Shown: positions 1 through 64,000 of the stretch, piece by piece
How positions within the stretch are numbered: position 1 is the stretch's first letter
Layout: each line of letters starts with the position of its first letter
NCBI RefSeq assembly: GCF_018326285.1
Contig: NZ_AP023363.1
Span: 62,001 to 126,000, forward strand
Reading direction: 5' to 3'
DNA: 64,000 bases
Source: Mycolicibacterium sp. TY81
GTDB taxonomy: Bacteria > Actinomycetota > Actinomycetes > Mycobacteriales > Mycobacteriaceae
The notes under the pieces: model-generated
What the model saw: the letters and a program-made list of their open reading frames with translations, nothing else
What the model was told of the DNA's origin: nothing
The model's database searches: none
Translations under genes and position numbers: made by a program

Positions 1-565
1 GGGCGCACGCCCACTGATCGGGCGGAAGGCTGCTCAAGGCGGATTGACCGGAAGCGGCTGGGCTGGCTGTTGCCGCCGCGGCGCTGGGCTTGGGTCGTCC
101 ACGACGGGACGAACTCATTGGTGGTGAGGTCCGCGCACGACAAAGCCGCCGATGATGCTTTATGCATCCCGGCGGTGCCGTTGTAGTCGCTGCGGATCAT
201 GGTCACGGATTCAACGGTAGCAGCGGCCGGCGACATTTCGGACGCTATTTCTGGCACCGCTGGGCGTCAACGGCGTAGCTGCTGGCGCATTTGTCCGCGT
301 CCCCTGGCGGTTTCGGCGCTTCTAGTGGGCCGGTAGCCGGCCATGGGTGACCCAGTAGCGCATCGCCCACTCGCAGCCACCCGTCATAGCGATGCCGTCT
401 GCTTACCCACCGTTGGATTACTTGTCACCGCACTCGCAAAAGCACTTGCGGCGGTTCCGAAAGCGGCCGGGCAGCAGCGCGCAGGTGCGGTTGCCGTTGA
501 TCGCATCACCAACGACACCAGCCGAGGGAATCACCCTGCCCACTGGGTTTGGTTCTCGGCGGGAT
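1..565. other. No supportable gene; left flank of TnpB element A
   Basis: I see no convincing coding region here. Short open frames exist on both strands, but none has a good ribosome binding site, a recognisable motif or conserved-looking composition. The last 20 bases before position 566 are the flank that would serve as the guide part of the TnpB omega RNA of element A under the TnpB model. Confidence 0.5.
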
Positions 566-720
566 TTGAATCCTCCCGATCCTGAAGGATCAGGATTCCT
601 GGCTCAGGCTGCCTGCTCGCTCGGTGAACGGTCAGGTCTTACGCCATCAGCACCAGCCGGGTTGAAACCAGCCCGGTTGAGTATGACGTGTGCGGAGTTC
701 TTGTCGCGGGGCGCGAGGTG
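566..720 (-). ncRNA. Candidate omega RNA (right-end RNA) of TnpB copy A
   Basis: On the tnpB-sense strand the last 40 nt form a hairpin: GAATCCT (598-592) pairs with AGGATTC (574-568), and GATCC (591-587) pairs with GGATC (582-578) with a GGG bulge. The end TTCAA follows. TnpB nucleases use an RNA made from the 3' part of tnpB and the right end, with the guide taken from flanking DNA. The flank here would give the guide ATCCCGCCGAGAACCAAACC. The RNA's 5' boundary near 720 is a guess from typical lengths. Confidence 0.55.
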
Positions 721-1851
721 TCCGCATTCTTCGCACCGGTAGGTGCGTTGCGACAGCGGCAGACGGTGCTTGGCTCTCGCGCCGCATCTGCTGCAGTCAG
801 TGGTCGTGTGCTTCGGATCGATGAGCACCAGCTGGCGATCATGCTTGACGGCCTGCTCGACCAGGGCCCGCTTGGTGGCCGCGATCGCCCCATCGTCCGC
901 TTTGCGGGCCATCGTCGAGCGGGCGAGGAACTTAGGCCGGAAGTCCTCCACGGCGATCTGATCGAAATCGGTGGCGATCTGCTTGGCCCACTTGCGTGCG
1001 GTATCAGCACGTTGGGCGGCGACGTGGGCATGCTGTTTGGCCACAGCCCGTTTCGCCGTCCTATAGCCACCGGAGGCGGGTTGTCCTTTGGCGGGTTTGC
1101 GGCGGGCCATCATCCGCTGATACCGCGCTAGGCGCGCCGCGGCGCTGCGCCCATACTGCGGATGCGGCAGGTCATGATCATCGCTGGTGGTGATCGCCAC
1201 ATCGGTGACGCCCCAGTCGATCCCGATCGCCCGCCCCGTGGACGGCAGCTGCTCGGTCTCGGGCCGCGTGACGACAAAGGAGCACCACCATCGGCCCAAC
1301 ACGTCGCGGGAGATGCGCACACTCGACGGGGCGGACGGCAGGTCGCGGCACCACACCGGCCGCACCACAATCCCACCCGCAAGCTTGAGCAGCTTTCCGT
1401 CGATACCGAATCCGCGCAGCGTGTAGTTCAATGACGGGGCCGCCCGGTGCTTGGACTTGAACCGCGGCAGCCCCCGCCGCTGCCGCGGCGCGAGGGTCTT
1501 GTCTTTGCGGTCCTTGAGGGCTTTGGCGCGGGCCCGCCCGAAATCGCGGATCGTCTGCTGCTGAGCCACACTCGACCCGTCGGAGAGCCAGTCATGCTCG
1601 CCCCGCCAACTGGTCAGCCGCTTATCTAGTTGCGCCGGACCGCATTCGATTTTCACACCGGTAGTGATCGTCTCTTTGTGCGCGGCATTGGAGGCCTCCA
1701 CGCACTGGTTCCACACCAACCGGCACCGGTCCCACTCGGCCAGCAGTAACCGCTCCGCAGTGCCTGAGACGCGCAGCCGGTAGGTGTACCGCACCTTGCC
1801 CGCATCACTGGCCGAACCCATGAACGACACCGTAACGCCCACCACCGACAA
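604..1851 (-). CDS. tnpB: RNA-guided endonuclease TnpB (copy A)
   Basis: A 415-residue TnpB/OrfB protein. The N-terminal OrfB helix-turn-helix region is followed by the split RuvC nuclease: Asp at about 212 in GIDWGV, Glu at about 302 in AVEDF, and Asp at about 383 in PRDKNSA. A four-Cys zinc ribbon (CSRC near 353 and CEEC near 373) lies between the last two. All catalytic residues are present, so the nuclease looks intact. The start is the ATG at 1851, which aligns with MSVV in copy B. The family cuts DNA guided by omega RNA and helps such elements persist. The protein differs from copy B mainly in its first 50 residues. Confidence 0.93.
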   Translation of the reverse strand: MSVVGVTVSFMGSASDAGKVRYTYRLRVSGTAERLLLAEWDRCRLVWNQCVEASNAAHKETITTGVKIECGPAQLDKRLTSWRGEHDWLSDGSSVAQQQTIRDFGRARAKALKDRKDKTLAPRQRRGLPRFKSKHRAAPSLNYTLRGFGIDGKLLKLAGGIVVRPVWCRDLPSAPSSVRISRDVLGRWWCSFVVTRPETEQLPSTGRAIGIDWGVTDVAITTSDDHDLPHPQYGRSAAARLARYQRMMARRKPAKGQPASGGYRTAKRAVAKQHAHVAAQRADTARKWAKQIATDFDQIAVEDFRPKFLARSTMARKADDGAIAATKRALVEQAVKHDRQLVLIDPKHTTTDCSRCGARAKHRLPLSQRTYRCEECGHLAPRDKNSAHVILNRAGFNPAGADGVRPDRSPSEQAA

Positions 1852-2175
1852 TCGGTGATCGCGCGAACGTGTCGGACACCAGAACGACCCTCACCACCGT
1901 GACGGCGACCAGGTTTGGTCATCGATTTGGCAGGCAGGCTTATGAGTGAGCCTACGAGCACCGTGCGGCCGCGGCGCACCAAGAGGGTGAGCCCGATGTG
2001 GTGGGAGTCAAGAGCGCCGACGTGTACTTGATGCAGCGCCAACTCGGCGACTGCACGCAATGGTCTCGCCATCACATCACCTGGCTTCCAATCTGTTCGC
2101 GAGGGGAACAACTAGATGCCGCGCACGAGGTCGCGCGCGGGCTGCGCCGGGCAACGGGATCGTTGGCGGTGATTC

Positions 2176-2406
2176 TCAACTACCCAGGCCTGCATGCTTT
2201 TTGGCGGCGGTAACAGCATTGTCATAGTTTTCCGTACTCAACAGGGTGCCGAGTGAGTCGCTGAACCACACTTTGTACCGATGCTCAAGTTTGCCCTTGG
2301 TAACGAGCACCGTCCCCTTCGGACCGTCCACGGCAGTCTGTTCAAGTCCCGAAGCATCAACATAATTTCGAACTCCCACGCGCGATCTCCTTTGTTTCCA
2401 ACTCAT
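2176..2406 (-). CDS. Small hypothetical protein
   Basis: A 76-residue open frame beginning MSWKQRRS; an upstream in-frame start at 2436 is less likely. The middle (KGKLEHRYKVWFSDSLGTLLSTENYDNAVTAAKKHAG would be its C-terminal part) reads like a small alpha/beta protein with a helical tail rather than a frame shadow. No family was recognised. It is the last gene of the leftward series and lies between the ESX-linked membrane operon and TnpB element A. The ribosome binding site is weak, so the start is uncertain. Confidence 0.45.
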   Translation of the reverse strand: MSWKQRRSRVGVRNYVDASGLEQTAVDGPKGTVLVTKGKLEHRYKVWFSDSLGTLLSTENYDNAVTAAKKHAGLGS

Positions 2407-2539
2407 TCCGTATGAACAGCGTTCTGCAACCAGCACGGAACACCATGCTCGCGTACAGCGACTAATGGATGCACCAGACGACTCAACTCAGAATCGTCAG
2501 CGACGCGGCCTCGAGTACGGCGGCTCGTTGCATCCGGTG

Positions 2540-2788
2540 CTAAATCTGGCATCCGTGTTTGGCGAGAGTCTCGGCCCGCGCGGGGAACACGTCTTCGGCG
2601 ACGTTGGCGGCGCTAACGGTCACCACGCCTTTGTTCGAGACTCGGTCGAGCTGCAGTGCGCCGTCGCCGCGGACCCCCCGAACCTGGTACAGGTTGGTCA
2701 GTCCGTGCTCGGCCTCGGCGCGCAGTTCGACGAAGTCCTCAGTGCGATACTTCCTTGTGGCAAGGTCTTTGGGCCTCCAGGAAACCAC
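2540..2788 (-). CDS. Small hypothetical protein, ESX-linked operon
   Basis: An 82-residue protein starting at a GTG (2788), chosen because a strong GGAAGGAG site sits 6 nt before it. The sequence (WRPKDLATRKYRTEDFVELRAE) is charged and soluble, ending GCQI, with no signal peptide or membrane segment. No family recognised. It follows the 49-residue Cys protein at 2808-2957 by 19 nt and is probably the last co-transcribed member of the minus-strand operon that begins with the PE/ESX genes or the exported proteins. Confidence 0.6.
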   Translation of the reverse strand: MVSWRPKDLATRKYRTEDFVELRAEAEHGLTNLYQVRGVRGDGALQLDRVSNKGVVTVSAANVAEDVFPARAETLAKHGCQI

Positions 2789-2807
2789 CACTCGCTCCTT
2801 CCGTTGA

Positions 2808-2957
2808 TCAGCAGCCGTGGACCAACTCGTCCCAGGGGCCTCCGCAGGCACGGCAGATCGCCTTGCCATCGCGCACGACACGGTTTTCGGGTTTGTCGTG
2901 GGCGGCCTTCATTCGGTCCAGTTCTGCGGCTTGTCGCGGCAGGTCCCATTCGCGCAT
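2808..2957 (-). CDS. Small CxxC protein
   Basis: A 49-residue protein (MREWDLPRQAAELDRM...) with a C-terminal CRACGG plus a final Cys, which could bind a metal. The start at 2957 is decided by an excellent AAAGGAGG site 6 nt upstream; longer in-frame extensions look non-coding. It lies 11 nt after the gene at 2969-3175. Function unknown. Confidence 0.65.
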   Translation of the reverse strand: MREWDLPRQAAELDRMKAAHDKPENRVVRDGKAICRACGGPWDELVHGC

Positions 2958-2968
2958 GCGGTCCTCCT

Positions 2969-3175
2969 TTACAGCAGCGTCCACCGGGCTGGCTGCCCCG
3001 TGGGCCGATGTGTTCCTGTGGCGGTGTTGGGGCTGGAAATCTCCGCGCCGTCGATGTCGTGTTCGGCGGCAAGGTCGTTCATGATCTGGGTGACTTCGCC
3101 TAAGGTGCACCGGGTTTCAACGTGTACCTGGCCGTATTCGAGGCGAACCCCGGCCGGTTGTTGTGGCAGCGACAT
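2969..3175 (-). CDS. Small hypothetical protein
   Basis: A 68-residue protein starting MSLPQQPAG with an AGGAG site upstream of the ATG at 3175. The middle (VRLEYGQVHVETRCTLGEVTQIMNDLAAEHDIDGAEIS) has an alternating strand-strand-helix look. No membrane segment and no known family. It follows the 471-residue membrane protein by 27 nt in the same operon. Confidence 0.65.
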   Translation of the reverse strand: MSLPQQPAGVRLEYGQVHVETRCTLGEVTQIMNDLAAEHDIDGAEISSPNTATGTHRPTGQPARWTLL

Positions 3176-3202
3176 GCAGGTGGCTCCTGTCCGAGATGGA
3201 AG

Positions 3203-4618
3203 TCAGTGGGTGGGTGCGAGCTGTATGCCGGCTGTTGGAGCAGACCGGGGCTCCCGAGGCTCGCGGATGCCGATGAGCCGGTAGCTGCCGGCCGCCACGA
3301 TCGACTGGTCGGTGAAGCTGTTGGAGAGCGGGCCGGCTTGGACTGCATCGAGCACCGTCGCGGTGACCTTCGTCGCGGTGATCGGCGACCGCAGCGGAAG
3401 GGTCTGCCACAGGTGCCCGGGCCCGACAGCTTGGATGACTCGGATTGCGGCGCCGCCTTCGAATGGCGCTGGGATGCCATCGAATTCCCATGCGATGGTG
3501 CGCACTGCCCGATCGGCGATCACACCGTAGGCATCGACCGCAACTGCGGTGATGGTGATCGGGTGGTCGGGGGTGAAGGTGGTGACCGCCTCGCAACGTG
3601 CCCCGGCCGCCGCACTCCGCTCGAACGGCCGGCACAGGTCTGTGTGGCTCGGCGCGGGCAGGTCGACCTCGTCGACCGCCCACGCTGGCGAGGCGCCCGG
3701 CAGGTCTGGGCCGTTCTGCACCGTGATGCCGGGGTCGGCGCCGCGGGGCAGGTTGACGGCGTACTGCAGGCTTCGCTGCAGTGTCGCCGCACTGCCGGCG
3801 GGTTCAGATTCTGTTGTGTCCCAGGACGTTGACGCCACGAGCGCTACCGCTAGCACCAGGGCCAGGCCGGCCGCGGCCGCGACCTGGCGATTCCACCGGG
3901 TCGGGACCAGCGGCCTGCGCCGCCCGGGGCCGCGGTCGACAGCTACCGGGTCCCAGTGCACCTCCAGCACCGTGCCCGACCCAGTGCTGTTGTGCTGGAT
4001 GCGTGAGCTCCACCGCAGCGCCGGGAACACCTGTTTATCCAGGCTCAGCGGGACACTGAGCAGCGGTTGGATGCGCAGTGTTGTGCTGGCCTCGTCGGCC
4101 TCGAATACCCGCTCCACGGCGACGGTGCGGGTCCGCCCGCCCTGGACACGTGCATACGCCCTGATCTGCCGGGTCAGCCGCTTCTGGTAGTACCAGCTCC
4201 ACCACCGGCGCCGGGTCCGGGCGCCGTTGGTGATGCCTTTCCATGGACCGTCCGCATCGCTAGCACCCCACCAGGTACGGATGCCAGTCACCACCGACGC
4301 CAACGACAGTGCCGCCAACAACGCCAACACCATCTCCAGGACGACCACGGCGACTCCCACCATCGCCTGCCCCGCCATGGCGCCACTGGTGATCGGCTGC
4401 TGCTCCCACAGATCGCCCCGCGGCCGGTGCAGGTCTTCTAGGATCACGATCGCCGCCAGATTCACGGTGCCCAGTAGCGCCGGCAGCGCCACGAAGCCTT
4501 CGTCGCTGTCTCGCCAGCTGCGTGGGAGCAGCCGTACCGATGCCACGCACCACACGAGGGCTGCCAGGACTGCAACCGTATTCCAGGTCAGGATTTCGAC
4601 GTCCAACACGGTGATCAT
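3203..4618 (-). CDS. Multi-pass membrane protein with large exported C-terminal domain
   Basis: A 471-residue protein. Three hydrophobic segments lie in the first 110 residues and another near 270-290 (AAAGLALVLAVALVAS). About 190 residues follow that are probably outside the membrane, containing two Cys (TDLCRPF, GARCEAV). A basic, Trp-rich cytoplasmic stretch (RRRWWSWYYQKRL) sits between the third and fourth segments. The ATG at 4618 is chosen because it overlaps the stop of the previous gene as ATGA; a longer open frame to 4957 overlaps that gene and is not credible. No family recognised. Its place in the ESX-linked operon suggests an envelope role. Confidence 0.75.
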   Translation of the reverse strand: MITVLDVEILTWNTVAVLAALVWCVASVRLLPRSWRDSDEGFVALPALLGTVNLAAIVILEDLHRPRGDLWEQQPITSGAMAGQAMVGVAVVVLEMVLALLAALSLASVVTGIRTWWGASDADGPWKGITNGARTRRRWWSWYYQKRLTRQIRAYARVQGGRTRTVAVERVFEADEASTTLRIQPLLSVPLSLDKQVFPALRWSSRIQHNSTGSGTVLEVHWDPVAVDRGPGRRRPLVPTRWNRQVAAAAGLALVLAVALVASTSWDTTESEPAGSAATLQRSLQYAVNLPRGADPGITVQNGPDLPGASPAWAVDEVDLPAPSHTDLCRPFERSAAAGARCEAVTTFTPDHPITITAVAVDAYGVIADRAVRTIAWEFDGIPAPFEGGAAIRVIQAVGPGHLWQTLPLRSPITATKVTATVLDAVQAGPLSNSFTDQSIVAAGSYRLIGIREPREPRSAPTAGIQLAPTH

Positions 4619-4974
4619 GCTGTGGGCTCCTTTTCTGTTGCGCGGGATCGGGCGCCAACCGCCAGGGTCAGGATGAGGGCGGCCATCAGCATCGCCAGCG
4701 CCGTGAGCACCCCGAGGCGTACCGCCATGTCGTGCCCGCCGAATGGTTCCAATCTGGTTGCGGCGGAGCGGTTTCCCGGCGATCCGGCCGGCGGCCAGGT
4801 GAACAGGGCGATCACCGCCAGCCACATGGCGTTGATGGCCGCGAGATTGCCCGCGGCTCCGAGGTGCCCTGCCCGGGCGGCCCGCCACGCCGACGGCCAC
4901 TGGTAGGCGCCAATGGCGAACCATCCGGCTCCCCAGCAGTCCAGGAGTATCGCGCACGTGGTGTCAACGTTCAT
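4615..4974 (-). CDS. Small integral membrane protein
   Basis: About 119 residues with hydrophobic segments near 10-25, 45-60 and 85-105, ending in a charged tail (SRATEKEPTA). It overlaps the upstream gene's end by 11 nt and the downstream ATG by 4 nt, so translation of the three membrane genes is probably coupled. The ATG at 4974 is preferred over the in-frame GTG at 4980 because AGGCGG lies at a better distance. No family recognised. Confidence 0.65.
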   Translation of the reverse strand: MNVDTTCAILLDCWGAGWFAIGAYQWPSAWRAARAGHLGAAGNLAAINAMWLAVIALFTWPPAGSPGNRSAATRLEPFGGHDMAVRLGVLTALAMLMAALILTLAVGARSRATEKEPTA

Positions 4975-5356
4975 CGTCACCGCCTACGGCAACGGGGCGT
5001 CGCGTGGTTCGCCACGCTCGAATTTCCATCGCGACCGCTGACGCCCAGACCGCCCCGACCGCATAGGGCAGCCCTACCGCCAGCAGAACCACGCGCACGA
5101 CGGTCAATGTCGCGACCGCGTCCGTCAGGCCCGACTCGCCGAAGCGTGCCCACCACGACCACGGAGCGAACGCCGCACCGGCCAACAACAGTCCGAGCAC
5201 CACGGCAGCGTGACGCAGCTCAGGTTGACCTCCGCCTGTCGCGGATGCTTGCCACGCCCGCCGAAACACCGTGCGGCCCAGCGCCATGGCCGCGATGGCG
5301 AAGGCACATCCCACGATCGCGCTCACGATCGCACCCACCGCTATCAACTCCCCCAC
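4964..5356 (-). CDS. Small integral membrane protein
   Basis: 130 residues with about three hydrophobic segments (IAVGAIVSAIVGCAFAIAAMAL, AAVVLGLLLAGAAFAPW, VVRVVLLAVGLPYAVGAVW) and a short basic C-terminus. The start at 5356 lies inside the end of the Cys-rich gene at 5344-5604, again indicating coupling. Not recognised; its size and layout resemble the next gene, so the two may form a membrane pair. Confidence 0.65.
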   Translation of the reverse strand: MGELIAVGAIVSAIVGCAFAIAAMALGRTVFRRAWQASATGGGQPELRHAAVVLGLLLAGAAFAPWSWWARFGESGLTDAVATLTVVRVVLLAVGLPYAVGAVWASAVAMEIRAWRTTRRPVAVGGDDER

Positions 5357-5604
5357 CCACTGGCAGCAGAGAACACCGGGCCCGCTGCGGCGGGGCGGAA
5401 GCAGGCACCGCAGTGGTACGGGGTGACGGCGCGAGGGTCAGGATCAGCGTGGAGGTGATCGTCACAGAAGTACCGGCCGCACCCGAACAGTCGGCCTCCG
5501 CTCAGCGCACCGCACCGTTGCGCGGGGCGGGGAATGACTGCCGCCGGGCATTCCTGTTGGGCACAACGCGGCTCGCGCGCGATGGTGTGCGCTTGGCGGC
5601 GCAC
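5344..5604 (-). CDS. Small Cys/His-rich zinc-finger-like protein
   Basis: 86 residues with a dense set of possible metal ligands: CAQQEC, CGALSGG, FGCGRYFCDDHLH and YHCGAC, the spacing of a small cross-brace zinc finger. The GTG start at 5604 shares one base with the TAG stop of the glycosidase gene, so it is probably translated by coupling. It is the first cytoplasmic protein after the two large exported proteins. Function unknown. Confidence 0.6.
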   Translation of the reverse strand: MRRQAHTIAREPRCAQQECPAAVIPRPAQRCGALSGGRLFGCGRYFCDDHLHADPDPRAVTPYHCGACFRPAAAGPVFSAASGWGS

Positions 5605-7649
5605 TACTTGCTCCCGTGGCCGGAGGGTGCGGCGGGGACGCCGGCTTTGTGCGCGGTATCGGATGATGCCTGCGGTTTCGATGAGGACCCCTGCGCCGTC
5701 ACCGATTTCGCGGTGGCCGGTCCGCGTGTAGCTCCCTTGGCCTTTGCCGATTTGGCGGCGGCGATATCAGTCGCGTGTGCTGCAGCGGAGGCGGTTGTGT
5801 GGTCCGCGCGGGTCGCCGTCGAGGCGGCGGCCGTGCTTCGCGTGGTGGATGATCCTGCCGGTGGCGTTGCCACACTGGCGCTCGTCGACGTGACGGTCGC
5901 GGCCGGGTGTTGGTGCGCCGCGGTGGCCGTCGTGGCCGAGGGTGATGCCGCGACGGTCGCGCTGTCCGATGTGGTCGTCGGTGTAGCCGTTGTCGACGTG
6001 GTGGGTGTCGCCGTGGCCGCTGTCTGTTTCGCCGCCGTCGGGGTGGACGCCGCGGAGGCCGTGGCGGTTGGGGTGGCCGCCGTCGGGTGGAAGGCGGCAG
6101 CAGCGGTCAGTTGCTGCACGGCGGCCGCGACGGTGAGTTCGGTGTTGTGCGCCGCGGTACCGACGGCGAGCATGGTGTGCTGCACACCAGAATTGATGGC
6201 CGCGCCTGCGTTCACGACGGCGTGATTGATGGCGGCGGCGGCATGCGCAACGTTGGGCCCGGCCGTGATGAGGGTGTCGATCGCGCGCTCGGCCAACGGT
6301 GTTACTGCGGTCAGCGTCGTGCCGGCTGCAAGGGACACTGCGTTCGCGACCGCTGAGAACGCCTGCTTCAGCGGGGCCGGCAGGGTGTGGTAGATCGCTT
6401 GTGTCGCCATGTTCGGAATGAGCAGCACTTCGTTGGCGACGGACATGGCCAGCGACACGGCCTGTATCCAAATCGTCTGCGCTGCAGGCATGAGTGGCGC
6501 GGTGTAGTTGGGCAGCGTTCCGCTGGCCAGCTGCGAAATCAGCGTGGCCAACGTTCGCGCGGCAAGCTTGGGCAGCCCTCCGGTGGTGAACAGGCCCAGG
6601 TTGTTCTCATCGAGCAGGAAGCCGGTGTTCAAGTCGTTGGCGGTGTAGACGAACGCGGGCCCAGCGAAGGGAAGCTTGCTCCAGGCGGTGACGAAGTCGG
6701 CCAGCATCTGGGCTTGTTGGGTTTGGGTGATCCCGCCTGGCTGAGTCGCGTTGCCGTATTCGGTGGCCCAAATCTGTTTCAGGGCATCACCATTGGCGGC
6801 CATCAGGGCGTACATGGCCTGGACCTGCTCCAGTGGCGAGTTCGTCACTCCCGCGCCGGCCGAGAACGGCAAGGTGTAGTTGTAGGGGTGAAACGACACT
6901 GCGTCGAAGAACCCTTGGGCGCCGGCGGCGTACATCTGAGCCAGGAACTGCTCGGGGGCCAGCGACATCCCCGGCACGGTGGTCACCGCGCCCAGTACTC
7001 CGGCGATCACGGTGGCCGAAGGCTGGACGGCCTTGATCGCCGAGTAGGCGGCTTTGAGCACGGCGGTGTAGGCCGCCGGATCGCTGGGTGCCATGAACGT
7101 CACTGCGTTGGGCTCGTTCCACACCTCGTACGCCGAGACTTGATCTGTGTAGCGCTGGGCGACCGCAGCGGCAAAAGCCGCATAGGCGGCGGGATTTGGC
7201 GCGCCAATCAACGGGGTGCCGTCCCAGGTGGGGTTGCCGGTGATTGATGCGGTGAGGGTGAAGCCCATCGCGTGGGCGGTGTTGATGACGTTGTCCATTT
7301 GCGACCAGCTGTAGGTCGAGGAGCTGGTTGGTTGGGTGTAGATCCAGGGCACCACGATGCGCAGGTCGGTCACACCGAGGCTGCGAATCGCGTCGAGCTG
7401 CGATACGAGTTGGGTTTGATCCAGGGCGTACAGGTAGGCGTCTGCGACGCCGACCCGTTGCGTTGAGCCGTCGGTGGTCGCCGACGCGGTGAGCTCGATG
7501 TGCTCGACGGTGACCGTGCGGTGGTGTGTCGGTTGGGGCGCCGCAGCGGCCGCGGCGGCGGCCGGGTGCACCATCGATGCCATGGCGGCGGCCACGACGC
7601 CGGCTGCGATGGTCTGTTTAGCGCGTAAGAGTGCTGTTGGTGTGGACAT
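5604..7649 (-). CDS. Exported clan GH-A glycoside hydrolase with low-complexity tail
   Basis: 681 residues. A signal peptide (residues 1-38, AAGVVAAAMASMVHPAAAAA) precedes a TIM-barrel glycosidase domain at about 65-370. The likely acid/base is Glu179 in VWNEPN and the likely nucleophile Glu297 in WATEYGN, with FHPYNY between them, as in GH39/GH5-like enzymes. About 150 residues of mixed helices follow, then an Ala/Thr/Ser-rich tail ending PSGHGSK. The substrate cannot be told. The tail resembles that of the neighbouring 682-residue protein, so the two may share an export or anchoring route. Its operon position after ESX substrates makes a cell-wall or capsule role plausible, which is inference. 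Confidence 0.85.
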   Translation of the reverse strand: MSTPTALLRAKQTIAAGVVAAAMASMVHPAAAAAAAAPQPTHHRTVTVEHIELTASATTDGSTQRVGVADAYLYALDQTQLVSQLDAIRSLGVTDLRIVVPWIYTQPTSSSTYSWSQMDNVINTAHAMGFTLTASITGNPTWDGTPLIGAPNPAAYAAFAAAVAQRYTDQVSAYEVWNEPNAVTFMAPSDPAAYTAVLKAAYSAIKAVQPSATVIAGVLGAVTTVPGMSLAPEQFLAQMYAAGAQGFFDAVSFHPYNYTLPFSAGAGVTNSPLEQVQAMYALMAANGDALKQIWATEYGNATQPGGITQTQQAQMLADFVTAWSKLPFAGPAFVYTANDLNTGFLLDENNLGLFTTGGLPKLAARTLATLISQLASGTLPNYTAPLMPAAQTIWIQAVSLAMSVANEVLLIPNMATQAIYHTLPAPLKQAFSAVANAVSLAAGTTLTAVTPLAERAIDTLITAGPNVAHAAAAINHAVVNAGAAINSGVQHTMLAVGTAAHNTELTVAAAVQQLTAAAAFHPTAATPTATASAASTPTAAKQTAATATPTTSTTATPTTTSDSATVAASPSATTATAAHQHPAATVTSTSASVATPPAGSSTTRSTAAASTATRADHTTASAAAHATDIAAAKSAKAKGATRGPATAKSVTAQGSSSKPQASSDTAHKAGVPAAPSGHGSK

Positions 7650-7680
7650 GGGTACTCACCTGTGGTCTCTGGACTTCGCG

Positions 7681-9729
7681 TTACTTGGTGTCGTGTCCGC
7701 CGGACGGCCCCGATGCCGTGTGTCCGCCGGTGGTGTGCCCGGCACCGCTCGCCGAATCCGCCTTCGCCGACGGGCTTTTGGCTGATCCCGACTTCGCGGC
7801 GTCGTGTGTGCTGGGCGCGGCCGGCGTCTTCGCCGTCGATGCCTTAGTCGGTGCCTTTTCGGCAGCGGTCGTCTTGCCAGCCCCCGTTGCCGGGGTCGAC
7901 GAGCCCGCAGCGGTCGAGCCGGTACCGGAGCCGGTCTTCGGCCCCGTGGTCGTTGCCTTAGCAGCGGTGCTGGTGCCGCTTTGGGTGGTGCTCGGTGTCG
8001 TGCCCCCGGGGCCCTTCGTCTCGCTGGTGGCCGAGGCCTTGTCCGTCGTGGCGGTCTCGGCTGTCGAGCTCGCGGCGCTGGCCTTTCCGGTTGATGTCGT
8101 CTCGCCGGTGGCGGTCTTGTCACCGGTGCCGGCGGCGCCGGCGGTTCCCGCATCAGTTGAGGTGTCCGCCGGGGCGGTGGCCGCGCTGGAGGCCTTCGCC
8201 GACGTCGGCGTAGAGGCCTTTGTGGCGGTCTGTGCCGGGGCCGCGGTCTGCGCCCGGGCACTGAGTGCGGTCGCGGCGGCCGCGGCCACCGGTGTGGCAG
8301 CGGCCGGGTTGTAGGCGCCGGTCACGCTCGCGGCGGTCGAGGCGATGCTGGCGACGGCGTTCAGCGCCGTCGTGATGGTTCCGGCCGTGAAGCTGATCGC
8401 GGTCTTGACGGCACCGACCAGTCCGTACACCGTGCCCGCCAGAATCGGGTTCACCCCGGCGAATTCCAGTGCGGCAACAGTGCCTTTGGCCACTCCGTCA
8501 GCGAGGTTGTTCAGTGCGTTCGCTGTAGCGCCGACCATCGTCGCGCTCATGCGGAACGGCAGAGGCAGGAAGCCACCGACAATGGCACTGCTGATCTGCT
8601 GGGCACTCTGGGCCGCGCCGGTGATCACCTCGCCAGCCACGTTGACGTAGCTGCCCGGCGACAACGGGCCAGCCGCGATGGTGTTGATGACGTCCTGGAC
8701 GACGCCGTGACCGTCCCCGTTGCTCAGCCAGATGTTGTCCAGGCGCTGCACGGCCGTCGCGGCGACCTTCACGGTGGTGGTCGCTGCGTCGCTGAGCGCC
8801 TCAGTCGCCCCGTTGGCGAGGCTGATCGCCGCTCGCAGCGGCGATGTCACGATCTGCTGGGCGATCGTGATCAGCGAGTTCACCTGCTGCTGATCGATTG
8901 TCTGCTCGATGCCCTTCACGAGGGCGTCGGCGGCGGTGATGAGGTTGCTCACCTGTGCGGTGGCTCCGGTGATCACATTGGCAGCAATCTTGATCGCGCC
9001 GGTACCAACGGCGGAGACCGCCGCCGCGGTGTTGGACACCAGCCCGCCGACGATGGTCACGGGCGCGTTGATGACACCGGCGTAGGACAGCAGGCTCAGC
9101 GGGTCGTTGACGACGTTCGAGATCGCGTGCAGCAGCGTGGATGCGGACCCGGTCAGGGTGGAGGTCAGCAGGGTTGCGACCTGCCCCGTGGTCAAGGTGA
9201 TGGTGCTGTTGACCGATTCGGTGCTGGCGGCGAGCTTGGCCAGACCTCCTGCGGTGACGACCCGCAGTGCCGTTAACACGTTGGACAGCAGCGGATTCGA
9301 TTTCGACGACGAAATCAAAGGGGACCAGAAGCTGTCGGTCAGGTTCGATGCCGCCGACAGCGCGCCCGTCAGAGTCTGCCCGGGCACTGCGGCGACGTTG
9401 GCCACGGTCGCGTCGAGCTGCTTCAGGCCGGTGTTGACGGCGCTGATGAGGTTGTCGATGTCGGCATCGCTGACCAACGCGGTCAGCTGCGCGTCCGCGA
9501 CGTGCACGGTCGGCAACGCGACGTGGACCGGCGGTGCCTGTGTGACGACCATCGGGGCGAAGGCGATCGCGGTGGCCGCGGTCAGCGCCAGCGCAACATC
9601 CTTGGGTCGGCGCAACGCCAGCGCTCCGGCCGCATGGGGCGAGGGCATGGCCGATGCGCGGCCGAGGAATTCACGGACCGGAATCGCGTTGGCGCTGTGG
9701 TGGGTATGACGACCGGAACGATGAGACAT
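7681..9729 (-). CDS. Large exported protein with Ala/Thr/Ser/Lys-rich tail
   Basis: 682 residues from the ATG at 9729, chosen for the AAGGAGA site before it. A basic N-terminus (SHRSGRHTHH) leads to a hydrophobic segment near 45-65 (VALALTAATAIAFAPMVV), probably an uncleaved or long signal. About 430 residues of amphipathic Ala/Val/Thr helices follow, then a 150-residue low-complexity tail ending PSGGHDTK. Composition resembles the C-terminal parts of mycobacterial PE/PPE-type surface proteins, but no PE or PPE motif is present. It sits 31 nt upstream of the glycosidase and shares its tail style. Function unknown. Confidence 0.7.
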   Translation of the reverse strand: MSHRSGRHTHHSANAIPVREFLGRASAMPSPHAAGALALRRPKDVALALTAATAIAFAPMVVTQAPPVHVALPTVHVADAQLTALVSDADIDNLISAVNTGLKQLDATVANVAAVPGQTLTGALSAASNLTDSFWSPLISSSKSNPLLSNVLTALRVVTAGGLAKLAASTESVNSTITLTTGQVATLLTSTLTGSASTLLHAISNVVNDPLSLLSYAGVINAPVTIVGGLVSNTAAAVSAVGTGAIKIAANVITGATAQVSNLITAADALVKGIEQTIDQQQVNSLITIAQQIVTSPLRAAISLANGATEALSDAATTTVKVAATAVQRLDNIWLSNGDGHGVVQDVINTIAAGPLSPGSYVNVAGEVITGAAQSAQQISSAIVGGFLPLPFRMSATMVGATANALNNLADGVAKGTVAALEFAGVNPILAGTVYGLVGAVKTAISFTAGTITTALNAVASIASTAASVTGAYNPAAATPVAAAAATALSARAQTAAPAQTATKASTPTSAKASSAATAPADTSTDAGTAGAAGTGDKTATGETTSTGKASAASSTAETATTDKASATSETKGPGGTTPSTTQSGTSTAAKATTTGPKTGSGTGSTAAGSSTPATGAGKTTAAEKAPTKASTAKTPAAPSTHDAAKSGSAKSPSAKADSASGAGHTTGGHTASGPSGGHDTK

Positions 9730-9800
9730 GGTGGTTTCTCCTTGACGAGGCGGGGTGGCAGTGCGGGGGTGGACTCGAGTCAGCAGGCGGCGCGGGAGTG

Positions 9801-10340
9801 CTAGTGCCGGCGGTGGGGGCACCGCAACCGAAGGCCGGCGGGGGCGGCCGAACGGCCATCGCGGTGCACGGCTCGCCGCTGCCGGGCCCGGCCACCGTCG
9901 GAGGCGAGCCCCGGCTGTGCCTGCCGGCGCAGGTCGATCAGCGCCACCGCCTGCGCCGCGGCGGCGGGCCCGGCCGGCGCCGATGTAATCGCCCGCAGCA
10001 GTGACGGGTGTGCCTGGACGGCGAGTTCGATAACGCCGCGGCCGCCCGCAAGGCTGGTGCGGCGCACGGTGATACCGAAGTCGTCGATGTCCTCGCCGAG
10101 CTGCTCGATGGCGCCGCGCGAGAGCCGATCTCCGAACCCGGAGTCAACAATGACCATCGGCGCACCGGTGGGGCCTACTGGGACGAAGGTGAAGCGCCAG
10201 CCGCCCGAGGAAGCCAAGTCCTGGCCGCCGTCGCGGAGCGCCACCGTGGCGCCGGCGGGCTGCTCGGTGTCGTAGAGCCAGTGCAAGCCGACCAGCAGGG
10301 TGGACAGATGCACGCGCAGATCGGTGGGTGCGGTCAGCAT
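9801..10340 (-). CDS. Hypothetical protein
   Basis: 179 residues starting at the ATG 10340, which overlaps the stop of the upstream gene. The core (TDLRVHLSTLLVGLHWLYDTEQPAG, WRFTFVPVGPTGAPMVIVDSGF, IDDFGITVRRTSLAGGRGVIELAVQAHP) alternates strands and helices like a soluble folded domain. The last 40 residues are basic and Ala/Arg-rich. No family recognised. It sits between the tandem-promoter region and the exported proteins. Confidence 0.6.
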   Translation of the reverse strand: MLTAPTDLRVHLSTLLVGLHWLYDTEQPAGATVALRDGGQDLASSGGWRFTFVPVGPTGAPMVIVDSGFGDRLSRGAIEQLGEDIDDFGITVRRTSLAGGRGVIELAVQAHPSLLRAITSAPAGPAAAAQAVALIDLRRQAQPGLASDGGRARQRRAVHRDGRSAAPAGLRLRCPHRRH

Positions 10341-10615
10341 GCGAACCGTCGAGTTCCGCGGGGCGCAACCTTCGGGGAAGGCATCTCGCACCCGCTCTCG
10401 ACGGCGTGCATCTGTGCGTCCTGGGTAGCCCGCGCGGTCAATAGGCGAGGCGGGCCGCTCCAGGCGCCGCAGGTGCACATCGCCTGGGACGAAAAACGTG
10501 ACCGCCAGACGTACGCAATCCCGTGGCCGGTGTTATGGGCGGTGCCGGCCGCATCGGTGGTAGCTGGGACAGCCCGAATGTGACGCGACGGGGCGAAATG
10601 GGTGACGCTGCTCAT
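10334..10615 (-). CDS. Small Cys-containing hypothetical protein
   Basis: 93 residues containing MCTCGAWSGPPRLLTARATQDAQMHAVESGCEM, a pattern seen in small mycobacterial proteins with CxC...C that may bind metal. It overlaps the next gene by 7 nt, so translation is probably coupled. It is the first gene downstream of the two unusual promoters at 10872 and 11115, with a leader of about 250 nt. No strong ribosome binding site is seen. Confidence 0.5.
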   Translation of the reverse strand: MSSVTHFAPSRHIRAVPATTDAAGTAHNTGHGIAYVWRSRFSSQAMCTCGAWSGPPRLLTARATQDAQMHAVESGCEMPSPKVAPRGTRRFAC

Positions 10616-10782
10616 TGACCGGATTTCCCTTTCCCTGGGACACCAAAGTCTTTTCGGTAGCCAAAAACTCGGAAGCCGCTGAAGGACGATGATTTCCGCA
10701 AAGCGAATTTGGTTATGCCCACAAATTGCCCCGCGCCTCGCGCCGACCGATCCCCTGTTGATGCCTTGTCGGACAAGAGGTT

Positions 10783-10861
10783 TGCTTCGGCAGGGCGATC
10801 CTTGGGTACCCGACCGGGGGGCCTATCGGGCTGGGGGGGAGGGGGATCGCCCCGCCGAAGC
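10783..10861 (-). ncRNA. Highly structured 5' leader or small RNA
   Basis: A near-perfect 18-bp inverted repeat: GCTTCGGC-A-GGGCGATCC at 10783-10800 pairs with GGATCGCCC-C-GCCGAAGC at 10844-10861, closing a G/C-rich loop of about 43 nt. On the minus strand this hairpin begins within a few bases of the predicted start of transcription from the promoter at 10872-10907, so the transcript would start with the stem. It lies in a gene-free region ahead of the operon at 10615. It could be a stabilising leader, a regulatory element or a small RNA. Confidence 0.5.
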
Positions 10862-10871
10862 AACGTCTTCT

Positions 10872-10907
10872 ACGTTAGTGGCAGTCAGAGGGTGGTTGTC
10901 CGCTTAA
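10872..10907 (-). promoter_or_regulatory. Promoter with TTAAGCG element (copy a)
   Basis: On the minus strand, TTAAGCG (10907-10901) lies exactly 23 nt upstream of TAACGT (10877-10872), a TANNNT -10 box. The wider motif TTTAAGCGGACAACCACC also occurs at copy b. Predicted start near 10865. No start codon follows at leaderless distance except a TTG, so the product is probably a leader. Confidence 0.6.
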
Positions 10908-11028
10908 AGACCCATTCGGGGAAATTGGTTGGAAAATTCTTTTTGGCAGCCGACTGAGTGATCTGAATGCAAACAGGAAATACGACCAATTGGGGTGACA
11001 GCCCAGTGGCGACCACTGCGCGCCTCGC

Positions 11029-11070
11029 AAATAGAAACGACCACCTTCGCGGTGATCGCAAAGGTGGTCG
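11029..11070 (-). terminator. Intrinsic terminator-like hairpin
   Basis: CGACCACCTT (11070-11061) pairs perfectly with AAGGTGGTCG (11047-11038) on the minus strand around a 13-nt loop and is followed by TTTCTATTT. It lies about 40-70 nt downstream of the predicted start from the promoter at 11115-11150. Transcription from that promoter could therefore end here and give a small RNA of roughly 75-80 nt. Confidence 0.5.
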
Positions 11071-11114
11071 CCCTGGCGAAGGTAGTCGCCCTGCGTGGTC
11101 GAAACGCAGTTGAT

Positions 11115-11150
11115 ACGTTACCCGACGCTCGGTGGTGGTTGTCCGCTTAA
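11115..11150 (-). promoter_or_regulatory. Promoter with TTAAGCG element (copy b)
   Basis: TTAAGCG (11150-11144) is 23 nt upstream of TAACGT (11120-11115) on the minus strand, the same spacing and same -10 box as copy a, 243 bp away. The flanking bases GGACAACCACC are shared with copy a. Predicted start near 11108; no open frame begins there. Confidence 0.6.
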
Positions 11151-11179
11151 ACACCGTACCCGGCGCCGATACTCTTCCG

Positions 11180-12121
11180 TTAGAGCCGGCCTTTGACGGA
11201 ACGGTTCAGAAGATCGTCGCCATTGAGCACTTCGTCGCGGTCGAGCTTCGATTCGGTTCCCGACGCCTCGCCCTCACGCTCGCCGGCGGGCTGGCGGCCT
11301 GGGCCGCCCATTCCCATGCCCGGCATCATCGGCATACCGCCCATGGCGGCTCCGCCAGGGCCCGCAGGGCTGCCCGGCCCCGCGACGGCCACCGGTGTGC
11401 TCTCCGCCCCGGTCGGGACCGCTGTCGTCGCGTTGGTCAGTGTCGGCGCCGACATGACCGGGGACGGGTCAGAGGACGTGTGCGTCTGCCCTGGCTCCTC
11501 ACCACCGGTGACGCTAGGCCCAAAATCACTGGTGTCGGTCACATCTGAGCTGGGATTGAAACCGGAGCCGGGACGCCCGGCCGCTGGGGCGGCCCCAGGC
11601 GCCGCGGGTGCCCCTGCACCCATCGGCATCGCTGACGCCGGCGCCGCGGCAAGGGACTGCAGCAGTTGAGCCAACTTCGCGCGCGCCTCGGGTGAGAGCT
11701 GCTCATCGGCGGCTTTATGGTCCGCGCCGAGCTGATCGAGGTTGTCGGCGGTGTCCTTGTGGTACTTCGCTTCAGCGCGTTCCCTGCGGGCCAACAGTTC
11801 ACCGAGTTTGTCTTCGGCGCGCTTGAGTCGCCCCGGGTCGCCGGGGTCGTCGCTTTGCGAGGCCGCGAGCAGTTCCTGTTGCGCCGCATCAATTTCCGCT
11901 GCGGTCGGCGCGCTATCGGTGTAGTCCCGCAGCGCCGTGACGGCGCGTTCTTTGGCGGCGGCCACCGCCGCGGCCACCGATTCCAGGTGCGCGGCAAGCG
12001 ACGTGCTGGTCTGCATCTGCGCCCGCCACGCGTCGGCGGTTGCCCCGTCACCGCTGAGCCCAATCTGGTTGAGCGCGTCGGTGATGGCTTGCGGGTTGGG
12101 CGGGCTGATCGGTGCGCTCAT
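11180..12121 (-). CDS. EspB-like ESX-associated protein
   Basis: 313 residues starting at the ATG 12121, which overlaps the upstream stop as ATGA. The first 150 residues are two long amphipathic helices (SLAAHLESVAAAVAAAKERAVTALRDYTDSAP; RLKRAEDKLGELLARRERAEAKYHKDTADNLDQL). A Pro/Gly/Ala/Met-rich disordered region follows, then a charged end DRDEVLNGDDLLNRSVKGRL. Helical N-terminus, long disordered middle and acidic tail are typical of Esp-type ESX substrates. The position after an EspL-like gene mirrors espL-espB in ESX-1. No clear YxxxD/E export motif was seen, so secretion is not proven. Confidence 0.65.
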   Translation of the reverse strand: MSAPISPPNPQAITDALNQIGLSGDGATADAWRAQMQTSTSLAAHLESVAAAVAAAKERAVTALRDYTDSAPTAAEIDAAQQELLAASQSDDPGDPGRLKRAEDKLGELLARRERAEAKYHKDTADNLDQLGADHKAADEQLSPEARAKLAQLLQSLAAAPASAMPMGAGAPAAPGAAPAAGRPGSGFNPSSDVTDTSDFGPSVTGGEEPGQTHTSSDPSPVMSAPTLTNATTAVPTGAESTPVAVAGPGSPAGPGGAAMGGMPMMPGMGMGGPGRQPAGEREGEASGTESKLDRDEVLNGDDLLNRSVKGRL

Positions 12122-12393
12122 CGTGCCTTCACATTCTCGTACCAATCCACGAACGCGCCGAAAATGACTGCGTTGACGAGGTTTTGCAGCTCGTCGGCTG
12201 CCATCGACGTGATCGCATCGCTGACCGCGATGTCAAGAATCTTGCCGTGCTTGACCCGCACAATGATGGTGGGCTCTGCGGGGTCGTCCATGAACGCGCC
12301 GATACGGTCCAGCCGCGCGTTCTTCTCCACCATGGTCATCTGCAGGGCGGTGAGCGATTCGGTGATCGCGTCAATGTTCTTGGTATCAGCCAT
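12118..12393 (-). CDS. EspL-like YbaB/EbfC-family protein
   Basis: 91 residues from the ATG at 12393. An N-terminal helix with register (IDAITESLTALQMTMVEKNARLD) is followed by strands (PTIIVRVKHGKILDIAVSD) and a C-terminal helix (ADELQNLVNAVIFGAFVDWYENVKAR), the YbaB fold layout. In ESX-1 the YbaB-like EspL stabilises EspE/F/H-type substrates. The gene overlaps both neighbours (TAATG at the start, ATGA at the end), so it is made together with them. Assignment rests on pattern and context only. Confidence 0.65.
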   Translation of the reverse strand: MADTKNIDAITESLTALQMTMVEKNARLDRIGAFMDDPAEPTIIVRVKHGKILDIAVSDAITSMAADELQNLVNAVIFGAFVDWYENVKAR

Positions 12394-12920
12394 TACTGGT
12401 CCAGCGCTGTCTGCAGAGCGGTCGAGCACTGGTTGTGGGCGTCGGCCAGATCGCTCAATGCCTGGGTCACGGTCGCGCGGCCGGTGTCGACAAGCTGCGT
12501 ACGGTAACGGCCCAGGTCGTTCTGATACCAGTTGTTGGCCTGGGACAGCTGCGGGGCTTTGGCCCAGTCGGAGGTGAAGGTGTGCACCGCGCCGTTGATG
12601 CGCTGCTTCGCCCCGGTGACAGCAGCGGCGAACGCGTCGAGGTGGTCGGCGATGTCGAGGTGCCGGCGGGTCGAGTCGTCCACGGTGCGCAGGTGCTCTC
12701 GAGTTTTGGTGGCGGACGCTTGCGCAAGCAGGCCTTCGTTGTTGTTGGTGGCCTCGCGGTGGGCGTCCTGCAGGTGCGGAGCGGCCTGGGTGCTCAGTGC
12801 TGCGGCAACTTCCTCGCGGTGGTGGCGCGCGCTTTCGCTGATCTTGTCTTCGTCATACGCAGAGGGCCAACGGTTTTCGATGATGAGGTCGGCGTCGTCG
12901 CCGCTGAGTCGGTCAATCAT
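12393..12920 (-). CDS. Helical ESX-associated protein
   Basis: 175 residues from the ATG at 12920, which overlaps the small gene before it. It is nearly all helical: an acidic start (DADLIIENRWPSAYDEDKISESARHHREEVAAAL), then WAKAPQLSQANNWYQNDLGRYRTQL. This resembles the two-helix N-terminal domains of ESX substrates or their partners. There is no WXG and no PE/PPE motif. Position before the EspL-like gene suggests it is the EspL client or a substrate partner, which is inference. Confidence 0.6.
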   Translation of the reverse strand: MIDRLSGDDADLIIENRWPSAYDEDKISESARHHREEVAAALSTQAAPHLQDAHREATNNNEGLLAQASATKTREHLRTVDDSTRRHLDIADHLDAFAAAVTGAKQRINGAVHTFTSDWAKAPQLSQANNWYQNDLGRYRTQLVDTGRATVTQALSDLADAHNQCSTALQTALDQ

Positions 12921-13101
12921 TGTCGGCCAGCAGGTTGAGTTCAGCCAGGCACGCACGGGTGTGCGCTTCGAACGCCGCGCCGGAGACGGGGACAGACCCC
13001 AAGGTGATCAATGGGAGAACCATGTCGTCCCCGCCTCCGTGCACGGTGATTGTTACGGGGCCAGACCTGGCCCCGTAGCATCCGTCTGAACTGGTGTCCA
13101 T
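12913..13101 (-). CDS. Small hypothetical protein, ESX cluster
   Basis: 62 residues if the ATG at 13101 is used; a second candidate start at 13023 (MVLPLITLGSVPVSG) follows GGAGGCGGGGACGAC and would give 36 residues. The common part ends GAAFEAHTRACLAELNLLADND. It sits 20 nt after the Esx-size gene and overlaps the next by 8 nt. Not recognised; start uncertain. Confidence 0.45.
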   Translation of the reverse strand: MDTSSDGCYGARSGPVTITVHGGGDDMVLPLITLGSVPVSGAAFEAHTRACLAELNLLADND

Positions 13102-13121
13102 CAACCGAGTTGCGTTGGCAC

Positions 13122-13412
13122 TCAGAGAATCGAGCTCGCGGACCGCTGGTCGCGGGCCCCGTTCTTCTCCGTGGCCTCGGTGACGGCCTGGATGATCTGC
13201 CGAGTGGTATCGATCGCTTCGCCCAGCAGCTGGCGCTGCTGGTTCACGACGGTCTGGACCTGGTCGGTGAACTGGCCCGCGCCGGAAGCCACGTACTGCT
13301 GGCCCGAGTTCGCGAAGTCATCGGTCTGATGGGACATCGTGCTCGCGTAGCCGTTGAGCGTGGACGTCGCGGCGGCGATCGCACCGGGCTTGTAGCCAAC
13401 GATTTCTGACAT
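13122..13412 (-). CDS. Esx-size (WXG100-like) ESX substrate
   Basis: 96 residues, the usual length for WXG100 proteins, predicted as two helices joined near residues 36-46 (NSGQQYVASGAGQFTD). The canonical Trp-x-Gly turn is absent. AGGAGA lies 5 nt before the ATG. With the 102-residue gene just upstream it forms the tandem pair expected for an EsxB/EsxA heterodimer, placed right after PPE. No C-terminal YxxxD/E is visible here, so the export signal could be on a partner. Confidence 0.75.
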   Translation of the reverse strand: MSEIVGYKPGAIAAATSTLNGYASTMSHQTDDFANSGQQYVASGAGQFTDQVQTVVNQQRQLLGEAIDTTRQIIQAVTEATEKNGARDQRSASSIL

Positions 13413-13447
13413 GTGTGTCTCCTAATCCGTGTCGAAATGGGTTGCGG

Positions 13448-13756
13448 TTAGTGGGTGCCCAGGCCGTGGAACATCGCCCCCGACTCTTCTTCGTTGTGAA
13501 GGTCGTCGGTGTGAGCGTTGCGGATGTTCTCGAACAGGGTCTTCTCCTTCTGGTGCAGCTGAGCCACGTGCTCGCTGGTGCGCTGCACGGCGAGCTGGCA
13601 CGCGTCCGAGGCCTGACCGGTCATCGCACCCGATGCCTTCAGGTCCTCGAACTCACGCACCGTGGCCTGCCAGGTCTGGTAGAAGCCGTCCGAGTGCTGC
13701 TCCATCTGGTCCACCAGGTGGCCAGCAACACTGTGATCGATCGCTACGTCTGCCAT
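13448..13756 (-). CDS. Esx-size (WXG100-like) ESX substrate, partner
   Basis: 102 residues, helix-turn-helix in outline: HLVDQMEQHSDGFYQTWQATVREFEDLKASGAMTGQASDACQLAVQRTSEHVAQLHQKEKTLFENI. The turn region carries SGAMTG instead of WXG. It ends in an acidic and then His/Gly tail. It precedes the 96-residue partner by 35 nt and follows PPE by 46 nt. Role as secreted heterodimer partner is inferred from length, fold pattern and context. Confidence 0.75.
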   Translation of the reverse strand: MADVAIDHSVAGHLVDQMEQHSDGFYQTWQATVREFEDLKASGAMTGQASDACQLAVQRTSEHVAQLHQKEKTLFENIRNAHTDDLHNEEESGAMFHGLGTH

Positions 13757-13802
13757 TTCCGTTGTGTCCTTTCATATTTCCCGTTTGCACGGGCGTGTGG
13801 TT

Positions 13803-14987
13803 TCAGTCTAGCGTGCCCGAACGCTTGGGCATCCATTGCGAGAGAATCGAATTCGCTCGTGCAGTGTCGGTGTCGGCGATTGGCGCGACACCTGCTTCGA
13901 TGGTCGATTCCCGCCCGGTGTGTTCCTCCTTTCCTCGCATTCCGGCACCGCCGAGGCCACCCATCCCAGCCCCTGGTAGTGATGTACTAGCCGCTGGGAC
14001 AGCGGTTTTCGCTCCCCCAGTGAGCGACTGGGTGCTTGACATTGCGGTCACACCGCCACCGCCCGGCAGAGCGGACGGCGACAAGGCGGGCCGCAGCCCA
14101 CCAACACCGCCACCGGCCATCGCGCCGCCGCCGCCACCGCCGAGTGACGCCGCCCCGCCCGCCGCGCCGCCGGTAGCGGCGAACGGGGTATACGAGCTCA
14201 ACGGATCCTCACCGGAGCCGGCGCCCATGCCGTTGCCCATGCCTTGGAAACTGCCGAGCAGCTGCTGAGCCATCTGCTGCGGAGCGGAGAACGCCTGCTG
14301 GAACGGCTGCAACAACTGTTGCGGAGCGGACATCGCCTCTTGGGCCGGCTGCATGAATTGCGAAGGGTCCATTGCCTGTTGGTTGGCCACCGACCCCGCG
14401 GTGTTCTGCGCGATGTTGGCCACCGCGTCCTGCGCCGCGTCCAAGGCTGGCTCGGCCGGATTGACCAAGGGGGGCGGCGGCACCACCGGCACCGGCGCCG
14501 ACGCCGCGATGACCGACGCGTCATACACGGTCATCTGCGTCGCGTTCTGCGTCCAATGTTCCACGTACGTGGTGTCCAGGAAGGTGATGATCGGCTGGTT
14601 GATACCCAGGAAGTTCGTCGCCACCGCGGTCGCCTGGGCGATGCGGTTCTGAATCGACACCTGCGACGGAATCATTGCCCCGCGCGCCATTCCGTAGGAT
14701 TCAGCGACCACCACACAGGCCGCCGACAGGCGCTCGCACTCGGCGACCATCGACTGCAACCAGGCACTGTAGGCGCTGATTTTCGCTTGCCGCGCAGCCA
14801 CAGTCAGGCCCGGCCACAGCGCATCCATTGCACCTTCGTGCGCCAGCAGCACGCCCTGCTGAATCTCGAAGCTGGCCGCCAGCATCGTCAGCGCGGCCGC
14901 GGACGCGAGGTAGGTCGCGGGCCCGGTGCCTGCTTCCATCCGGCCGGAGTTCATTTCCGGCGTGTAGGACGGCCACGGCTCAGTCAC
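13803..14987 (-). CDS. PPE-family ESX substrate
   Basis: 394 residues. The first 175 or so are a PPE domain: PWPSYTPEMNSGRMEAGTGPATYLASAAALTML, then QAKISAYSAWLQSMVAECERLSAACVVVAESYGMARGAMIPSQVSIQNRIAQATAVATNFLGINQPIITFLDTTYVEHWTQNA. The Pro-Pro-Glu signature itself has drifted to Tyr-Thr-Pro-Glu. A disordered Gln/Pro/Gly-rich C-terminal half with PQQL-type stretches follows, resembling the middle of the adjacent NlpC/P60 protein. PPE proteins pair with a PE protein and are bound by EspG; both are encoded upstream in this cluster. Confidence 0.88.
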   Translation of the reverse strand: MTEPWPSYTPEMNSGRMEAGTGPATYLASAAALTMLAASFEIQQGVLLAHEGAMDALWPGLTVAARQAKISAYSAWLQSMVAECERLSAACVVVAESYGMARGAMIPSQVSIQNRIAQATAVATNFLGINQPIITFLDTTYVEHWTQNATQMTVYDASVIAASAPVPVVPPPPLVNPAEPALDAAQDAVANIAQNTAGSVANQQAMDPSQFMQPAQEAMSAPQQLLQPFQQAFSAPQQMAQQLLGSFQGMGNGMGAGSGEDPLSSYTPFAATGGAAGGAASLGGGGGGAMAGGGVGGLRPALSPSALPGGGGVTAMSSTQSLTGGAKTAVPAASTSLPGAGMGGLGGAGMRGKEEHTGRESTIEAGVAPIADTDTARANSILSQWMPKRSGTLD

Positions 14988-15035
14988 GACGCACCTCCAA
15001 GTCGGCGGCCTCGGGCACGCATGGGTCGGTCATGG

Positions 15036-16103
15036 TCACGCCGCCTCCGATAGGAATCGACGGAACACGGTGCCGGGCGTGACGGGGCGGACCCGCACGG
15101 TCTGTCCGGACTCGGGGGCTTCGGCGATCATGCCGTTGCCGACATAGAGCTGTACGTGGTGCGGCCCGCCGCTGCCAGAGAACGCGGACGGCGGGAACGC
15201 CAGGTCCATCGACCGGGGCGCGGACACCGAACTGCCGCTGGAGTATTGGGATTGCGAGGTGGATGCACCCAGCACGTCATTGCCGGTGACCGCCGCATAG
15301 GCCCACCGGGTGAAGCCCGAGCAGTCGACGCCCTGCTTCTTGTAGTCGCCGAAAGAGTCGGCGACACCACCGTCATGGACGCCTTGCGACATACCGGGAC
15401 GGTTGGGGTCGTGGCCACCACCCCAGGCGTATTCCACCTTGCCGGCGGTCTGTGACACGAACTGGTCCAGGCGCGACTGCAGGTCCCCGGACAACGGGCC
15501 GCCGCCACCGCCGCCCCCGCTGCCGCCGCCGACAGAACCGACTGCGGCCATGGGGCTCATCGAGCCGCCAGGGAATCCGCCTAGCCCGCCGGGCATTCCC
15601 CCGCCGCCGAGCAGACTCGCCACCGGTGAAATAAGCTGCTGCGGCAGCTGCTGCGCGGATCCCAACGCGCCCTGCAACGGTTGTCCAAAACTTGAAAGCG
15701 CGTCCATGGGCGCTTTCGCCATCCCTGGTACCGGCATATTTGAAGCGAACGCACCCAAGGGCGTGCCGCCCGGGCCGCCGGAGCCTTTTCCTAATCCAGA
15801 ATTAGCGAAACCACCACGGCCTTCACTTCCGGGCACGTTCATCTGCCCGGTTTTTGAAAATTTCCCAGCGGATTCGTTGTCACCATCGGCAATACTTTGT
15901 GCACCGGATGCGGAATTCGAAACAGTCTTCTGACCGTGATTCTGCAAGCTTTCAGTGCGGCTATTTGAGGAATCAATAGATGGGTCCATGTCGCTTCGGC
16001 CGGGCCCGGTCGCCGGCAACGCCGGACTTTCCAAAGTCCCGCCGAGACGACCCAGCTGACCGCCGACCAGCGGCGGATCAACCTTAGTGTTTGGACTAGT
16101 CAT
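15036..16103 (-). CDS. NlpC/P60 peptidoglycan hydrolase, ESX-linked
   Basis: 355 residues. A disordered Gly/Ser/Asn-rich N-terminal 220 residues with two PQQL-type motifs precede a C-terminal NlpC/P60 domain. The catalytic Cys is about 261 in GVDCSGFTRWAY, the His about 315-316 in GGPHHVQLYVG, and a third polar residue in AEAPESG. There is no classical signal peptide, so export, if any, would be through the ESX system; this is inference. It may cut the peptidoglycan stem for secretion or transfer. Gene order is EspC-like, NlpC/P60, PPE. Confidence 0.88.
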   Translation of the reverse strand: MTSPNTKVDPPLVGGQLGRLGGTLESPALPATGPGRSDMDPSIDSSNSRTESLQNHGQKTVSNSASGAQSIADGDNESAGKFSKTGQMNVPGSEGRGGFANSGLGKGSGGPGGTPLGAFASNMPVPGMAKAPMDALSSFGQPLQGALGSAQQLPQQLISPVASLLGGGGMPGGLGGFPGGSMSPMAAVGSVGGGSGGGGGGGPLSGDLQSRLDQFVSQTAGKVEYAWGGGHDPNRPGMSQGVHDGGVADSFGDYKKQGVDCSGFTRWAYAAVTGNDVLGASTSQSQYSSGSSVSAPRSMDLAFPPSAFSGSGGPHHVQLYVGNGMIAEAPESGQTVRVRPVTPGTVFRRFLSEAA

Positions 16104-16125
16104 GTCAGGCTGCCGTCACACAGAC

Positions 16126-16467
16126 TTACGTCGCGGTCCCGTACGAAAACTGGTTCGACGAGTCGGCCTCATCGGATTCCACACCGCGAGCGTGGTTTTC
16201 AAGTTCTTCGGCCACGCGTAGCAGCTCCGTCTTGATGGCCGTTGCCTTCGTCGCCGCGTCGTGAAAGCCCTCTTCCAACGCGGCCGCCGTGTCAGCGAAG
16301 ATGCCCGCCGGCGCTCCATCGAGGGTGTTGACCGAAGCGTCCTGCCGGTAAGAATCCACCGCGCCGGACTGGTCATGAATAAACGCGGTCAGGTCATTGT
16401 TGGCGATATCGCGCAGCTGCTGAGCCTTAGCCCGCAATTGCCCCAGGTCAATGGAAGTATTCACCAT
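16126..16467 (-). CDS. EspC-like helical ESX protein
   Basis: 113 residues forming two amphipathic helices around SVNTLDGAPAGIF, in the size range of EspC/Esx-type substrates (IDLGQLRAKAQQLRDIANNDLTAFIHDQSGAVDSY ... DTAAALEEGFHDAATKATAIKTELLRVAEELENHARG). The ATG at 16467 lies 6 nt after a TAAGAT -10 box, so the mRNA is probably leaderless. It has its own promoter of the TTAAGCG class even though EspG ends 49 nt upstream. Confidence 0.7.
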   Translation of the reverse strand: MVNTSIDLGQLRAKAQQLRDIANNDLTAFIHDQSGAVDSYRQDASVNTLDGAPAGIFADTAAALEEGFHDAATKATAIKTELLRVAEELENHARGVESDEADSSNQFSYGTAT

Positions 16468-16473
16468 GGGGCT

Positions 16474-16509
16474 ATCTTATCCGCCGAAAACGCCTACCCT
16501 GTCGCTTAA
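16474..16509 (-). promoter_or_regulatory. TTAAGCG promoter of the EspC-like gene (copy c)
   Basis: TTAAGCG (16509-16503), continuing ACAGG, is 23 nt upstream of TAAGAT (16479-16474). The ATG follows after 6 nt, the spacing of leaderless mycobacterial transcripts. The core TTAAGCGACAGG is shared with the PE promoter at 17740-17776. Confidence 0.65.
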
Positions 16510-16515
16510 AAGGGT

Positions 16516-17415
16516 TTATGCGGATTTTGCTCTGTGGCGATACTGCGCGACGAATTCGACGACTTCTTTTTCCCACCGCGCAGCAGTCGCCGGCATGTAC
16601 GTGACGTGGCAGCTGCCATCGAGTCGCCAGGACGGCACGCTGAGCACCGCACCTTCCTCGAACTGCGTCAATCCGATCGCCGCATCAGTGGAGGCGACTC
16701 GGCGGTGGTCATCCCACACCGAGACACACACTTGCGCCGCAGCCAGCGGCGCCTTACCCAGCAGGGCGGTCACTTCGCTGGCCCGATCAGCGCCTACACC
16801 GGCCTGCGCCAGCAGCGCAGACGCCGACTCCAGGCCCTGCTCCAGTTCCTCGCCCTCATAGGAGCCCAGCCGCACCTTGGACAGCGCATCCAGCGCCGGC
16901 ATCGGCAGGGTCACTTCCTGCAACGAATCGTGCGGCGCCCCGGGGGCCAACGCCTCCCACAACACGCGCGCCGCCTGAATCACCGGATCGGCCTGCCGAC
17001 TGTCCACACCGCTGAGCGACACAGCCCCACGGAACTGCACCGCCGCGGCCACCACCTGCTCAGTGACCGCGACTAAGAACTTCGCCTGCGGAATGTCCAC
17101 CGCCGTCACTTCGGCCAATTCCCGCAACGCCTCTGGCACATCCTCAACACGACGTGGCCTGTGCACCGCATCGCGGTACAGCAGAGTGGTGCCGAACAAC
17201 GTCACCGGCGGAGCCGCGAATGCGTCGAACACCGGCTGCCGCGACGGCTCCAACACAAGCCGATCACCGGACTCGACAACCACACCTTCATCGAGCAGTT
17301 CACGACGAAGCTGATAGTCGAGACCGCTCGCCCCGGTCGCCATACCCAGCGCAGCCGGATAGGGCACGACAAGACCGGCGCGGTGCAGGTAGTCCCAGTG
17401 CAGCGCGCTAAACAT
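16516..17415 (-). CDS. espG: EspG-family ESX chaperone
   Basis: 299 residues, the normal EspG length. Pattern matches include the N-terminal LDYQLRRELLDEGVVVESGDRLVLEP..., the central SYEGEELEQGLESASALLAQAGVG and the C-terminal SVPSWRLDGSCHVTYMPATAARWEKEVVEFVAQY. EspG proteins are cytosolic chaperones that bind the PPE partner of PE-PPE dimers and hand them to the ESX machine. The gene follows PE by 8 nt and is the only chaperone in the cluster. Confidence 0.82.
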   Translation of the reverse strand: MFSALHWDYLHRAGLVVPYPAALGMATGASGLDYQLRRELLDEGVVVESGDRLVLEPSRQPVFDAFAAPPVTLFGTTLLYRDAVHRPRRVEDVPEALRELAEVTAVDIPQAKFLVAVTEQVVAAAVQFRGAVSLSGVDSRQADPVIQAARVLWEALAPGAPHDSLQEVTLPMPALDALSKVRLGSYEGEELEQGLESASALLAQAGVGADRASEVTALLGKAPLAAAQVCVSVWDDHRRVASTDAAIGLTQFEEGAVLSVPSWRLDGSCHVTYMPATAARWEKEVVEFVAQYRHRAKSA

Positions 17416-17423
17416 CCCGGCTC

Positions 17424-17732
17424 TTACAGCACCGTGAACGGCGCCGCCGTGGCGACGTCCGTGAGCACGCTGCCGGCCTTATTGCCCTGCGACACAGCCA
17501 GAAACGCCATCACGTTGGCACCCGACGCCTGGCAGACCGCATCCAGCTGCGCGACCTGCGCCTGAATGTTGGTCGTCGCCGTCGCCGATGCCAGCTCGGA
17601 CCCCGGAGGGGTCACCGAATGCGCAATACCCGTCGACGCCAGGTTCGCGGCCATGTTGCCCAGATTGAAGCCCTCAAGCCCCGTGAGCAGACCCTCGATC
17701 TCGCCGATACCCATCAAACCGAAATCCATCAT
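17424..17732 (-). CDS. PE-family ESX substrate
   Basis: 102 residues from the first of two adjacent ATGs at 17732, 7 nt after the TATCAT -10 box. The PE domain core is clear: AHSVTPPGSELASATATTNIQAQVAQLDAVCQASGANVMAFLAVSQGNKAGSVLTD. The usual Pro-Glu near residue 8-9 is not obvious, and no long C-terminal region follows. It is separated from its likely PPE partner by three genes, which is unusual because pairs are normally adjacent. GAGGAG before the second ATG may also serve. Confidence 0.78.
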   Translation of the reverse strand: MMDFGLMGIGEIEGLLTGLEGFNLGNMAANLASTGIAHSVTPPGSELASATATTNIQAQVAQLDAVCQASGANVMAFLAVSQGNKAGSVLTDVATAAPFTVL

Positions 17733-17739
17733 GCTCCTC

Positions 17740-17776
17740 ATGATAAGGCGGCCGCACCACCAGACCTGTCGCTTAA
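17740..17776 (-). promoter_or_regulatory. TTAAGCG promoter of the PE-espG genes (copy d)
   Basis: TTAAGCG (17776-17770), continuing ACAGG, is 24 nt upstream of TATCAT (17745-17740), with the ATG 7 nt further on. It lies in the divergent gap between the ESX cluster and the MoxR operon, so a factor bound here could affect both directions. Confidence 0.65.
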
Positions 17777-17954
17777 CGGCTGTTGATCTCGAACTTTGTT
17801 GTGCACGCAACGACGAAACGGCGCTGCGCCACGGCTCATTCATCTGACTTCGTCGATCGCCGCCGGGTTGACCGCAGGTTCCGCCCCTTCGAGACTAGGC
17901 GGGTTTTTAGCGTCAGGGCCCGCCGATTCCCCCGATAAGCTCTTCGGTGGGGAT

Positions 17955-18368
17955 TTGCACGTCATCGCATCGGGGGAATTTTTCTTGTCGCATCCATTCG
18001 GGCCGCAACCCGGCCAGACGCAGCCGGCAAGCACCGCGCCCGGCCACCACCTGCCTCACGCATACCCGCCTCCTCAGCAGGACCCGATCTTTCAGGTCAC
18101 AGCGATGCGGCACACCGGCGCGTTGGTCTTCTGGTTCAACCAGCGCTACGTGATCACCGGCACGTACGCCCAATGCGACGCAGCATTGCGCAGCGCGCAG
18201 ACGCACAACTACGTCTTCGGCTGGTGGAGCTTCCTGTCAATCCTGATCATGAATTGGATTGCGCTCCTGGACAATGCGAGCGCCCGCAAGAAGCTCGACT
18301 CCGATGCGCAACAGGCGCAGGCATATGCCCAGTGGTGGCACCAGTACATCGGCCCGGGCCGAGCCTAG
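17955..18368 (+). CDS. Hypothetical membrane-associated protein, first gene of MoxR operon
   Basis: About 137 residues if the TTG at 17955 is used; an internal ATG at 18105 would give 87. A Pro/Gln/His-rich N-terminus leads to QVTAMRHTGALVFWFNQRYVITGTYAQCDAALRSAQTHNYVFGWWSFLSILIMNWIALLDN, with one hydrophobic segment, then a charged helix. It ends 13 nt before moxR and is probably co-transcribed. Not recognised; the start is uncertain. Confidence 0.55.
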   Translation: MHVIASGEFFLSHPFGPQPGQTQPASTAPGHHLPHAYPPPQQDPIFQVTAMRHTGALVFWFNQRYVITGTYAQCDAALRSAQTHNYVFGWWSFLSILIMNWIALLDNASARKKLDSDAQQAQAYAQWWHQYIGPGRA

Positions 18369-18381
18369 AGAAAGATAGAAA

Positions 18382-19395
18382 ATGCAACTTTCGGGACCCC
18401 AGATTTCCAACGACGAGCTGCAGCGCGCCGGCGCGATGCTCCATCACCTGCGGTCGTCACTGGCGGCCAAAATCGTCGGCCAGCACACGCTGCAACAGTC
18501 CCTGCTGATCGGGTTGCTCGCATCGGGACACGTGCTGCTGGAAAGCGTTCCCGGCCTTGCGAAAACAACCGCCGCGAAGACGCTGGCCGGCAGTCTGTCG
18601 GCGCAGTTTCAGCGCATCCAGTGCACACCGGACCTGCTGCCCAGCGACATCACCGGCGGACAGATCTGGGACCAGCGCAACGGGGAGTTCAAAGTCATCC
18701 TCGGTCCGGTGCACGCGAATGTCGTGCTGCTCGACGAGATCAACCGATCGTCGGCGAAAACGCAGAGCGCCATGCTCGAAGCGATGGAAGAACGGCAGAC
18801 CACCATCGGCGGCCAGGTCTACCGACTGCCCGATCCGTTCCTGGTGCTCGCCACCCAGAACCCGATCGATCAGGAAGGCACGTACAAGCTTTCCGAGGCG
18901 CAGATGGACCGCTTCATGCTCAAGGACGTGCTGACCTACCCCGGCGTGGAGGAAGAAGAAGAGGTGATCGCCCGGGTGGCCAGCGGCATCTTCGACGCGC
19001 CCAACGGGCAAGGGGCCCGCAACGGGCAGCCCCTCGACCTGGGTGCGGTCAAATGGCTGCAGGCCGTCTATCAGCGGGTGTTCATCGACCGGTCGATCGT
19101 GCGGTACGTCAGCCACATCGCCAACGCCACACGCAATCCCCGAAACTTTTTGGACCCCAGGTTCGCTGACCTCATCCAGTACGGCGGCAGCCCACGAGCG
19201 AGCATCGCGCTATGCCGGGCCGCGACAGCCCACGCACTGATCAACGGGCGGCCCCACGTCGTTCCCGACGACGTCAAGGCGGTCGCCACCCGGGTACTGC
19301 GACACCGGCTCGTGCTGAAGTTCCAGGCCTCCGCCGACGGCGTCACACCAGAATTCCTTGTCGATTCGATCCTGCACCACGTCAAGACCCCGTAG
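18382..19395 (+). CDS. moxR: MoxR-family AAA+ ATPase
   Basis: 337 residues with the complete MoxR set: Walker A VPGLAKTT near 55, Walker B VVLLDEINR near 115, the insert MLEAMEERQTTIGGQVYRLPDPFLVLATQNPIDQEGTYKLSEAQMDRFML with sensor 1 Asn, and a C-terminal lid. MoxR ATPases act as chaperones that activate or load metal-binding VWA proteins. Here moxR is followed by DUF58 and VWA-type membrane proteins in the standard MoxR-Bat order. The operon diverges from the ESX cluster. GAAAGATAGAAA precedes the ATG, a weak ribosome site. Confidence 0.93.
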   Translation: MQLSGPQISNDELQRAGAMLHHLRSSLAAKIVGQHTLQQSLLIGLLASGHVLLESVPGLAKTTAAKTLAGSLSAQFQRIQCTPDLLPSDITGGQIWDQRNGEFKVILGPVHANVVLLDEINRSSAKTQSAMLEAMEERQTTIGGQVYRLPDPFLVLATQNPIDQEGTYKLSEAQMDRFMLKDVLTYPGVEEEEEVIARVASGIFDAPNGQGARNGQPLDLGAVKWLQAVYQRVFIDRSIVRYVSHIANATRNPRNFLDPRFADLIQYGGSPRASIALCRAATAHALINGRPHVVPDDVKAVATRVLRHRLVLKFQASADGVTPEFLVDSILHHVKTP

Positions 19396-19407
19396 CAGGA
19401 CGCGCTC

Positions 19408-20307
19408 ATGGGGGAAATACTCAACCGGATCCGTACCGACCTGAACGTTGACCCACGCACGATGGAAATGCGGCTGCGGTCAACCAGAGTCCTCGAAGGC
19501 GGCCACACATCGCTGCAGTTCGGGCGCAGCGACGACTTCGTCGACCTGCGCGAGTACCTGCCCGGTGACGACGTCCGCGACATCGACTGGCGGGCATCGG
19601 CGCGCAACACCCATCTGGTGGTGCGCCGCTACGTGGCCGAGAAAGCCCAAGAGTTCCTGCTGGTCACCGACACCGGGGCGAACATGCTGGCCCCGACACC
19701 CAGCGGGATGCGCAAGCGCGACGTAGCGATCTACGCACTCGGCGCGGTCGGGATGATCGCCTGCGCCCAAGGCGACAAGCTGAGCTTGGTCTACGGCGAT
19801 GACCGCGGTACCTCGATCGAGATCGGCAAGAAAGGCGAAGACCACCTGGAGCAGATGCTGACGATGGTCAGCCAAGCCGACATCAGGATCGGGAACGCCT
19901 CGAACATCGCGCGGCAGCTGCAGTTCATCGCGTCCACCCTGGATCGCCGGTACGCGGTCTACATCGTGTGCGACGAGCCGGCGGTAACCCCCGAACTGGT
20001 CGAGGCAGCGCTGGCGGTGCGCAGCCGCAGCGCCATCAGCTGGCTGATCCTGGAAGACCTCGATGTCCTCGGCCTGGCGAACACCCCGGACGAAGTGCTG
20101 GACGTGGGCACCGGCGCGGCACTGCTGACCCCGACGGTGCTGGGCCGGCGCGTGCTGCACGCCTACCAGCAGGCCGAGACGGCACGCCGCCTGCAATGGG
20201 AGGCGTTCATGGCCCAGTTGGCCAGTCCCGCGGTGCGGATCAGTTCGGTGCACGACATCGGGACGGCCCTGGGGAGCCTGTCGCAACAGGGACTCACCCA
20301 TGCCTGA
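19408..20307 (+). CDS. DUF58 protein
   Basis: 299 residues. The DUF58 signature is clear: GRSDDFVDLREYLPGDDVRDIDWRASARNTHLVVRRYVAEKAQEFLLVTDTGANML. The position of a VWA metal site reads DTGAN rather than DxSxS, so metal binding may be weak or lost. It starts 12 nt after moxR and overlaps the next gene by 8 nt. DUF58 proteins accompany MoxR and are thought to scaffold membrane or periplasmic complexes. Confidence 0.9.
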   Translation: MGEILNRIRTDLNVDPRTMEMRLRSTRVLEGGHTSLQFGRSDDFVDLREYLPGDDVRDIDWRASARNTHLVVRRYVAEKAQEFLLVTDTGANMLAPTPSGMRKRDVAIYALGAVGMIACAQGDKLSLVYGDDRGTSIEIGKKGEDHLEQMLTMVSQADIRIGNASNIARQLQFIASTLDRRYAVYIVCDEPAVTPELVEAALAVRSRSAISWLILEDLDVLGLANTPDEVLDVGTGAALLTPTVLGRRVLHAYQQAETARRLQWEAFMAQLASPAVRISSVHDIGTALGSLSQQGLTHA

Positions 20308-20785
20308 AACCCACAGCTTCCTCGACTATGTCTTCGGCCCCGTGGACTACCCGGTGTGGTGGATCATCGGCGGCGTCATGCTGCTGCTACTCGGGATCGG
20401 TTTCGTTGCAGGGGTTTTCGTGTGGACACTGCCAATTGAGGTGCTGCGACGCATCCCCGTCATCCGGACCATCACCTACCGGGTGCTGACATTCAAGTTC
20501 CGGCGATCGCTGGGCCGCATCGCGCAGCAGCACGACGCAGGCGACATCGACACACGCGAGGCGTGCCATCAGGTCAGCCGCGTGTTCCGGCTATTCGTCG
20601 CGCTGCGCACCGGGTCACAGATGCGGGAGATGACCGCCTCGGACGTCGCGCTCGACTCCGCGCTGGCCGCACCTGCGCTGCGCGTCCTGGAGCTGACCTA
20701 CCCCGGTCAGTTCAGTGTCGCTGAACCGCAGGTGGTTTCGGCGGCAGTGGCCGAGGCACAGAAGGTTGTGGCCGAATGGGTTTGA
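20300..20785 (+). CDS. Membrane protein of MoxR/VWA operon
   Basis: 161 residues with one strong N-terminal membrane segment (WWIIGGVMLLLLGIGFVAGVFVWTL) and a cytoplasmic helical domain (FRRSLGRIAQQHDAGDIDTREACHQVSRVFRLFVALRTG...). This matches the small DUF4381-like or BatB-adjacent proteins found between DUF58 and VWA genes. It overlaps both neighbours, showing tight coupling. Confidence 0.75.
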   Translation: MPETHSFLDYVFGPVDYPVWWIIGGVMLLLLGIGFVAGVFVWTLPIEVLRRIPVIRTITYRVLTFKFRRSLGRIAQQHDAGDIDTREACHQVSRVFRLFVALRTGSQMREMTASDVALDSALAAPALRVLELTYPGQFSVAEPQVVSAAVAEAQKVVAEWV

Positions 20786-21100
20786 GATGGTGGTTCCTGC
20801 TGATCCCGATTTCGATCGGCATCGGCTTCGGCGTGTACCTCCTGTACCGGCGATCACGCCAGGCCGCAGACAACAGGCTGCCGCTACTGGTGCGGTCCTT
20901 CCGCATCCTCGAACTGCCCGAGTATCAGCGGGCCTTGCGGTTGCACAACCGGATTGCCGTCGCGGCGCTGGTGATGTCGGTAGTGCTGATGTGCGCGCTG
21001 ACCGGGGCCGTGATGCGGCCCACCACGGTGCGTCACCCCAAAATTCCCGTGAGCAGCGCACCGGTGGACATCATGGTGTGTGTCGGCGGCAATGTCATGG
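20776..21100 (+). pseudogene. VWA membrane protein, 5' part, split by IS607-like element
   Basis: 108 residues of a BatA-like protein: an N-terminal membrane segment (WFLLIPISIGIGFGVYLLYRR), a second near 60-75 (VAALVMSVVLMCALTGAVM) and the start of a VWA-type domain (APVDIMVCVGGNVM). The frame then runs into the mobile element and stops at 21120. If the element (21101-23548) is removed, the frame joins the 3' part exactly, reading GGNVMAHYNGMPALF, to give a 358-residue protein. The site where DxSxS would lie reads VGGNV, so the metal site looks degenerate even in the ancestor. Confidence 0.8.
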
Positions 21101-21152
21101 CCAGGCTGATCGCTGCTTGAGATTTCCCTAATACTGTCTCATACTTGCTTGT

Positions 21153-21776
21153 ATGCGGATCGGTGCTGCGGCTGACTACTTGGGTATGTCGGTGGTGGGC
21201 GTGCGTAAGGCCGCGGTGGAGGGCCGGTTGGCGTTCCGGTGGTCGGCGTCGGGGCAGCGATTGTTCGATCGGGCGGATTTGGATGCCTATTTGGGTCGTC
21301 CCGCACCTGATCCTGACGGGGTGATAGGCGAGCGAGTGGAGGCGCTGTACTGCCGGGTATCGGGTTCGACAGGGCAGGAGTCCTCGCTCGATAACCAGGA
21401 GCAGATGCTGCGAGATTCCGCTTCGGGCACGGTGTTTCGGGTGTACAAAGACCGCGGGTCGGGCCTGCGGGAGAACCGCCGCGGGTTGGATCGGCTGCTC
21501 GATGATGCCGCGGCCGGCAAGTTCACCGTGGTGCGGGTGGTGTGGCGCGATCGCCTGGCCCGGTTCGGGGTGGGGTGGATCGAGCGGTACTTGTCGGTGT
21601 GCGGCGTTAGCGTCGAGGCACTGCACGAACGTGGGGACAAATCTCTGCTGGAGGAGCTGATGGACGACTTCATGGCGTTGTTGGCGTCGTTCTCGGGCCG
21701 GTTCTACCAGTTGCGGTCCCGGCAGAATCAGCAACGCCTACTCGAAGCCGCGGCGATCAGGCTACGTGAGCAGTGA
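21153..21776 (+). CDS. tnpA: IS607-family serine recombinase TnpA
   Basis: 207 residues. An N-terminal MerR-like helix-turn-helix (MRIGAAADYLGMSVVGVRKAAVEGRLAFRWSASGQRLFDRADLDAYLG) precedes a small serine-recombinase catalytic domain. The nucleophile is about Ser70 in YCRVSGST, and the Arg-containing region is FRVYKDRGSGLRENRRGLDRLLDDA. This domain order is specific to IS607-type transposases. The gene appears intact. It could also act in trans on the TnpB-only elements, but nothing in the sequence proves that. Confidence 0.92.
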   Translation: MRIGAAADYLGMSVVGVRKAAVEGRLAFRWSASGQRLFDRADLDAYLGRPAPDPDGVIGERVEALYCRVSGSTGQESSLDNQEQMLRDSASGTVFRVYKDRGSGLRENRRGLDRLLDDAAAGKFTVVRVVWRDRLARFGVGWIERYLSVCGVSVEALHERGDKSLLEELMDDFMALLASFSGRFYQLRSRQNQQRLLEAAAIRLREQ

Positions 21777-23548
21777 CATGGCGGTGATCCAGTCGGCGGT
21801 GCCGCTGCGGATCGCCGTGGCGGTCGAGGACAGCACCGGTGAGGAAGTGGACGCCGATCAACGGCTGGGCTGGCTGCTGAACCTGGTGCACCAGATGAGC
21901 GCCGAGTTGATGCAGTCATGTTGGCGGCCCGAGGTTTTCGCCGCACTACATGCCGGGATCGATGCGCTGGGCCGCAAACTTCCGTCGACAGCAGCAGTGG
22001 TCGCCTCCCGGCTGGGCTGGGTACCGGCGCCGCCGGATGGCGTGTACGTGCCCTCCCGGGTGGTGCGCCTAGCCCAGGCCAACGTGGTTCCAGTGCTCAA
22101 GACCGTGGCGTTTCGGGACGCGCTGATCCCCGCGGTGCTCGCGGCCCTCGATGAGCAGGGCCGGCTGGATCACCAGCAGCTCAGTGACGGCCAGGGCCGG
22201 TACGTGAGTGCGGCATTTCTGCGGAACTTGTCTCGCCAGCTGCGCCGCGCCGGTGACGTCCCCGTCACATCGATCACCGAGATTCAGGACCCACCCAACG
22301 TGGCGCGGATCGCGCGGCTCGGGGCGGCCGATAGTCAGTTTGTCGAGCTAGTCGATTCGGGTCCAGACAGGGCGTGGCTGCGGATCAAATTGCCCACCTG
22401 CCCGCAGCCCGGCAGGGGCGCGGCGACTGGTCATGGTGCCGGTTGTGGTGCCCCACCCCACCGCACCTGAAACAGCGCGACATCGCCTGCTGGCACCTGC
22501 CCACCATCAGCATGGCCCGGGGTAAACCGTTGTTGCGGTTCACGATCACCGAATCCGTCCCGGAACCGGCGACAGCCACCGCGACTGCGGCTCTGGGTAT
22601 CGATTGGTCGCCGGCCTCGTTGGGTGCGGCCACGATGGTTGTCGAGCGCGGCGGACAGCTGGTCACCGACGCTCGAACCCATGTGTATGACGATCGGGGA
22701 CTGGGTGTGCGGCTGGCCCGGCTGCAGGCCGAAGGTCAGGCGCTGACGGGCAAGATTGCCCGGCTCACCAACCTCGCCGCCACCGCACCTGAACTGACGC
22801 AGGCCCGACTGATGACGAAAATCGCTGTCCTGCGCGATCACCGCCGCGCCGTGGGAGCCAAGCGGGCGCGGATCAACCGGGACATGGCATTCGATTTCGC
22901 GGCAACCATGACCACGATGGCCACCGCCTCGGGTGCCGGGGTAATAGCCGTGGAAGATCTGCGTGACCTCGAATCGCGCGGGCATGGACCGGTCAATAAC
23001 AACCGTGCCGCCCAATCTGCACGCCGGCGTGCGGTCGCGGCGCTGGAACATACCGCCGCCAAGGCGGGCCTGGAAGTGGTGATGTGCCCACCCCGGGGCA
23101 CCTCCGCGAACTGCCCGGGCTGCGACCAGGAACTGACCCGCCCCGGCGGCTACCACACCGCAACCTGCACCGAGTGCGGTATCCGCCTGGCGAACCGGGA
23201 TCAGATCGCCGGGCAGAACATCGCCAAACGGGTTCTGCTGGCCAAGACGAAAATCAAACGGCCCAAAGGCAAATCGAAACGCGTCAGCACCGTGGCGCAC
23301 CAACCAGTGCGCAGAACCCGAGACAAGACCACCACCACCCCCGAAACAACGGCGCCACAAACGCGTCCGCAACACCACCCCCACCCAACTGGCCAGCGAC
23401 CAGCACCCGATCACTCCTGCACGCACAGCGTCCGTGTGGGACAGAGACCAGCCAACTGCCAACCCGGCAGCACGCACCTCTGCACAACCGATCCCCGGCA
23501 CCAGCGACACCCACGTGTCAGCAAGTGTCAGAGACCGATAGACGCTTT
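21766..23548 (+). pseudogene. tnpB: TnpB of the IS607-like element, broken by a -1 nt frameshift
   Basis: The first frame (GTG at 21766 or ATG at 21778) encodes about 220 residues, to RAWLRIKLPTCPQPG. The rest continues in a second frame from RGDWSW onward. The switch lies at the run of four G at 22415-22418; one more G would join the frames. The second part carries the RuvC residues (LGIDWSPASLG, VIAVEDLRDLESR, LANRDQIAGQ) and a CPGC...CTEC zinc ribbon. No stop occurs before the element's right end. Either a decayed gene, a sequencing error in a G-run, or, less likely, programmed frameshifting. Confidence 0.75.
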
Positions 23549-24300
23549 CGCACTACAACGGCATGCCGGCCCTGTTCACGGCTCTGCACGACAAGGTGAA
23601 GACGTTCAAATACGAACGCGTGGGCCTGACCCGCGAGTTCTACCGCGCGTTCCCGGTCACCTCCGATCTGGTGTTCGCGGAGAAGCGCCTCGATGCAATC
23701 CGCGCTATGGCACAAGACATTTCCGATAAGCCGCTGGTGCAAGACATCATCGAGCCCGACGACCACTTCCTGTTCCGGCGCGAGCCGGACTCCGATCGCG
23801 GCGAGCACCGCGTCTACGCGAGCCTGGTCGATCAACTCGCCATCTGTGCCCTGGGAATTCCGGCCCTGGGCGCCGATACCGGCCGCGGCAAGATGATCCT
23901 CTACTACGGCGACACCAATTCCTCACAGAGCGACCAGGACTCGAAGATCATGCCGGCCAAGGACCTGAAAAGGACGATCAAAGCCGCGGGTATTCAGGTC
24001 AACGCCATCAACACCAAGTCCGGCGGCATCGGCGGCCTCGTGACCCAACTGGCCGAAGAAAGCGGCGGTCGGGTCTTCGACTTCCCCATGGGCATGTACG
24101 AGACCACCCGGCCCGACGAGGCCACCCAGAAGAAGATGATGACCTCGTTCATCGACGAGATCATCGCCAACGAGCCGAACTCGGCCCCGGACCTGAGCGC
24201 GAACATACCGGTGCCATGGGAGGTGCCGGACCTGGCGCTGCAGATCGCCCTCGTGGCAGCGCTCGCGCTGGCCCTGTGCCGATTGGGGACACGCCAATGA
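23549..24300 (+). pseudogene. VWA membrane protein, 3' part, split by IS607-like element
   Basis: 250 codons that continue the 20776-21100 frame. The protein reads HYNGMPALFTALHDKVKTFKYERVGLTREFYRAFPVTSDLVFAEKRLDAIRAM..., then GRGKMILYYGDTNSSQSDQDSKIMPAKDLKRTIKAAGIQVNAINTKSGGIGGLVTQLAEESGGRVFDFPMG. This is a Rossmann-type VWA domain. A C-terminal membrane segment (LALQIALVAALALALCRLG) follows. An internal ATG at 23563 could allow expression of the fragment. The stop overlaps the next ATG, so the downstream genes may still be translated. Confidence 0.8.
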
Positions 24301-25325
24301 ACACGATTCCGGTCTTCCCGATCTGGCTCATCGCGGTCCTGGTAGTCCTCGCGGTCATCATCCGGGCCACCCTGCTGCTGGTGATCAGCCGCCGGCGCGG
24401 CAGGACACCCACCGGACGCGACTGGGCCCGCCTGGGCACGGCCACGTTGGCGTTGGTGTGCCTGGCGGTGGCCGCCACCCGGCCAGGCGAAGACACCTTC
24501 GACAAGCCCCGGCCGCAGCCCGCCCGAGTCACCCAAGAGTCGAGCACCAACGTGTTCTTTGTCGTGGACCGGTCGGCGAACATGCTCGCCGGCGACTTCG
24601 ACGGCCAGTACCGCAACGTCGGCGCCGTCGCGGATATGAACGCGATCATCCAGAAGTACCCCAAGGCCCGCTACGCGGTGATCTCCTACACCGACACCCC
24701 CAAGATCGAGTGGCCGATCTCGGCCGACGTGTGGAGCTTCATCCCGTTCGTCGCCTACATGCAGCCGTTCGGCCGCCCAGCGTACGGCCGCCAAGGCAAC
24801 AACTGGGACGACACGAAGACGTCGGTGAACATCACCTCGCCCAACGCGACGCTCAAAGAGCAACTGGCCCAAGCATCTAAGACCTACCCCGGCTCGACCA
24901 ACCTGGTGTTCGTGTTCGGGTCCCGTACCGATGCCGCCAATTCGACCTACGACTTCCCGCACGGCGCGATCAGCGGAGGGGCCGTGTTCGGCTACGGCAC
25001 CCCAGCCGGTGCGCCCATTGAGGTCTACGGCGAGAAGGGCAGCATGACGGCGGTCAGCAAGCTCAACGAGAAAGCGCTCAGCGAAGTCGCCGCGAACCTC
25101 GGTATCCCCTACCACCAGCGCCCCGGGGGACCCTTGCCGCCGGAGTTCCTGCCACCGGTGGCCACGCAGCAGATCACGGTGGAAAGCGAAGTGGTCAGGG
25201 CGGCCATTCCACGCCGGATCGAGTACTACTGGATTTTCGCCGCGGCCGCGGCCGTCCTGTTCGGCGTCGAACTCTTCGAGTTCATCGGATCCCGATTCCG
25301 CCGCACCTTTGGAGGGCGAAAGTGA
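24297..25325 (+). CDS. VWA-type membrane protein
   Basis: 342 residues from the ATG at 24297 (ATGA overlap with the previous stop). Layout: membrane segment 8-33, second segment 47-65, VWA-like domain from about 80 (SSTNVFFVVDRSANMLAGDF), and a C-terminal membrane segment (YYWIFAAAAAVLFGVELFEFI) with a short basic tail. The MIDAS-like motif reads DRSAN instead of DxSxS. It is the second VWA-type protein in the operon, like BatA/BatB pairs, and likely faces the periplasm. Confidence 0.85.
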   Translation: MNTIPVFPIWLIAVLVVLAVIIRATLLLVISRRRGRTPTGRDWARLGTATLALVCLAVAATRPGEDTFDKPRPQPARVTQESSTNVFFVVDRSANMLAGDFDGQYRNVGAVADMNAIIQKYPKARYAVISYTDTPKIEWPISADVWSFIPFVAYMQPFGRPAYGRQGNNWDDTKTSVNITSPNATLKEQLAQASKTYPGSTNLVFVFGSRTDAANSTYDFPHGAISGGAVFGYGTPAGAPIEVYGEKGSMTAVSKLNEKALSEVAANLGIPYHQRPGGPLPPEFLPPVATQQITVESEVVRAAIPRRIEYYWIFAAAAAVLFGVELFEFIGSRFRRTFGGRK

Positions 25326-26311
25326 TCCGAGACCCCCTGCGGCGCACCACAGACGACACCGAGCCGCCACCCGCCGCCGACGAAGCCGCGGCCCGGCCCG
25401 GCCGTCTGCAGCTGCGCCGACAGCTGCTCCTGTGGTCAACACCTGCCCTCGTGGTGCTGCTGGTGCTCGCCGTCAAACTGATCAGCGTCGGCGTCCTGGG
25501 CGATCGGCTGCCCGGACAGTTCGCCGGCCGCGACGGCGACGCCATGACCTCAACGCTCGAGTGGATCGACTTCGGCAAGCCCGGCCGCGGATATCGGGAA
25601 GAGCTCGCCGACGGCGACCGGGCACTGCTGAAGTCCGACCTTCCCGGCGCACTGCGCCATTTCAAGGCCGCATTCGACGAGGAGCCGGCGTGCCCGCCGC
25701 GCGCCAACTTCGCCCTGACCTCGGAGACCATGAGCGACACCGAGGTGCGCAAGGGCAACTTCGCCAACGCCCGCAAGCTCCTGGAGCCCGCACTGGCAGC
25801 GGCCAACGGCGACATGTGGTGCTTCACGACCTCCACGGCCAGTTCCGAAAAGGTACGCAAGGTGGTGCAGCAGACCCCGCGCAGGCTCGCCAACAAGCTC
25901 GCGGCGCTCAAAGCCGGCCGTCTCACCAAGACCGCGAATGGCTATGACTACCAACGCAACCCGGACGGAGAAGTCGACCTTCCCCCCACCGATTCGAGCG
26001 GGCAATGCCCAGGCGATGACGATGCCGCCCAGCGCGACTGCATCGGCAAGAAGGACGCCGAACGCCAAGCGCAACAGCAGACCCAGACACCGCAGGGCAG
26101 CGAGCCCGTCCCAGCGCCCGGGACGGACCCGGGACCGGGTGTGGCGCCCAGCGACAAACCCGGCAACGATTTCCCGGACCCGTCGAGGCAGTCGCCTGTC
26201 CCGTTCTGCACGGCGGTGCCTGACGATCCGCTGCACAACCTGGGTGTCGAAATGTGCTGGACGGCAGGGCCGTGGTCCTGGGCTCATGACCCGTTGCCCC
26301 CGGTGAACTAG
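25322..26311 (+). CDS. Membrane-anchored helical-repeat (BatC/BatE-like) protein
   Basis: 329 residues from a GTG overlapping the previous stop. A Pro/Ala-rich cytoplasmic start and one membrane segment (LLLWSTPALVVLLVLAVKLISVGVLG) precede an exported helical region resembling TPR (YREELADGDRALLKSDLPGALRHFKAAFDEEPAC...). A Gln/Pro-rich tail with several Cys follows (GQCPGDDDAAQRDCIGKKD; VPFCTAVPDD...EMCWTAG). Such repeat proteins follow the VWA genes in Bat operons. It ends the MoxR operon. Confidence 0.75.
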   Translation: MIRDPLRRTTDDTEPPPAADEAAARPGRLQLRRQLLLWSTPALVVLLVLAVKLISVGVLGDRLPGQFAGRDGDAMTSTLEWIDFGKPGRGYREELADGDRALLKSDLPGALRHFKAAFDEEPACPPRANFALTSETMSDTEVRKGNFANARKLLEPALAAANGDMWCFTTSTASSEKVRKVVQQTPRRLANKLAALKAGRLTKTANGYDYQRNPDGEVDLPPTDSSGQCPGDDDAAQRDCIGKKDAERQAQQQTQTPQGSEPVPAPGTDPGPGVAPSDKPGNDFPDPSRQSPVPFCTAVPDDPLHNLGVEMCWTAGPWSWAHDPLPPVN

Positions 26312-26389
26312 AACCGGCACGGCCGGCAGCCAGGCGAGCCAGATCAGCATCGGCACGGCCAAAACACAACTGAGACTGAAGGATTGACT

Positions 26390-27328
26390 GTGACTGGACC
26401 CCAAGGCTACGGACAGCACCCCACCGACCCCCGCCAACAGCAACCCGGGACGTGGCCTCCGGTTGCCGCTAGTCCGACTCAACCCGGTACGTGGCCGCCG
26501 GTCGCCGCTAGTCCGACTCAACCCGGTACGTGGCCGCCGGTCGCCGCCGGCCCAGCCCAAACCCCATGGCAAGGGCTGCCGGGCGCCCCGGAGTCGACTC
26601 CCACACCGCCACGGCGCCGCCGTCGGCGGTCGCTGATCATCGGGGCGGCAGTGGTCGCCGTGATCGCAGCAGTCGTCACAGGCCTGGCCATCATGCACCG
26701 GTCTAAGAGCTCGTCGACGCCCGCCGTCACTGTTGTCGGTCCCATGAAGCGGGAGTACTTCATGCCCGACGACCCGGCCGCCACGCTGGCGACCGCGGCT
26801 GAGCTCAAAGAGATCACGCAGCTCGATCTGGCCACCAACGGCGCCAAGCCGGTGACGACGGCCGAACCTGATCGCAAGACCGTGCCGCCGGATTGCGGCT
26901 CGGCGATGTCGGTGAACTCCAAGTACGTGGTGGGCGATTCCAGTCAGATTGTCGGCCAGCAATACACCGACAACGCCGGAAACATCGCCTGGGTGGGCCT
27001 GGCGTTCTGGGACCGGCAGGAAGACGCATGGATGTCGACGGCCAGACTCGGTGCGGCACTGATGACGTCGTGCTCTCACGTCGTTCTGCCCGACACCCCG
27101 GGCGCGGCCAACAGCACATGGAGCATCACCGACGACAAGGCCAGCCTTGATCATTCGAGTTGGACAGTCACCCGCGAGGGCGGCGACAAACCGATGAAGT
27201 GCTACAACCACTACTTCGTCAACGCGAATGTAGGGGCCATGGCATCGCTGTGCACCGCGAACAATTCAACCGATGCCGCCAAGAAGATCAGTGACTTGAT
27301 GATGGACAAAGCCACCAAGAAGCACTGA
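26390..27328 (+). CDS. Proline-rich single-TM protein with PknH-like sensor domain
   Basis: About 312 residues from the GTG at 26390 (GAAGG 7 nt before). The Pro-rich cytoplasmic N-terminus contains three tandem copies of QPGTWPPVAASPT. A membrane segment (SLIIGAAVVAVIAAVVTGLAI) leads to an exported domain of about 190 residues with Cys (VPPDCGSAM, MTSCSHV, MKCYNHYF, ASLCTANN), the pattern of the PknH C-terminal sensor domain. It ends ISDLMMDKATKKH. No kinase is attached. A close relative's C-terminus is preserved as a remnant at 38775-38906. Confidence 0.8.
   Translation: MTGPQGYGQHPTDPRQQQPGTWPPVAASPTQPGTWPPVAASPTQPGTWPPVAAGPAQTPWQGLPGAPESTPTPPRRRRRRSLIIGAAVVAVIAAVVTGLAIMHRSKSSSTPAVTVVGPMKREYFMPDDPAATLATAAELKEITQLDLATNGAKPVTTAEPDRKTVPPDCGSAMSVNSKYVVGDSSQIVGQQYTDNAGNIAWVGLAFWDRQEDAWMSTARLGAALMTSCSHVVLPDTPGAANSTWSITDDKASLDHSSWTVTREGGDKPMKCYNHYFVNANVGAMASLCTANNSTDAAKKISDLMMDKATKKH
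26441..26557 (+). repeat. Three 39-bp in-frame tandem repeats
   Basis: Units at 26441-26479, 26480-26518 and 26519-26557 start CAACCCGG and encode QPGTWPPVAA plus a variable end. The second and third differ from the first at a few positions. They extend the proline-rich cytoplasmic tail of the sensor-domain protein and may vary in number between strains. Confidence 0.85.
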
Positions 27329-27475
27329 GCCGTAAACCACCGCCGCACAACCGCGCACATCGTTGCGTCGCATTGCCTCCCAATGGGTCTCAGATGCGCT
27401 GCCGCTGGTGTCTCCGCGACTATGCGCGGCATCCAGCACCCCTGCGGCCGGAATCGCCTTGTGGCCCTGGACGCT

Positions 27476-28756
27476 CTACTTCGACGGCGTCACGTACTGA
27501 CAGACTGCCTTGAAGAACCTGGCGCGCAGCACGCTGAAGAGCTCGTTGTCGGGCGGATTGTAGGTCGGATTGCCTTGGATGTAGGCCCGGCCGTACTGGG
27601 CCTGCAGCACGGCGATGTCTTGGGCCACGGGGCTGGCGAACGACCGGCCCACGCTCTCCATCTGATCGGCAAAGCGGGTCCAGATCGGCATGGCAGCTCG
27701 ATTGTCGGCTCTCCATGATTCCGGCAGATTTTCGTAGGGGATGTCGTAAGGCTCCTTCTGCCAGTTGACGATGACTGGGTCAGCGTCAATATCCTTGACG
27801 GCCTGCAACATTGGTTCGCATTGCGGGTCCGGTGAGGTCATCAGAAGTGCCGGCTTGTCCGGATCGGTCACCGGCGCGACAGTCTTAGGCGGCGCGGCGG
27901 CGTTGATCATCCGGCCCCGGTTCTCCGCCGCGCCGTTGGTGATGGCCTGGCAGATCGACAGGATCATGTTCATCGACACGATGGAAGCCTGAGCCAGGTT
28001 TTCGTCGTTGGGCGTGTAGGTGGGGATGTGGTCGGCGTACGTGCGTGCATAGGCGGCGAATTGGCCGTAGAGCTCGCGCATCGTGCGGTGCTGCGTCAGC
28101 TTGGCCAGCGCGGCCGTGGCGTCCGCCGTTTTCCGGAACGTGTTTCCCACGTCAGTGAACATTTTCTCGTCGCGGGCATCCCAAGCGGACTTCGGGACGC
28201 CGATGTTGCGGTTCTGCCAGCCGTTCTGTTCACCGTCATAAAGCGCTTTGTAGATCGGTTGGAGCGGTTCGCACGACGCGTCCTCGGTGATGACGCCGGC
28301 AGGTCCGTTGTCATTGGCGCTGGCCACGCCGAAAGGGTTGGGGGCAGCGCCATTTGACTTCGGCTTGCCCATGTCGATGATCAGCAAGGTCCCACCAACG
28401 CCAACGGCGATCGCCACAGCGAACGCGGCTACTGTGCCGGCCCACTTGAGTGCCGGTCGATGCCGTCTGGGCGGCGTGCTGGGCAGCGCCTGCGGCGGCG
28501 GTGGCGCCGATGCCGGTGGTGCGGTCCATTGCGGCGTGCCCGGGGAGCCGGCAGCCACTGGCCAGTGTGTCGGCGGTGCACCCGGTGACCGCTGCGGCTG
28601 CAGTTGGTCGCGTGTGAGTCGTGTTGTTGGGCCGTTGACATCGCCGGCTGCGGCACTATCACCTGGCGACACCGCACGTGGCGTGCCCGAGGGCAGTGCG
28701 AATGGCCCCGACTGCGGGCTGGCCGGCGGGCCCTGCGGCGCTGGTGGCTGCGTCAA
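27476..28756 (-). CDS. Exported protein with two copies of a novel Cys domain
   Basis: 426 residues from a TTG at 28756 with GGGGGAG upstream. A Pro-rich cytoplasmic region and a membrane segment near 105-130 precede two related domains. Domain 1 begins DASCEPLQPIYKALYDG and includes YARTYADHIPTYTPNDENL...SICQAI. Domain 2 begins DPQCEPMLQAVKDI and includes YGRAYIQGNPTYNPPDNEL...AVCQYV. Shared features are a first Cys, a central Trp-x-xx-W region, PTYxPxD and a last CQ. A paralogue with the same duplication is at 48513-49670. Function unknown. Confidence 0.72.
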   Translation of the reverse strand: MTQPPAPQGPPASPQSGPFALPSGTPRAVSPGDSAAAGDVNGPTTRLTRDQLQPQRSPGAPPTHWPVAAGSPGTPQWTAPPASAPPPPQALPSTPPRRHRPALKWAGTVAAFAVAIAVGVGGTLLIIDMGKPKSNGAAPNPFGVASANDNGPAGVITEDASCEPLQPIYKALYDGEQNGWQNRNIGVPKSAWDARDEKMFTDVGNTFRKTADATAALAKLTQHRTMRELYGQFAAYARTYADHIPTYTPNDENLAQASIVSMNMILSICQAITNGAAENRGRMINAAAPPKTVAPVTDPDKPALLMTSPDPQCEPMLQAVKDIDADPVIVNWQKEPYDIPYENLPESWRADNRAAMPIWTRFADQMESVGRSFASPVAQDIAVLQAQYGRAYIQGNPTYNPPDNELFSVLRARFFKAVCQYVTPSK

Positions 28757-28778
28757 CGAATACTCCCCCAGTCGATGG

Positions 28779-29753
28779 TTATTGTTTTGTGGTGGCGGCG
28801 ATTACCAGGTCGGTAAGCCTGCTGGGTGTGTCAGCGGGGTTCTGGTTGCAGAGGCTGGCCATGGCAGCCAAGTTGCCGACCAGGCGATAGCTTTTGCCGC
28901 ACACCCAGGGTGTGCCGGGGGCCTTCTGGGTGGCATTCCATGTCACTTCGCCTTCGCTGGTGTGGACGTCCGTCACGGTCCAGGTCGTCGGTTCGGTTGT
29001 GCTCGGATCGGTGCTCGGCTGGGTAAATCCGTTGCAGCCACGGGCTGATTCAGACACCTTCTTGAACGTGTCGGCCGCTGCCGGTGGCGCACTGAACACC
29101 GCCAAACCGATGAGCGCGCTGGCGTTGAAATTGGTCGCGGTGTTGTCGGTGAACCCTTCGGACGCCACCGACACCGCCGGGCCCCAGGCGAGTTGTCCGA
29201 TTGGGCTTGCGGCCAACCGGCAGATGTCCGGGTAGATCGAGGGATCGGGTGCCACGGCGATGCTCACGGCGCCGTTCGGCTTGAGGCTGAGCAATGTGGT
29301 CTGCTGCACCTGGTCAAGGTTGGGGAGCATCTTGGCGGGCATGACGCGATACGTCGTGTCGCCTGCGGCCTTAGGAGCGGGGGTGTCAGTTCCTGATCTG
29401 CCGGCCACGGCGTAGGTGATGCCGGCGCTGACCGCCACCACGGCGGCCAGCGCCACCGGCATGATCCAGCGTGGTCGTCGACGCGGGACTGCGGCACCGC
29501 CGCCCTGGTTGATGTGCAGTTGCCCGGGGATGATCTGGGCGGTGGGGCCGTTGATGTCGTCCGGTGGTGGCCCATACCCGGCGCCAGCGGGCATACCTGG
29601 GCGACCGGCGGGCTGCATCTGCGGCGGTGGATAGCCGCCCGGTTCGGCGGCAGGCCAGCTCGGCGCCTGCGGCCGGACCCCGCCGGGCGCACCGGCGGGC
29701 GGGATGCCACTCGGCGCGGGCCAATTGCCTTGCTGCTGTGGGCCGTTCGTCAT
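28779..29753 (-). CDS. Proline-rich single-TM protein with PknH-like sensor domain
   Basis: 324 residues from the ATG at 29753 (AGGAAG 9 nt before). The Pro/Gly-rich cytoplasmic part includes PPDDINGPTAQIIPGQLHINQGG. A membrane segment (WIMPVALAAVVAVSAGITYAVAG) is followed by an exported domain: YRVMPAKMLPNLDQVQQTTLL, DICRLAASPIGQLAWGPAV, ARGCNGFTQPS, PWVCGKSYRLVGNLAAMASLCNQNPAD. Four Cys and the final VGNLAAMASLC match the PknH-type sensor domain. It lies 12 nt after the related gene 29766-30740 and upstream of the duplicated-Cys-domain gene, forming a three-gene set. Confidence 0.8.
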   Translation of the reverse strand: MTNGPQQQGNWPAPSGIPPAGAPGGVRPQAPSWPAAEPGGYPPPQMQPAGRPGMPAGAGYGPPPDDINGPTAQIIPGQLHINQGGGAAVPRRRPRWIMPVALAAVVAVSAGITYAVAGRSGTDTPAPKAAGDTTYRVMPAKMLPNLDQVQQTTLLSLKPNGAVSIAVAPDPSIYPDICRLAASPIGQLAWGPAVSVASEGFTDNTATNFNASALIGLAVFSAPPAAADTFKKVSESARGCNGFTQPSTDPSTTEPTTWTVTDVHTSEGEVTWNATQKAPGTPWVCGKSYRLVGNLAAMASLCNQNPADTPSRLTDLVIAATTKQ

Positions 29754-29765
29754 GGGTGGCACTTC

Positions 29766-30740
29766 CTATTTGTGATTTCGGGCGTTGGCATTCGCGATCA
29801 GGAGGTCGACCGCTTTTGATGCCTCGTGCCTGGGCACGATGCTGTGATAGACCGCAAAGACGGCGAGGTTGTCGACGACACGGTAGGCGTACGACGATTT
29901 CATCGGGGATTGCGTAATCTCGTCGCCCACAATGTTGTTGGACGTGTGCACCCACGAGATCGCGTTGGGACCATCCGGTGTTCTGCTTTCGACGGTGTAC
30001 CGCGCCGGGTCCACACCGTTGTTCGACACGGTGCCGTCGGTGTACGTCATCGTGCAGCCGTTGATCGAGTCCGTCAGCTTGGCAATCGTGGCCTTCGCGT
30101 CAGCCGAGGTACGAAACACCGCTATTTCCAACACCGTTTTGGTCCACCAGTTGGGATCAGCAGCATGACTCGGTGCGAGGTCGCTGTAGACCTGCCCTGC
30201 CGCCGAGATGGCCTTACCCCACAGCGTCGGCGACGCGGGCATGAATTCCAGTGAGCAGATTGGCGGCGTGGTTTCCCGCCCCCGATCGACCCCCAGGAAC
30301 ACAGGCAGGGCACTGTTGACGAAGGCGTCCATCCCCTTATCCAGCTCGTCAGGAGTGGGGAAGACTGTCGCCGGCAAGAGCCGGTAGACGAACCCCTCAG
30401 AAGCCGAGTCGGGCGTAGTGGGCTTCGGTGCCGGCTGGGCGGAGCGGTGAGGCGCAGCCATGCGTAGACCCAGGGCAGCCCCGATCACGACAGCGACGAT
30501 GACCGCGATGACCGCGGCGATGGCTCGACCACGTCTTTTGCGAGGCGGCGGGATTGGGCGGCCTTCAGGGCCCGCCGGGAAGCCAACCGGCGACCAAGGC
30601 ACCGGAGGCGGAGGCGGAACCATCCCGCCCATCGGTGGTTGCGCACGCGAGGCCGGGCCCACCGCGGACTCACCGTTGGCGAACCGATGCACTGAACCGT
30701 TGCCACCTACCGGAGTATTCAACCGCCAACCCCCTGCCAT
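29766..30740 (-). CDS. Single-TM protein with PknH-like sensor domain
   Basis: 324 residues if the ATG at 30740 (MAGGWRLNTPVGG) is the start; an upstream ATG at 30875 gives 369, but the added residues look random. A Pro-rich cytoplasmic part and basic RKRRGR lead to a membrane segment (AIAAVIAVIVAVVIGAALGL). The exported domain includes YRLLPATVFPTPDELDKGMDAF, PPICSLEFMPASPTLWGKAI, INGCTMTYTDG and YAYRVVDNLAVFAVYHS. It has only two of the four Cys seen in its neighbours. TnpB element B ends about 220 bp upstream of this start and may have replaced its promoter. Confidence 0.75.
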   Translation of the reverse strand: MAGGWRLNTPVGGNGSVHRFANGESAVGPASRAQPPMGGMVPPPPPVPWSPVGFPAGPEGRPIPPPRKRRGRAIAAVIAVIVAVVIGAALGLRMAAPHRSAQPAPKPTTPDSASEGFVYRLLPATVFPTPDELDKGMDAFVNSALPVFLGVDRGRETTPPICSLEFMPASPTLWGKAISAAGQVYSDLAPSHAADPNWWTKTVLEIAVFRTSADAKATIAKLTDSINGCTMTYTDGTVSNNGVDPARYTVESRTPDGPNAISWVHTSNNIVGDEITQSPMKSSYAYRVVDNLAVFAVYHSIVPRHEASKAVDLLIANANARNHK

Positions 30741-30959
30741 ACCGTCACTTAGCTTGCAGCGCAGGGTTACAACTCCTCGCGCCCACTTCGCAAGCTCAGT
30801 TTTGCCCCCATAACCTCTTCTGGATCGTATCCTCTTATGCACCACCGACGTCCGCATCGCCGAGGGCAATTTCATACAGGGTTACCCCTGATCGCGGGCT
30901 TACGCTCGTTGGTGCGACATTGGTGTTGCGCGTCGACTCGGGCCTACCCGAATCCGAAC

Positions 30960-31114
30960 TTGAATCCTCCCGGCCCTAAAGGACCAGGATTCCTGGCTCA
31001 GGCTGCCTGCTCGCTCGGTGAACGGTCAGGTCTTACGCCATCAGCACCAGCCGGGTTGAAACCAGCCCGGTTGAGTATGACGTGTGCGGAGTTCTTGTCG
31101 CGGGGCGCGAGGTG
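30960..31114 (-). ncRNA. Candidate omega RNA (right-end RNA) of TnpB copy B
   Basis: The same hairpin as in copy A, but with inner arms GGUCC and GGGCC in the tnpB-sense RNA, pairing through two G-C, one U-G and two C-G pairs. The changes from copy A keep the stem only if the RNA is read from the tnpB strand. The flank would give the guide GTTCGGATTCGGGTAGGCC. The 5' limit is approximate. Confidence 0.55.
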
Positions 31115-32245
31115 TCCGCATTCTTCGCACCGGTAGGTGCGTTGCGACAGCGGCAGACGGTGCTTGGCTCTCGCGCCGCATCTGCTGCAGTCAGTGGTCG
31201 TGTGCTTCGGATCGATGAGCACCAGCTGGCGATCATGCTTGACGGCCTGCTCGACCAGGGCCCGCTTGGTGGCCGCGATCGCCCCATCGTCCGCTTTGCG
31301 GGCCATCGTCGAGCGGGCGAGGAACTTAGGCCGGAAGTCCTCCACGGCGATCTGATCGAAATCGGTGGCGATCTGCTTGGCCCACTTGCGTGCGGTATCA
31401 GCACGTTGGGCGGCGACGTGGGCATGCTGTTTGGCCACAGCCCGTTTCGCCGTCCTATAGCCACCGGAGGCGGGTTGTCCTTTGGCGGGTTTGCGGCGGG
31501 CCATCATCCGCTGATACCGCGCTAGGCGCGCCGCGGCGCTGCGCCCATACTGCGGATGCGGCAGGTCATGATCATCGCTGGTGGTGATCGCCACATCGGT
31601 GACGCCCCAGTCGATCCCGATCGCCCGCCCCGTGGACGGCAGCTGCTCGGTCTCGGGCCGCGTGACGACAAAGGAGCACCACCATCGGCCCAACACGTCG
31701 CGGGAGATGCGCACACTCGACGGGGCGGACGGCAGGTCGCGGCACCACACCGGCCGCACCACAATCCCACCCGCAAGCTTGAGCAGCTTTCCGTCGATAC
31801 CGAATCCGCGCAGCGTGTAGTTCAATGACGGGGCCGCCCGGTGCTTGGACTTGAACCGCGGCAGCCCCCGCCGCTGCCGCGGCGCGAGGGTCTTGTCTTT
31901 GCGGTCCTTGAGGGCTTTGGCGCGGGCCCGCCCGAAATCGCGGATCGTCTGCTGCTGAGCCACACTCGACCCGTCGGAGAGCCAGTCATGCTCGCCCCGC
32001 CAACTGGTCAGCCGCTTATCTAGTTGCGCCGGACCGCATTCGATTTTCACACCGGTAGTGATCGTCTCTTTGTGCGCGGCATTGGAGGCCTCCACGCACT
32101 GGTTCCACACCCACCGGCACCGGTCCCATTCAGCCAACAGCAACCGCTCCGCGGTGCCTGAGACGCGCAGCCGGTAGGTGTACCGCACCTTGCCCGCATC
32201 ACTGACCGAACCCACAAACCCAACCGTAGCGTGCACCACCGACAT
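30998..32245 (-). CDS. tnpB: RNA-guided endonuclease TnpB (copy B)
   Basis: 415 residues from the ATG at 32245; an upstream in-frame start (14 more residues) is rejected because it is absent in copy A. From about residue 46 the protein is identical to copy A, including RuvC Asp, Glu and Asp and the four-Cys zinc ribbon. Differences lie in the N-terminus: MSVVHATVGFVGSVSDAG here, MSVVGVTVSFMGSASDAG in A, and Trp versus Leu in DRCRWVWNQ. Probably active as an RNA-guided nuclease; without tnpA it needs help to transpose. Confidence 0.93.
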   Translation of the reverse strand: MSVVHATVGFVGSVSDAGKVRYTYRLRVSGTAERLLLAEWDRCRWVWNQCVEASNAAHKETITTGVKIECGPAQLDKRLTSWRGEHDWLSDGSSVAQQQTIRDFGRARAKALKDRKDKTLAPRQRRGLPRFKSKHRAAPSLNYTLRGFGIDGKLLKLAGGIVVRPVWCRDLPSAPSSVRISRDVLGRWWCSFVVTRPETEQLPSTGRAIGIDWGVTDVAITTSDDHDLPHPQYGRSAAARLARYQRMMARRKPAKGQPASGGYRTAKRAVAKQHAHVAAQRADTARKWAKQIATDFDQIAVEDFRPKFLARSTMARKADDGAIAATKRALVEQAVKHDRQLVLIDPKHTTTDCSRCGARAKHRLPLSQRTYRCEECGHLAPRDKNSAHVILNRAGFNPAGADGVRPDRSPSEQAA

Positions 32246-32283
32246 CCTTGGTCTACCGGACGTGTCGGACACCCGATCCATCC

Positions 32284-33084
32284 TCACCCTCGTGGCGGCG
32301 GGCGGAACAGACCTCGAGCTGGCGGTGCCGCAGGCGGTTGAGGTGGCTCGGCCGCGTGGCTGGGCGGTGGCCGGCGCCAGTCCATATCGATGACTCTGAT
32401 CCGCGTTTCGGTATCGCCATCCCAGTCGTAACTCAGGCCATGGTGAGCGAGCGAGGTCGTGATCACTTCGGCCAGATGATCGAACGTGCGCTCGTAGAGC
32501 TCCCGGACCGCGGTATCACCGCCACGCCTCCGGTCGAGTTCGCGGGCCCGGTCCAGTTCGGCAGCCGGGATCTTCGGACTTGCGCCGAAGGAGCCGTAGC
32601 CCAGCCATACCGACGCCCGGTCATAGGCCAGCCCGAACGTATCCATCTGCGTGAAAAACACGTAGCCCCACTGCGGATCATCGACACTGCGCTCATCGCC
32701 GATCTCGTCATCGGCGCAGGTCCGGCAACAGGTGAAGTTGTGCCGCACCAACACACCTTGGTCAGTCATCTCCTGGCACGCAGCATCGAACTTCGCCCAA
32801 TCCCCCTCCGCAGCATTACTGCTGAGGCGATCCTGGTATCGCGACCATTGCCGTTCCACCGCTTCACGGGCCCGTCGTTCATCAATGCCGCCCGATTGAA
32901 GGACCTCGACACAACGATCAGCGTCGAAGTAGCCGGGGCGAATCAAAAACCCCGCTGCAACATCGGGATCGAGCTCATCGGTGGACGAATCGGAGGCCAC
33001 CGCAGACAAGCCACGAACGAGGGTGCCGTTCCGTAGATACTCCGGGACGACACCGTTGCGCTGCACAAACTTTTCCGTCGACAC
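32284..33084 (-). CDS. DUF6891-like protein
   Basis: 266 residues from a GTG at 33084, 6 nt after a TATTCT -10 box, so probably leaderless. The core GVLVRHNFTCCRTCADDEIGDERSVDDPQWGYVFFTQMDTFGLAYDRASVWLGYGSF matches the pattern I associate with DUF6891 proteins, with a CCRTC cysteine cluster. The C-terminal 30 residues are Pro/Arg-rich and overlap the left end of TnpB element B, so the native C-terminus may have been replaced. Function unknown. Confidence 0.75.
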   Translation of the reverse strand: MSTEKFVQRNGVVPEYLRNGTLVRGLSAVASDSSTDELDPDVAAGFLIRPGYFDADRCVEVLQSGGIDERRAREAVERQWSRYQDRLSSNAAEGDWAKFDAACQEMTDQGVLVRHNFTCCRTCADDEIGDERSVDDPQWGYVFFTQMDTFGLAYDRASVWLGYGSFGASPKIPAAELDRARELDRRRGGDTAVRELYERTFDHLAEVITTSLAHHGLSYDWDGDTETRIRVIDMDWRRPPPSHAAEPPQPPAAPPARGLFRPPPRG

Positions 33085-33090
33085 AACAAC

Positions 33091-33096
33091 AGAATA
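33091..33096 (-). promoter_or_regulatory. Leaderless -10 box of the DUF6891-like gene
   Basis: TATTCT on the minus strand followed by 6 nt (GTTGTT) and the GTG start at 33084, the standard leaderless spacing in mycobacteria. Confidence 0.55.
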
Positions 33097-33354
33097 CTGC
33101 AGCGCAGCTACCTAATCGGTCATCAATTTTGTTGGCGTGCTGCGCCTTTCACCGCATCAGCGACTCTAGCCGCCGCGCGCCGCCGCGTTGGTCACCCAGC
33201 CTTGGGGTGCTCAAAGCCATGGCGCCGCAACCCATGTCATCGAATGGTCCAGCTAGATCACGGTGGCGCGTGGGTGAGGACATCCATGTCGGCTGCGGCC
33301 ACGGCCGATTCACCGGACGCCCGATGCCCGACGCTTGCCCACCGAGCATCCGCA

Positions 33355-34274
33355 CTACGAGACGGGCACTGCTTGGCCACCCGATAGGCGCCGATACGTG
33401 ACCACGAGCATCAAGCCCTGAAGGGACAGCAGCGCGGGGGCTATGGCGAGGGCACCCAGGCCCAAGGTCAGAAGGATGGCGACTTCGGCAACCAGGCCCG
33501 CGGCCAGCAGGATCAGGTACACCAGAATCGTCGTGCCCAGGTTGTCCAGAACCAGGCGGAAGCTCGCCTTGATCGCCGCGAAAACACTCACCTGTCGGTC
33601 AACGACGAATAGAGCCGCGTACTGGCCAAGGAAACCGAGGATGAACCCCGGCAGGATGCACGCCACCATGCCGAGCACCGTCATCACGAAGACCAACAGG
33701 TACACCGCGACAAACGAACCCAGTCGACGCGGCTTGAAGAACGAGCCCAAGGTCAGTGGCTTGCCGTCGGCGATGTCGAGCTGCGTCGCCATCAGACAGT
33801 TCGCCATGAACATCCCGACAGCCAGCACGACCGCGTACATCAGCACCATCGCCACGACATAGAACGGCGACGTCGGTTCCTGCTGGACCAATTTGCCGTC
33901 GGCGTCCATGGTCGACTGCGGGCCCAACGTGACGGCCATGACGACAAACGGCACGAACACGACGGCGATGATCAGCACCGCCACGCCAACGGTCCGCCGA
34001 TCAGCAACCCTGCCCGCTTGCGAAGCTGGCCCCAGGCCCACGTCCAAGCTTGTCCAGCGGTGAAGGGCGGCTCATAGCCCATGGGATATCCGAATCCCGG
34101 CGGGGACGAGTACCCCTGCGGGAGTGGGTATCCGGTCGGTGTTGGGTACCCCGGCGGCGGTGGAAACGCCGCGTACTGGCGGTCGCCCACCGGCGGGATG
34201 GGCGATTCCAGACCTGGTTGCAAGCCCTCAGGCCGATCTTCGTGGGGCGGCTGACCTACTGGTTGGTCCGTCAT
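33355..34274 (-). pseudogene. Proline-rich multi-pass membrane protein, frameshifted
   Basis: Two frames make one protein. The first (34274 to about 33987) encodes a Pro/Gly/Tyr-rich start (PPPPGYPTPTGYPLPQGY...), then FTAGQAWTWAWGQLRKRAGLLIGGPL. The second encodes GVAVLIIAVVFVPFVVMAV... with four to five membrane segments to the stop at 33355. One extra G in the GG near 33986 (TTGGCGTGG on the minus strand) would restore the frame. The ancestral protein of about 305 residues resembles mycobacterial proline-rich membrane proteins of unknown role. Real decay or an assembly error. Confidence 0.7.
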
Positions 34275-34291
34275 CTACTGGTGCCTTTCGC

Positions 34292-34453
34292 TCAATCCGC
34301 CCACCGGGCAACGCTGTCGATTCGGCGACCCTGCCGCACGCGCCTACCAGCAACCCACGCGCTGGGCGCGCAGATGGTAGCCATGGCCGCTACCGCGACC
34401 AGCGTTGGCATTGCGACAAGATGCCGCACAACGCGCGGCATGCCACGAAACAT
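34292..34453 (-). CDS. Small membrane protein
   Basis: 53 residues (MFRGMPRVVRHLVAMPTLVAVAAMATICAPSAWVAGRRVRQGRRIDSVARWAD), too short for most gene callers. A strong AAGGGGGA site lies 4 nt before the ATG. One hydrophobic segment is flanked by basic residues. It ends 17 nt before the start of the proline-rich membrane gene, so the two are probably co-transcribed. Confidence 0.55.
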   Translation of the reverse strand: MFRGMPRVVRHLVAMPTLVAVAAMATICAPSAWVAGRRVRQGRRIDSVARWAD

Positions 34454-34650
34454 CGCTTCCCCCTTGTGGATGCCACGCCCAAGCCCCCCGGCTCACCTGG
34501 CACTCCACCGAATATTCACGAGAATTCCACGAACTGACCGACGCGTCAACTCATCAGTGGTCAGTAGCCGTCAGCTCCGTGACGCGACTGCGAGCAACCA
34601 CAGGCACGCCTGCGGCGAAATCACTACAGGTGTGAGCGCAGCGCCATGGA

Positions 34651-35256
34651 TCAATCGCGCGCCGGGCGACACCACCACCCACCACCAGGCCACCACCGGC
34701 CGGCGCGCCGCGGCACCTGCACAGGGCGTCGAGCAGCCACCTGAGCAGGCACCGCGCCCGGCGGCGGATCCTCGCCAGGCCTGCACCACACCGGGACACG
34801 CTCAGCGCCAGCAAGCCGCGCCCCACAGAGTCTGTGCTGACCCGACCCCGCCCACAACCTCGGCTGGTACGGACGGGCAATCTCGATCGGCTCGTACCAG
34901 TGCAGCAAGGCGATCGCCAGATGACGATCATCCTCACCCAGCTCCGTGACCGCCGGCCACAATTCAACTCGGTCGGCGATCTGTTCGCGGTCGAGATCAT
35001 CCGGAGTAGCCGCCAAAAACGAAGCCACGATGGGGATTACACGCCCCCAGTCCCCGCGATGGACACTGCACCGGCTGGCACGTTCCCGAAAGACCGGATC
35101 GGCGTACAGCCGCCGATACGCCCCCGGCCCGGGATCACGATCCACACCAAACCGTCCCGAGCGACGAAGGGCATCGAGCGAAAACGGACAGCCGGGAATG
35201 GGCCGCATCCCATGGGGGTACGGGGCGTGGTCAAGGGGGAGCCAAAAGTAGGGCAT
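34651..35256 (-). CDS. Hypothetical protein with ParB-like GQHRL segment
   Basis: 201 residues. The middle reads GDWGRVIPIVASFLAATPDDLDREQIADRVELWPAVTELGEDDRHLAIALLHWYEPIEIARPYQPRLWAGSGQHRLCGARLAGAERVPVW. The GQHRLCGARLAGA stretch resembles the ParB/sulfiredoxin-like motif (GxHRxxA), though the fold is not certain. The last 45 residues are Arg/Pro-rich and may be a frameshifted or run-on tail. Start not well supported by a ribosome site. Confidence 0.5.
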   Translation of the reverse strand: MPYFWLPLDHAPYPHGMRPIPGCPFSLDALRRSGRFGVDRDPGPGAYRRLYADPVFRERASRCSVHRGDWGRVIPIVASFLAATPDDLDREQIADRVELWPAVTELGEDDRHLAIALLHWYEPIEIARPYQPRLWAGSGQHRLCGARLAGAERVPVWCRPGEDPPPGAVPAQVAARRPVQVPRRAGRWWPGGGWWCRPARD

Positions 35257-35433
35257 GGCCCTGACGCTCGCATAGACCGAGGCTTACCGCCACCAGCACG
35301 GTGGTTAGCCCACCACCTCGCGGAGTCATACATTCATCGAGCGTCAAACCGTTGCAGCCCAACAGGTTTCCATCGTGAGACGCGCGACCCGCGCCCGGCA
35401 CACTCGCGTTGCCTGGATGTAACCCGCGGTCCG

Positions 35434-35439
35434 TACAGT
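35434..35439 (+). promoter_or_regulatory. Leaderless -10 box
   Basis: TACAGT followed by 6 nt (CGGACC) and the ATG at 35446. This decides the start of the downstream gene against a much longer open frame beginning at 34834. Confidence 0.6.
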
Positions 35440-35445
35440 CGGACC

Positions 35446-35871
35446 ATGGCTGCAGAATCCGCCAGCCCGGCTGAACGTACCTTCCGCGAGTTGCTCACCG
35501 CGGCGATCACCACTGGCCGCAGGCCACGACCAACAGCCCTACTGGGCCCGGCCAGCTGGGCCGCGATCGATGTCCTGGCCCGCGAGCACCCCGACGCCAC
35601 GCCCGACCACGTCGTCGCAGCCCACGATGCGTTCACTTTCGAGCACACCGACGACCCTCGCGGACGTGACCTCGACCCGATGACCGCCCAGGCCGCCGAG
35701 TACGCCGCCATCGACACCCTCGTCGCGCAACTGTCCATCACCTATCCGCATGTCGACCACGAGACGCTGACCGCCGTCGTCCGGCGCGCCCACGCCGATG
35801 TCGACGATCACAAGCTCCGCGAATTCGTGCCACTGTTCGTCGAACAAGCGGTCCACCAGCACCTCGCCTAA
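35446..35871 (+). CDS. Three-helix-bundle domain protein
   Basis: 141 residues, probably from a leaderless mRNA. The C-terminal part (MTAQAAEYAAIDTLVAQLSITYPHVDHETLTAVVRRAHADVDDHKLREFVPLFVEQAVHQHLA) matches the small three-helix domain seen at the N-terminus of some actinobacterial arsenate-reductase-like proteins and as free-standing proteins. The first 75 residues resemble a helix-turn-helix-like region (TALLGPASWAAIDVLAREHPDATPDHVVAAHDAF). Exact role unknown. Confidence 0.65.
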   Translation: MAAESASPAERTFRELLTAAITTGRRPRPTALLGPASWAAIDVLAREHPDATPDHVVAAHDAFTFEHTDDPRGRDLDPMTAQAAEYAAIDTLVAQLSITYPHVDHETLTAVVRRAHADVDDHKLREFVPLFVEQAVHQHLA

Positions 35872-36261
35872 GTAGGCCCGATCGGAGTGGTCGTAGCGCG
35901 GCGGACTCCGGTCCGGCCTCGGGGAACCCATGAGCGCGTCTCGTAGCCATGTGGTGGCCAGTCCATGCCGCACCTTTTCTCGACAAACGCCGCCGAAGGA
36001 CTCCGTACCGCACGTTATAGCAACAACCTGCGGCATGGACTCCTCGAACGGCAGGATCGACAACCAGCAGCCAAGCGACGGCGGCGCAGGTATAGTCACT
36101 TTCAGAGCCAATTCGCATGGTTGACCCCGAGTCGCACCGGTTGCCTGTACCACCGTCGACATCTGAGGGCAGTGGTCCCCTGGATCTGCGAAGAGACAAA
36201 CCGTCACTACACGCGACGGTGAGTACAGGTCGCCGTCACACATTGAGTGATAGGGATGTCC
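35872..36261. other. Gene-free stretch with a candidate promoter
   Basis: No convincing gene in about 390 bp. TATAGT at 36091-36096 is a good TANNNT -10 box for the plus strand and could serve the zinc-ribbon gene at 36262, leaving a leader of about 160 nt. A plus-strand open frame from 36117 overlaps that gene in another frame and looks like chance. Confidence 0.45.
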
Positions 36262-37041
36262 ATGACGAAGAACTACGCCAAAAAGCGCGCCGCCAAGGCC
36301 CTGCAGCTGGCCAACCCTGGTACCACCCGCCCCGCCGCCCTGCGCGCTGTTGATCATTCGGCGCCCGCAGTCACCCGCACCTGGCGCCGTGGCAGCACCC
36401 CCTGGATGCGCACCGCCGCCGACCAGCCTTTCGAGTGCTACTTCTGTGGTCACCACACGGCCATCCGGTCCTTCGGCGACCATCCGACCGACAACGGCCG
36501 CCTCAGCGCATACTGCGAGAACAGCGACTGCGCTGCAAGGGAATACGACATCATCGTGGTCGACGACAACACCACCGCGACCCGCAACCGGTCCGACGTC
36601 CGTATCCTCGCCCACTTCGGTCCGGTCACCAACCGGCCCACCTGGAACATCCGCAGCGATCAGGACTGGGCCGCCGGCACCGCCCCGCACGTCCGCCGAA
36701 ACCCCGGCCCCACGGTGTGCCTGTTCTGCGGGGAGCACACCAACCAGCTCGCCGCCGGCGACACCGCCGCCGACCACGGCCGTATCCGGCTGCACTGCAG
36801 CAATCCCCGCTGCGCCGTCGTCGACGCCGAAGTGCTCGTCTTGCGCGATGCCACCATGGCCACCGCGACTCGGCGAGACATCGACGCGCTCAGCGAACTT
36901 GAGCCCGTGAACTTCGGCCGCCCTAAGACCGAGCCCGGCCAGATGCGCATCGAGTCCTTCCAGGAGCTTCGCGACCGCGAAGCTCGGTTCGACGCGTTCG
37001 AGCTGCGCTCGTCCGGACCTGTTCCCTGGCAACAGGATTAG
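36262..37041 (+). CDS. Double zinc-ribbon protein
   Basis: About 259 residues from the ATG at 36262 (MTKNYAKKRAAKALQLANPG); ATG 36256 is an alternative. Two similar zinc-binding halves are seen: CYFCGHHTAIRSFGDHPTDNGRLSAYCENSDC and CLFCGEHTNQLAAGDTAADHGRIRLHCSNPRC, each followed by an acidic/strand segment. The internal duplication suggests one ancestral unit. The C-terminus ARFDAFELRSSGPVPWQQD recurs as a fragment at 38296-38351. Function unknown; cytoplasmic. Confidence 0.7.
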   Translation: MTKNYAKKRAAKALQLANPGTTRPAALRAVDHSAPAVTRTWRRGSTPWMRTAADQPFECYFCGHHTAIRSFGDHPTDNGRLSAYCENSDCAAREYDIIVVDDNTTATRNRSDVRILAHFGPVTNRPTWNIRSDQDWAAGTAPHVRRNPGPTVCLFCGEHTNQLAAGDTAADHGRIRLHCSNPRCAVVDAEVLVLRDATMATATRRDIDALSELEPVNFGRPKTEPGQMRIESFQELRDREARFDAFELRSSGPVPWQQD

Positions 37042-37086
37042 CCCGCCGGCGCTGACGTCTGCGCCACTGCGACGGTGGCGCAGACG

Positions 37087-37584
37087 TCAGTCGGCTGATT
37101 CTTTGTAGGGGCTACGCAGAGATTTCACGCACAACCAAACTGTGATCGTGGCGCCAATAGCGGCCCCGATCCACGTCACCGCCTCGGGGATCGGCTTGTC
37201 GGGGTAGTACGCGGCGACGGCGATAGCGATCAGACAAAGCCCAAGCACACACGTGACAACCGCGAATTTCTTCGCCCACGCAACGTCCAACGGGGACGCG
37301 GTGCGGTACTCCACAACGCCGGAACCTCCGGCAATCTCCAGCCTTTCCAGAATGCTCGTGCTGGTGTTGATCGCCGTAGCGACACCCTCGGTCTCGGCAT
37401 AACTGGGCGCTACAACCTTCTTTTTCGGCGCGGACTTGTTGCGGACGATGACCGGCCGGGCCAACGCCAGGCCCTGCCGCGGGAACTTGAATTTGTCTGT
37501 CTCGCCGAGGCCGTTGGCAATTTCGGCGGTCTGCCACTCCTGCACCTTGGGGATCTTCACCTTCGGTGTCTTCGTCTTCGTCAT
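37087..37584 (-). CDS. Two-TM membrane protein
   Basis: 165 residues. A Lys/Pro-rich cytoplasmic start (MTKTKTPKVKIPKVQEWQ) and a soluble region of about 90 residues precede two C-terminal membrane segments (FAVVTCVLGLCLIAIAVAAYY and VTWIGAAIGATITVWLCVKSL). The ATG overlaps the upstream stop by 4 nt, so it is coupled to the Cys-rich gene before it. No family recognised. Confidence 0.65.
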   Translation of the reverse strand: MTKTKTPKVKIPKVQEWQTAEIANGLGETDKFKFPRQGLALARPVIVRNKSAPKKKVVAPSYAETEGVATAINTSTSILERLEIAGGSGVVEYRTASPLDVAWAKKFAVVTCVLGLCLIAIAVAAYYPDKPIPEAVTWIGAAIGATITVWLCVKSLRSPYKESAD

Positions 37585-38165
37585 CCGATCACCATTTCGC
37601 CGAGAATGATGGCCAACAGCGGGTTGGTTGCCAGCCAGTCCGGAGTGGTCTCAGAAGGCTCCGGCCATTCCCCCACCCCAAGCCCAGCCGACCACAGCGT
37701 CAGCCCGAAACCCGCGGCGATGAGATCGGGATCGACAGCACTCAGGTCGATCGATTCACCGCGTGCCCGTTCCCAGTCCGGTGCGAAACGTTCCACTGTC
37801 TCAACGATATTCAAGCTGTTACTGATCGCCGCGGCATGCGCTTGGCTGTCTTGGTGAAAGCGCGGGAACCGGCTCAACGCCTCGGCCACGCTCGAGAACA
37901 CCAGAGCCAGTCCGCCCGGTCCCGACTTGTCCGGAGGTGACCCCTTTGGCTGATTACCGGGTCCCGGGCCTGGCCCCGGCGGAGGACTGGAGTCAACGCC
38001 ACCGACACACAGCGAGCAGAACAGTAGCCCCTTTTTGGTGTCGAACGCGACGTGGACGTTGCACGCGAAGCCATTGCACCGGGTGCAGCATCCGACGGCA
38101 GTGGGATCGGCGGACCGCGGATTGTGGTTCGACGCGGTGTTTCTACAGGCCCAGCATTCGCTCAT
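37581..38165 (-). CDS. Cys-rich zinc-finger-like protein
   Basis: 194 residues from the ATG at 38165. The first 60 residues hold ligand pairs CWAC, CCTRC, CNVH and CSLC, consistent with a treble-clef or B-box-like zinc site. A Pro/Gly linker (SSPPPGPGPGPGNQPKG) and a helical C-terminal domain (ALVFSSVAEALSRFPRFHQDSQAHAAAISNSLNIVETVERFAPDWERARG) follow. Paired with the two-TM protein downstream; together they look like a small two-gene module of unknown role. Confidence 0.65.
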   Translation of the reverse strand: MSECWACRNTASNHNPRSADPTAVGCCTRCNGFACNVHVAFDTKKGLLFCSLCVGGVDSSPPPGPGPGPGNQPKGSPPDKSGPGGLALVFSSVAEALSRFPRFHQDSQAHAAAISNSLNIVETVERFAPDWERARGESIDLSAVDPDLIAAGFGLTLWSAGLGVGEWPEPSETTPDWLATNPLLAIILGEMVIG

Positions 38166-38295
38166 TGCAACCACCCATCGCGGCGTCGCCCAAACCGTGA
38201 AACACCCGTCCAACAGCACATATAACACCCACGACGCACCCATTGGGCCAAAAGGACACTTTTGCCGCCACATCGGCAGGGCCACACGCCCCGGT

Positions 38296-38351
38296 GGTTC
38301 GACACATTCGAGCTACGCTCGTCGGGACCCGTTCCCCGGCATCAGGATTAA
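38296..38351 (+). repeat. Remnant of a zinc-ribbon gene 3' end
   Basis: The plus strand reads FDTFELRSSGPVPRHQD-stop, matching the last residues FDAFELRSSGPVPWQQD-stop of the double zinc-ribbon gene (about 36988-37041), and the similarity continues a few bases past the stop. It marks an old duplication or recombination joint just upstream of the immunity-like gene. Confidence 0.65.
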
Positions 38352-38359
38352 CCCGGCAG

Positions 38360-38749
38360 ATGAGTGCTTTCCGTGTCCGACATCTCCCCGAGTTCCATTT
38401 CGGTGACGACGCCGTAGTTGCAGTTCTTGACGATGCCGGCTTGGACGTCCTCACCGCCGCGCTCGAACAGGCCCACAACCACGGTGAAAGCCGAATCCAG
38501 CACCACGGGCACACCCACCACTTCCTGGTACAGGCCGGCGCCGCCGGCGTCGAGCTGCACGACCATCGCACACAGTGGCGGCTCGACCACACGACCTTGA
38601 CCGACATGATCGACAAGTTGGCGGCCTTGAAGAACAGGGCCAGCGGCCATCAGTACGTCGATATCGCCACGCCCACAAGCACACTTGTGCTGTCGCTCAA
38701 CGAATACCTCGACGCACCCTGGCTCAACGACCCGATCGGCAGTCCGTGA
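38360..38749 (+). CDS. Immunity-type protein
   Basis: 129 residues from the ATG at 38360. Features are VELHDHRTQWRLDHTTLTDMIDKLAALKNRASGHQYVDIATPTSTLVLSLNEYLD. The combination of a strand-rich start, a helix-rich centre and GHQYVD...TLVLSxxEY is one I associate with small proteins beside polymorphic toxins. No cognate toxin sits next to it, so it may be an orphan immunity gene. The gene-fragment repeat ends 8 bp upstream. Confidence 0.55.
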   Translation: MSAFRVRHLPEFHFGDDAVVAVLDDAGLDVLTAALEQAHNHGESRIQHHGHTHHFLVQAGAAGVELHDHRTQWRLDHTTLTDMIDKLAALKNRASGHQYVDIATPTSTLVLSLNEYLDAPWLNDPIGSP

Positions 38750-38774
38750 TGATGATGCCCGGGCGGCTAGCGCC

Positions 38775-38906
38775 CTAGTGTTTGGTGGCCTTGCCGATCA
38801 CCACGTCGGACAGCGCGGCCGCCGAGTCGGACGGGTTCGTCGAGCACATGCTCGCAGTCACCGCGATGTTGGCCTCGACGCGGTAGTCCTGGACGCTCGA
38901 CCGCAT
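38775..38906 (-). pseudogene. C-terminal remnant of a PknH-like sensor-domain gene
   Basis: The minus strand encodes MRSSVQDYRVEANIAVTASM then CSTNPSDSAAALSDVVIGKATKH-stop. This aligns with the ends of the sensor-domain proteins at 26390-27328 (VNANVGAMASLCTANNSTDAAKKISDLMMDKATKKH) and 28779-29753. The frame stays open upstream toward 39040 but lacks the rest of the domain and any signal or membrane segment. It is either a decayed copy or the scar of a recombination. Confidence 0.6.
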
Positions 38907-39164
38907 CACGGCCACAACGTCGACATCGCCGCAAGCACACTCGTAGTGTCGCTGCAGAGCGTTAGCCGCCAGCGCGAAATTCTCCCTGTGAGCTAGATCA
39001 CTGTCGATCGCCGTTCGGTTGCTGGCCGGTACGCCGACTACACCTTGCAGACAGCCGGGATGGGGGTGTCATCGCATTCCGGGGGCCGATGCCGCGCCAG
39101 AGCCGATCTGCCGCTTTCGCGTGCAGTCATTCTGGCCGGGATGGCGGAGCAAGGGGAAAATCGT

Positions 39165-39734
39165 ATGACCATGACTGTCCAGGCGGATCGTAATCGCCTC
39201 GCTACCAAGCTTATTGGCGACGAGTGGTTGATTGGTGCGACCCCCGAGGCGAAGACCGGGCCCGCTGATTGTGATAGCCAGACCGGCCAGGCGCACCGCA
39301 CTTCCCGCAGGCGGCGGCGCGGTGTGAGCGCATCGGTCGATGCCGGCACTGTGGCGGCGCGTCTTAACCGGTTGTTCGACACGGTCCGGCCACCTGGGCG
39401 CGGGCCGCTGCGCAACTACGAGGTGATCGGGGCCTTGCGGGTCCGCGGGATTGAGATGTCGGCACCGTATCTGTCCCAGTTGCGGTCCGGTAGGCGCAGC
39501 TCCCCCAGCTTGGATGTGCTGCGTGCGCTCGCTGACTTTTTCGGCGTGTCCATCGCCTATTTCACTGACGCCGACAGCGCTTACACGAGGTACGTGGATG
39601 CTGAATTGTGTTGGCTCGAAGCGGCACACGATCCGCAGGTCCGCGAGTTCACCACGGCGCTGCTCGCCCTGGCACCTGATGTCCGCGAGGAGCTCTTGAA
39701 GTCGATCCCGTCGCGGGACGGTGTGGCGGATTAG
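39165..39734 (+). CDS. EspR-like XRE-family regulator
   Basis: 189 residues from the ATG at 39165 (AAGGGGAAAATC before it). From about residue 60 it closely follows the EspR pattern: VAARLNRLFDTVRPPGRGPLRNYEVIGALRVRGIEMSAPYLSQLRSGRRSSPSLDVLRALADFFGVSIAYFTDADSAY, a helix-turn-helix, then a helical dimerisation region. EspR regulates ESX-1 substrate genes and organises DNA in mycobacteria. Here there is an added N-terminal region of about 60 residues, partly basic (RTSRRRRRG). A natural candidate for controlling the ESX-type genes in this window. Confidence 0.82.
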   Translation: MTMTVQADRNRLATKLIGDEWLIGATPEAKTGPADCDSQTGQAHRTSRRRRRGVSASVDAGTVAARLNRLFDTVRPPGRGPLRNYEVIGALRVRGIEMSAPYLSQLRSGRRSSPSLDVLRALADFFGVSIAYFTDADSAYTRYVDAELCWLEAAHDPQVREFTTALLALAPDVREELLKSIPSRDGVAD

Positions 39735-39794
39735 GATTTCGTATCACTGTGGCGTCGCTCGGACGATCGGACGTCGAATGGTGTTGAGGACCAA

Positions 39795-40232
39795 TTGACT
39801 GACAACGAGACGCACAGCACCGGCCGATTGCGCGGGCCCCGAGTCTTGCAGCTGGCCGGCCTGACCGCCTTGGCCGTCGACGCCGGGCTGATCACCTGGG
39901 GAATGCACCGGGACTCTCAGTGGAATGCGGCAGTGCTGGAGCTCTGCAAGTCTGGGTATCTCCCTGCTGACCTGCCGCCGCTGCCGGAGAACGGCTGGAT
40001 CGGCGTCGTGACGCTCTGCTCGATCGGCCCGGCCCTCGTGATCACGCTCGCCGGCGCGGTACGGCAGGGCCGGCACGCACGCGCGGCGGGTGGCATCGCC
40101 GCGGCCGTGGCAGTGACGGCCGTTGCCACGCTGGTCGCGTTCTGGCTGTTACTGGTCGGGTTGTTGATGATCGAGCCGCGAACCGCCAGCACGGGAACAG
40201 ATGGCAGCGGCCTTCCCTGCCCTGAGGGCTGA
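39795..40232 (+). CDS. Small membrane protein
   Basis: 145 residues from a TTG at 39795 (weak GGACC upstream). Three membrane segments (LQLAGLTALAVDAGLITWGM; IGVVTLCSIGPALVITLAGAV; AAAVAVTAVATLVAFWLLLVGLLMI) separated by a short exported loop containing one Cys (LELCKSGYL). Lies 60 nt after the EspR-like gene on the same strand. Not recognised. Confidence 0.55.
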   Translation: MTDNETHSTGRLRGPRVLQLAGLTALAVDAGLITWGMHRDSQWNAAVLELCKSGYLPADLPPLPENGWIGVVTLCSIGPALVITLAGAVRQGRHARAAGGIAAAVAVTAVATLVAFWLLLVGLLMIEPRTASTGTDGSGLPCPEG

Positions 40233-40316
40233 ACCACGTCGCAGCGCGGAGGGTGAGGTGCCGACATGCTGGCTGCAGACGGTGCGACTCGGTTGGGTGT
40301 TGCGTCGCAATAGGTC

Positions 40317-40766
40317 TCAGTCGCCCTGCCGGCGTCGACGCCGCGCGTATCCCCCGATGAACAGGGCCACAGCGCCGAATCCGAGGGAGATCAGGGGAAG
40401 TCCCATCGCCGGCGAGTACGCCTTGTCTCCGTGGATGCGCATCGGCACGGTGTCGCCGGGGCGTGGCATTGACGACCCCACGATCCGCACGTCGTTGACC
40501 GTCGTTCCGTCGTGCCACTGACCACTGCAACTGGTGCTGCTGCTCCGCACGCCGGCGACGCGGTGACATTCGAGCACCTTCACATCGGCGGTGATTCCCG
40601 TGTGCTGCGCGACCAGCACGTAGATCCCGAAGCCGACGCAGGCGATGCCCAGGATGATGGCGACCAATTCCCTACTGCGCCCGGGTGGGGCCGACTGCGG
40701 CCGGTGATCTGTTGTGCCGCCATGCTTATCGTCGATTTCCGGCTGTCCCACTATTGACCTGATCAC
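40317..40766 (-). CDS. Two-TM membrane protein, immunity-module member
   Basis: 149 residues from a GTG overlapping the upstream stop (GTGA). Membrane segments are at about 35-53 and 120-138, flanking an extracytoplasmic domain with two Cys (LECHRVAG, STSCSGQW) and an RPGDTVPMRIHGDKAY strand region, similar in outline to DUF3592-type proteins. It follows the 113-residue gene and the WXG-type toxin-like gene. A remnant of a paralogue's N-terminus is at 55391-55576. Probably protects against or assists the secreted protein; inference. Confidence 0.62.
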   Translation of the reverse strand: MIRSIVGQPEIDDKHGGTTDHRPQSAPPGRSRELVAIILGIACVGFGIYVLVAQHTGITADVKVLECHRVAGVRSSSTSCSGQWHDGTTVNDVRIVGSSMPRPGDTVPMRIHGDKAYSPAMGLPLISLGFGAVALFIGGYARRRRRQGD

Positions 40767-41104
40767 TGCGCCTTCGCGTCGAGCTCGGCGATGTAGGCAT
40801 CGAGTCTCTGTTGGAAGTTCGGGCCGCTGCGCATCCGCATGTAGGTGTCATGCTCGATGGCATACACGCCTGGAATCGGAGACGCGAGGTGTTGGGCCAG
40901 CAGGCCGGCGTCGGGTTCGTCGTCGGCCAGACCTGCGGTCAGTCGCCGTTCGAACTCGTCCCGAACCTCTTGGAGGGCTGCGGGTTTGGTCGCGGCGCTC
41001 ACTGACCAGTCCGCTTTCGGGTACCACGCTTTCCAGCTCTGGTCGGGCTGTTGTTCGGCCAGTGGCCGCACCACCAGCACATATTCGGGCTTGTTGTTGT
41101 CCAT
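40763..41104 (-). CDS. Small soluble protein, possible immunity protein
   Basis: 113 residues beginning MDNNKPEYVLVVRPLAEQQPDQSWKAWYPKADWSVSAATKPAALQEVRDEFERRLTAG, HicB-like in its first half, and ending in a helical region (FQQRLDAYIAELDAKAQ). It starts 17 nt after the WXG-type gene and overlaps the membrane gene after it, so the three form an operon. The leader and first nine codons are duplicated at 56672-56720. Immunity function is inferred from position only. Confidence 0.6.
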   Translation of the reverse strand: MDNNKPEYVLVVRPLAEQQPDQSWKAWYPKADWSVSAATKPAALQEVRDEFERRLTAGLADDEPDAGLLAQHLASPIPGVYAIEHDTYMRMRSGPNFQQRLDAYIAELDAKAQ

Positions 41105-41126
41105 CGCGGAGTCGCCTCTCGTCAGT
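41079..41126 (-). repeat. Leader and first codons shared with 56672-56720
   Basis: About 48 bp covering the region upstream of and the first nine codons (MDNNKPEYV) of the 113-residue gene recur almost unchanged at 56672-56720. The copies diverge abruptly on both sides. Confidence 0.75.
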
Positions 41127-41835
41127 CCGGCCAGTGTCCACTGATATCGGTGGGGGAAGGGAAGATTGAGATCGTGCCGTTGGGCAGCAGCTCACGACAC
41201 ATGTAGCCACCGGTCGGGTGGTCCCGACACCACACGATGCCGGTCGGGGGCATCGAACGAAGACTCACCGGTACGGCCGCGGCGTCCGCGGACTCCTCGA
41301 ATCGCAGCTCGCGGACCGGGGTCAGCGCCGCGGTGATCTTGTCGGCGATGTCTTTGTCGATCGCGGCGAGTGTCTTTGTGCGCGCACTGATTTCGGCGGC
41401 GAACTGTTGGGCTTGGGTCTGGCGGGCCTGCCAGCCGCGCATGAGCACCGTCATCGTCGGGTCGGTGACCGACAAGTCTTGGGCGACCACGAACTGCGCC
41501 TGCTCGGCCTCGGCGATCGCCGCCAGCGCCTGGTCTTTGACCCAGGCCAGGTCCGCTGCTCCGTGACGGGCGGCCGAGGCGGCATTGTGCAGGCCTTCGG
41601 CCGCGCCCCGCACCGTCACAAGGACGCCGAAGGTGCGGTCGGCGGCGGCGTCGGCCGCCGGCCCTTCCCACACCGTGCCGCCCGGGCGCCGTGTTCCCTC
41701 GTGGATGGCGGTGAAATGCTCTTCCCACTGCGTTGCGGTCGATGACCAATAGGTGGCTGCGGCGTCCAAGTGCTCGACATCCCAGGCCTCGATCTGTGAC
41801 CGGGTCAGCACATCAGCACCGTGGACGTTGGCCAT
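41122..41835 (-). CDS. WXG-containing ESX toxin-like protein with short C-terminus
   Basis: 237 residues. The N-terminal 175 residues are helical (SQIEAWDVEHLDAAATYWSSTATQWEEHFTAIHEGTRRPGGTVWEGPAADAAADRTFGVLVTVRGAAEGLHNAASAARHGAADLAWVKDQAL...) with a WEG turn, the N-terminal domain seen in ESX-exported toxins. The last 55 residues (VSLRSMPPTGIVWCRDHPTGGYMCRELLPNGTISIFPSPTDISGHWPD) carry two Cys and are short for a toxin domain. It may be a carrier/adaptor or a truncated toxin. The EspC-like gene is directly upstream (1 nt gap). Confidence 0.68.
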   Translation of the reverse strand: MANVHGADVLTRSQIEAWDVEHLDAAATYWSSTATQWEEHFTAIHEGTRRPGGTVWEGPAADAAADRTFGVLVTVRGAAEGLHNAASAARHGAADLAWVKDQALAAIAEAEQAQFVVAQDLSVTDPTMTVLMRGWQARQTQAQQFAAEISARTKTLAAIDKDIADKITAALTPVRELRFEESADAAAVPVSLRSMPPTGIVWCRDHPTGGYMCRELLPNGTISIFPSPTDISGHWPD

Positions 41836-41836
41836 C

Positions 41837-42133
41837 TCACACCTCGATGGAGCGGCCGATGGCCGCCAGGTTCTGGCCTGATTCGGCGTCGGTGGTGCGG
41901 TACACGCCGTCAGCGGTACGAAGCTTGTATCCGGTCGCGCTGGCCCGCGCCGCCAGCGCCGTCGCGGCCGTGCTCACGGCGTCATGCCCGGCGGTGACGG
42001 CCGCGGCGGTGCCCTGCCTGGGCGGCCCTGCGGTCGGCGCGATCCCGGCACCGGTCAACGCATCCGCAATATCGCCGCACAACGCGGCCAGAGCTCGCAA
42101 GCCATCAGGATCGACCACAGTTACTTCCCCCAC
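41837..42133 (-). CDS. EspC-family small ESX protein
   Basis: 98 residues from a GTG at 42133, 6 nt after TAGAAT, so leaderless. Two helices around a Pro/Gly turn, ending YKLRTADGVYRTTDAESGQNLAAIG; Tyr-x3-Asp (YRTTD) matches the YxxxD/E type VII export motif. It precedes the WXG-type gene by 1 nt, as expected for a secreted partner or chaperone pair. Confidence 0.75.
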   Translation of the reverse strand: MGEVTVVDPDGLRALAALCGDIADALTGAGIAPTAGPPRQGTAAAVTAGHDAVSTAATALAARASATGYKLRTADGVYRTTDAESGQNLAAIGRSIEV

Positions 42134-42139
42134 CAGCCA

Positions 42140-42145
42140 ATTCTA
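42140..42145 (-). promoter_or_regulatory. Leaderless -10 box of the EspC-like toxin module
   Basis: TAGAAT on the minus strand, then 6 nt and the GTG at 42133. It drives the EspC-like, WXG-type and immunity-like genes leftward. Confidence 0.55.
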
Positions 42146-42338
42146 CGTGGGGGCACGTCAGCGACCCCGCACATTTTGAACGGACCGGCGCACCCGGTCA
42201 CAGTCATCGCCTGCCGCGGCCAACGGCCGGGGCGCGCCGTACGGCGTTGGGGCGCCGGTCTCAACGCTGCTACACTGAGGTCAATCGTTCGGCCCGCACC
42301 GAGAGTCATCTCGGGAGTGGGCCGGATTTCTTTTTGGA

Positions 42339-42344
42339 TACGGT
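42339..42344 (+). promoter_or_regulatory. Leaderless -10 box of the Abi gene
   Basis: TACGGT followed by 6 nt (TGCAGG) and the GTG at 42351; supports that GTG as the start. Confidence 0.55.
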
Positions 42345-42350
42345 TGCAGG

Positions 42351-43304
42351 GTGTCTGTGCCTCTGCCTGTCAAGCCGTGGTTATCCATCCACGATCAGAT
42401 CAGCCGCCTGCAGGGCCGGGGCATGCTCATCGGTGATACCGCCGTTGCAGCGGAATGGCTTTCAACGGTCGGCTACTACCGGTTGAGCGGTTATTGGTAC
42501 CCGTTCCGCGAGGTCGACAGCACCGGCCAGACCCGTCGACTCAGCACTTTCGTCGACGACACCAACTTCTCAGACATCGTCGAGCTCTATGAGTTCGACC
42601 GCCGACTGAAGGCGCTGATCGCCAGTGGACTGGAGCGTGTCGAAGTCGCGTTGCGATGCCAGCTCGGACACCGCCTCGGTGAGATCGACCCGATGGCCCA
42701 TGACGATCCGGGGCACTTCCGCCCCAGTTTCGACCACGCCAGCTGGCGCGCAACTGTTCAGGGGCGCATCGGCCGCGCACGTGGGCGCGACGAGTTCGTC
42801 GATCACCACGTGGCCGTCTACGGCGGCCAGCTTCCAGTCTGGGTCCTGACTGATGTACTCGATTTCTCCGATTTATCAAGGCTTTTCGCCGGTTTGAAGT
42901 CGACCGAGCAACGCACCATTGGCGACTGGTTCGCCGTCAGTCCGGCGCCAGACGCCTCGAAGGTGCAGCGCCGGCGATGGCGCGATAACCACCCTCTGGC
43001 GAACTGGCTGGAACACCTCACTGTCGTTCGGAATATCTGCGCCCACCATGGCCGGCTGTGGAATCGCGCACTCGTACCGGTCGGTGCCTCGCCCCGTGTG
43101 CGCCACCTCGCGGGCTTCGCCACCCTGCCCGAACAGCAGGCTCAGATCGAGCGGGTGTACGGCACGATCTGCGTGATCACTCATCTGCTGGGGGCCGCCG
43201 CTCCGAGCAGCGGCTGGCGGTCGCATATCGACGATCTCGTGTCGACGTCGTTCGCTCAGTTGGCCCTACGGAGCACCAGCGAGATGGGCTACCCGGCGCC
43301 CTAG
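42351..43304 (+). CDS. Abi-family (AbiD/F-like, HEPN) protein
   Basis: 317 residues from a leaderless GTG. Typical Abi_2 features: KPWLSIHDQISRLQGRGM at the start, WLSTVGYYRLSGYWYPFRE, FDRRLKALIASGLERVEVALRCQLGHRLG, and a HEPN-type R-x4-H in VVRNICAHHGRLWN. Such proteins act in abortive infection or toxin-antitoxin systems, probably as RNases. No obvious antitoxin is adjacent; the gene stands alone and converges with the HEPN/nucleotidyltransferase pair, sharing the CTAG that forms both stop codons (43301-43304). Confidence 0.88.
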   Translation: MSVPLPVKPWLSIHDQISRLQGRGMLIGDTAVAAEWLSTVGYYRLSGYWYPFREVDSTGQTRRLSTFVDDTNFSDIVELYEFDRRLKALIASGLERVEVALRCQLGHRLGEIDPMAHDDPGHFRPSFDHASWRATVQGRIGRARGRDEFVDHHVAVYGGQLPVWVLTDVLDFSDLSRLFAGLKSTEQRTIGDWFAVSPAPDASKVQRRRWRDNHPLANWLEHLTVVRNICAHHGRLWNRALVPVGASPRVRHLAGFATLPEQQAQIERVYGTICVITHLLGAAAPSSGWRSHIDDLVSTSFAQLALRSTSEMGYPAP

Positions 43305-43711
43305 CGCGCGGAGGCCGCCGCGAGCTTGGCTGCCTCGACCAGGTGAGACGCGGCCCGCTGCAGCTGCTTGTACTCGGCGGCGGATATGCGCTCGTGGGCG
43401 TAGCTGACCTTGTTCTTCGTCTTCAGCAGCACGCTGAGGTCTTTCCCTCGGTCGGGGTTGACCTTCGTGAGCAGCGAGACCGCCTGCTGGTGGTCGCTTC
43501 CAGTTGCGTGGCGGCCGAGCTGGACGCAGCAGATGACGTCGGAGGCGGCGATGCCGGCATTGACGAGCAGAGTGCCGGCGGCGCTGGTCGCATTCTGGTT
43601 GTCTTCCAGCATCTTCTCGGCTTCATTGAAGAACTCGATCGCCTTGTCGACGCGCCCTTTGACCACCGCGGGGGTCGATGGGCTGGTCCGGGGCTCTTGG
43701 CGGGCCATCAT
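43301..43711 (-). CDS. HEPN-like protein, partner of nucleotidyltransferase
   Basis: 136 residues, helical: RVDKAIEFFNEAEKMLEDNQNATSAAGTLLVNAGIAASDVICCVQLGRHATGSDHQQAVSLL...VLLKTKNKVSYAHERISAAEYKQLQRAA. This is the layout of HEPN-fold toxins paired with MNT proteins; the possible catalytic motif is KNKVSYAH, not a perfect R-x4-6-H. The ATG overlaps the upstream stop (4 nt). Likely the toxin half of a type VII-like HEPN/MNT toxin-antitoxin pair. Confidence 0.72.
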   Translation of the reverse strand: MMARQEPRTSPSTPAVVKGRVDKAIEFFNEAEKMLEDNQNATSAAGTLLVNAGIAASDVICCVQLGRHATGSDHQQAVSLLTKVNPDRGKDLSVLLKTKNKVSYAHERISAAEYKQLQRAASHLVEAAKLAAASAR

Positions 43712-44379
43712 GCCCTCCCCTGGTTCGGGTGGCTGGATTGGCGCAGCTGCCGTAGCAGCCAGAGCTTGGTCCCTGCGACGGTCCGGCCGTGCCTGGCGAT
43801 TTCGTTGAGCAGTGGCTCGCCGGCGGTGGCTGCGGTGCGCAGGTCATTTTCGGTGTACTCGACGACGCGGGCGTCGTTGCCGGTCCAGGCGGTGACCGTG
43901 CGGGCTAGATCGGCGACCTGCTCCTCCCACAGAGTGTCCGAAAATGTCTTGGAATCGACTGGTTCAGGTGCCGTTGCTCGGACCAGGAGAATGTCGATGT
44001 CGCTATCAAGGCGCATCTTTCCGGTCATCGCCGAGCCGAACACCGCGGCGTACACCGGTGATTCTTCCCAGGTGTTGAGGTATTCCTCAAGGAGGTTGAG
44101 GAATACCTCAACCATGCGGGCCAGGGCGCGAATCGGTTCGGCTGCAAGGTGTTCGGTGTTGAAGCGGTAGGTGCTTGTTCGGCCGACTTGCACGTGGATG
44201 ACAACGCCTTGGGCGGTGAGCCGGTTGAGGACCTTGCGGAGCCCTTCGCCTGAAACGTCGGGCAGGATACGGTTGATCTGGCTGATCGTGAACGACTCGT
44301 CCTCCACGCGGGCCAGGACCATGAGGACGTCACCGTCCAAGGTCGGTGTCACCGTGGCGAATGGCTTGTGCAGCTGCAT
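43708..44379 (-). CDS. Winged-helix plus nucleotidyltransferase (MNT-type) protein
   Basis: 223 residues from the ATG at 44379; the longer frame to 44439 would cross the promoter. The first 80 residues are a winged helix (GDVLMVLARVEDESFTISQINRILPDVSGEGLRKVLNRLTAQGVVIHVQVGRTSTYRFN). A minimal nucleotidyltransferase follows with GSAMTGKMRLDSDIDILLV (GS...DxD), and ends DARVVEYTENDL. The DNA-binding part suggests autoregulation through the paired AACTATAGTT palindromes just upstream. In HEPN/MNT pairs the MNT protein neutralises the toxin by nucleotidyl transfer. Confidence 0.85.
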   Translation of the reverse strand: MQLHKPFATVTPTLDGDVLMVLARVEDESFTISQINRILPDVSGEGLRKVLNRLTAQGVVIHVQVGRTSTYRFNTEHLAAEPIRALARMVEVFLNLLEEYLNTWEESPVYAAVFGSAMTGKMRLDSDIDILLVRATAPEPVDSKTFSDTLWEEQVADLARTVTAWTGNDARVVEYTENDLRTAATAGEPLLNEIARHGRTVAGTKLWLLRQLRQSSHPNQGRA

Positions 44380-44397
44380 GGCACCCCACCCCTCTCT

Positions 44398-44447
44398 AAC
44401 TATAGTTGGAGTTAACCAACAATCGTTAGAGGTTGTCAACTATAGTT
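44398..44447 (-). promoter_or_regulatory. Paired palindromic operator of the HEPN/MNT operon
   Basis: Two identical 10-bp palindromes AACTATAGTT lie at 44398-44407 and 44438-44447, exactly 40 bp apart, about four helical turns. On the minus strand the distal one overlaps a TTGACA -35-like box (44439-44434) and the proximal one contains TATAGT. This fits cooperative repression by the winged-helix protein encoded downstream. Confidence 0.65.
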
Positions 44448-44454
44448 GGCGTGC

Positions 44455-44934
44455 GCTGGCTGCGGGGTGCGGTCCGATACCGGCTGGTCCCACGGCCATG
44501 GCCGTCTTGCTCTTGCTGTTCAACATGCCAACCAGTGGCCATCCGGCTCGATACCTCCCAATTCAGCGTTAGTCGAGGTGGCCGTGTTCTTCGTCGCTGA
44601 ACGTCCCTCTGAGCCGAGGACTAGATCCTAGTTTTCTAGTCAGTTCGCTCGCGCTGTCCTGGGACGGGATTTCGGGTAGCGTTGGCTGCATCGCTGATCC
44701 GGGCGAGCGTGTGCCCCCGTTGATCAGGTGTTTCGGCAGTTGCCCGTATCGATGGCGCGGGCCGGATGAAGATTCTCAGCGCCTCGGCGCTTCCTCCCCT
44801 CACACGGACGCCCATTCGACGTGCCCCACCGGCCCAACGTCTTTGACTGACACTGAGCGCCGCGCAGCCTGCGCACGAAATCACCAGCACAACAGAATAT
44901 TTCACCTACCACGACAGAGAGAATCGAGCAGACA
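44455..44934. other. Gene-free stretch with a small palindrome
   Basis: No credible coding region in about 480 bp. The only structure noted is GACTAGA (44619-44625) paired with TCTAGTC (44635-44641) around a 9-nt loop, which could be an operator or weak hairpin. The stretch ends at the leader of the DinB-like gene. Confidence 0.45.
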
Positions 44935-45450
44935 ATGACGACATGGTCGATACCGCAGATCACCACCGGGGGCGAGCGCCGGCTACTGGAGAGCACGCTC
45001 GACCGCAACCGCGCCGAGCTGGTCAATGCGGTGCGCGGATTGTCAGACGCCGACGCCCGGCGCCGCGGCGTTGCGTCCATGACCACGCCGATCGGCCTAC
45101 TCAAGCACGCTGCCGTCGCTGAACGAATCTGGTTTCAGCACATCTTGGGCGGGGTGCCCGCGAGTGAGTGTGGCGGCGGTACGACGGCCGGGGATGCGAG
45201 CTTTGTGGTCGATGACGATGAGTCGGTCGCCGATGTGATCGTTGAATTCGAAAGCGCCAGTGCGCGTTCGCGTGCCGCTGCCACGCGGTTCGACCTTGAT
45301 GAGGTCAGGACACATCGCCATCTCGGGGCGGTCAACCTTCGGTTCATCTACCTGCTGGCGATTGAGGACTTCGCGCGTCACGCTGGGCACGCGGACATTC
45401 TTCGGGAACAGATCGAGCGTCCCCTTGCTGCCAGCGATCATCTCGGTTGA
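44935..45450 (+). CDS. DinB/DUF664-family protein
   Basis: 171 residues, four-helix-bundle pattern: TTGGERRLLESTLDRNRAELVNAVRGLSDADARRRGVASMTTPIGLLKHAAVAERIWFQHIL and IYLLAIEDFARHAGHADILREQI. The conserved His of LKHAAVAER and the HxxH-like RHAGHAD are the expected metal ligands. DinB/DUF664 proteins of actinobacteria are often mycothiol-dependent transferases. GAGAGAATC precedes the ATG. Neighbouring genes give no pathway context. Confidence 0.85.
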   Translation: MTTWSIPQITTGGERRLLESTLDRNRAELVNAVRGLSDADARRRGVASMTTPIGLLKHAAVAERIWFQHILGGVPASECGGGTTAGDASFVVDDDESVADVIVEFESASARSRAAATRFDLDEVRTHRHLGAVNLRFIYLLAIEDFARHAGHADILREQIERPLAASDHLG

Positions 45451-45605
45451 GGTGAGACGTGTTCGGGCCGCCGTCGGGCAAAATATGTGCGTCGGCGCCG
45501 GATACCAACCTGCCGAGCAGGTTGATCGTGGGGGCGGGTAGTTGGAAGCGCTGAGCGCCGACGGCTCGACGACGTGCCGCACTGAGCGGCGTGAAGGGGG
45601 ATGCG

Positions 45606-45752
45606 ATGGCGTACATGGCGGGGCAGCTGATTTTCTTGCTGGTCGTCGCGGCGCTGATCGGCGGCGTGATCTGGGCGGTGGTGGTGATGCGCAGGCCGCG
45701 CCCGCAGCTTGACGGCGAGGACGATGTCGATGATGTTCGCAGGGCTGAATGA
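45606..45752 (+). CDS. Small single-TM protein
   Basis: 48 residues (MAYMAGQLIFLLVVAALIGGVIWAVVVMRRPRPQLDGEDDVDDVRRAE). AAGGGGGA lies 5 nt before the ATG. One membrane segment with a basic then acidic cytoplasmic tail. Its stop overlaps the ATG of the next gene, so it heads a three-gene operon (45606-46836). Confidence 0.6.
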   Translation: MAYMAGQLIFLLVVAALIGGVIWAVVVMRRPRPQLDGEDDVDDVRRAE

Positions 45753-46399
45753 GCGGGCGTGGTGTGACCACACGGTTCTCGGCAGCGCAGATGGCCGCGC
45801 TGAATGACGCGGTCAGGCCGCGCCTCGCGGATGTTTATGACCGGTGCGCTCCGCTGCTGTCCACGCGCGGGCAGCGGATCGTTAACCGGGCGCTGACGAA
45901 CGGCACCGTCGGCGGGGATGTCGGCATGCAGCTGCTGTTTGAACCGGCGACGCTGCTCGGTCTGGTCGCCGACGGTGACACCGTTTATGAACTCGCGGAC
46001 GTGGCCAGGAGCATCCCGTTCATCGGCGACTACGGCCTCTGGGCTCCATGCGAGTCGGTGATCGCCGCTGCGTACCGGGTACTGATGATCGGCGGTGACT
46101 CCCGCACCGGTGAGGTGCGGTCGTGGTTGTCGTTGCCGGCCAACGGCGGGGCCGCTGGGCCGCCGGTCGTTCACGAGGCGATGATGAATCGCTTGAACGG
46201 TCTACTGGTGGAACAGATTCGGTCGGACGACTATGCGTGCCCGCTGAAGCTGGCGGAGCTGGCGTACGTGATCGCAAAACTGCGGGAACTGTCGGTGATG
46301 TGGGCGTTCGGAGGCTCCCCGTCGTGGCCGCGAGAACGGATCGACGACGAGATCGCTGCGGTAAAGGACCAGCTCGCCGAATTCCTGGTGACGCCGTGA
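45749..46399 (+). CDS. Hypothetical protein
   Basis: 216 residues, soluble and helical: TTRFSAAQMAALNDAVRPRLADVYDRCAPLLSTRGQRIVNRALTNGTVGGDVGMQLLFEPATLLGLVADGDTVYELADVARSIPFIGDYGLWAPCES... No family recognised. ATGA overlap with the small membrane gene and GTGA overlap with the next gene place it in one translational unit. Confidence 0.6.
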   Translation: MSGRGVTTRFSAAQMAALNDAVRPRLADVYDRCAPLLSTRGQRIVNRALTNGTVGGDVGMQLLFEPATLLGLVADGDTVYELADVARSIPFIGDYGLWAPCESVIAAAYRVLMIGGDSRTGEVRSWLSLPANGGAAGPPVVHEAMMNRLNGLLVEQIRSDDYACPLKLAELAYVIAKLRELSVMWAFGGSPSWPRERIDDEIAAVKDQLAEFLVTP

Positions 46400-46836
46400 C
46401 CGGGGCGGCGTGGACGGGGCGTCCGCTGCGGCTTCCGGCGCCACCGACGGCCGAGCATGCTGCCGAATTGGCGCAGCGGGCAGTTGATGCCCACCGCAAC
46501 GTCTCTGGTGTCGAGCTCGACTACTCCCCCGGCTCGCTGAGCCTGGTGGACGACATCTTGGAGCAGTTCCGGGAGCCGGGCTCGGACGCCGTTGCCGAGA
46601 CCATCTTTGTGTTCGGCTGTTACGTCGGGGAGGTGCTCGTCCGCAACGCGAGCTACAAGTGGATGGACGCCCCGCCTGAGGTCGCGCGCTACACGTTTCC
46701 CCTGACCATTTATCGCGCGTCGACTGCGACACATGCAAACCCGATCGGGAAGGCCTTCAAACGGGTCGACAACGGCGAAATCGACAGTGTCGCTTACCTC
46801 TATCGAGTGTTCACCGCTGAGCCCAACCACGAATAG
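46396..46836 (+). CDS. Hypothetical protein, immunity-like
   Basis: 146 residues from the GTG overlapping the previous stop. Core: LDYSPGSLSLVDDILEQFREPGSDAVAETIFVFGCYVGEVLVRNASYKWMD. The VDDILEQ...FGCYVGEVLVRN pattern is found in small cytosolic proteins of unknown function, some beside toxins. C-terminus NPIGKAFKRVDNGEIDSVAYLYRVFTAEPNHE. Function not assigned. Confidence 0.6.
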   Translation: MTGAAWTGRPLRLPAPPTAEHAAELAQRAVDAHRNVSGVELDYSPGSLSLVDDILEQFREPGSDAVAETIFVFGCYVGEVLVRNASYKWMDAPPEVARYTFPLTIYRASTATHANPIGKAFKRVDNGEIDSVAYLYRVFTAEPNHE

Positions 46837-46972
46837 CACCGACGAAAATGGTGCGAGGGATCGATCTGGGCGAAGTGGGTACTGCGGGCGCCTGGGCACT
46901 TTGCCAGGTTGGGTGACGGTTCGGGTAACTCTCGTCAGCGGTTTTCGGGCCGTGCGAGGGGCGGTGAGTCGG

Positions 46973-47677
46973 CTACGCGGTCGTCGTGCCGATGAGCACG
47001 GTCAGTTCACTGGGGTCGGCGAGGCTGCCGGCCGGCTGCGTGAAGATGTGCCCAGCCGAGCGGGCAGCGTCCCTGAATTCCGTGGCTGCGATGGACCAGG
47101 CTTCAATGGGCTTGCAGCGCTGAAAGACTCCGCGGTCGTACCAGTCGTCCAGTATCGGGTGGGGCGGTTGGTATGCCACCGGTGCGGAGTGGGTGTCGTT
47201 GGCCGGTGGACAGCTGCTCGAGGTTTGTTTCATCCACGTCGGATCGCCCTGGGTGGCGACCGTCGACATGAACTCGTCGACGGTGGCCCTTGTGGCGGTG
47301 AATGCTGCTGTGACTGTTCGGGCTTGTGCGCCCCAGGTTGCCGTGGTCGCCGTGACGGCCAGTGGGGTGAAACTTGCTGGGACGCGGGCGCGCAGGAAGG
47401 TGGCGTTGATCTGTTGAGTTGCTTGGTGTTTCGGTAGTTCTTCGGTCTCTTGTAGAGGTTCGGATAGACAGGCTGCGGTCGCCATCGTACTGACGGTGAT
47501 GACGGCGGTGGCCATGGTTCGTCGAGCGAGGTCGGCGAGGCCGGTGCGTTCTGCTGCTTGTCCGATCGCAAAATCCTGTGTCGTAGGAGTATTCATCCCC
47601 AGGCCGTGCCGCGTGGGTGGTTTCCCCTGCTGCCCGTCCTGCTGACCTTCGTCATCATGATCATCATTCGTGGTCAT
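46973..47677 (-). CDS. Lipoprotein-like exported protein
   Basis: 234 residues from the ATG at 47677, immediately after the TAG of the upstream gene (TAGATG). A shorter start at 47596 (MNTPTTQDF) would put the signal (TMATAVITVSTMATAAC) near the N-terminus, with TAAC as a lipobox-like end. The exported part includes TSSSCPPANDTHSAPVAYQPPH and FQRCKPIEAWSIAATEFRDAARSAGHIFTQPAGSLADPSELTVLIGTTTA, somewhat like a divergent PknH-type sensor domain. Paired with the next gene upstream. Confidence 0.6.
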   Translation of the reverse strand: MTTNDDHDDEGQQDGQQGKPPTRHGLGMNTPTTQDFAIGQAAERTGLADLARRTMATAVITVSTMATAACLSEPLQETEELPKHQATQQINATFLRARVPASFTPLAVTATTATWGAQARTVTAAFTATRATVDEFMSTVATQGDPTWMKQTSSSCPPANDTHSAPVAYQPPHPILDDWYDRGVFQRCKPIEAWSIAATEFRDAARSAGHIFTQPAGSLADPSELTVLIGTTTA

Positions 47678-48331
47678 CTAGGTGATCTTCTTGCTGATGA
47701 GCGCGAGCACCGCATGGGCGATCCGCGGGTCGGTCGAGTAGTGCGCCGCGCCGACCTCGATCAACACCTGTCCGCGCAACGCGTCAATGCTCACACTTCC
47801 CGGCCCGTTGACGGTGTCAGGGTATTGGGTCAGCAACGTCGCCGTATCCGGCTCGGTAAGGGTGACCCCGGCGCCAAACACGTCGGGCGACGGGTGCGCG
47901 TGGCATTGCCGGGCAGCAGTTTTCAGCGCGTCGAAGGCCCGCCGGGCGGTATCGGCGTCGGGATAGACCGCGACGCTCTGCCGAACACCGATATTGCTCG
48001 ACCCGCTGTAGCGCGCCGACGCGAAGTTCGACCAGGTGCTGCCGAACACCTCGTCTTGGTTGACGAAGTGCCGGCACGGCGCCGACAGCGTGGCGTCCAT
48101 GCTGTGGTCGACCCACGGGCTGGTGAGGTCTTCGTCGGGATTGGCGTGCAATGTGGGCCCGACGACGATCGATTGCACCTGCGCCAGCGGCACAATCATG
48201 TCGCCGCTGCGCGGTACGGCCGCCGGGGACGCCGTAGCCGCCACGGGAATCATGTTGAGGCAGGCCAGCGCCGCGGCGACCGCGACAGCGCAGAGCCGCC
48301 GGCCATCAGGTTTTGGAAGCACGCTCATCAT
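47678..48331 (-). CDS. Secreted PknH-like sensor-domain protein
   Basis: 217 residues with a signal peptide (GRRLCAVAVAAALACLNMIPVAATA) instead of a proline-rich cytoplasmic part. The exported domain has MIVPLAQVQSIVVGPTLHANPDEDLTSPWVDHSMDATLSAPCRHFVNQDEVFGSTWSNFASARYSGSSNIGVRQSVAVYPDADTARRAFDALKTAARQCHAH, a pattern of the PknH C-terminal sensor family with two Cys. GAGGACATG gives the start. It is coupled to the lipoprotein-like gene downstream. Confidence 0.75.
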   Translation of the reverse strand: MMSVLPKPDGRRLCAVAVAAALACLNMIPVAATASPAAVPRSGDMIVPLAQVQSIVVGPTLHANPDEDLTSPWVDHSMDATLSAPCRHFVNQDEVFGSTWSNFASARYSGSSNIGVRQSVAVYPDADTARRAFDALKTAARQCHAHPSPDVFGAGVTLTEPDTATLLTQYPDTVNGPGSVSIDALRGQVLIEVGAAHYSTDPRIAHAVLALISKKIT

Positions 48332-48512
48332 GTCCTCGAACTCTGTTGTGCACCAACACTATTTGCCCCCCATGCCTGCCGAAGAGTCACGGCCTCCCCA
48401 CTGATTATCCGGCCACTCCCGCAGGTCTCCCGACACAAGTTGGGCAGCTCGCTGGCGCGCTCATGCTTCCGTGAGTGCCCGAACGGATACCGCCCGGGCC
48501 TGTCCGGGTCCA

Positions 48513-49670
48513 TTAGTTTGCGCCAGCCTCCTGGCACGCCGAAGCGATTATGCCCGGCGCTCGTAAAAACACGAGATACAAATCTATATCTGCCGGTGTA
48601 TAAGTGGGTATTCCCTGGGCGAAAGCGCGACCATATTGCGCCGCAAGCATGCCAAAAGCCGCGATCGTCCCGTTTGCGGTGTTGCGCGCCAATTGTTCGT
48701 ATGAATTCGCCGCGCGAGACAGTATGGCGGCTGCGCTGACGTTGAGTGATTTCTCTTGAGGTGACCAGCGGCTGGCTGGAGTGTTGGAGTCGATCTTGCT
48801 CCAGTCCATAAACGCTGGATTTGAGGTCAGCTCGCTGTTTGTTCGTTCCCACTCGGTGCACTGTGGATCGGGCGAGGTGAGGAACTTGCCTGGATTTGCG
48901 CCGTGTACTGGGTCTCTGCGACCTGGTGTATCAACGGCAGGTGCGAGCGGTCCGCGAGCAGTGGCCGAACCCGAGCTTATTGCCGTGCAAATTGAGGTAA
49001 TTACTAGGCTGATTGTTGCCGATACAGTGACCACGATGTTATCCGCAGGTACATAGGACGGAACATGGTCGATAAATATTCGCGCATATACGCTGTATTG
49101 TTCGTACAGCTCGCTTAGCACTCGATGCGGTGTGATTTTGACCAGCGATTCAGTCTGGTCGGCGGCGGTGCGCATTGCATCAGCAACTGCATTGTATGTC
49201 GACCGCATTTCGGTGGTCCACGCGCTGGCGGGAATCGAGGGGTCCCGCTGGCTCCAGTTGTGATCTCTCTCTGTTTCATAAACGATGTTGTTGACCGGTA
49301 CCCACGGCGCGCACGACGGATCTTCGGTGATCACAGAGACGGGCCCGGTGTCGTTGGCGCTGGCGAAATCGGACTTCGAGCTCGACGACGGCGCCGCACC
49401 GCTTCCGTTGTCGGTGTCCTTGCCACCGACGTAGTACACCGTCACACCGACAGTGACCGCGACGACAGCGATCAATGCGACCGTCCCAAGGATCCACTTG
49501 AGCGGACCCTTCTTGTGTTGCGCGGGCGTGGGATTCGGCCACTGCTGCTGCGGGTTCCACTGCCCCTGCGGACCCGGACCCGGCTGTCCACCGGGGTAGG
49601 CCGGCCAGTTTCCGGGCTGCTGCGGCGGTTGCGGCCCCCACGGGCTGGGCGGTGGTGGCTGGCTCACCAT
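48513..49670 (-). CDS. Exported protein with two copies of a novel Cys domain
   Basis: 385 residues with GGAGGAACA before the ATG. The Pro/Gln/Gly-rich cytoplasmic region, KGPLKW and a membrane segment (ILGTVALIAVVAVTVGVTVYYVGG) precede two domains: DPSCAPWVPVNNIVYETERDHNWSQRDPSIPASAW...YARIFIDHVPSYVPADN...SICTAI and DPQCTEWERTNSELTSNPAFMDWSKIDSNTPASRW...YGRAFAQGIPTYTPADIDL...SACQEA. It is a paralogue of 27476-28756 with the same duplication. AT-richer codons in 48.5-49.2 kb suggest a different history. Function unknown. Confidence 0.72.
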   Translation of the reverse strand: MVSQPPPPSPWGPQPPQQPGNWPAYPGGQPGPGPQGQWNPQQQWPNPTPAQHKKGPLKWILGTVALIAVVAVTVGVTVYYVGGKDTDNGSGAAPSSSSKSDFASANDTGPVSVITEDPSCAPWVPVNNIVYETERDHNWSQRDPSIPASAWTTEMRSTYNAVADAMRTAADQTESLVKITPHRVLSELYEQYSVYARIFIDHVPSYVPADNIVVTVSATISLVITSICTAISSGSATARGPLAPAVDTPGRRDPVHGANPGKFLTSPDPQCTEWERTNSELTSNPAFMDWSKIDSNTPASRWSPQEKSLNVSAAAILSRAANSYEQLARNTANGTIAAFGMLAAQYGRAFAQGIPTYTPADIDLYLVFLRAPGIIASACQEAGAN

Positions 49671-49698
49671 TGTTCCTCCACGGCGGGGTTGTGGGTGT

Positions 49699-50460
49699 TC
49701 ATTGCGCAGTGACCTTTCCGCCTGTAAGGCGTTCTATCGCAACACCGTTCAATAGTTCGGCGCGGTCCTGGCTATGGAGCCAGTAGTGACGTATCAGCCA
49801 GAACAGGGCCACACCGTCGGGCGCCCATGCTGAGGCGTTGTTGATGACCGCAGGCGGTGCATCACGGTGGACTTCGAACACCACCGGCCGGTAGGTCTTG
49901 CCTTTCGGCGCCCGCCCGGTGATGTCTCGAATTTCGTGCCAGGCGAGTGTGAAGGTGGTGTACGAATCGCTGAATTCGATGCCGGCGGCGGACAGTCTCA
50001 GGATCGGCGCCGGGCGCCGGCGGGTGCGGGCCATGAAGCCCAAGGCGAGCAGACTGCCAAAGAGCAGGGCGATGACCTTGCCGCGGTCTTTGGCGGTGGC
50101 GGGCAGATCGTCATGCACCTGCGAACCGAATATCAGGAACAGGGCGGTGCCGACGACGATCGTCACCAGCAGCGCGGCAAGGTATTTCGCTATCGGGGCC
50201 TGCCGCAGTGTTGTACCCGCGGCATCGACGGTCGCGCGCAGTTTGGTGCGGCCCATCATCACCCACACGATGCCCGCCGAGGTGATCAGCGAGAAGAGCA
50301 CCACCGCAAGGCAAATGGTGGCGGCGAGCCAGTGCGTGCGCTGCGCAGCCAGAACCGTCTTGTAGGCGAAGAACAGCCCGAGTGATCCCATCGCGAGCAG
50401 GCTGATGCCGTACAGCAGGAATCGGTTGCTCCAGCCTTCAGGTGCAGGTAGACCGGTCAC
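49699..50460 (-). CDS. Integral membrane protein with C-terminal PH-like region
   Basis: 253 residues from the GTG at 50460 (GGGGGA 8 nt before); the frame upstream to 50613 lacks support. Membrane segments are near 15-35, 43-65, 90-110 and 128-145. The soluble C-terminal 100 residues (ILRLSAAGIEFSDSYTTFTLAWHEIRDITGRAPKGKTYRPVVFEVH) look like a small beta domain of the bacterial PH type. It starts 28 nt after the paralogous exported gene in minus-strand order. Not assigned. Confidence 0.65.
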   Translation of the reverse strand: MTGLPAPEGWSNRFLLYGISLLAMGSLGLFFAYKTVLAAQRTHWLAATICLAVVLFSLITSAGIVWVMMGRTKLRATVDAAGTTLRQAPIAKYLAALLVTIVVGTALFLIFGSQVHDDLPATAKDRGKVIALLFGSLLALGFMARTRRRPAPILRLSAAGIEFSDSYTTFTLAWHEIRDITGRAPKGKTYRPVVFEVHRDAPPAVINNASAWAPDGVALFWLIRHYWLHSQDRAELLNGVAIERLTGGKVTAQ

Positions 50461-50639
50461 CGTTGCATTCCCCCAATTTTGTTGCGCGGCCTGGTACGGC
50501 CGCACTCTCCCCCCGCGTGGCGTCCCCACGCCCCGGTAGCGCGGCCACGTCCCCGCCGGCGCGCATTCCCGTCGTTGACTGTAGCCGCTGATGGGGCCGC
50601 CGGGTTCGTTCATCGCCGGCGCGGACGTGCAGATATACC

Positions 50640-51335
50640 GTGGCGGCTATGCGCCCCGTTGTCCTCGTCGCCGGTGCTTTGGCCGTGTTGGTCGCCGCCG
50701 GCGGATGTACCCGCGGCGGCGACGGCCGTGACCACGCAACGGTGCAGCCGGCGTCCAATTGCGCCCTGGTGGACAGCGCGGCCGCCACGCCGGCGCCCGG
50801 CGCTCCCCCACTGCCGGCCCCGGAGCCCGCCGCGATCGTCGGGTTCGACGACTACACCGCGGTCCGTGCATGTGACTACCCCGGGCCCACGCACTACGGC
50901 TGGACGTCACTGCGGTTCAAGACAGCAGATGGCGTGCACTGCGAGCTCTACGACGGGCCGAACTCCTTCCAGTACTACTCGAGCATCATGTGCTGGGGGC
51001 CGCTGCCCGGGGCGCCCGGTGGAGCCACCCTGGTGTCACTCGAACCCGGGGCCGTCCCGGTGTACGGCAAGGCCGATGTGGAGCACCTGGAGACGCAGAC
51101 CGAAGTCGGCTTCAAGACCACACCGGTAGACCCAGGCAGGTATCGCGAGCTGGCACCCGGGCAGAAGATCATTGTGCCCGGCGCCCACCCGGGCAGCGGC
51201 GTCGACATCAACGACGAGGTCTGCGCGGTCGCTCACGACGGCACGCTCACGTGCGAGATTCAGCACCCCGGGTTCGGCGACAGGAAGACCCACGGCTTTC
51301 GGCTTTCGCCCCACGGCAGCGGCGCGGTGTACTGA
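50640..51335 (+). CDS. Lipoprotein
   Basis: 231 residues from a GTG at 50640 (an ATG at 50649 is equally possible). The signal MRPVVLVAGALAVLVAAGGC ends in a lipobox with Cys at about 23, so it should be lipid-anchored. The mature part has further Cys (NCALVDS, RACDYPG, HCELYDG, IMCWGPL, EVCAVAH, LTCEIQH), likely forming disulfides. Similar Cys-rich lipoproteins of unknown function occur in mycobacteria. Confidence 0.7.
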   Translation: MAAMRPVVLVAGALAVLVAAGGCTRGGDGRDHATVQPASNCALVDSAAATPAPGAPPLPAPEPAAIVGFDDYTAVRACDYPGPTHYGWTSLRFKTADGVHCELYDGPNSFQYYSSIMCWGPLPGAPGGATLVSLEPGAVPVYGKADVEHLETQTEVGFKTTPVDPGRYRELAPGQKIIVPGAHPGSGVDINDEVCAVAHDGTLTCEIQHPGFGDRKTHGFRLSPHGSGAVY

Positions 51336-51356
51336 GCTGGAAACTCTTGGGCCCGA

Positions 51357-51362
51357 TAGCCT
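51357..51362 (+). promoter_or_regulatory. Leaderless -10 box
   Basis: TAGCCT, then 6 nt (GAACTG) and the ATG at 51369. Confidence 0.5.
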
Positions 51363-51368
51363 GAACTG

Positions 51369-51863
51369 ATGTTGACCCGTCGGGTGGGCCTGGCGCTGGC
51401 TGTCACCGGCGCCGCGGCCATCATGACCGCTGCGGCGCTCGTGCCGTTGCGGGCCGGCGGGTGGATTCTCATCGCCAGTTCGGTCGCCATCGCCGGCAGC
51501 GCACTGTGGGTGAGCCGCGGCAACCACCATGCAGCTGCACTACCGGTCGCGTTGTGTGTTCTGAGCAGCGTCCCGATCCTCACCGGCGCGGCGCTGTCGA
51601 GTGCGATGGGCCCGGGTCTGTCGTTGCTGCTGCATGCGGTCGCCGCCACCGGCGTCGCGATCGCCTTGGTCGGCTCGCTACTTCTGGCCCGACGCCCAGC
51701 AGGGCCCCACTCCCAAACCTCCTCTACCCCAGCTGCTTCCGGGTACGGCGCTGTGCCGACCACCGCCGCCGACAACTGCCCGCGCTGCGAGCGCGCGGTC
51801 AAGGAGGGCGCCAAAACGTGCGGCTACTGCGGATTCGCCGTCAAGCGTTACCTCGGGAATTGA
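51369..51863 (+). CDS. Four-TM protein with C-terminal zinc ribbon
   Basis: 164 residues, leaderless. Four short hydrophobic segments in the first 115 residues, a Pro/Ser/Thr linker, and a C-terminal CPRCERAVKEGAKTCGYCGFAVKRYL zinc ribbon on the cytoplasmic side. Such zinc ribbons are often added to small membrane proteins. Function unknown. Confidence 0.68.
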   Translation: MLTRRVGLALAVTGAAAIMTAAALVPLRAGGWILIASSVAIAGSALWVSRGNHHAAALPVALCVLSSVPILTGAALSSAMGPGLSLLLHAVAATGVAIALVGSLLLARRPAGPHSQTSSTPAASGYGAVPTTAADNCPRCERAVKEGAKTCGYCGFAVKRYLGN

Positions 51864-51955
51864 CCGCAGGTCCGTACCACTGCCCGCGCGTCTGGCTTTG
51901 CCGTTCGGGTCGCGGTGAAGCTGCCTTGCGTCCGTGGCCGCCATCGCAGGCGCGC

Positions 51956-51961
51956 TAGCGT
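51956..51961 (+). promoter_or_regulatory. Leaderless -10 box
   Basis: TAGCGT, then 6 nt (CAGTGC) and the ATG at 51968. Confidence 0.5.
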
Positions 51962-51967
51962 CAGTGC

Positions 51968-52909
51968 ATGACCATCGCCGAACCTGCTGACTCGCTCTGC
52001 CGGCTCATTGTGGACCGAGCGTCGGTATCCATGGGTGACGACGCCTTCCGGCACGACGAAGTCTGGCAGTTGCCGTCGTCAACGTCGATCGCCGAGCTGC
52101 TCGCGATCATCGCGAGAAGGTTCTTGCCCCCTGTTGGTGGTTTCGCCGGCTGGCGCATTTACCAGGACGTCGGTGACCGGGGGCCGGGCTGGACGCTCGG
52201 CCTGATCTACACGCGTGACCATCTGCGCGAAGACCGGTTCGTGTGTGTGGCGAGCGCGTTTCCGCGAACGGTCGCCGATCTCGTGCGGCGAGCGCCCCTG
52301 CCGGTAGTGCAGGCCGGGTATCTCACTGGCCAGGCGGCGCGTCCGGTGTGGCTGAGTGAAATCGAGGCGCGACCGTCCTTTGCAGGGGCTGATCTCGTGC
52401 GGTCGGCGATCGACGATGGCACCGCGGACCGGGACTGGCGCACCCTGCGGTTGCTCGATTCTCTTGCCGCCGAGCGGCAGGGACCGCGGCGGGCGTGGAT
52501 TCGGGAGAACGTGTTGGCGGGCGGGTTGGCGGCGGCAGAGTTGTTCGTGGCCCGCAACATGGCTGCGATTGCTGCTGCCGATGACTTGTGTCCTGCGAGT
52601 ATGGATTTGGCTGCCTCTGATCTGCTGTGCGCTGATGGCGAGCACGAGGAGGTGTTCGCCGCGCTGGGCCCGGGCCAGGCCGCGTTGGGGGTGGTGGCCT
52701 CAGCGTTCGGGGCGTGCGAGTTCGGGTTGTCTCGGGGGTTGCACCGGCGCCCGCCGCCGCAGAGCGGTGTTGCCTATCTCGAATACCTTGCTGGGCAGGG
52801 CTATTCGCTGGCGCCGATTGAGCAGTACTTGGCAGGCCATCTTGACTTCGACCAGCTGGCCGCCGCCACTGGCGGCGGCCCGTCGGCGCCCGGGCCCGGG
52901 GCGTGGTGA
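51968..52909 (+). CDS. Hypothetical cytosolic protein
   Basis: 313 residues, leaderless. No signal or membrane segments. Stretches such as GGFAGWRIYQDVGDRGPGWTLGLIYTRDHLREDRFVCVASAFPRTVADLVRRAP look folded, and the C-terminal third is helical and acidic (GEHEEVFAALGPGQAALGVVASAFGACEFGLSRGL). A seven-base overlap with the next, Cys-rich gene suggests a two-gene unit. Not recognised. Confidence 0.6.
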   Translation: MTIAEPADSLCRLIVDRASVSMGDDAFRHDEVWQLPSSTSIAELLAIIARRFLPPVGGFAGWRIYQDVGDRGPGWTLGLIYTRDHLREDRFVCVASAFPRTVADLVRRAPLPVVQAGYLTGQAARPVWLSEIEARPSFAGADLVRSAIDDGTADRDWRTLRLLDSLAAERQGPRRAWIRENVLAGGLAAAELFVARNMAAIAAADDLCPASMDLAASDLLCADGEHEEVFAALGPGQAALGVVASAFGACEFGLSRGLHRRPPPQSGVAYLEYLAGQGYSLAPIEQYLAGHLDFDQLAAATGGGPSAPGPGAW

Positions 52910-53202
52910 CCGACCCGGCGGCGCCTGGCCCCGATATTGTTGCCGCGCACGGTCATTGCCGCGATCACCGCGGTGAGGTTTCTGCCAGTTCTGTCTGCGG
53001 CTGCTTTCACTGCTGCCGAACGTTCGCTCCCGAGCGAATCATCGATTGGATCGATCCGCCACCGGAGATGGTTGAGCAGGCGGGCCGACCCGGCCAAACT
53101 GCCCTGTGCCCACGATGCGGGGTCGACGCGGTGATCGGCGATCGCAGCGGGTACACGGTGACCGTGCCCTTTCTGGAAGCGATGCGCGCTCACTGGTTCT
53201 GA
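52903..53202 (+). CDS. Small metal-binding protein (CxxC...CxxC)
   Basis: 99 residues ending in the characteristic CGCFHCCRTFAPERIIDWIDPPPEMVEQAGRPGQTALCPRCGVDAVIGDRSGYTVTVPFLEAMRAHWF. This pattern recurs in small bacterial proteins near polymorphic toxins and is probably zinc-binding through CFHC and CPRC. It is coupled to the 313-residue gene. Confidence 0.75.
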   Translation: MVTDPAAPGPDIVAAHGHCRDHRGEVSASSVCGCFHCCRTFAPERIIDWIDPPPEMVEQAGRPGQTALCPRCGVDAVIGDRSGYTVTVPFLEAMRAHWF

Positions 53203-53260
53203 CGCGCTGATCGCCGGGGCGCGGAAAGAAACCGACCGCCGCGCGGGCGGCGGGAGCTGC

Positions 53261-53962
53261 TCATTGCCGTCGACGTCGCCGAAACCGCTGGGCGAGCGTC
53301 CGTTTGCCTTTCGCGGACACCGCCGCCTGTTCGGACAGTGGTTCGGTGGCCGGTGCGTGCGTGTCGGCGATGCCGATCAGTGCAAGGTCGATGTGGATTG
53401 CGACGGGGCGGTTGTCTTCGTCGAAGCTGGCCAGGATTGGGATCCGCGCATTGTCGACCATCGTCTTGCAGGTGATCACCATGGCCGCGCTGGCGCTGCG
53501 CACCTCGGAGTAGGTGCTGGGGTGTTCCCACGCCCGTTCCCATTGCTGGTCGAGGGACTCCATGTCCGCGCTCGTTATCGCATCGGCGTCGTGCACCAGA
53601 ACGATCCCCAAATCGGTGTAGACACTCACTCCCGATTCTGGACTATCGCTGCGGTACATCGCTTTTGGTGTGTCCACGTAGGTTGGGGCCGATTGGGATA
53701 GCTGCACCGACAGATACGCGGGCCGCAGCACAGGGCGGTCGGCGGTACCGGCCGGCCGGACGTAGCACTCGGTGGACCAGACGCGGTGAACCCCTGGCGG
53801 AACGGTGAGCGCGACCTGGGGGTGTTCGAGGTCGTAGACGTCGCGGATCGCCAGGCGCCCGGATGCGACAGGTAGCCGGCCGAGCTCGACGTCGCGGCTG
53901 CCGGGGGTTGGCGTCCACACCGCAAACCCGGAAGCAGGCAGGCTGTTCGGGCTGTAAGACAT
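53261..53962 (-). CDS. Hypothetical protein
   Basis: 233 residues from the ATG at 53962 (GGAAGG upstream). The sequence (SYSPNSLPASGFAVWTPTPGSRDVELGRLPVASGRLAIRDVYDLEHPQVALTVPPGVHRVWSTECYV...) resembles the DUF4241-like or beta-rich enzymatic/immunity proteins that start with the same kind of vascular of strands. It ends with a basic Lys/Arg tail. No firm family. It converges with the metal-binding gene. Confidence 0.5.
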   Translation of the reverse strand: MSYSPNSLPASGFAVWTPTPGSRDVELGRLPVASGRLAIRDVYDLEHPQVALTVPPGVHRVWSTECYVRPAGTADRPVLRPAYLSVQLSQSAPTYVDTPKAMYRSDSPESGVSVYTDLGIVLVHDADAITSADMESLDQQWERAWEHPSTYSEVRSASAAMVITCKTMVDNARIPILASFDEDNRPVAIHIDLALIGIADTHAPATEPLSEQAAVSAKGKRTLAQRFRRRRRQ

Positions 53963-54145
53963 TGCGCACCTTCCGGTTCGGACCCGATCCGTGGCTGGTG
54001 GTCGAGCCATCACTCCCACCCCGGATTGTCTTCGAACGGTACGCCCGCCGCGCCGGCGACGCGCTGCCGCCGCATGGGTTGCGGGTATGTCGCTACGGCC
54101 GGAGGCTGCGGCCTGGTCCGGCGCGCAGAGGGCAGAATCTGTCGG

Positions 54146-54556
54146 GTGGGTGAGATACCTGTGACCGGAGCATTCGCCGAGTACTGCGGGCAGCGCATCC
54201 CGATTATGTTCGGCGCCGACGATTGGGTGGCGTTAGCCGTGCAACCCGACGTTGAGATACCCGATGCGTTCGCTCGCGGCACATCACGACGCTTCGGCCG
54301 CTACGAGCCGTGGGCGAAAGTACCGCGCGCGGCCATCGATGGCGTCGTGTCAGTCACTGCCACCGGAACCTTAGCGGGACATACCGTTTCATTGAGTGGC
54401 CGGCACCCTGACGGCCGCGTGCTGGTGTGGTTCGTTGGCGACCCCGCCGTAGCCCGGAGCATCGGACTCGAAGGCGACCAGCACATGGGATGGTCCGGAA
54501 TCGTCAATCCAGACGACCTCAGCGACATCCATGTCGAAGAAACCCGGCGCCGCTGA
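54146..54556 (+). CDS. Hypothetical protein
   Basis: 136 residues from the GTG at 54146 (VGEIPVTGAFAEYCGQRIPIMFGADDWVALAVQPD); the upstream extension of the frame is unlikely. Beta-rich with CGQRIPIMFGADDWVAL and HTVSLSGRHPDGRVLVWFVGDPAVARSIGLEGDQHMGWSGIVNPDDLSDIHVEET. Possibly an immunity or adaptor protein. Not recognised. Confidence 0.55.
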   Translation: MGEIPVTGAFAEYCGQRIPIMFGADDWVALAVQPDVEIPDAFARGTSRRFGRYEPWAKVPRAAIDGVVSVTATGTLAGHTVSLSGRHPDGRVLVWFVGDPAVARSIGLEGDQHMGWSGIVNPDDLSDIHVEETRRR

Positions 54557-54707
54557 GCGGCCCGCTTTGTCGTACTCGGGAACCTTCAGCCCGGAGAGGC
54601 AATTCGGTGCAACCGCCCGCCCGACCGGGTGTCGTGGCGCGCGCCCGTATCGCCGGCCGGCCGCCGCGGATGCGGGGGTGCCGAACCGGCGGGTGATGGT
54701 GCATCGA

Positions 54708-55316
54708 TCACGAACGTGGGCGGTCGAAACGTGCGCCCTCTGGATTGGTGCTCAGCACACCAATCACGATCCACGCGACGTAGTTGAGGATGGGGATGCA
54801 GGCAAGCAGATACATCCATCCCGACAGGTTCGCGTCATGCAGGCGACGTACTGATACCGAGATCGACGGGAGGGCGATCGCCAGTATGAAGACGATGGTC
54901 ACTAGCGCGGCAACGCCCGACGCGAGGTTCGAATCCGAGACCGCCGCCGCGGCGATAGCACTGGTCGCCATGCTGAAAACGAAGATCGCGACCAACGACG
55001 CGAGCACCGGCCACCAGTACTCGCTCCTCGAGGCCCGCCCGGAGAAGTTGGCGTAGTTGCGGAAGAACCGGCTCACTGCCTGCCCGAAGGTCGCACCGTA
55101 GAGCGGCAGCGTCAGGTCGCGGGGATCGTGAGCGCCGGAATTCGGCTGCGACCAGAAGGCTCCAGGGTGCGAACCGGGGAACGGGTCGGCCGGAGGATAC
55201 GGCTGTCTGGCGTCCTGCTGGTGGCCATACGCCGCATCGTATTCATGGATGGGCCCGGCGCCTCGGTCGTGTCCGGGCTGCCCTTGATCGCCTTCGGTCG
55301 GTTGTCCGAAAGTCAC
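54708..55316 (-). CDS. DUF805 membrane protein
   Basis: 202 residues. A Pro/Gly/His/Asp-rich cytoplasmic N-terminus of 65 residues precedes a DUF805 domain: FRNYANFSGRASRSEYWWPVLASLVAIFVF, then SVRRLHDANLSGWMYLLACIPILNYVAWIVIGVL. Four membrane segments are expected. DUF805 proteins are common small inner-membrane proteins of unknown role. Confidence 0.88.
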   Translation of the reverse strand: MTFGQPTEGDQGQPGHDRGAGPIHEYDAAYGHQQDARQPYPPADPFPGSHPGAFWSQPNSGAHDPRDLTLPLYGATFGQAVSRFFRNYANFSGRASRSEYWWPVLASLVAIFVFSMATSAIAAAAVSDSNLASGVAALVTIVFILAIALPSISVSVRRLHDANLSGWMYLLACIPILNYVAWIVIGVLSTNPEGARFDRPRS

Positions 55317-55390
55317 AGTTGATTCCCCCTTCGCTTCGCAAATGTGTAGTCGGCAAACCCGCCGACAACCGAACGCCGACCGATAGTGAT

Positions 55391-55576
55391 CTAGCGCACC
55401 GGCCCGCAGCGGCGCACCGAACGACCACGGTTCGTTCGTCCACCTCGCCGGGTTCGAGATTGGCAGCGCGCCAACCTACGTCCCGAATCCGACGCAGACA
55501 CTTCCCAGGATGATGGCGACTCCGGGCGGCCGCACGGCTGCCGGTGTTCTGTTGTGCCGCCGCACTTATCGGCCAT
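55391..55576 (-). pseudogene. Remnant of a paralogue of the 40317-40766 membrane gene
   Basis: From the ATG at 55576 the frame reads MADKCGGTTEHRQPCGRPE, matching DDKHGGTTDHRPQSAPPGR at the N-terminus of the two-TM gene at 40317-40766. DNA similarity is high over about 30 bp. After that the frame becomes Arg-rich and lacks membrane segments. It marks a decayed copy of the immunity-type module. Confidence 0.55.
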
Positions 55577-55623
55577 TACGAGTCGTTCCGATGCTTGGTT
55601 GATCGTCGAGGCTGAGCGGGTGA

Positions 55624-56061
55624 TCACAGGCTGATCCAGGCGTAGAGCGCCTGACCCCGATCGCCCGCGGCCGCCACGAACAGTGGGTGCAGCGCGGCCA
55701 TCATGTCGTACAAGTCCTCGTCGGTTGTGCCCGCGAACTCCTCGATGCGCGCCCACCGCTGCAGATGCGGCCGCAAGTCGGCCGAAGACATTTGTGCGAT
55801 GAGTTGCGTTGTACCAGTAGCTATCTTGACCACCATGCGTGAGTAGTCGTCGTCGTGGGCAATATCTACCGTATGGTCATCCCGCCCGACGAGGGCGAGG
55901 GCCTCTTCGGATTCCGGGTCCAGTCCGAGCAGGATGGCCTCCAGCGAGGCCAGCTCACTGCCAGGGTCGGGCCCCACGACACCGCCGGCGGGCCCGGTCT
56001 CGATGATGTCCGCCGCCGCAGCGTCCGAACCCGCCAGAAAGTACTCATTGATGACACCCAT
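55624..56061 (-). CDS. Acidic hypothetical protein, immunity-like
   Basis: 145 residues beginning MGVINEYFLAGSDAAAADIIETGPAGGVVGPDPGSELASLEAILLGLDPESEEALALVG. Small acidic helical proteins with the MG(x)2xEYFxAxSD start recur in actinobacteria, often in several copies near toxin genes. AGGGGGCGGCT precedes the ATG. It lies 74 nt downstream of the two-TM gene 56136-56660 on the same strand. Confidence 0.62.
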   Translation of the reverse strand: MGVINEYFLAGSDAAAADIIETGPAGGVVGPDPGSELASLEAILLGLDPESEEALALVGRDDHTVDIAHDDDYSRMVVKIATGTTQLIAQMSSADLRPHLQRWARIEEFAGTTDEDLYDMMAALHPLFVAAAGDRGQALYAWISL

Positions 56062-56135
56062 AGCCGCCCCCTACTTCTCCCCTGGGCCAATGATATCGAG
56101 TACCCGCAGCCGTCTGCGTCAGCAGTTTCGCGCCG

Positions 56136-56660
56136 TCACACCGAGCGTTCCGGGGGCGAATCCTGCGGTGCGGCCTTCTTGGCTCGCCGGGCCTGCCGCC
56201 AGGACGACAGCAACAGCAGCACCGGCAGCGTTGCCGACGCCAAACCCGCCAGCCCCCACGACCGATGCTCTGCGCGCATCCCGTCAACGTCGTACACCTC
56301 GGTGTAGACCTTTTCCGGATGCCGGTAGCCCGGCAGGGTCAACACCGCCGGCGGTGTACCCGCTGGATTGAGTTTCTCGATGCGCTTGGTGCTGCGGCCC
56401 GACGTCGCGGTGAGCGTCGAACACGTGTCGCCAGGTTTCATGAGTGCCGTACCGCAGTGCGGCCCCGTCAGGTTGAGGTAGGCCAGGAACGTCCCGCACA
56501 TGAAGATGAACAGGAACACCAGGCACAAGCCGACGAACAGCACTCGATCCACGATGCGGCCGATCATGGCCCAGATGCTTCGCTTCGGCGCATCGACGCC
56601 GGTCACTGACACCGATGCGGTGAGGCGCTTCCATTGCTGGATTGAGGTTTCGCAGTCCAC
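56136..56660 (-). CDS. Two-TM membrane protein, immunity-type
   Basis: 174 residues from a GTG at 56660. Membrane segments near 40-62 (VLFVGLCLVFLFIFMCGTFLAYL) and 138-153 flank an exported domain with two Cys (GPHCGTALMKPGDTCSTLTATSG), the same outline as the 40317-40766 protein. Directly upstream, the fragment 56672-56720 replaces what may have been its original leader, so its true start could have been lost. Confidence 0.6.
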   Translation of the reverse strand: MDCETSIQQWKRLTASVSVTGVDAPKRSIWAMIGRIVDRVLFVGLCLVFLFIFMCGTFLAYLNLTGPHCGTALMKPGDTCSTLTATSGRSTKRIEKLNPAGTPPAVLTLPGYRHPEKVYTEVYDVDGMRAEHRSWGLAGLASATLPVLLLLSSWRQARRAKKAAPQDSPPERSV

Positions 56661-56671
56661 CTGCGCCGCTG

Positions 56672-56720
56672 AACATACTCGGGCTTGTTGTTGTCCATCG
56701 CGGAGTCGCCTCTCGTCATC
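56672..56720 (-). repeat. Fragment of the 113-residue gene's leader and first codons
   Basis: Nearly the same 48 bp as 41079-41126: leader plus ATG (56698) and codons MDNNKPEYV, after which the frame changes to unrelated sequence and stops soon. A scar of recombination between immunity-type modules. Confidence 0.75.
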
Positions 56721-57003
56721 ACGCGCTCACGGGTTGGTGTCGTCCGGTGCGATCAGGCGACTTCCGTTCGACGTAGGCCGCGACCGCCAGGAGAGCGGCG
56801 GCCAACGAACGGACTTGTGCGGGCGTGCCGTATTCGTCTCCGTTGCGGTCGATGATGTCGCCGTCCACGTCGGCCTGTAGATAAAAGCGGGGGTTGGCGC
56901 CGCCATAGAACCGCGGGCCGCCGAGCGAGTTGGTGTCGGCATCTGGCAGCGCGACCAGGGCGTATAGCGGATTTGAAGCGGTAGGTGTTTCCGTCAACCG
57001 ACT

Positions 57004-57011
57004 CAGGGCAT
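57004..57011 (+). repeat. 8-bp target duplication, left copy
   Basis: CAGGGCAT here and at 58495-58502 flank the IS256-family element, the usual 8-9 bp duplication for this family. Confidence 0.85.
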
Positions 57012-58494
57012 GAGCAATGATCAGAACCTGTGGATGAGCCTCGGCGAGGCGGCGTAGGAAAGGGCGCACCTTCCCGAGGATGATCTGAATGTCGAAGGTC
57101 TGATCAAGAGCCGGCGTTGGCGCGCTGGTTCGGGAAGGTACGCCCATGCTCACGGTAGTTCACGATGCGGATTCATCCAACGAGGATGCTGGCTCGTCGC
57201 GGTCGTTGCTCGATGAGATTGTCCGCGACGGTGCCCGCCAGATGCTGGCCGCAGCGTTGCGGGCTGAGGTCGCCGCCTACATCGAGGCTCATGCCGGTGA
57301 GCTTGATGAGAACGGGCACCGGCTGGTGGTGCGCAATGGCTATCACCGCGAGCGCGAGGTGCTCACCGCGGCGGGCGCGGTGAGTGTGACCGCGCCGCGG
57401 GTCAATGACAAACGTGTTGACCCGGACACTGGTGAGCGGCAACGGTTTTCCTCGGCGATCCTGCCGGCGTGGGTGCGCAAGTCGCCGCAGATGACCGAGG
57501 TGTTGCCGTTGCTGTATCTGCATGGCTTGTCGACCAGTGATTTCGGTCCGGCGTTGGAGCAGTTCCTGGGCTCGGGTGCCGGCTTGTCGGCCACGACGAT
57601 CACCCGACTCACCACGCAGTGGCAGGACGAGGCCAAGGCCTTCGAGGCCCGTGATCTGTCGGGCACCGACTACGTCTACCTGTGGGTCGACGGCATCCAT
57701 CTCAAGGTGCGCCTGGAGCAGGAGAAGCTCTGTTTGCTGGTGATGATCGGTGTGCGCGCTGACGGCCGCAAGGAGCTGGTCGCGCTCACCGACGGGTACC
57801 GGGAGTCGGCCGAGTCGTGGGCTGATCTGTTGCGGTCGTGCCGACGTCGCGGGATGACCGCACCGGTGCTGGCCGTCGGCGATGGGGCCCTGGGGGTTCT
57901 GGAAGGCCGTGCGTGAGGTGTTCCCGGCCACCGGCGAGCAGCGGTGCTGGTTTCACAAGCAGGCCAATGTTCTTGCCTGCCTGCCAAAGTCGGCTCATCC
58001 GGGGGGCGATCGCGGCGATGCGGGAGATCTACAACGCCGAGGATATCGACCACGCGCAGGTGGCGATCAAGGCGTTCGAGGTGGACTACGGCGCCAAGTA
58101 CCCCAAGGCGGTCGCCAAGATCGTCGATGACGCCGATGTGCTGCTGGAGTTCTATAAGTACCCGGCCGAGCACTGGGTCCATCTGCGCACTACCAACCCG
58201 ATCGAATCAACGTTTGCCACGGTACGTTTGAGGACCAAGGTGACCAAGGGGCCGGGTTCACGCGTCGCCGGAATGGCCATGGCTTACAAGCTGATCGACG
58301 CCGCGCAAGCCCGCTGGCGAGCCGTCAACGCACCGCACCTGGTCGCTCTGGTCCGGGCCGGCGCGATCTTCCACAAAGGCAAACTGCTCGAGCGACCCAC
58401 CGACATCACCCCGTCGGCGGACTCGGCACCGACCGAATCAACTGGAACGGAGGTCGCCTGAAACAAGCCGATCCACAGGTATTGACAATTCCTC
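57012..58494 (+). mobile_element. IS256-family insertion sequence
   Basis: 1483 bp bounded by imperfect inverted repeats of about 28 bp: the left end starts GAGCAATGATCAGAACCTGTGG and the reverse complement of the right end starts GAGGAATTGTCAATACCTGTGG, 21 of 28 positions matching. An 8-bp duplication CAGGGCAT flanks it. It carries one transposase gene, broken by two frameshifts. It interrupts the small gene at 56719-58620. Confidence 0.88.
57146..58461 (+). pseudogene. IS256-family (Mutator) transposase, two frameshifts
   Basis: Three successive frames give one transposase of about 438 residues. Part 1 has the catalytic Asp in LWVDGIHLKVRLEQEKLCLLVMIGV and DGYRESAESW. After five G at 57892-57896 (one too many) the second frame gives GFWKAVREVFPATGEQRCWFHKQANVLACLPKSAHPG. 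After six G at 58001-58006 (one too many) the third gives AIAAMREIYNAEDIDHAQVAIKAF...NPIESTFATVRLRTKVTKG with the catalytic Glu. All DDE residues are present, so only the frame is broken. Confidence 0.85.
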
Positions 58495-58502
58495 CAGGGC
58501 AT
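58495..58502 (+). repeat. 8-bp target duplication, right copy
   Basis: CAGGGCAT, identical to 57004-57011. Confidence 0.85.
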
Positions 58503-58616
58503 CGAGCAATCCCTGTATCGCGGCGGTCTCGCTGGCGCTGTTTCGCTCGCGAAGGTAGTCCTGGAGGCTGGCGATCACCGATCGGACGGCGGTGGCTGTG
58601 TGGTCTTCCGGATTTG

Positions 58617-58949
58617 TCATGGCGTGGGTGCTTTCGCGTCGCTGTCGGCGTTCCGCCGAACGTTCGGCGCTTTTTGGGTGACCTGGATTTCGTATTGCGT
58701 GCCGTCTTTGTAGTCGATGAGGAGGGCGCCGTTGAAGTGCTTGATGATGTAGTCGGCGACAACCCGAATGGTCATGTCGGTGCAGTCTTCGTGCTGCAGG
58801 CGCGACAGATAGTCATCCATTCCGGGGGTGAGCTCGCCGGCGTCGTCGATGAGGTCCTCGCCGTCGAGAAATCGGGTGTTCTTAGGGTCGAGTAGGCCGA
58901 CATGGAGCTTGCCGGACAAAGCTCCTTCTTGGACGCCGAAGTACTGCAT
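58617..58949 (-). CDS. Small hypothetical protein
   Basis: 110 residues from the ATG at 58949 (AGGAG 6 nt before); an upstream ATG at 58973 adds 8 residues. Core: YFGVQEGALSGKLHVGLLDPKNTRFLDGEDLIDDAGELTPGMDDYLSRLQHEDCTDMTIRVVADYIIKHFNGALLIDYKDGTQYEIQVTQ. Soluble, mixed alpha/beta. Upstream partner of the gene split by the IS256-family element. Not recognised. Confidence 0.62.
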   Translation of the reverse strand: MQYFGVQEGALSGKLHVGLLDPKNTRFLDGEDLIDDAGELTPGMDDYLSRLQHEDCTDMTIRVVADYIIKHFNGALLIDYKDGTQYEIQVTQKAPNVRRNADSDAKAPTP

Positions 58950-58969
58950 GGGGTTCTCCTTGTGTTTGT

Positions 58970-60157
58970 TCAACGACTCTCACGCACTCGCCTCCCGATC
59001 GCCTCGCTCAGTACATCGAGTTCGGCGAGCACGTCTGCGGCAGCCCAAATCCGGTTGCGTGAGCCGGCCGACAATACCTCGACAACTCCCGCATCGACGA
59101 GACGGCCCAGCGCCCGATAGGTACTGGCATCGGTTGTGCCCGTGAGGTTTTGGGCCGTATCCGCGTTGAGAATCGGCGTTTGCAGCAGTGCGTTGATTAG
59201 CGTTTCATCGGCCGACCCGGCGCGTGGCCGTGCCGCCTCCCGCCACCGGCCGGGTAGATCGGCAAGCCGACGCGCAGACTCCTGCGCCGCGGCACTGGCA
59301 TAGACAGCGGCTCTGGCCACGTAGTCGACGAGGGCGTCCACATCACCGCGACGGAAATCGCCCAACCGCGCGAAGTAGCTTTCGGTATCGGCAAGCATCA
59401 CTGACGCCACCGGCACGGTGACCACCCGAGTCAGGCTGCGGCGGCGCAGCACCGCGGACAACAGTGCGCGGCCTATACGGCCATTGCCGTCGACGAACGG
59501 GTGAATCGATTCGAACTGCGCGTGCACGATCGCGGCCTGGGCCACGACTGGCAGATCATCGCGGCGCGCGAATGCCAACAGATCGTCCATCAGCGCCGGC
59601 ACCTGATCTGGTGGCGGTGGAACGAAGCTCGCGCCCAACGGGGAGAAGTCACTGCCGCCGATCCAGTTCTGCACGCTGCGCAGCAGCCCGGGCTCTTCTG
59701 CGTAGGGATCCGGTGCCATCAGCAGCCGGTGGGCGTGCAGGATCGCTGGCAGCTCGATCGGTCCGGCGTCGGCTGAGGCAACGAGTTCGCCGAGGGCCTG
59801 AACGGCGGCAAGCTGGGACTGGGCGGCCGCGGTGGCTTTGCCGCCGGCCGCGGCTTTCCCAAAGGCCCGCCACCCAGCGTCGACCTGCTCGATGCGCGAG
59901 GAGGCGACCGACTCGCTGCGCAGCAGGAATTCCCTTACCGGAACGAGGTATTGGCCCCATCCAGCCTCCAGCCGGGCAACTTCGATCAAGGCGGCGTCGT
60001 GGGCGCGGGCGGTAGCTCCGGTGGGGTCGTAAGCGAGGTCTGCGATCCTTGGTGGGATAGCAGCGACGTAGTCGCGCAGTGTTCGGTCATCGCGGTTGCC
60101 CTGCCGGCCGCGCGGGACCCACGGGTACGTCCAGCTTCCGTGCGCTGGCCATCGCAT
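58970..60157 (-). CDS. Fic/DOC-family AMP-transferase-like protein
   Basis: 395 residues. The Fic motif is complete: HPFVDGNGRIGRALL with the catalytic His. The N-terminal helix has SSRIEQV, close to the inhibitory (S/T)xxxE motif that blocks ATP binding in autoinhibited Fic proteins, but with Gln instead of Gly/Asn after Glu. A C-terminal winged helix (NADTAQNLTGTTDASTYRALGRLVDAGVVEVLSAGSRNRIWAA) suggests DNA binding and autoregulation. This is the common large Fic type. The direct repeats at 60191-60209 lie upstream. Confidence 0.92.
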   Translation of the reverse strand: MRWPAHGSWTYPWVPRGRQGNRDDRTLRDYVAAIPPRIADLAYDPTGATARAHDAALIEVARLEAGWGQYLVPVREFLLRSESVASSRIEQVDAGWRAFGKAAAGGKATAAAQSQLAAVQALGELVASADAGPIELPAILHAHRLLMAPDPYAEEPGLLRSVQNWIGGSDFSPLGASFVPPPPDQVPALMDDLLAFARRDDLPVVAQAAIVHAQFESIHPFVDGNGRIGRALLSAVLRRRSLTRVVTVPVASVMLADTESYFARLGDFRRGDVDALVDYVARAAVYASAAAQESARRLADLPGRWREAARPRAGSADETLINALLQTPILNADTAQNLTGTTDASTYRALGRLVDAGVVEVLSAGSRNRIWAAADVLAELDVLSEAIGRRVRESR

Positions 60158-60190
60158 ACCGAACTCTTTTCCCGCAAACGCTACTTAGCC

Positions 60191-60209
60191 GCACTTTATC
60201 GTACTTTAT
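60191..60209 (-). promoter_or_regulatory. Direct repeats upstream of fic
   Basis: ATAAAGTAC and ATAAAGTGC lie head to tail on the minus strand about 35-50 nt upstream of the fic start. Each contains a TAAAGT box of the TANNNT type, so they could be alternative -10 boxes or a half-site pair for the Fic winged helix. Confidence 0.4.
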
Positions 60210-60260
60210 TGGGTAAAACTATGACATGAACCCTGGGTGATGCAGAAGCGCCGTCGCAGA

Positions 60261-60470
60261 TGGTGCTGATCGTCGTGGTGCTGATCGTCGTGGTGCTGAT
60301 CGTCGTGGTGCTGATCGTCGTGGTGCTGATCGTCGTGGTGCTGATCGTCGTGGTGCTGATCGTCGTGGTGCTGATCGTCGTGGTGCTGATCGTCGTGGTG
60401 CTGATCGTCGTGGTGCTGATCGTCGTGGTGCTGATCGTCGTGGTGCTGATCGTCGTGATCCAAAAACTCG
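60261..60470. repeat. Perfect 14 x 15-bp minisatellite
   Basis: Fourteen identical copies of TGGTGCTGATCGTCG with no mismatch. All frames stay open: one plus frame gives a Val-Leu-Ile-Val-Val repeat, one minus frame a His-His-Asp-Asp-Gln repeat. Neither has credible gene context, so it is most likely a non-coding variable-number repeat beside fic. Perfect identity suggests recent expansion. Confidence 0.92.
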
Positions 60471-60668
60471 AGGTCCCCCCGTCGGCCGGTCGGCCGGGTT
60501 ATCCACCGTCGTCGGCGGCCGACGGCCAGCGGCGGTCCGGGGTGATCGTCGGCGATCGGCGCACCATCACGGCCGTACGTCCGACAGAGCCGCTGCCAAG
60601 GGTTCGTCGAGAGCTGCCGCGCTGCGAGTCGTCCAGATCGAGCCCCGAAACGCCCGCGCGTCAACGTC

Positions 60669-60911
60669 CTACGCCGACCGGCGTAACGCGCTTTCCAAGG
60701 TCGACTGCCAGCCATCGGACCCGGCCCGCGCGACGGGCTCGTCGACCTTGAACCCGGTCGCCGCGATCGCCCGATCGATAGCCACCCAGTCGCTGTCGGT
60801 TGGATATCCCCCACGACCGTGCACCGCTTGACGTTCCCTCAGCAGATTTTTGAGCGCGTGGAGGATCATCCCGGCCTGCTCTAGATTGGTCATCCCCGTC
60901 GAGTCCGTCAT
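60669..60911 (-). CDS. Small hypothetical protein
   Basis: 80 residues from the ATG at 60911 (MTDSTGMTNLEQAGMILHALKNLLRERQAVHGRGGYPTDSDWVAIDRAIAATGFKVDEPVARAGSDGWQSTLESALRRSA); an internal ATG at 60893 is possible. Soluble and helical. No family recognised and no strong ribosome site. Confidence 0.48.
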   Translation of the reverse strand: MTDSTGMTNLEQAGMILHALKNLLRERQAVHGRGGYPTDSDWVAIDRAIAATGFKVDEPVARAGSDGWQSTLESALRRSA

Positions 60912-61192
60912 GCCCACTGAGTCTAAGCAGCTTTGAATCTGTGGCAACACGCACGCGTTAACAGCAAGTACCGCAGCCACTTTGGGCGGCTCACCCTGTC
61001 GCCATCAGGGGCCAAGCTGAAACAACACCATTCGGCGACGCCCACCTCGGTACCCAGCTCGTAGGCCCAAGTCAGCCTCCAACTCCAGGCACCGACCGCG
61101 TAGTCCAGCAGCAATGATCTGTGGCAGGCTTCCGCACCGCACCGCACCGCACCGCACCGGGCGACGGTAGCCACACCCCGCAGGCGCTATAG
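60912..61192. other. No clear gene; short CCGCA tandem repeat
   Basis: About 280 bp between two minus-strand genes. A short tandem run of CCGCA/CGCAC units lies near 61133-61160. I see no convincing gene or promoter. Confidence 0.4.
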
Positions 61193-61393
61193 CTAGCTGT
61201 CGAACCTACCGATCGTGGTGCGGGTCGCACCGAGATCGGCCGCGACCGCCACGGCGACCCGCGCTTCCGTGGTCGACATCGTGCCCTCGATGGAGCGCGT
61301 GGTGCCGTCGGCGAGCTGGTAGGCGACCGTGCAGCGGTCGCCGCTGGCGTCGAGTCGATCGAGCACGTCGTATGCCTGTTGCGCTGTGCTCAT
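61193..61393 (-). CDS. Small hypothetical protein, last of FtsK-like operon
   Basis: 66 residues (MSTAQQAYDVLDRLDASGDRCTVAYQLADGTTRSIEGTMSTTEARVAVAVAADLGATRTTIGRFDS). The ATG overlaps the stop of the ATPase gene (ATGA). Alternating strands and helices suggest a small adaptor. Not recognised. Confidence 0.6.
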   Translation of the reverse strand: MSTAQQAYDVLDRLDASGDRCTVAYQLADGTTRSIEGTMSTTEARVAVAVAADLGATRTTIGRFDS

Positions 61394-62727
61394 TTCAGCG
61401 CTCCTGTGGTCTCTTCCAGTAACACGTCGGGTAGTTGCGCCAGTGCAGAAAAGTCAACTACGCCACTGGCGCCGGCGATCGCAGTGGTGTCCAGCACGAG
61501 GCGGGGGTACTGCCCCGGCACTACACCCAACTCCGAGCCACCGAAATATCCCTGAAAGGGGCTGCAGGCGAATGCCTTCCGCGAATCGCCTCCCGGCGCT
61601 CGCGTGATGATGGCCATCTGCCCCCGGAGGCGTTGGCCATCGTCGGTGAAGAGATCACCGAGCCCCAGAAGCCGCCCCGTTGCGATATCCCGCTTTCCGG
61701 TCAACACCACTTCTGGAATCTCTCGGGTCCACAGCGGCGGCAGATATTCGGGCCACTCCAGCTGCGAGGTCACCAATACGTGGATGCGATGGTCAAACCC
61801 GTGGGCGAGGATGTCGGTAATCGCGCATACGGCCTCGACGGTGCCTCGTGCAGCATCAGGCCGGCCGACCAGCCGGTAGGCATCGATACTGTCCAAAACC
61901 AGCAGAATAGGGACATCCCGGGTCCGTGCATCGAGCAGCGAGCTGCCCGACCACTGCTCAGGGACATCCCCAGGAATCGATCGCGATCGACGATGTTGAA
62001 GCATCCGGCGAGCGATTTCGATGACGGCACTGTACTCATTGACCCTAGCGTTCCTGTCCGCAGGGTACGAGCCCAAAGAGGATGAGACCAATCCCGGAAC
62101 GCCCGCAGGGTCAAACGATTCACGGCCAATTGTGCTGGCGTACAGTGTCATCCACCCAGCCGCACGAGCCTGGTCCAGTACCGACTCCGTCAGAACAGTG
62201 AGGCCTGAACCGGTACGTCCGACTACCGCGAGAGAACGGGTCGCCGCCGGCCGCCAGCAGACCTGGGTCCCGGCGACATCAACGCCAAGAGCGAACTCAG
62301 TCGATGGCCACGATTCCACGGCCTCCTCACGAGTCTTACTGTCCGGCAGTGTCGGCCGCCTGACAACGCCAGGATGCATGGGTGGGTCCGAACGCATGGT
62401 CGCGGCCGAAACCTCACCATCGGCGACGAGGACACGTCCGCTCTCCAAATACGGTGCGAAATCTCCTCCCGGCTGAGCAACGAGATCGCCGGGGCGTGCA
62501 GCAGAGACAGCAACCGGCGTTGCCGGCGGCAACGCCACACCAGGCCGAATTTCCGGCGCAGAACGGGCTTCGCGAGGCAAGATCGCCAACGGCTTCATGC
62601 CGAAAACACCCTCAGGGGAGCCGATCAATTCGCGAGCGAAGACCCGGGCGTTGTACAAAGTGAAATCAGGCCGTGCATCCTTGAGAGCTTTAGCAAGACG
62701 TTCGGTCCGATTGGTCGCAGATGACAT
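61390..62727 (-). CDS. FtsK/SpoIIIE-like P-loop protein with degenerate Walker A
   Basis: 445 residues from the ATG at 62727 (GGGAGGGA upstream). The domain pattern FALGVDVAGTQVCWRPAATRSLAVVGRTGSGLTVLTESVLDQARAAGW resembles a single FtsK/SpoIIIE domain as in the later ATPase modules of EccC. The Walker A (GRTGSGLT, about 170-177) lacks the Lys. Walker B is VPILLVLDSID; a sensor-like VLVTSQLEWPEYLPP and a C-terminal GQMAIITR follow. It may be a non-hydrolysing module that binds substrates, as reported for EccC modules. No membrane segment is seen. Confidence 0.65.
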   Translation of the reverse strand: MSSATNRTERLAKALKDARPDFTLYNARVFARELIGSPEGVFGMKPLAILPREARSAPEIRPGVALPPATPVAVSAARPGDLVAQPGGDFAPYLESGRVLVADGEVSAATMRSDPPMHPGVVRRPTLPDSKTREEAVESWPSTEFALGVDVAGTQVCWRPAATRSLAVVGRTGSGLTVLTESVLDQARAAGWMTLYASTIGRESFDPAGVPGLVSSSLGSYPADRNARVNEYSAVIEIARRMLQHRRSRSIPGDVPEQWSGSSLLDARTRDVPILLVLDSIDAYRLVGRPDAARGTVEAVCAITDILAHGFDHRIHVLVTSQLEWPEYLPPLWTREIPEVVLTGKRDIATGRLLGLGDLFTDDGQRLRGQMAIITRAPGGDSRKAFACSPFQGYFGGSELGVVPGQYPRLVLDTTAIAGASGVVDFSALAQLPDVLLEETTGALK

Positions 62728-62847
62728 GAGAGGAATCCCTCCCCTTCCGTTCAAGGCTGCGTCCCCGGCCCACAACCACCACGAAAAGGGTGACCGCTCA
62801 CCGGAACGTGACCTTCGCGAGGATCTTCGGCCTTTCACGGATTGTCG

Positions 62848-63138
62848 TCAGCCGCCGCCGAGGAGCGAAGCTGGACGATAGCCCAGGCGCGGGAAGCCGT
62901 TCCGGCCCCACTTCGCCCAGAATACCATCGGTTCCTCGCACAAACGTCGCCAAAAGTATTGCCGCGCTGCGCCGGCCGCCTCGCAACGAATCTCGTGACT
63001 ACCCGACGCCATGGAGCCATCGCGTCCAGTCACGTCAGCAACAATCTGGATCGATCCGGCGGCCCACAGCGTTACTGCGGCCGGATTCGACAAGCTGCGG
63101 CGACCAATGGTGGCCACCACTGATCGCGCACAGGTCAC
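62848..63138 (-). CDS. Hypothetical protein
   Basis: 96 residues from a GTG at 63138 overlapping the previous stop (GTGA). The sequence (SIQIVADVTGRDGSMASGSHEIRCEAAGAARQYFWRRLCEEPMVFWAKWGRNGFPRLGYRPASLLGGG) looks like a real, mostly beta protein rather than a shadow. It lies between the winged-helix gene and the FtsK-like gene. Not recognised. Confidence 0.45.
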   Translation of the reverse strand: MTCARSVVATIGRRSLSNPAAVTLWAAGSIQIVADVTGRDGSMASGSHEIRCEAAGAARQYFWRRLCEEPMVFWAKWGRNGFPRLGYRPASLLGGG

Positions 63139-63683
63139 CGGTCGAGGTCCTGCACAACGAGCCCCGGCGCGACAGGACCCTGTCGGCCACGCCGAGCGAT
63201 CTCCCCGTGAAGAATCGCGATCGTCTGATCAAGCTCGGCCACTTGAGCTTTCAACGCTTTGATTTGACGATCCCGGTCGTTGAGAAGAGCCCGTAACACG
63301 GCCTCCTCATCTTCGGTGGATGTACTCGGGACACGCCGGCCATCTGCTCCAGGGTCCTCGCCGCCGATGATCGCCCCGGCCGGCGCATCGAGATCAACAA
63401 CGCCAGCCACTCCTACTGCTACCGCCCACGCGGAGTCGGGGCGGCTGACCAGCTTCCAGAAGACGCACACGCTGCCGTCCTGACGCCGAGTCCGGACCAC
63501 CTCACCGGCGTTTTCCAACTGACGCAGATAGGGATATACATCTTCCGCAAAGTAGCCACCGGCTCTGGGTTGGGCTTGACCACGGCCCACGATTTGCTGG
63601 GCGATCTGGGTCGTCGACAGCGCGCCAGGGTGAGCAACCAACACCGCGGTGATCTCTGCACGCATCAACGCCGAGACACTCAT
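63135..63683 (-). CDS. Winged-helix protein with coiled coil
   Basis: 182 residues. The N-terminal winged helix (MSVSALMRAEITAVLVAHPGALSTTQIAQQIVGRGQAQPRAGGYFAEDVYPYLRQLENAGEVVRTRRQDGSVCVFWKLV) is followed by an acidic linker and a C-terminal coiled coil (TEDEEAVLRALLNDRDRQIKALKAQVAELDQTIAILHGEIARR). It probably binds DNA as a dimer and may regulate the operon. Coupled to the next gene by GTGA. Confidence 0.7.
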   Translation of the reverse strand: MSVSALMRAEITAVLVAHPGALSTTQIAQQIVGRGQAQPRAGGYFAEDVYPYLRQLENAGEVVRTRRQDGSVCVFWKLVSRPDSAWAVAVGVAGVVDLDAPAGAIIGGEDPGADGRRVPSTSTEDEEAVLRALLNDRDRQIKALKAQVAELDQTIAILHGEIARRGRQGPVAPGLVVQDLDR

Positions 63684-63712
63684 GTCGCTCCTTATCGTTG
63701 ACCGAACGCTGT

Positions 63713-64000
63713 CTACCGGGCAATCGTCTGCGGATAGCGAACCGTTTCCGATTCATTGAAGACAACGGCCGCGGCACGTTCCTGGTTAAATCCCTCACTC
63801 ACAAGGATTTTCACGACGTCGGCAGGTGTGTGTCCTCGATATCCGAAGTTCAAGCCGAGCAATTCAAGAGCGTTCTCCTGGACGTCGACGAAGCGGATCA
63901 CCTTCGGACGGCCGGCGACGCCAGGCCCAGGCGTCTCGAAGGTGAGCTCGACATACTTCCAGGGACCAAACTGAGGACGCATTTCGCGGTACCACGCCAG
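63713..64000 (-). CDS. Hypothetical protein, 5' end outside the window
   Basis: At least 95 residues. The frame is open to the window's edge; the internal ATG at 63982 (MRPQFGPWKYVELTF) is probably not the start because coding sequence (LAWYRE) seems to continue. Core: WKYVELTFETPGPGVAGRPKVIRFVDVQENALELLGLNFGYRGHTPADVVKILVSEGFNQERAAAVVFNESE. First gene seen of the minus-strand operon with the winged-helix and FtsK-like genes. Confidence 0.6.
   Translation of the reverse strand: MAWYREMRPQFGPWKYVELTFETPGPGVAGRPKVIRFVDVQENALELLGLNFGYRGHTPADVVKILVSEGFNQERAAAVVFNESETVRYPQTIAR

Follow-up and report, generated by a model that had tools for sequence, protein, structure and literature searches.

Four predicted promoters in a 64-kb stretch of plasmid DNA (the window) share the heptamer TTAAGCG at a nearly fixed distance from a TANNNT hexamer. 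The locus raises three questions: whether the heptamer and its spacing form a genuine shared element, whether that element is a −35 hexamer, an operator or an activator site, and which protein reads it. To answer them, the window, the whole plasmid (277,627 bp), a sample of the host chromosome (1.6 of 6.14 Mb) and one diverged plasmid from M. intracellulare subsp. chimaera were analysed. The reading preferred here, with a probability of about 0.6, is that TTAAGCG(GAC), 23 nt before TANNNT, is a plasmid-specific predicted activator site, most likely used by the WhiB-like protein WhiB-A together with SigA.

The spaced box in the window and on the plasmid

The four copies lie on the minus strand exactly where the original prediction had placed them, with gaps of 23, 23, 23 and 24 nt (Table 1); in 100 dinucleotide shuffles of the window, the spaced pattern occurred 0.04 times on average and at most once. 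All four TTAAGCG heptamers in the window belong to spaced sites. The bare heptamer is not unusual when compared with the shuffles (mean 2.09, with at least 4 copies in 18 of 100), and thus it is the spacing that carries the signal.

Table 1. Features of the window discussed in the text
Feature	Position	Strand	Remark
Weaker copy, TTTAGCG-N23-TAAGCT	17906..17941	+	one mismatch, exact spacing; faces divergent MoxR/DUF58 genes (Pfam)
Box TTAAGCG (17770-17776), N24, TATCAT (17740-17745)	17740..17776	-	-10 ends 7 nt from ATG of PE-like gene
PE-like gene	17424..17732	-	name from original prediction; hypothetical protein in public record; no Pfam match at E 0.01
EspG-like gene	16516..17415	-	no Pfam match at E 0.01; name taken from position
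Box TTAAGCG (16503-16509), N23, TAAGAT	16474..16509	-	6 nt to ATG of EspC-like gene
EspC-like gene, 113 aa	16126..16467	-	name from original prediction; no Pfam match at E 0.01
NlpC/P60 protein	15036..16103	-	
PPE protein	13803..14987	-	
Box TTAAGCGGACAACCACC; TTAAGCG, N23, TAACGT	11115..11150	-	predicted promoter of short non-coding leader/sRNA
Terminator-like hairpin, T-rich tail	11036..11073	-	about 35-72 nt past inferred start
Box TTAAGCGGACAACCACC; TTAAGCG, N23, TAACGT	10872..10907	-	predicted promoter of second hairpin leader
Long hairpin, 20-bp stem, C-rich interior	10779..10864	-	directly after inferred start
EspR-like HTH protein	39165..39734	+	binder in original prediction; disfavoured

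Two of the sites precede predicted leaderless ESX genes (PE-like and EspC-like) and two precede predicted leaders, as had been proposed. Strong hairpins lie downstream of the latter two sites, with z-scores of −5.33 for the first leader, whose predicted length is about 70–80 nt, and −6.45 for the second (−4.18 in a longer cut); a scan of the leader region counted 8 terminator-like structures, which is not above the shuffle mean of 6.0. Neither leader matched an Rfam family at the gathering score. Two matches below threshold, mir-9242 and isrD (E 0.04–0.38), have the appearance of chance hairpins, and Rfam gives no support to a 6C-like sRNA, a candidate suggested by the C-rich loop.

Across the whole plasmid, 6 of 10 TTAAGCG copies have TANNNT at 23 or 24 nt (mean 0.05, maximum 1, in 100 shuffles), which places the heptamer ahead of all other plasmid 7-mers, the next being 4/231, 4/83 and 4/82. 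A free search of the plasmid for word and spacing returned AGCGGAC-N20-TANNNT, which overlaps TTAAGCG, as the best pair: 9 of 56 copies are so spaced, against a shuffle mean of 0.13 and a maximum of 2. The conserved portion of the element extends beyond TTAAGCG to TTAAGCGGAC. The host chromosome sample held neither combination (none of 4 TTAAGCG copies, none of 235 AGCGGAC copies). Words with one mismatch have TANNNT at 23 or 24 nt in 11 of 289 cases on the plasmid and 7 of 188 on the chimaera plasmid, whereas by chance 3 of 1199 do so in the chromosome sample. The −10 at the box sites is of the SigA type, a finding that is partly by construction, since TANNNT was in the search pattern.

The element was originally thought to be specific to the ESX cluster. 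However, further sites precede the gene for a VirB4-like ATPase, a gene whose product is weakly T4SS-pilin-like, a coupling-protein operon and an EccC-like FtsK gene. Because copies stand before T4SS-like and EccC-like FtsK genes outside the window, the element is plasmid-wide rather than confined to the cluster.

Conservation on a second plasmid

Of 67 orthologue pairs shared with the chimaera plasmid, 9 retain the box together with its spacing and its distance from the start codon, by a criterion that was chosen after viewing the rows of a lax-threshold test, which itself gave 38 of 67 pairs against a permutation mean of 40.2. This retention in a related plasmid is the check that the original prediction had called for. 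The spacing itself is sharply defined: 8 pairs agree at 23, and 0–2 at every other spacing from 12 to 35. In a control with 250 shuffled words, three gave counts of 6, 6 and 10 pairs; the highest count came from ATTAGCG, which has the same AGCG end. The chimaera orthologue of the EspC-like gene carries TTAAGCG-N23-TATGCT, and that of the PE-like gene carries CTATGCG-N23-TAGACT, 6 nt ahead of the start. Several orthologous boxes on that plasmid have 2–3 mismatches, its exact TTAAGCG copies have TANNNT at 23 in only 2 of 5 cases, and word searches of it rank words other than the box at the top. The alignment of box sites includes the chimaera PE site and leaves out chimaera 12005. The weaker copy on the plus strand of the window is absent from the nine conserved pairs.

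Genome-contig scans, viral-contig scans and whole-genome searches of samples found no additional close plasmid. A protein search found, among the matches listed, a relative of WhiB-A (81%) and one of the EspC-like protein (90%), on M. intracellulare contigs of the same length (167,029 bp).

Taken together, the enrichment of the spacing, the absence from the chromosome sample and the conservation at orthologous promoters make a shared, predicted activator-type element well supported. The original prediction had allowed either a shared −35 element or an activator site; it is the activator that these results favour. A plain −35 is less likely, because the last G lies 23 nt from the −10, the plasmid has no Sigma70_r2 match and the combination is absent from the host sample.

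Which protein reads the box

A box of fixed orientation and spacing, asymmetric and arranged in two parts with a −10, has a sigma-like layout and could be taken for a −35 element read by an alternative sigma factor. This is improbable. Sigma70_r2 has no match on the plasmid (31 of 31 genomic matches are chromosomal), and neither does Sigma70_r4_2 among the 150 of 258 first-look candidates that were scored (49 of 49 chromosomal). No such promoter occurs in the 1.6 Mb of chromosome, the −10 hexamers at the boxes are of the general TANNNT type, and a gap of 23 nt (20 nt after AGCGGAC) would be long for a sigma −35/−10 pair. Very improbable is the proposal that the box is the operator of a plasmid repressor that silences transfer genes. 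Transfer genes are often repressed, and the box overlaps the polymerase site, a position that is also compatible with repression; operators, however, are usually variable in position. Here, the spacing to the −10 is exact and the −35 hexamers are poor (a consensus promoter scan for TTGACA, 16–18 nt and TATAAT reported none of the four window sites, which thus lack a SigA-like −35), and activation is therefore favoured over repression.

The plasmid encodes two WhiB proteins, WhiB-A and WhiB-B. WhiB-A matches the Wbl family (PF02467, 29 bits, cut-off 23.6), and its four cysteines (C51, C73, C76 and C82) are invariant among 12 sequences. The protein also shows a G-x-W-A turn, and its basic tail follows the consensus GRYRRRIQKLExIAATGxAPRTRR; its sequence matches to structures are WhiB6 (E 3e-5) and WhiB7 (E 8e-5). 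Ten database proteins are related to it. The quality of the AlphaFold model of WhiB-A (mean pLDDT 52) is too low for a fold search. At E 1e-5, WhiB-A occurs in 2 of 72,556 plasmid records, namely the two box-bearing plasmids; this co-occurrence is not independent evidence, because the two plasmids have many other genes in common.

Indeed, WhiB-B and two HTH regulators are likewise common to both plasmids, so the same plasmid-wide box might have as its class II activator WhiB-B (encoded near WhiB-A), a two-HTH protein (C2:132255-132806) or an EspR-like protein (C2:219.1-219.8 kb). Counterparts on both plasmids, and DNA-binding family matches for WhiB-B and the EspR-like protein, give this some weight, yet it is unlikely. 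WhiB-B is not confined to these two plasmids: it occurs in 6 records, and in the 40 kb covered of each of the other four, the exact word appears 3 times, never with TANNNT at 23 or 24, whereas 2 one-mismatch words are so spaced. The EspR-like protein is found on 86 plasmid records and the two-HTH protein on 239, and dimeric HTH proteins do not usually bind a single asymmetric box. The EspR-like protein of the window, which had been put forward as the binder, resembles EspR (108.6 bits); its best chimaera match is the orthologue of a different EspR-like gene. The published EspR consensus, TTTGC[TC][GA] (PMC3315491), is not matched by the box TTAAGCGGAC, and this binder is disfavoured.

Comparison with known systems and biological meaning

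Three known systems can be compared with this one. The espACD system (PMC3315491) has EspR-like proteins in common with the plasmid, one of them encoded in the window; it differs in its consensus and in that the nearest site to the espA promoter is more than 300 bp upstream. The T7/T4SS hybrid conjugative plasmids (pRAW group, ESX-P; PMC4791881, PMC12803027) share EccB, EccD, mycosin, an FtsK-type ATPase, a VirB4-like ATPase and a coupling protein. In agreement with ESX-P, EccB, EccD and mycosin are annotated here and the coupling-protein domain scores above its cut-off, with the VirB4-like AAA_10 domain below. The VirB4-like protein is 27–34% identical to genome-search matches and 22–30% identical to plasmid records other than these two (among the 60 of 100 matches listed). 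PLSDB types both plasmids as non-mobilizable. The spaced box is absent from 188 kb of T7/T4SS hybrid plasmid loci, and no report on the regulation of such systems was found in the literature among the matches listed.

A third parallel is the WhiB7-SigA promoter of mycobacteria (PMC3905903, PMC10245118). Common to both are a short asymmetric element just upstream of the −35 slot, a SigA-type −10 and a Wbl protein with a basic C-terminus. With the −10 taken to start at −12, the box would span −42 to −36, which is where WhiB7 acts with SigA; TTAA would fall at −42 to −39, followed by the nearly invariant GCG. WhiB7 promoters, in contrast, have an AT-rich tract and a SigA-like −35, whereas here TTAA and GCG accompany a poor −35. 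WhiB-A itself falls outside the WhiB7 subclass, with no exact RGRP AT-hook (tail GRVPRTRR) and no EPW (YHIVGMWAG), and its predicted targets are transfer and secretion genes.

From these sequence comparisons we infer the transcription starts, activation rather than repression, the use of SigA and WhiB-A as the binder. In the mechanism proposed, WhiB-A would bind the box and bring the SigA polymerase of the host to those predicted promoters that lack a good −35, with TTAA replacing the AT-rich site of WhiB7 and GCG(GAC) serving as an additional specificity element. A single activator would thereby turn on both predicted secretion machineries together with the two hairpin RNAs after the T7SS cluster. 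The fullest version is tentative and somewhat short of even odds: a plasmid-encoded member of a new WhiB-like subclass would read TTAAGCGGAC beside SigA as the sole master switch that couples both conjugation secretion machineries, along with two small RNAs that could tune or end the response.

T4SS-like as well as T7SS genes are found on mycobacterial ESX plasmids, and their joint expression is unreported in the literature among the matches listed. With a cis-element common to both and a candidate activator named, this joint expression can be tested directly. The box also allows the transfer regulon to be traced bioinformatically, and it may reveal a Wbl protein with true sequence specificity.

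The box and its spacing

The box (TTAAGCG, 23-24 nt ahead of TANNNT, the predicted -10) had been described at four minus-strand sites, all of which were recovered in the window, and the window contains no further copy of TTAAGCG. The window corresponds to positions 62001-126000 of the plasmid, contig C2 (277,627 bp of the 6.47-Mb genome). The scan covered the entire contig, with which plasmid pTY66_01 of Mycolicibacterium sp. TY66 shares 99.7-100% identity over the stretches compared. TTAAGCG occurs 10 times on C2. Six copies are followed by TANNNT at 23 or 24, another, ahead of the VirB4-like gene, has GACGAT at 23, and the remaining three have no such hexamer. Dinucleotide shuffles gave 0.04 spaced sites per window and 0.05 per plasmid, versus the six observed, which agrees with the original prediction that the fixed spacing marks a shared element. 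The chromosome agrees too: the exact spaced combination is absent from the 1.6 Mb sampled (80 stretches, from a total of 6.14 Mb), where TTAAGCG occurs four times (three in one repeated sequence), 0/4 with TANNNT at 15-34. On contigs C3 and C4 (49 kb), none of four copies is so spaced. One-mismatch words are followed by TANNNT at 23 or 24 in 3/1199 cases in the chromosome sample, 11/289 on the plasmid and 7/188 on NZ_CP015269.1, a plasmid of M. intracellulare subsp. chimaera.

Among plasmid 7-mers ranked by TANNNT at 23/24, TTAAGCG is top with 6/10 (runners-up 4/231, 4/83 and 4/82). A free search of all 7-letter words at spacings 14-28 placed AGCGGAC-N20-TANNNT first (9/56) and TTAAGCG-N23 second (5/10), and the element is thus better written as TTAAGCGGAC with an AGCG core. 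AGCGGAC occurs 235 times in the chromosome sample, never at spacing 20. In an alignment of 23 sites, picked for box likeness and with the A and last T of the -10 fixed by that selection, the GCG is nearly invariant (22/23, 23/23, 23/23) and the interval between box and -10 is little conserved.

Genes and leaders behind the sites

The element had been thought specific to the ESX cluster. This did not hold, as sites outside the window precede VirB4-like, pilin-like, coupling-protein and EccC-like genes, and further boxes lie ahead of some genes without an assigned role. The names PE, EspG and EspC were given in the original prediction or, here, by position; of twelve cluster proteins scanned against Pfam (ten plus two), PPE and NlpC/P60 were named over the cut-off.

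Features associated with the box, and other features of the plasmid
Feature	Position	Remark
VirB4-like ATPase	site C2:193217, minus	GACGAT variant; AAA_10 match below Pfam cut-off
Divergent gene, 254 aa	site C2:193768	
95-aa protein, weak T4SS-pilin match	site C2:214969	E 0.0034, below Pfam cut-off
Divergent genes leading to coupling-protein-type ATPase	site C2:214902, plus	
FtsK gene, here called EccC-like	site C2:178836	
Terminator-like hairpin	window, about 11036-11073	downstream of 11115 site
Hairpin, 86 nt	window 10779-10864	downstream of 10872 site
WhiB-A	C2:220953-221375	TY66 copy annotated WhiB family
26 tRNA genes, array	C2:58686-61730, minus	a little left of window base 1
Ms_AS-8 sRNA	window 57037-57108, minus	60.8 bits
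Cas12f1/TnpB-type domain protein	window 22374-23729, plus	close to IS607 family transposase

At C2:214902-214970 two boxes face each other, ahead of the pilin-like and coupling-protein genes, and each predicted promoter reads through the opposite box; this layout is kept on the chimaera plasmid. Leaderless mRNA is a feature of mycobacteria. At C2:25384 (plus), a box GTAGAGCGGAC-N20-TACGCT stands directly ahead of an ATG, and a RAMP-superfamily CRISPR-associated gene lies downstream. The chimaera plasmid has these genes in common, and no such box was seen there.

TTAAGCGGACAACCACC is common to the 11115 and 10872 sites. Genome-wide, at up to two mismatches, it is exact at these two sites and recurs once more (two mismatches) at C2:193201, ahead of the VirB4-like gene; a reversed control word has one match. 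Both leader hairpins fold far more strongly than shuffles, and terminator-like sites in the leader region are in no excess (8 vs 6.0 in shuffles). The predicted transcripts may represent either small RNAs or 5′ leaders. The Ms_AS-8 sRNA is the sole Rfam gathering-score match in the window. The tRNA array resembles those of M. avium linear plasmids, as described in PMC12803027.

Conservation on the chimaera plasmid

NZ_CP015269.1 bears the same cluster (PPE 64%, VirB4-like 59% identity), and 9/67 reciprocal orthologue pairs keep the box. The criterion allowed up to three mismatches per site and five per pair, required a box no more than 120 nt upstream and a -10 fitting nAnnnT, and let start-codon distances differ by at most 3 nt. 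The nine pairs, at 41-70% identity, are the EspC-like, pilin-like, 254-aa, VirB4-like, PE-like and EccC-like genes, the first gene of the coupling-protein operon and two unknown genes. Among 250 shuffled words, 247 reach 0-4 pairs. The other three score 6, 6 and 10, and the word with 10, ATTAGCG, has the AGCG end in common with the box. An earlier test at a lax threshold gave 38/67 (permutation mean 40.2, no excess), and the 9/67 is somewhat flattered because its criterion was chosen afterwards. A cleaner control comes from the spacing profile, in which eight pairs are kept at a fixed spacing of 23 and 0-2 at every other from 12 to 35. On the chimaera plasmid itself, 2/5 exact TTAAGCG have TANNNT at 23, and other words rank ahead of the box in free searches.

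Distant relatives, VirB4-like or EspG-like, mark 22 loci totalling 188,199 bases, in which none of three TTAAGCG is so spaced. Nor is any of three in four 40-kb stretches of other plasmids carrying WhiB-B (the second WhiB-like protein), where TANNNT at 23 or 24 follows two one-mismatch words.

A candidate activator

With the -10 set at -12 from an inferred start, the box would occupy -42 to -36, right before the -35 slot. The hexamers in this slot (GACAAC, ACAGGG, etc.) are poor. A sigma-70 consensus scan reported none of the four window sites. A plasmid-borne sigma factor finds little favour: none of 31 Sigma70_r2 matches genome-wide lies on the plasmid, and the 49 Sigma70_r4_2 matches among the 150 of 258 candidates scored all lie elsewhere as well. 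For the mechanism, the comparison is with WhiB7, which acts with SigA at the position inferred for the box (PMC10245118; review PMC6282962).

The activator is probably plasmid-encoded. The plasmid has two WhiB genes. The features of WhiB-A, conserved across 12 aligned sequences, are four cysteines, a turn that includes a W and a tail of basic character. WhiB-A is the best candidate because, at E 1e-5, it is restricted to 2 of 72,556 records in a plasmid collection (pTY66_01 and NZ_CP015269.1), versus 6 for WhiB-B, 86 for the EspR-like HTH protein and 239 for the two-HTH protein. This association is weak evidence, as both plasmids share many genes and further WhiB-A relatives exist; we put WhiB-A as the activator at slightly better than even odds. 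Its orthologue on the chimaera plasmid (23768-24211, minus) is unannotated in that record's incomplete gene table. Stretches of four mycobacterial plasmids each carry an HTH gene in close proximity to two WhiB genes, the second WhiB strongly divergent; on one stretch, conjugal-transfer, FtsK and EspG genes are annotated as well.

Plasmids of the pRAW type that have ESX-P clusters also encode T4SS components, which are needed for conjugation (PMC4791881; PMC12803027). Among the literature matches listed, in which subscription papers are thinly covered, neither a shared promoter element nor WhiB control was reported for ESX-P/T4SS plasmids. The box is real, occurs plasmid-wide at a locked spacing, and belongs to promoters predicted for transfer and secretion genes, with a probability of about 0.9 that it plays a cis-element role; WhiB-A would activate the promoters that carry it.
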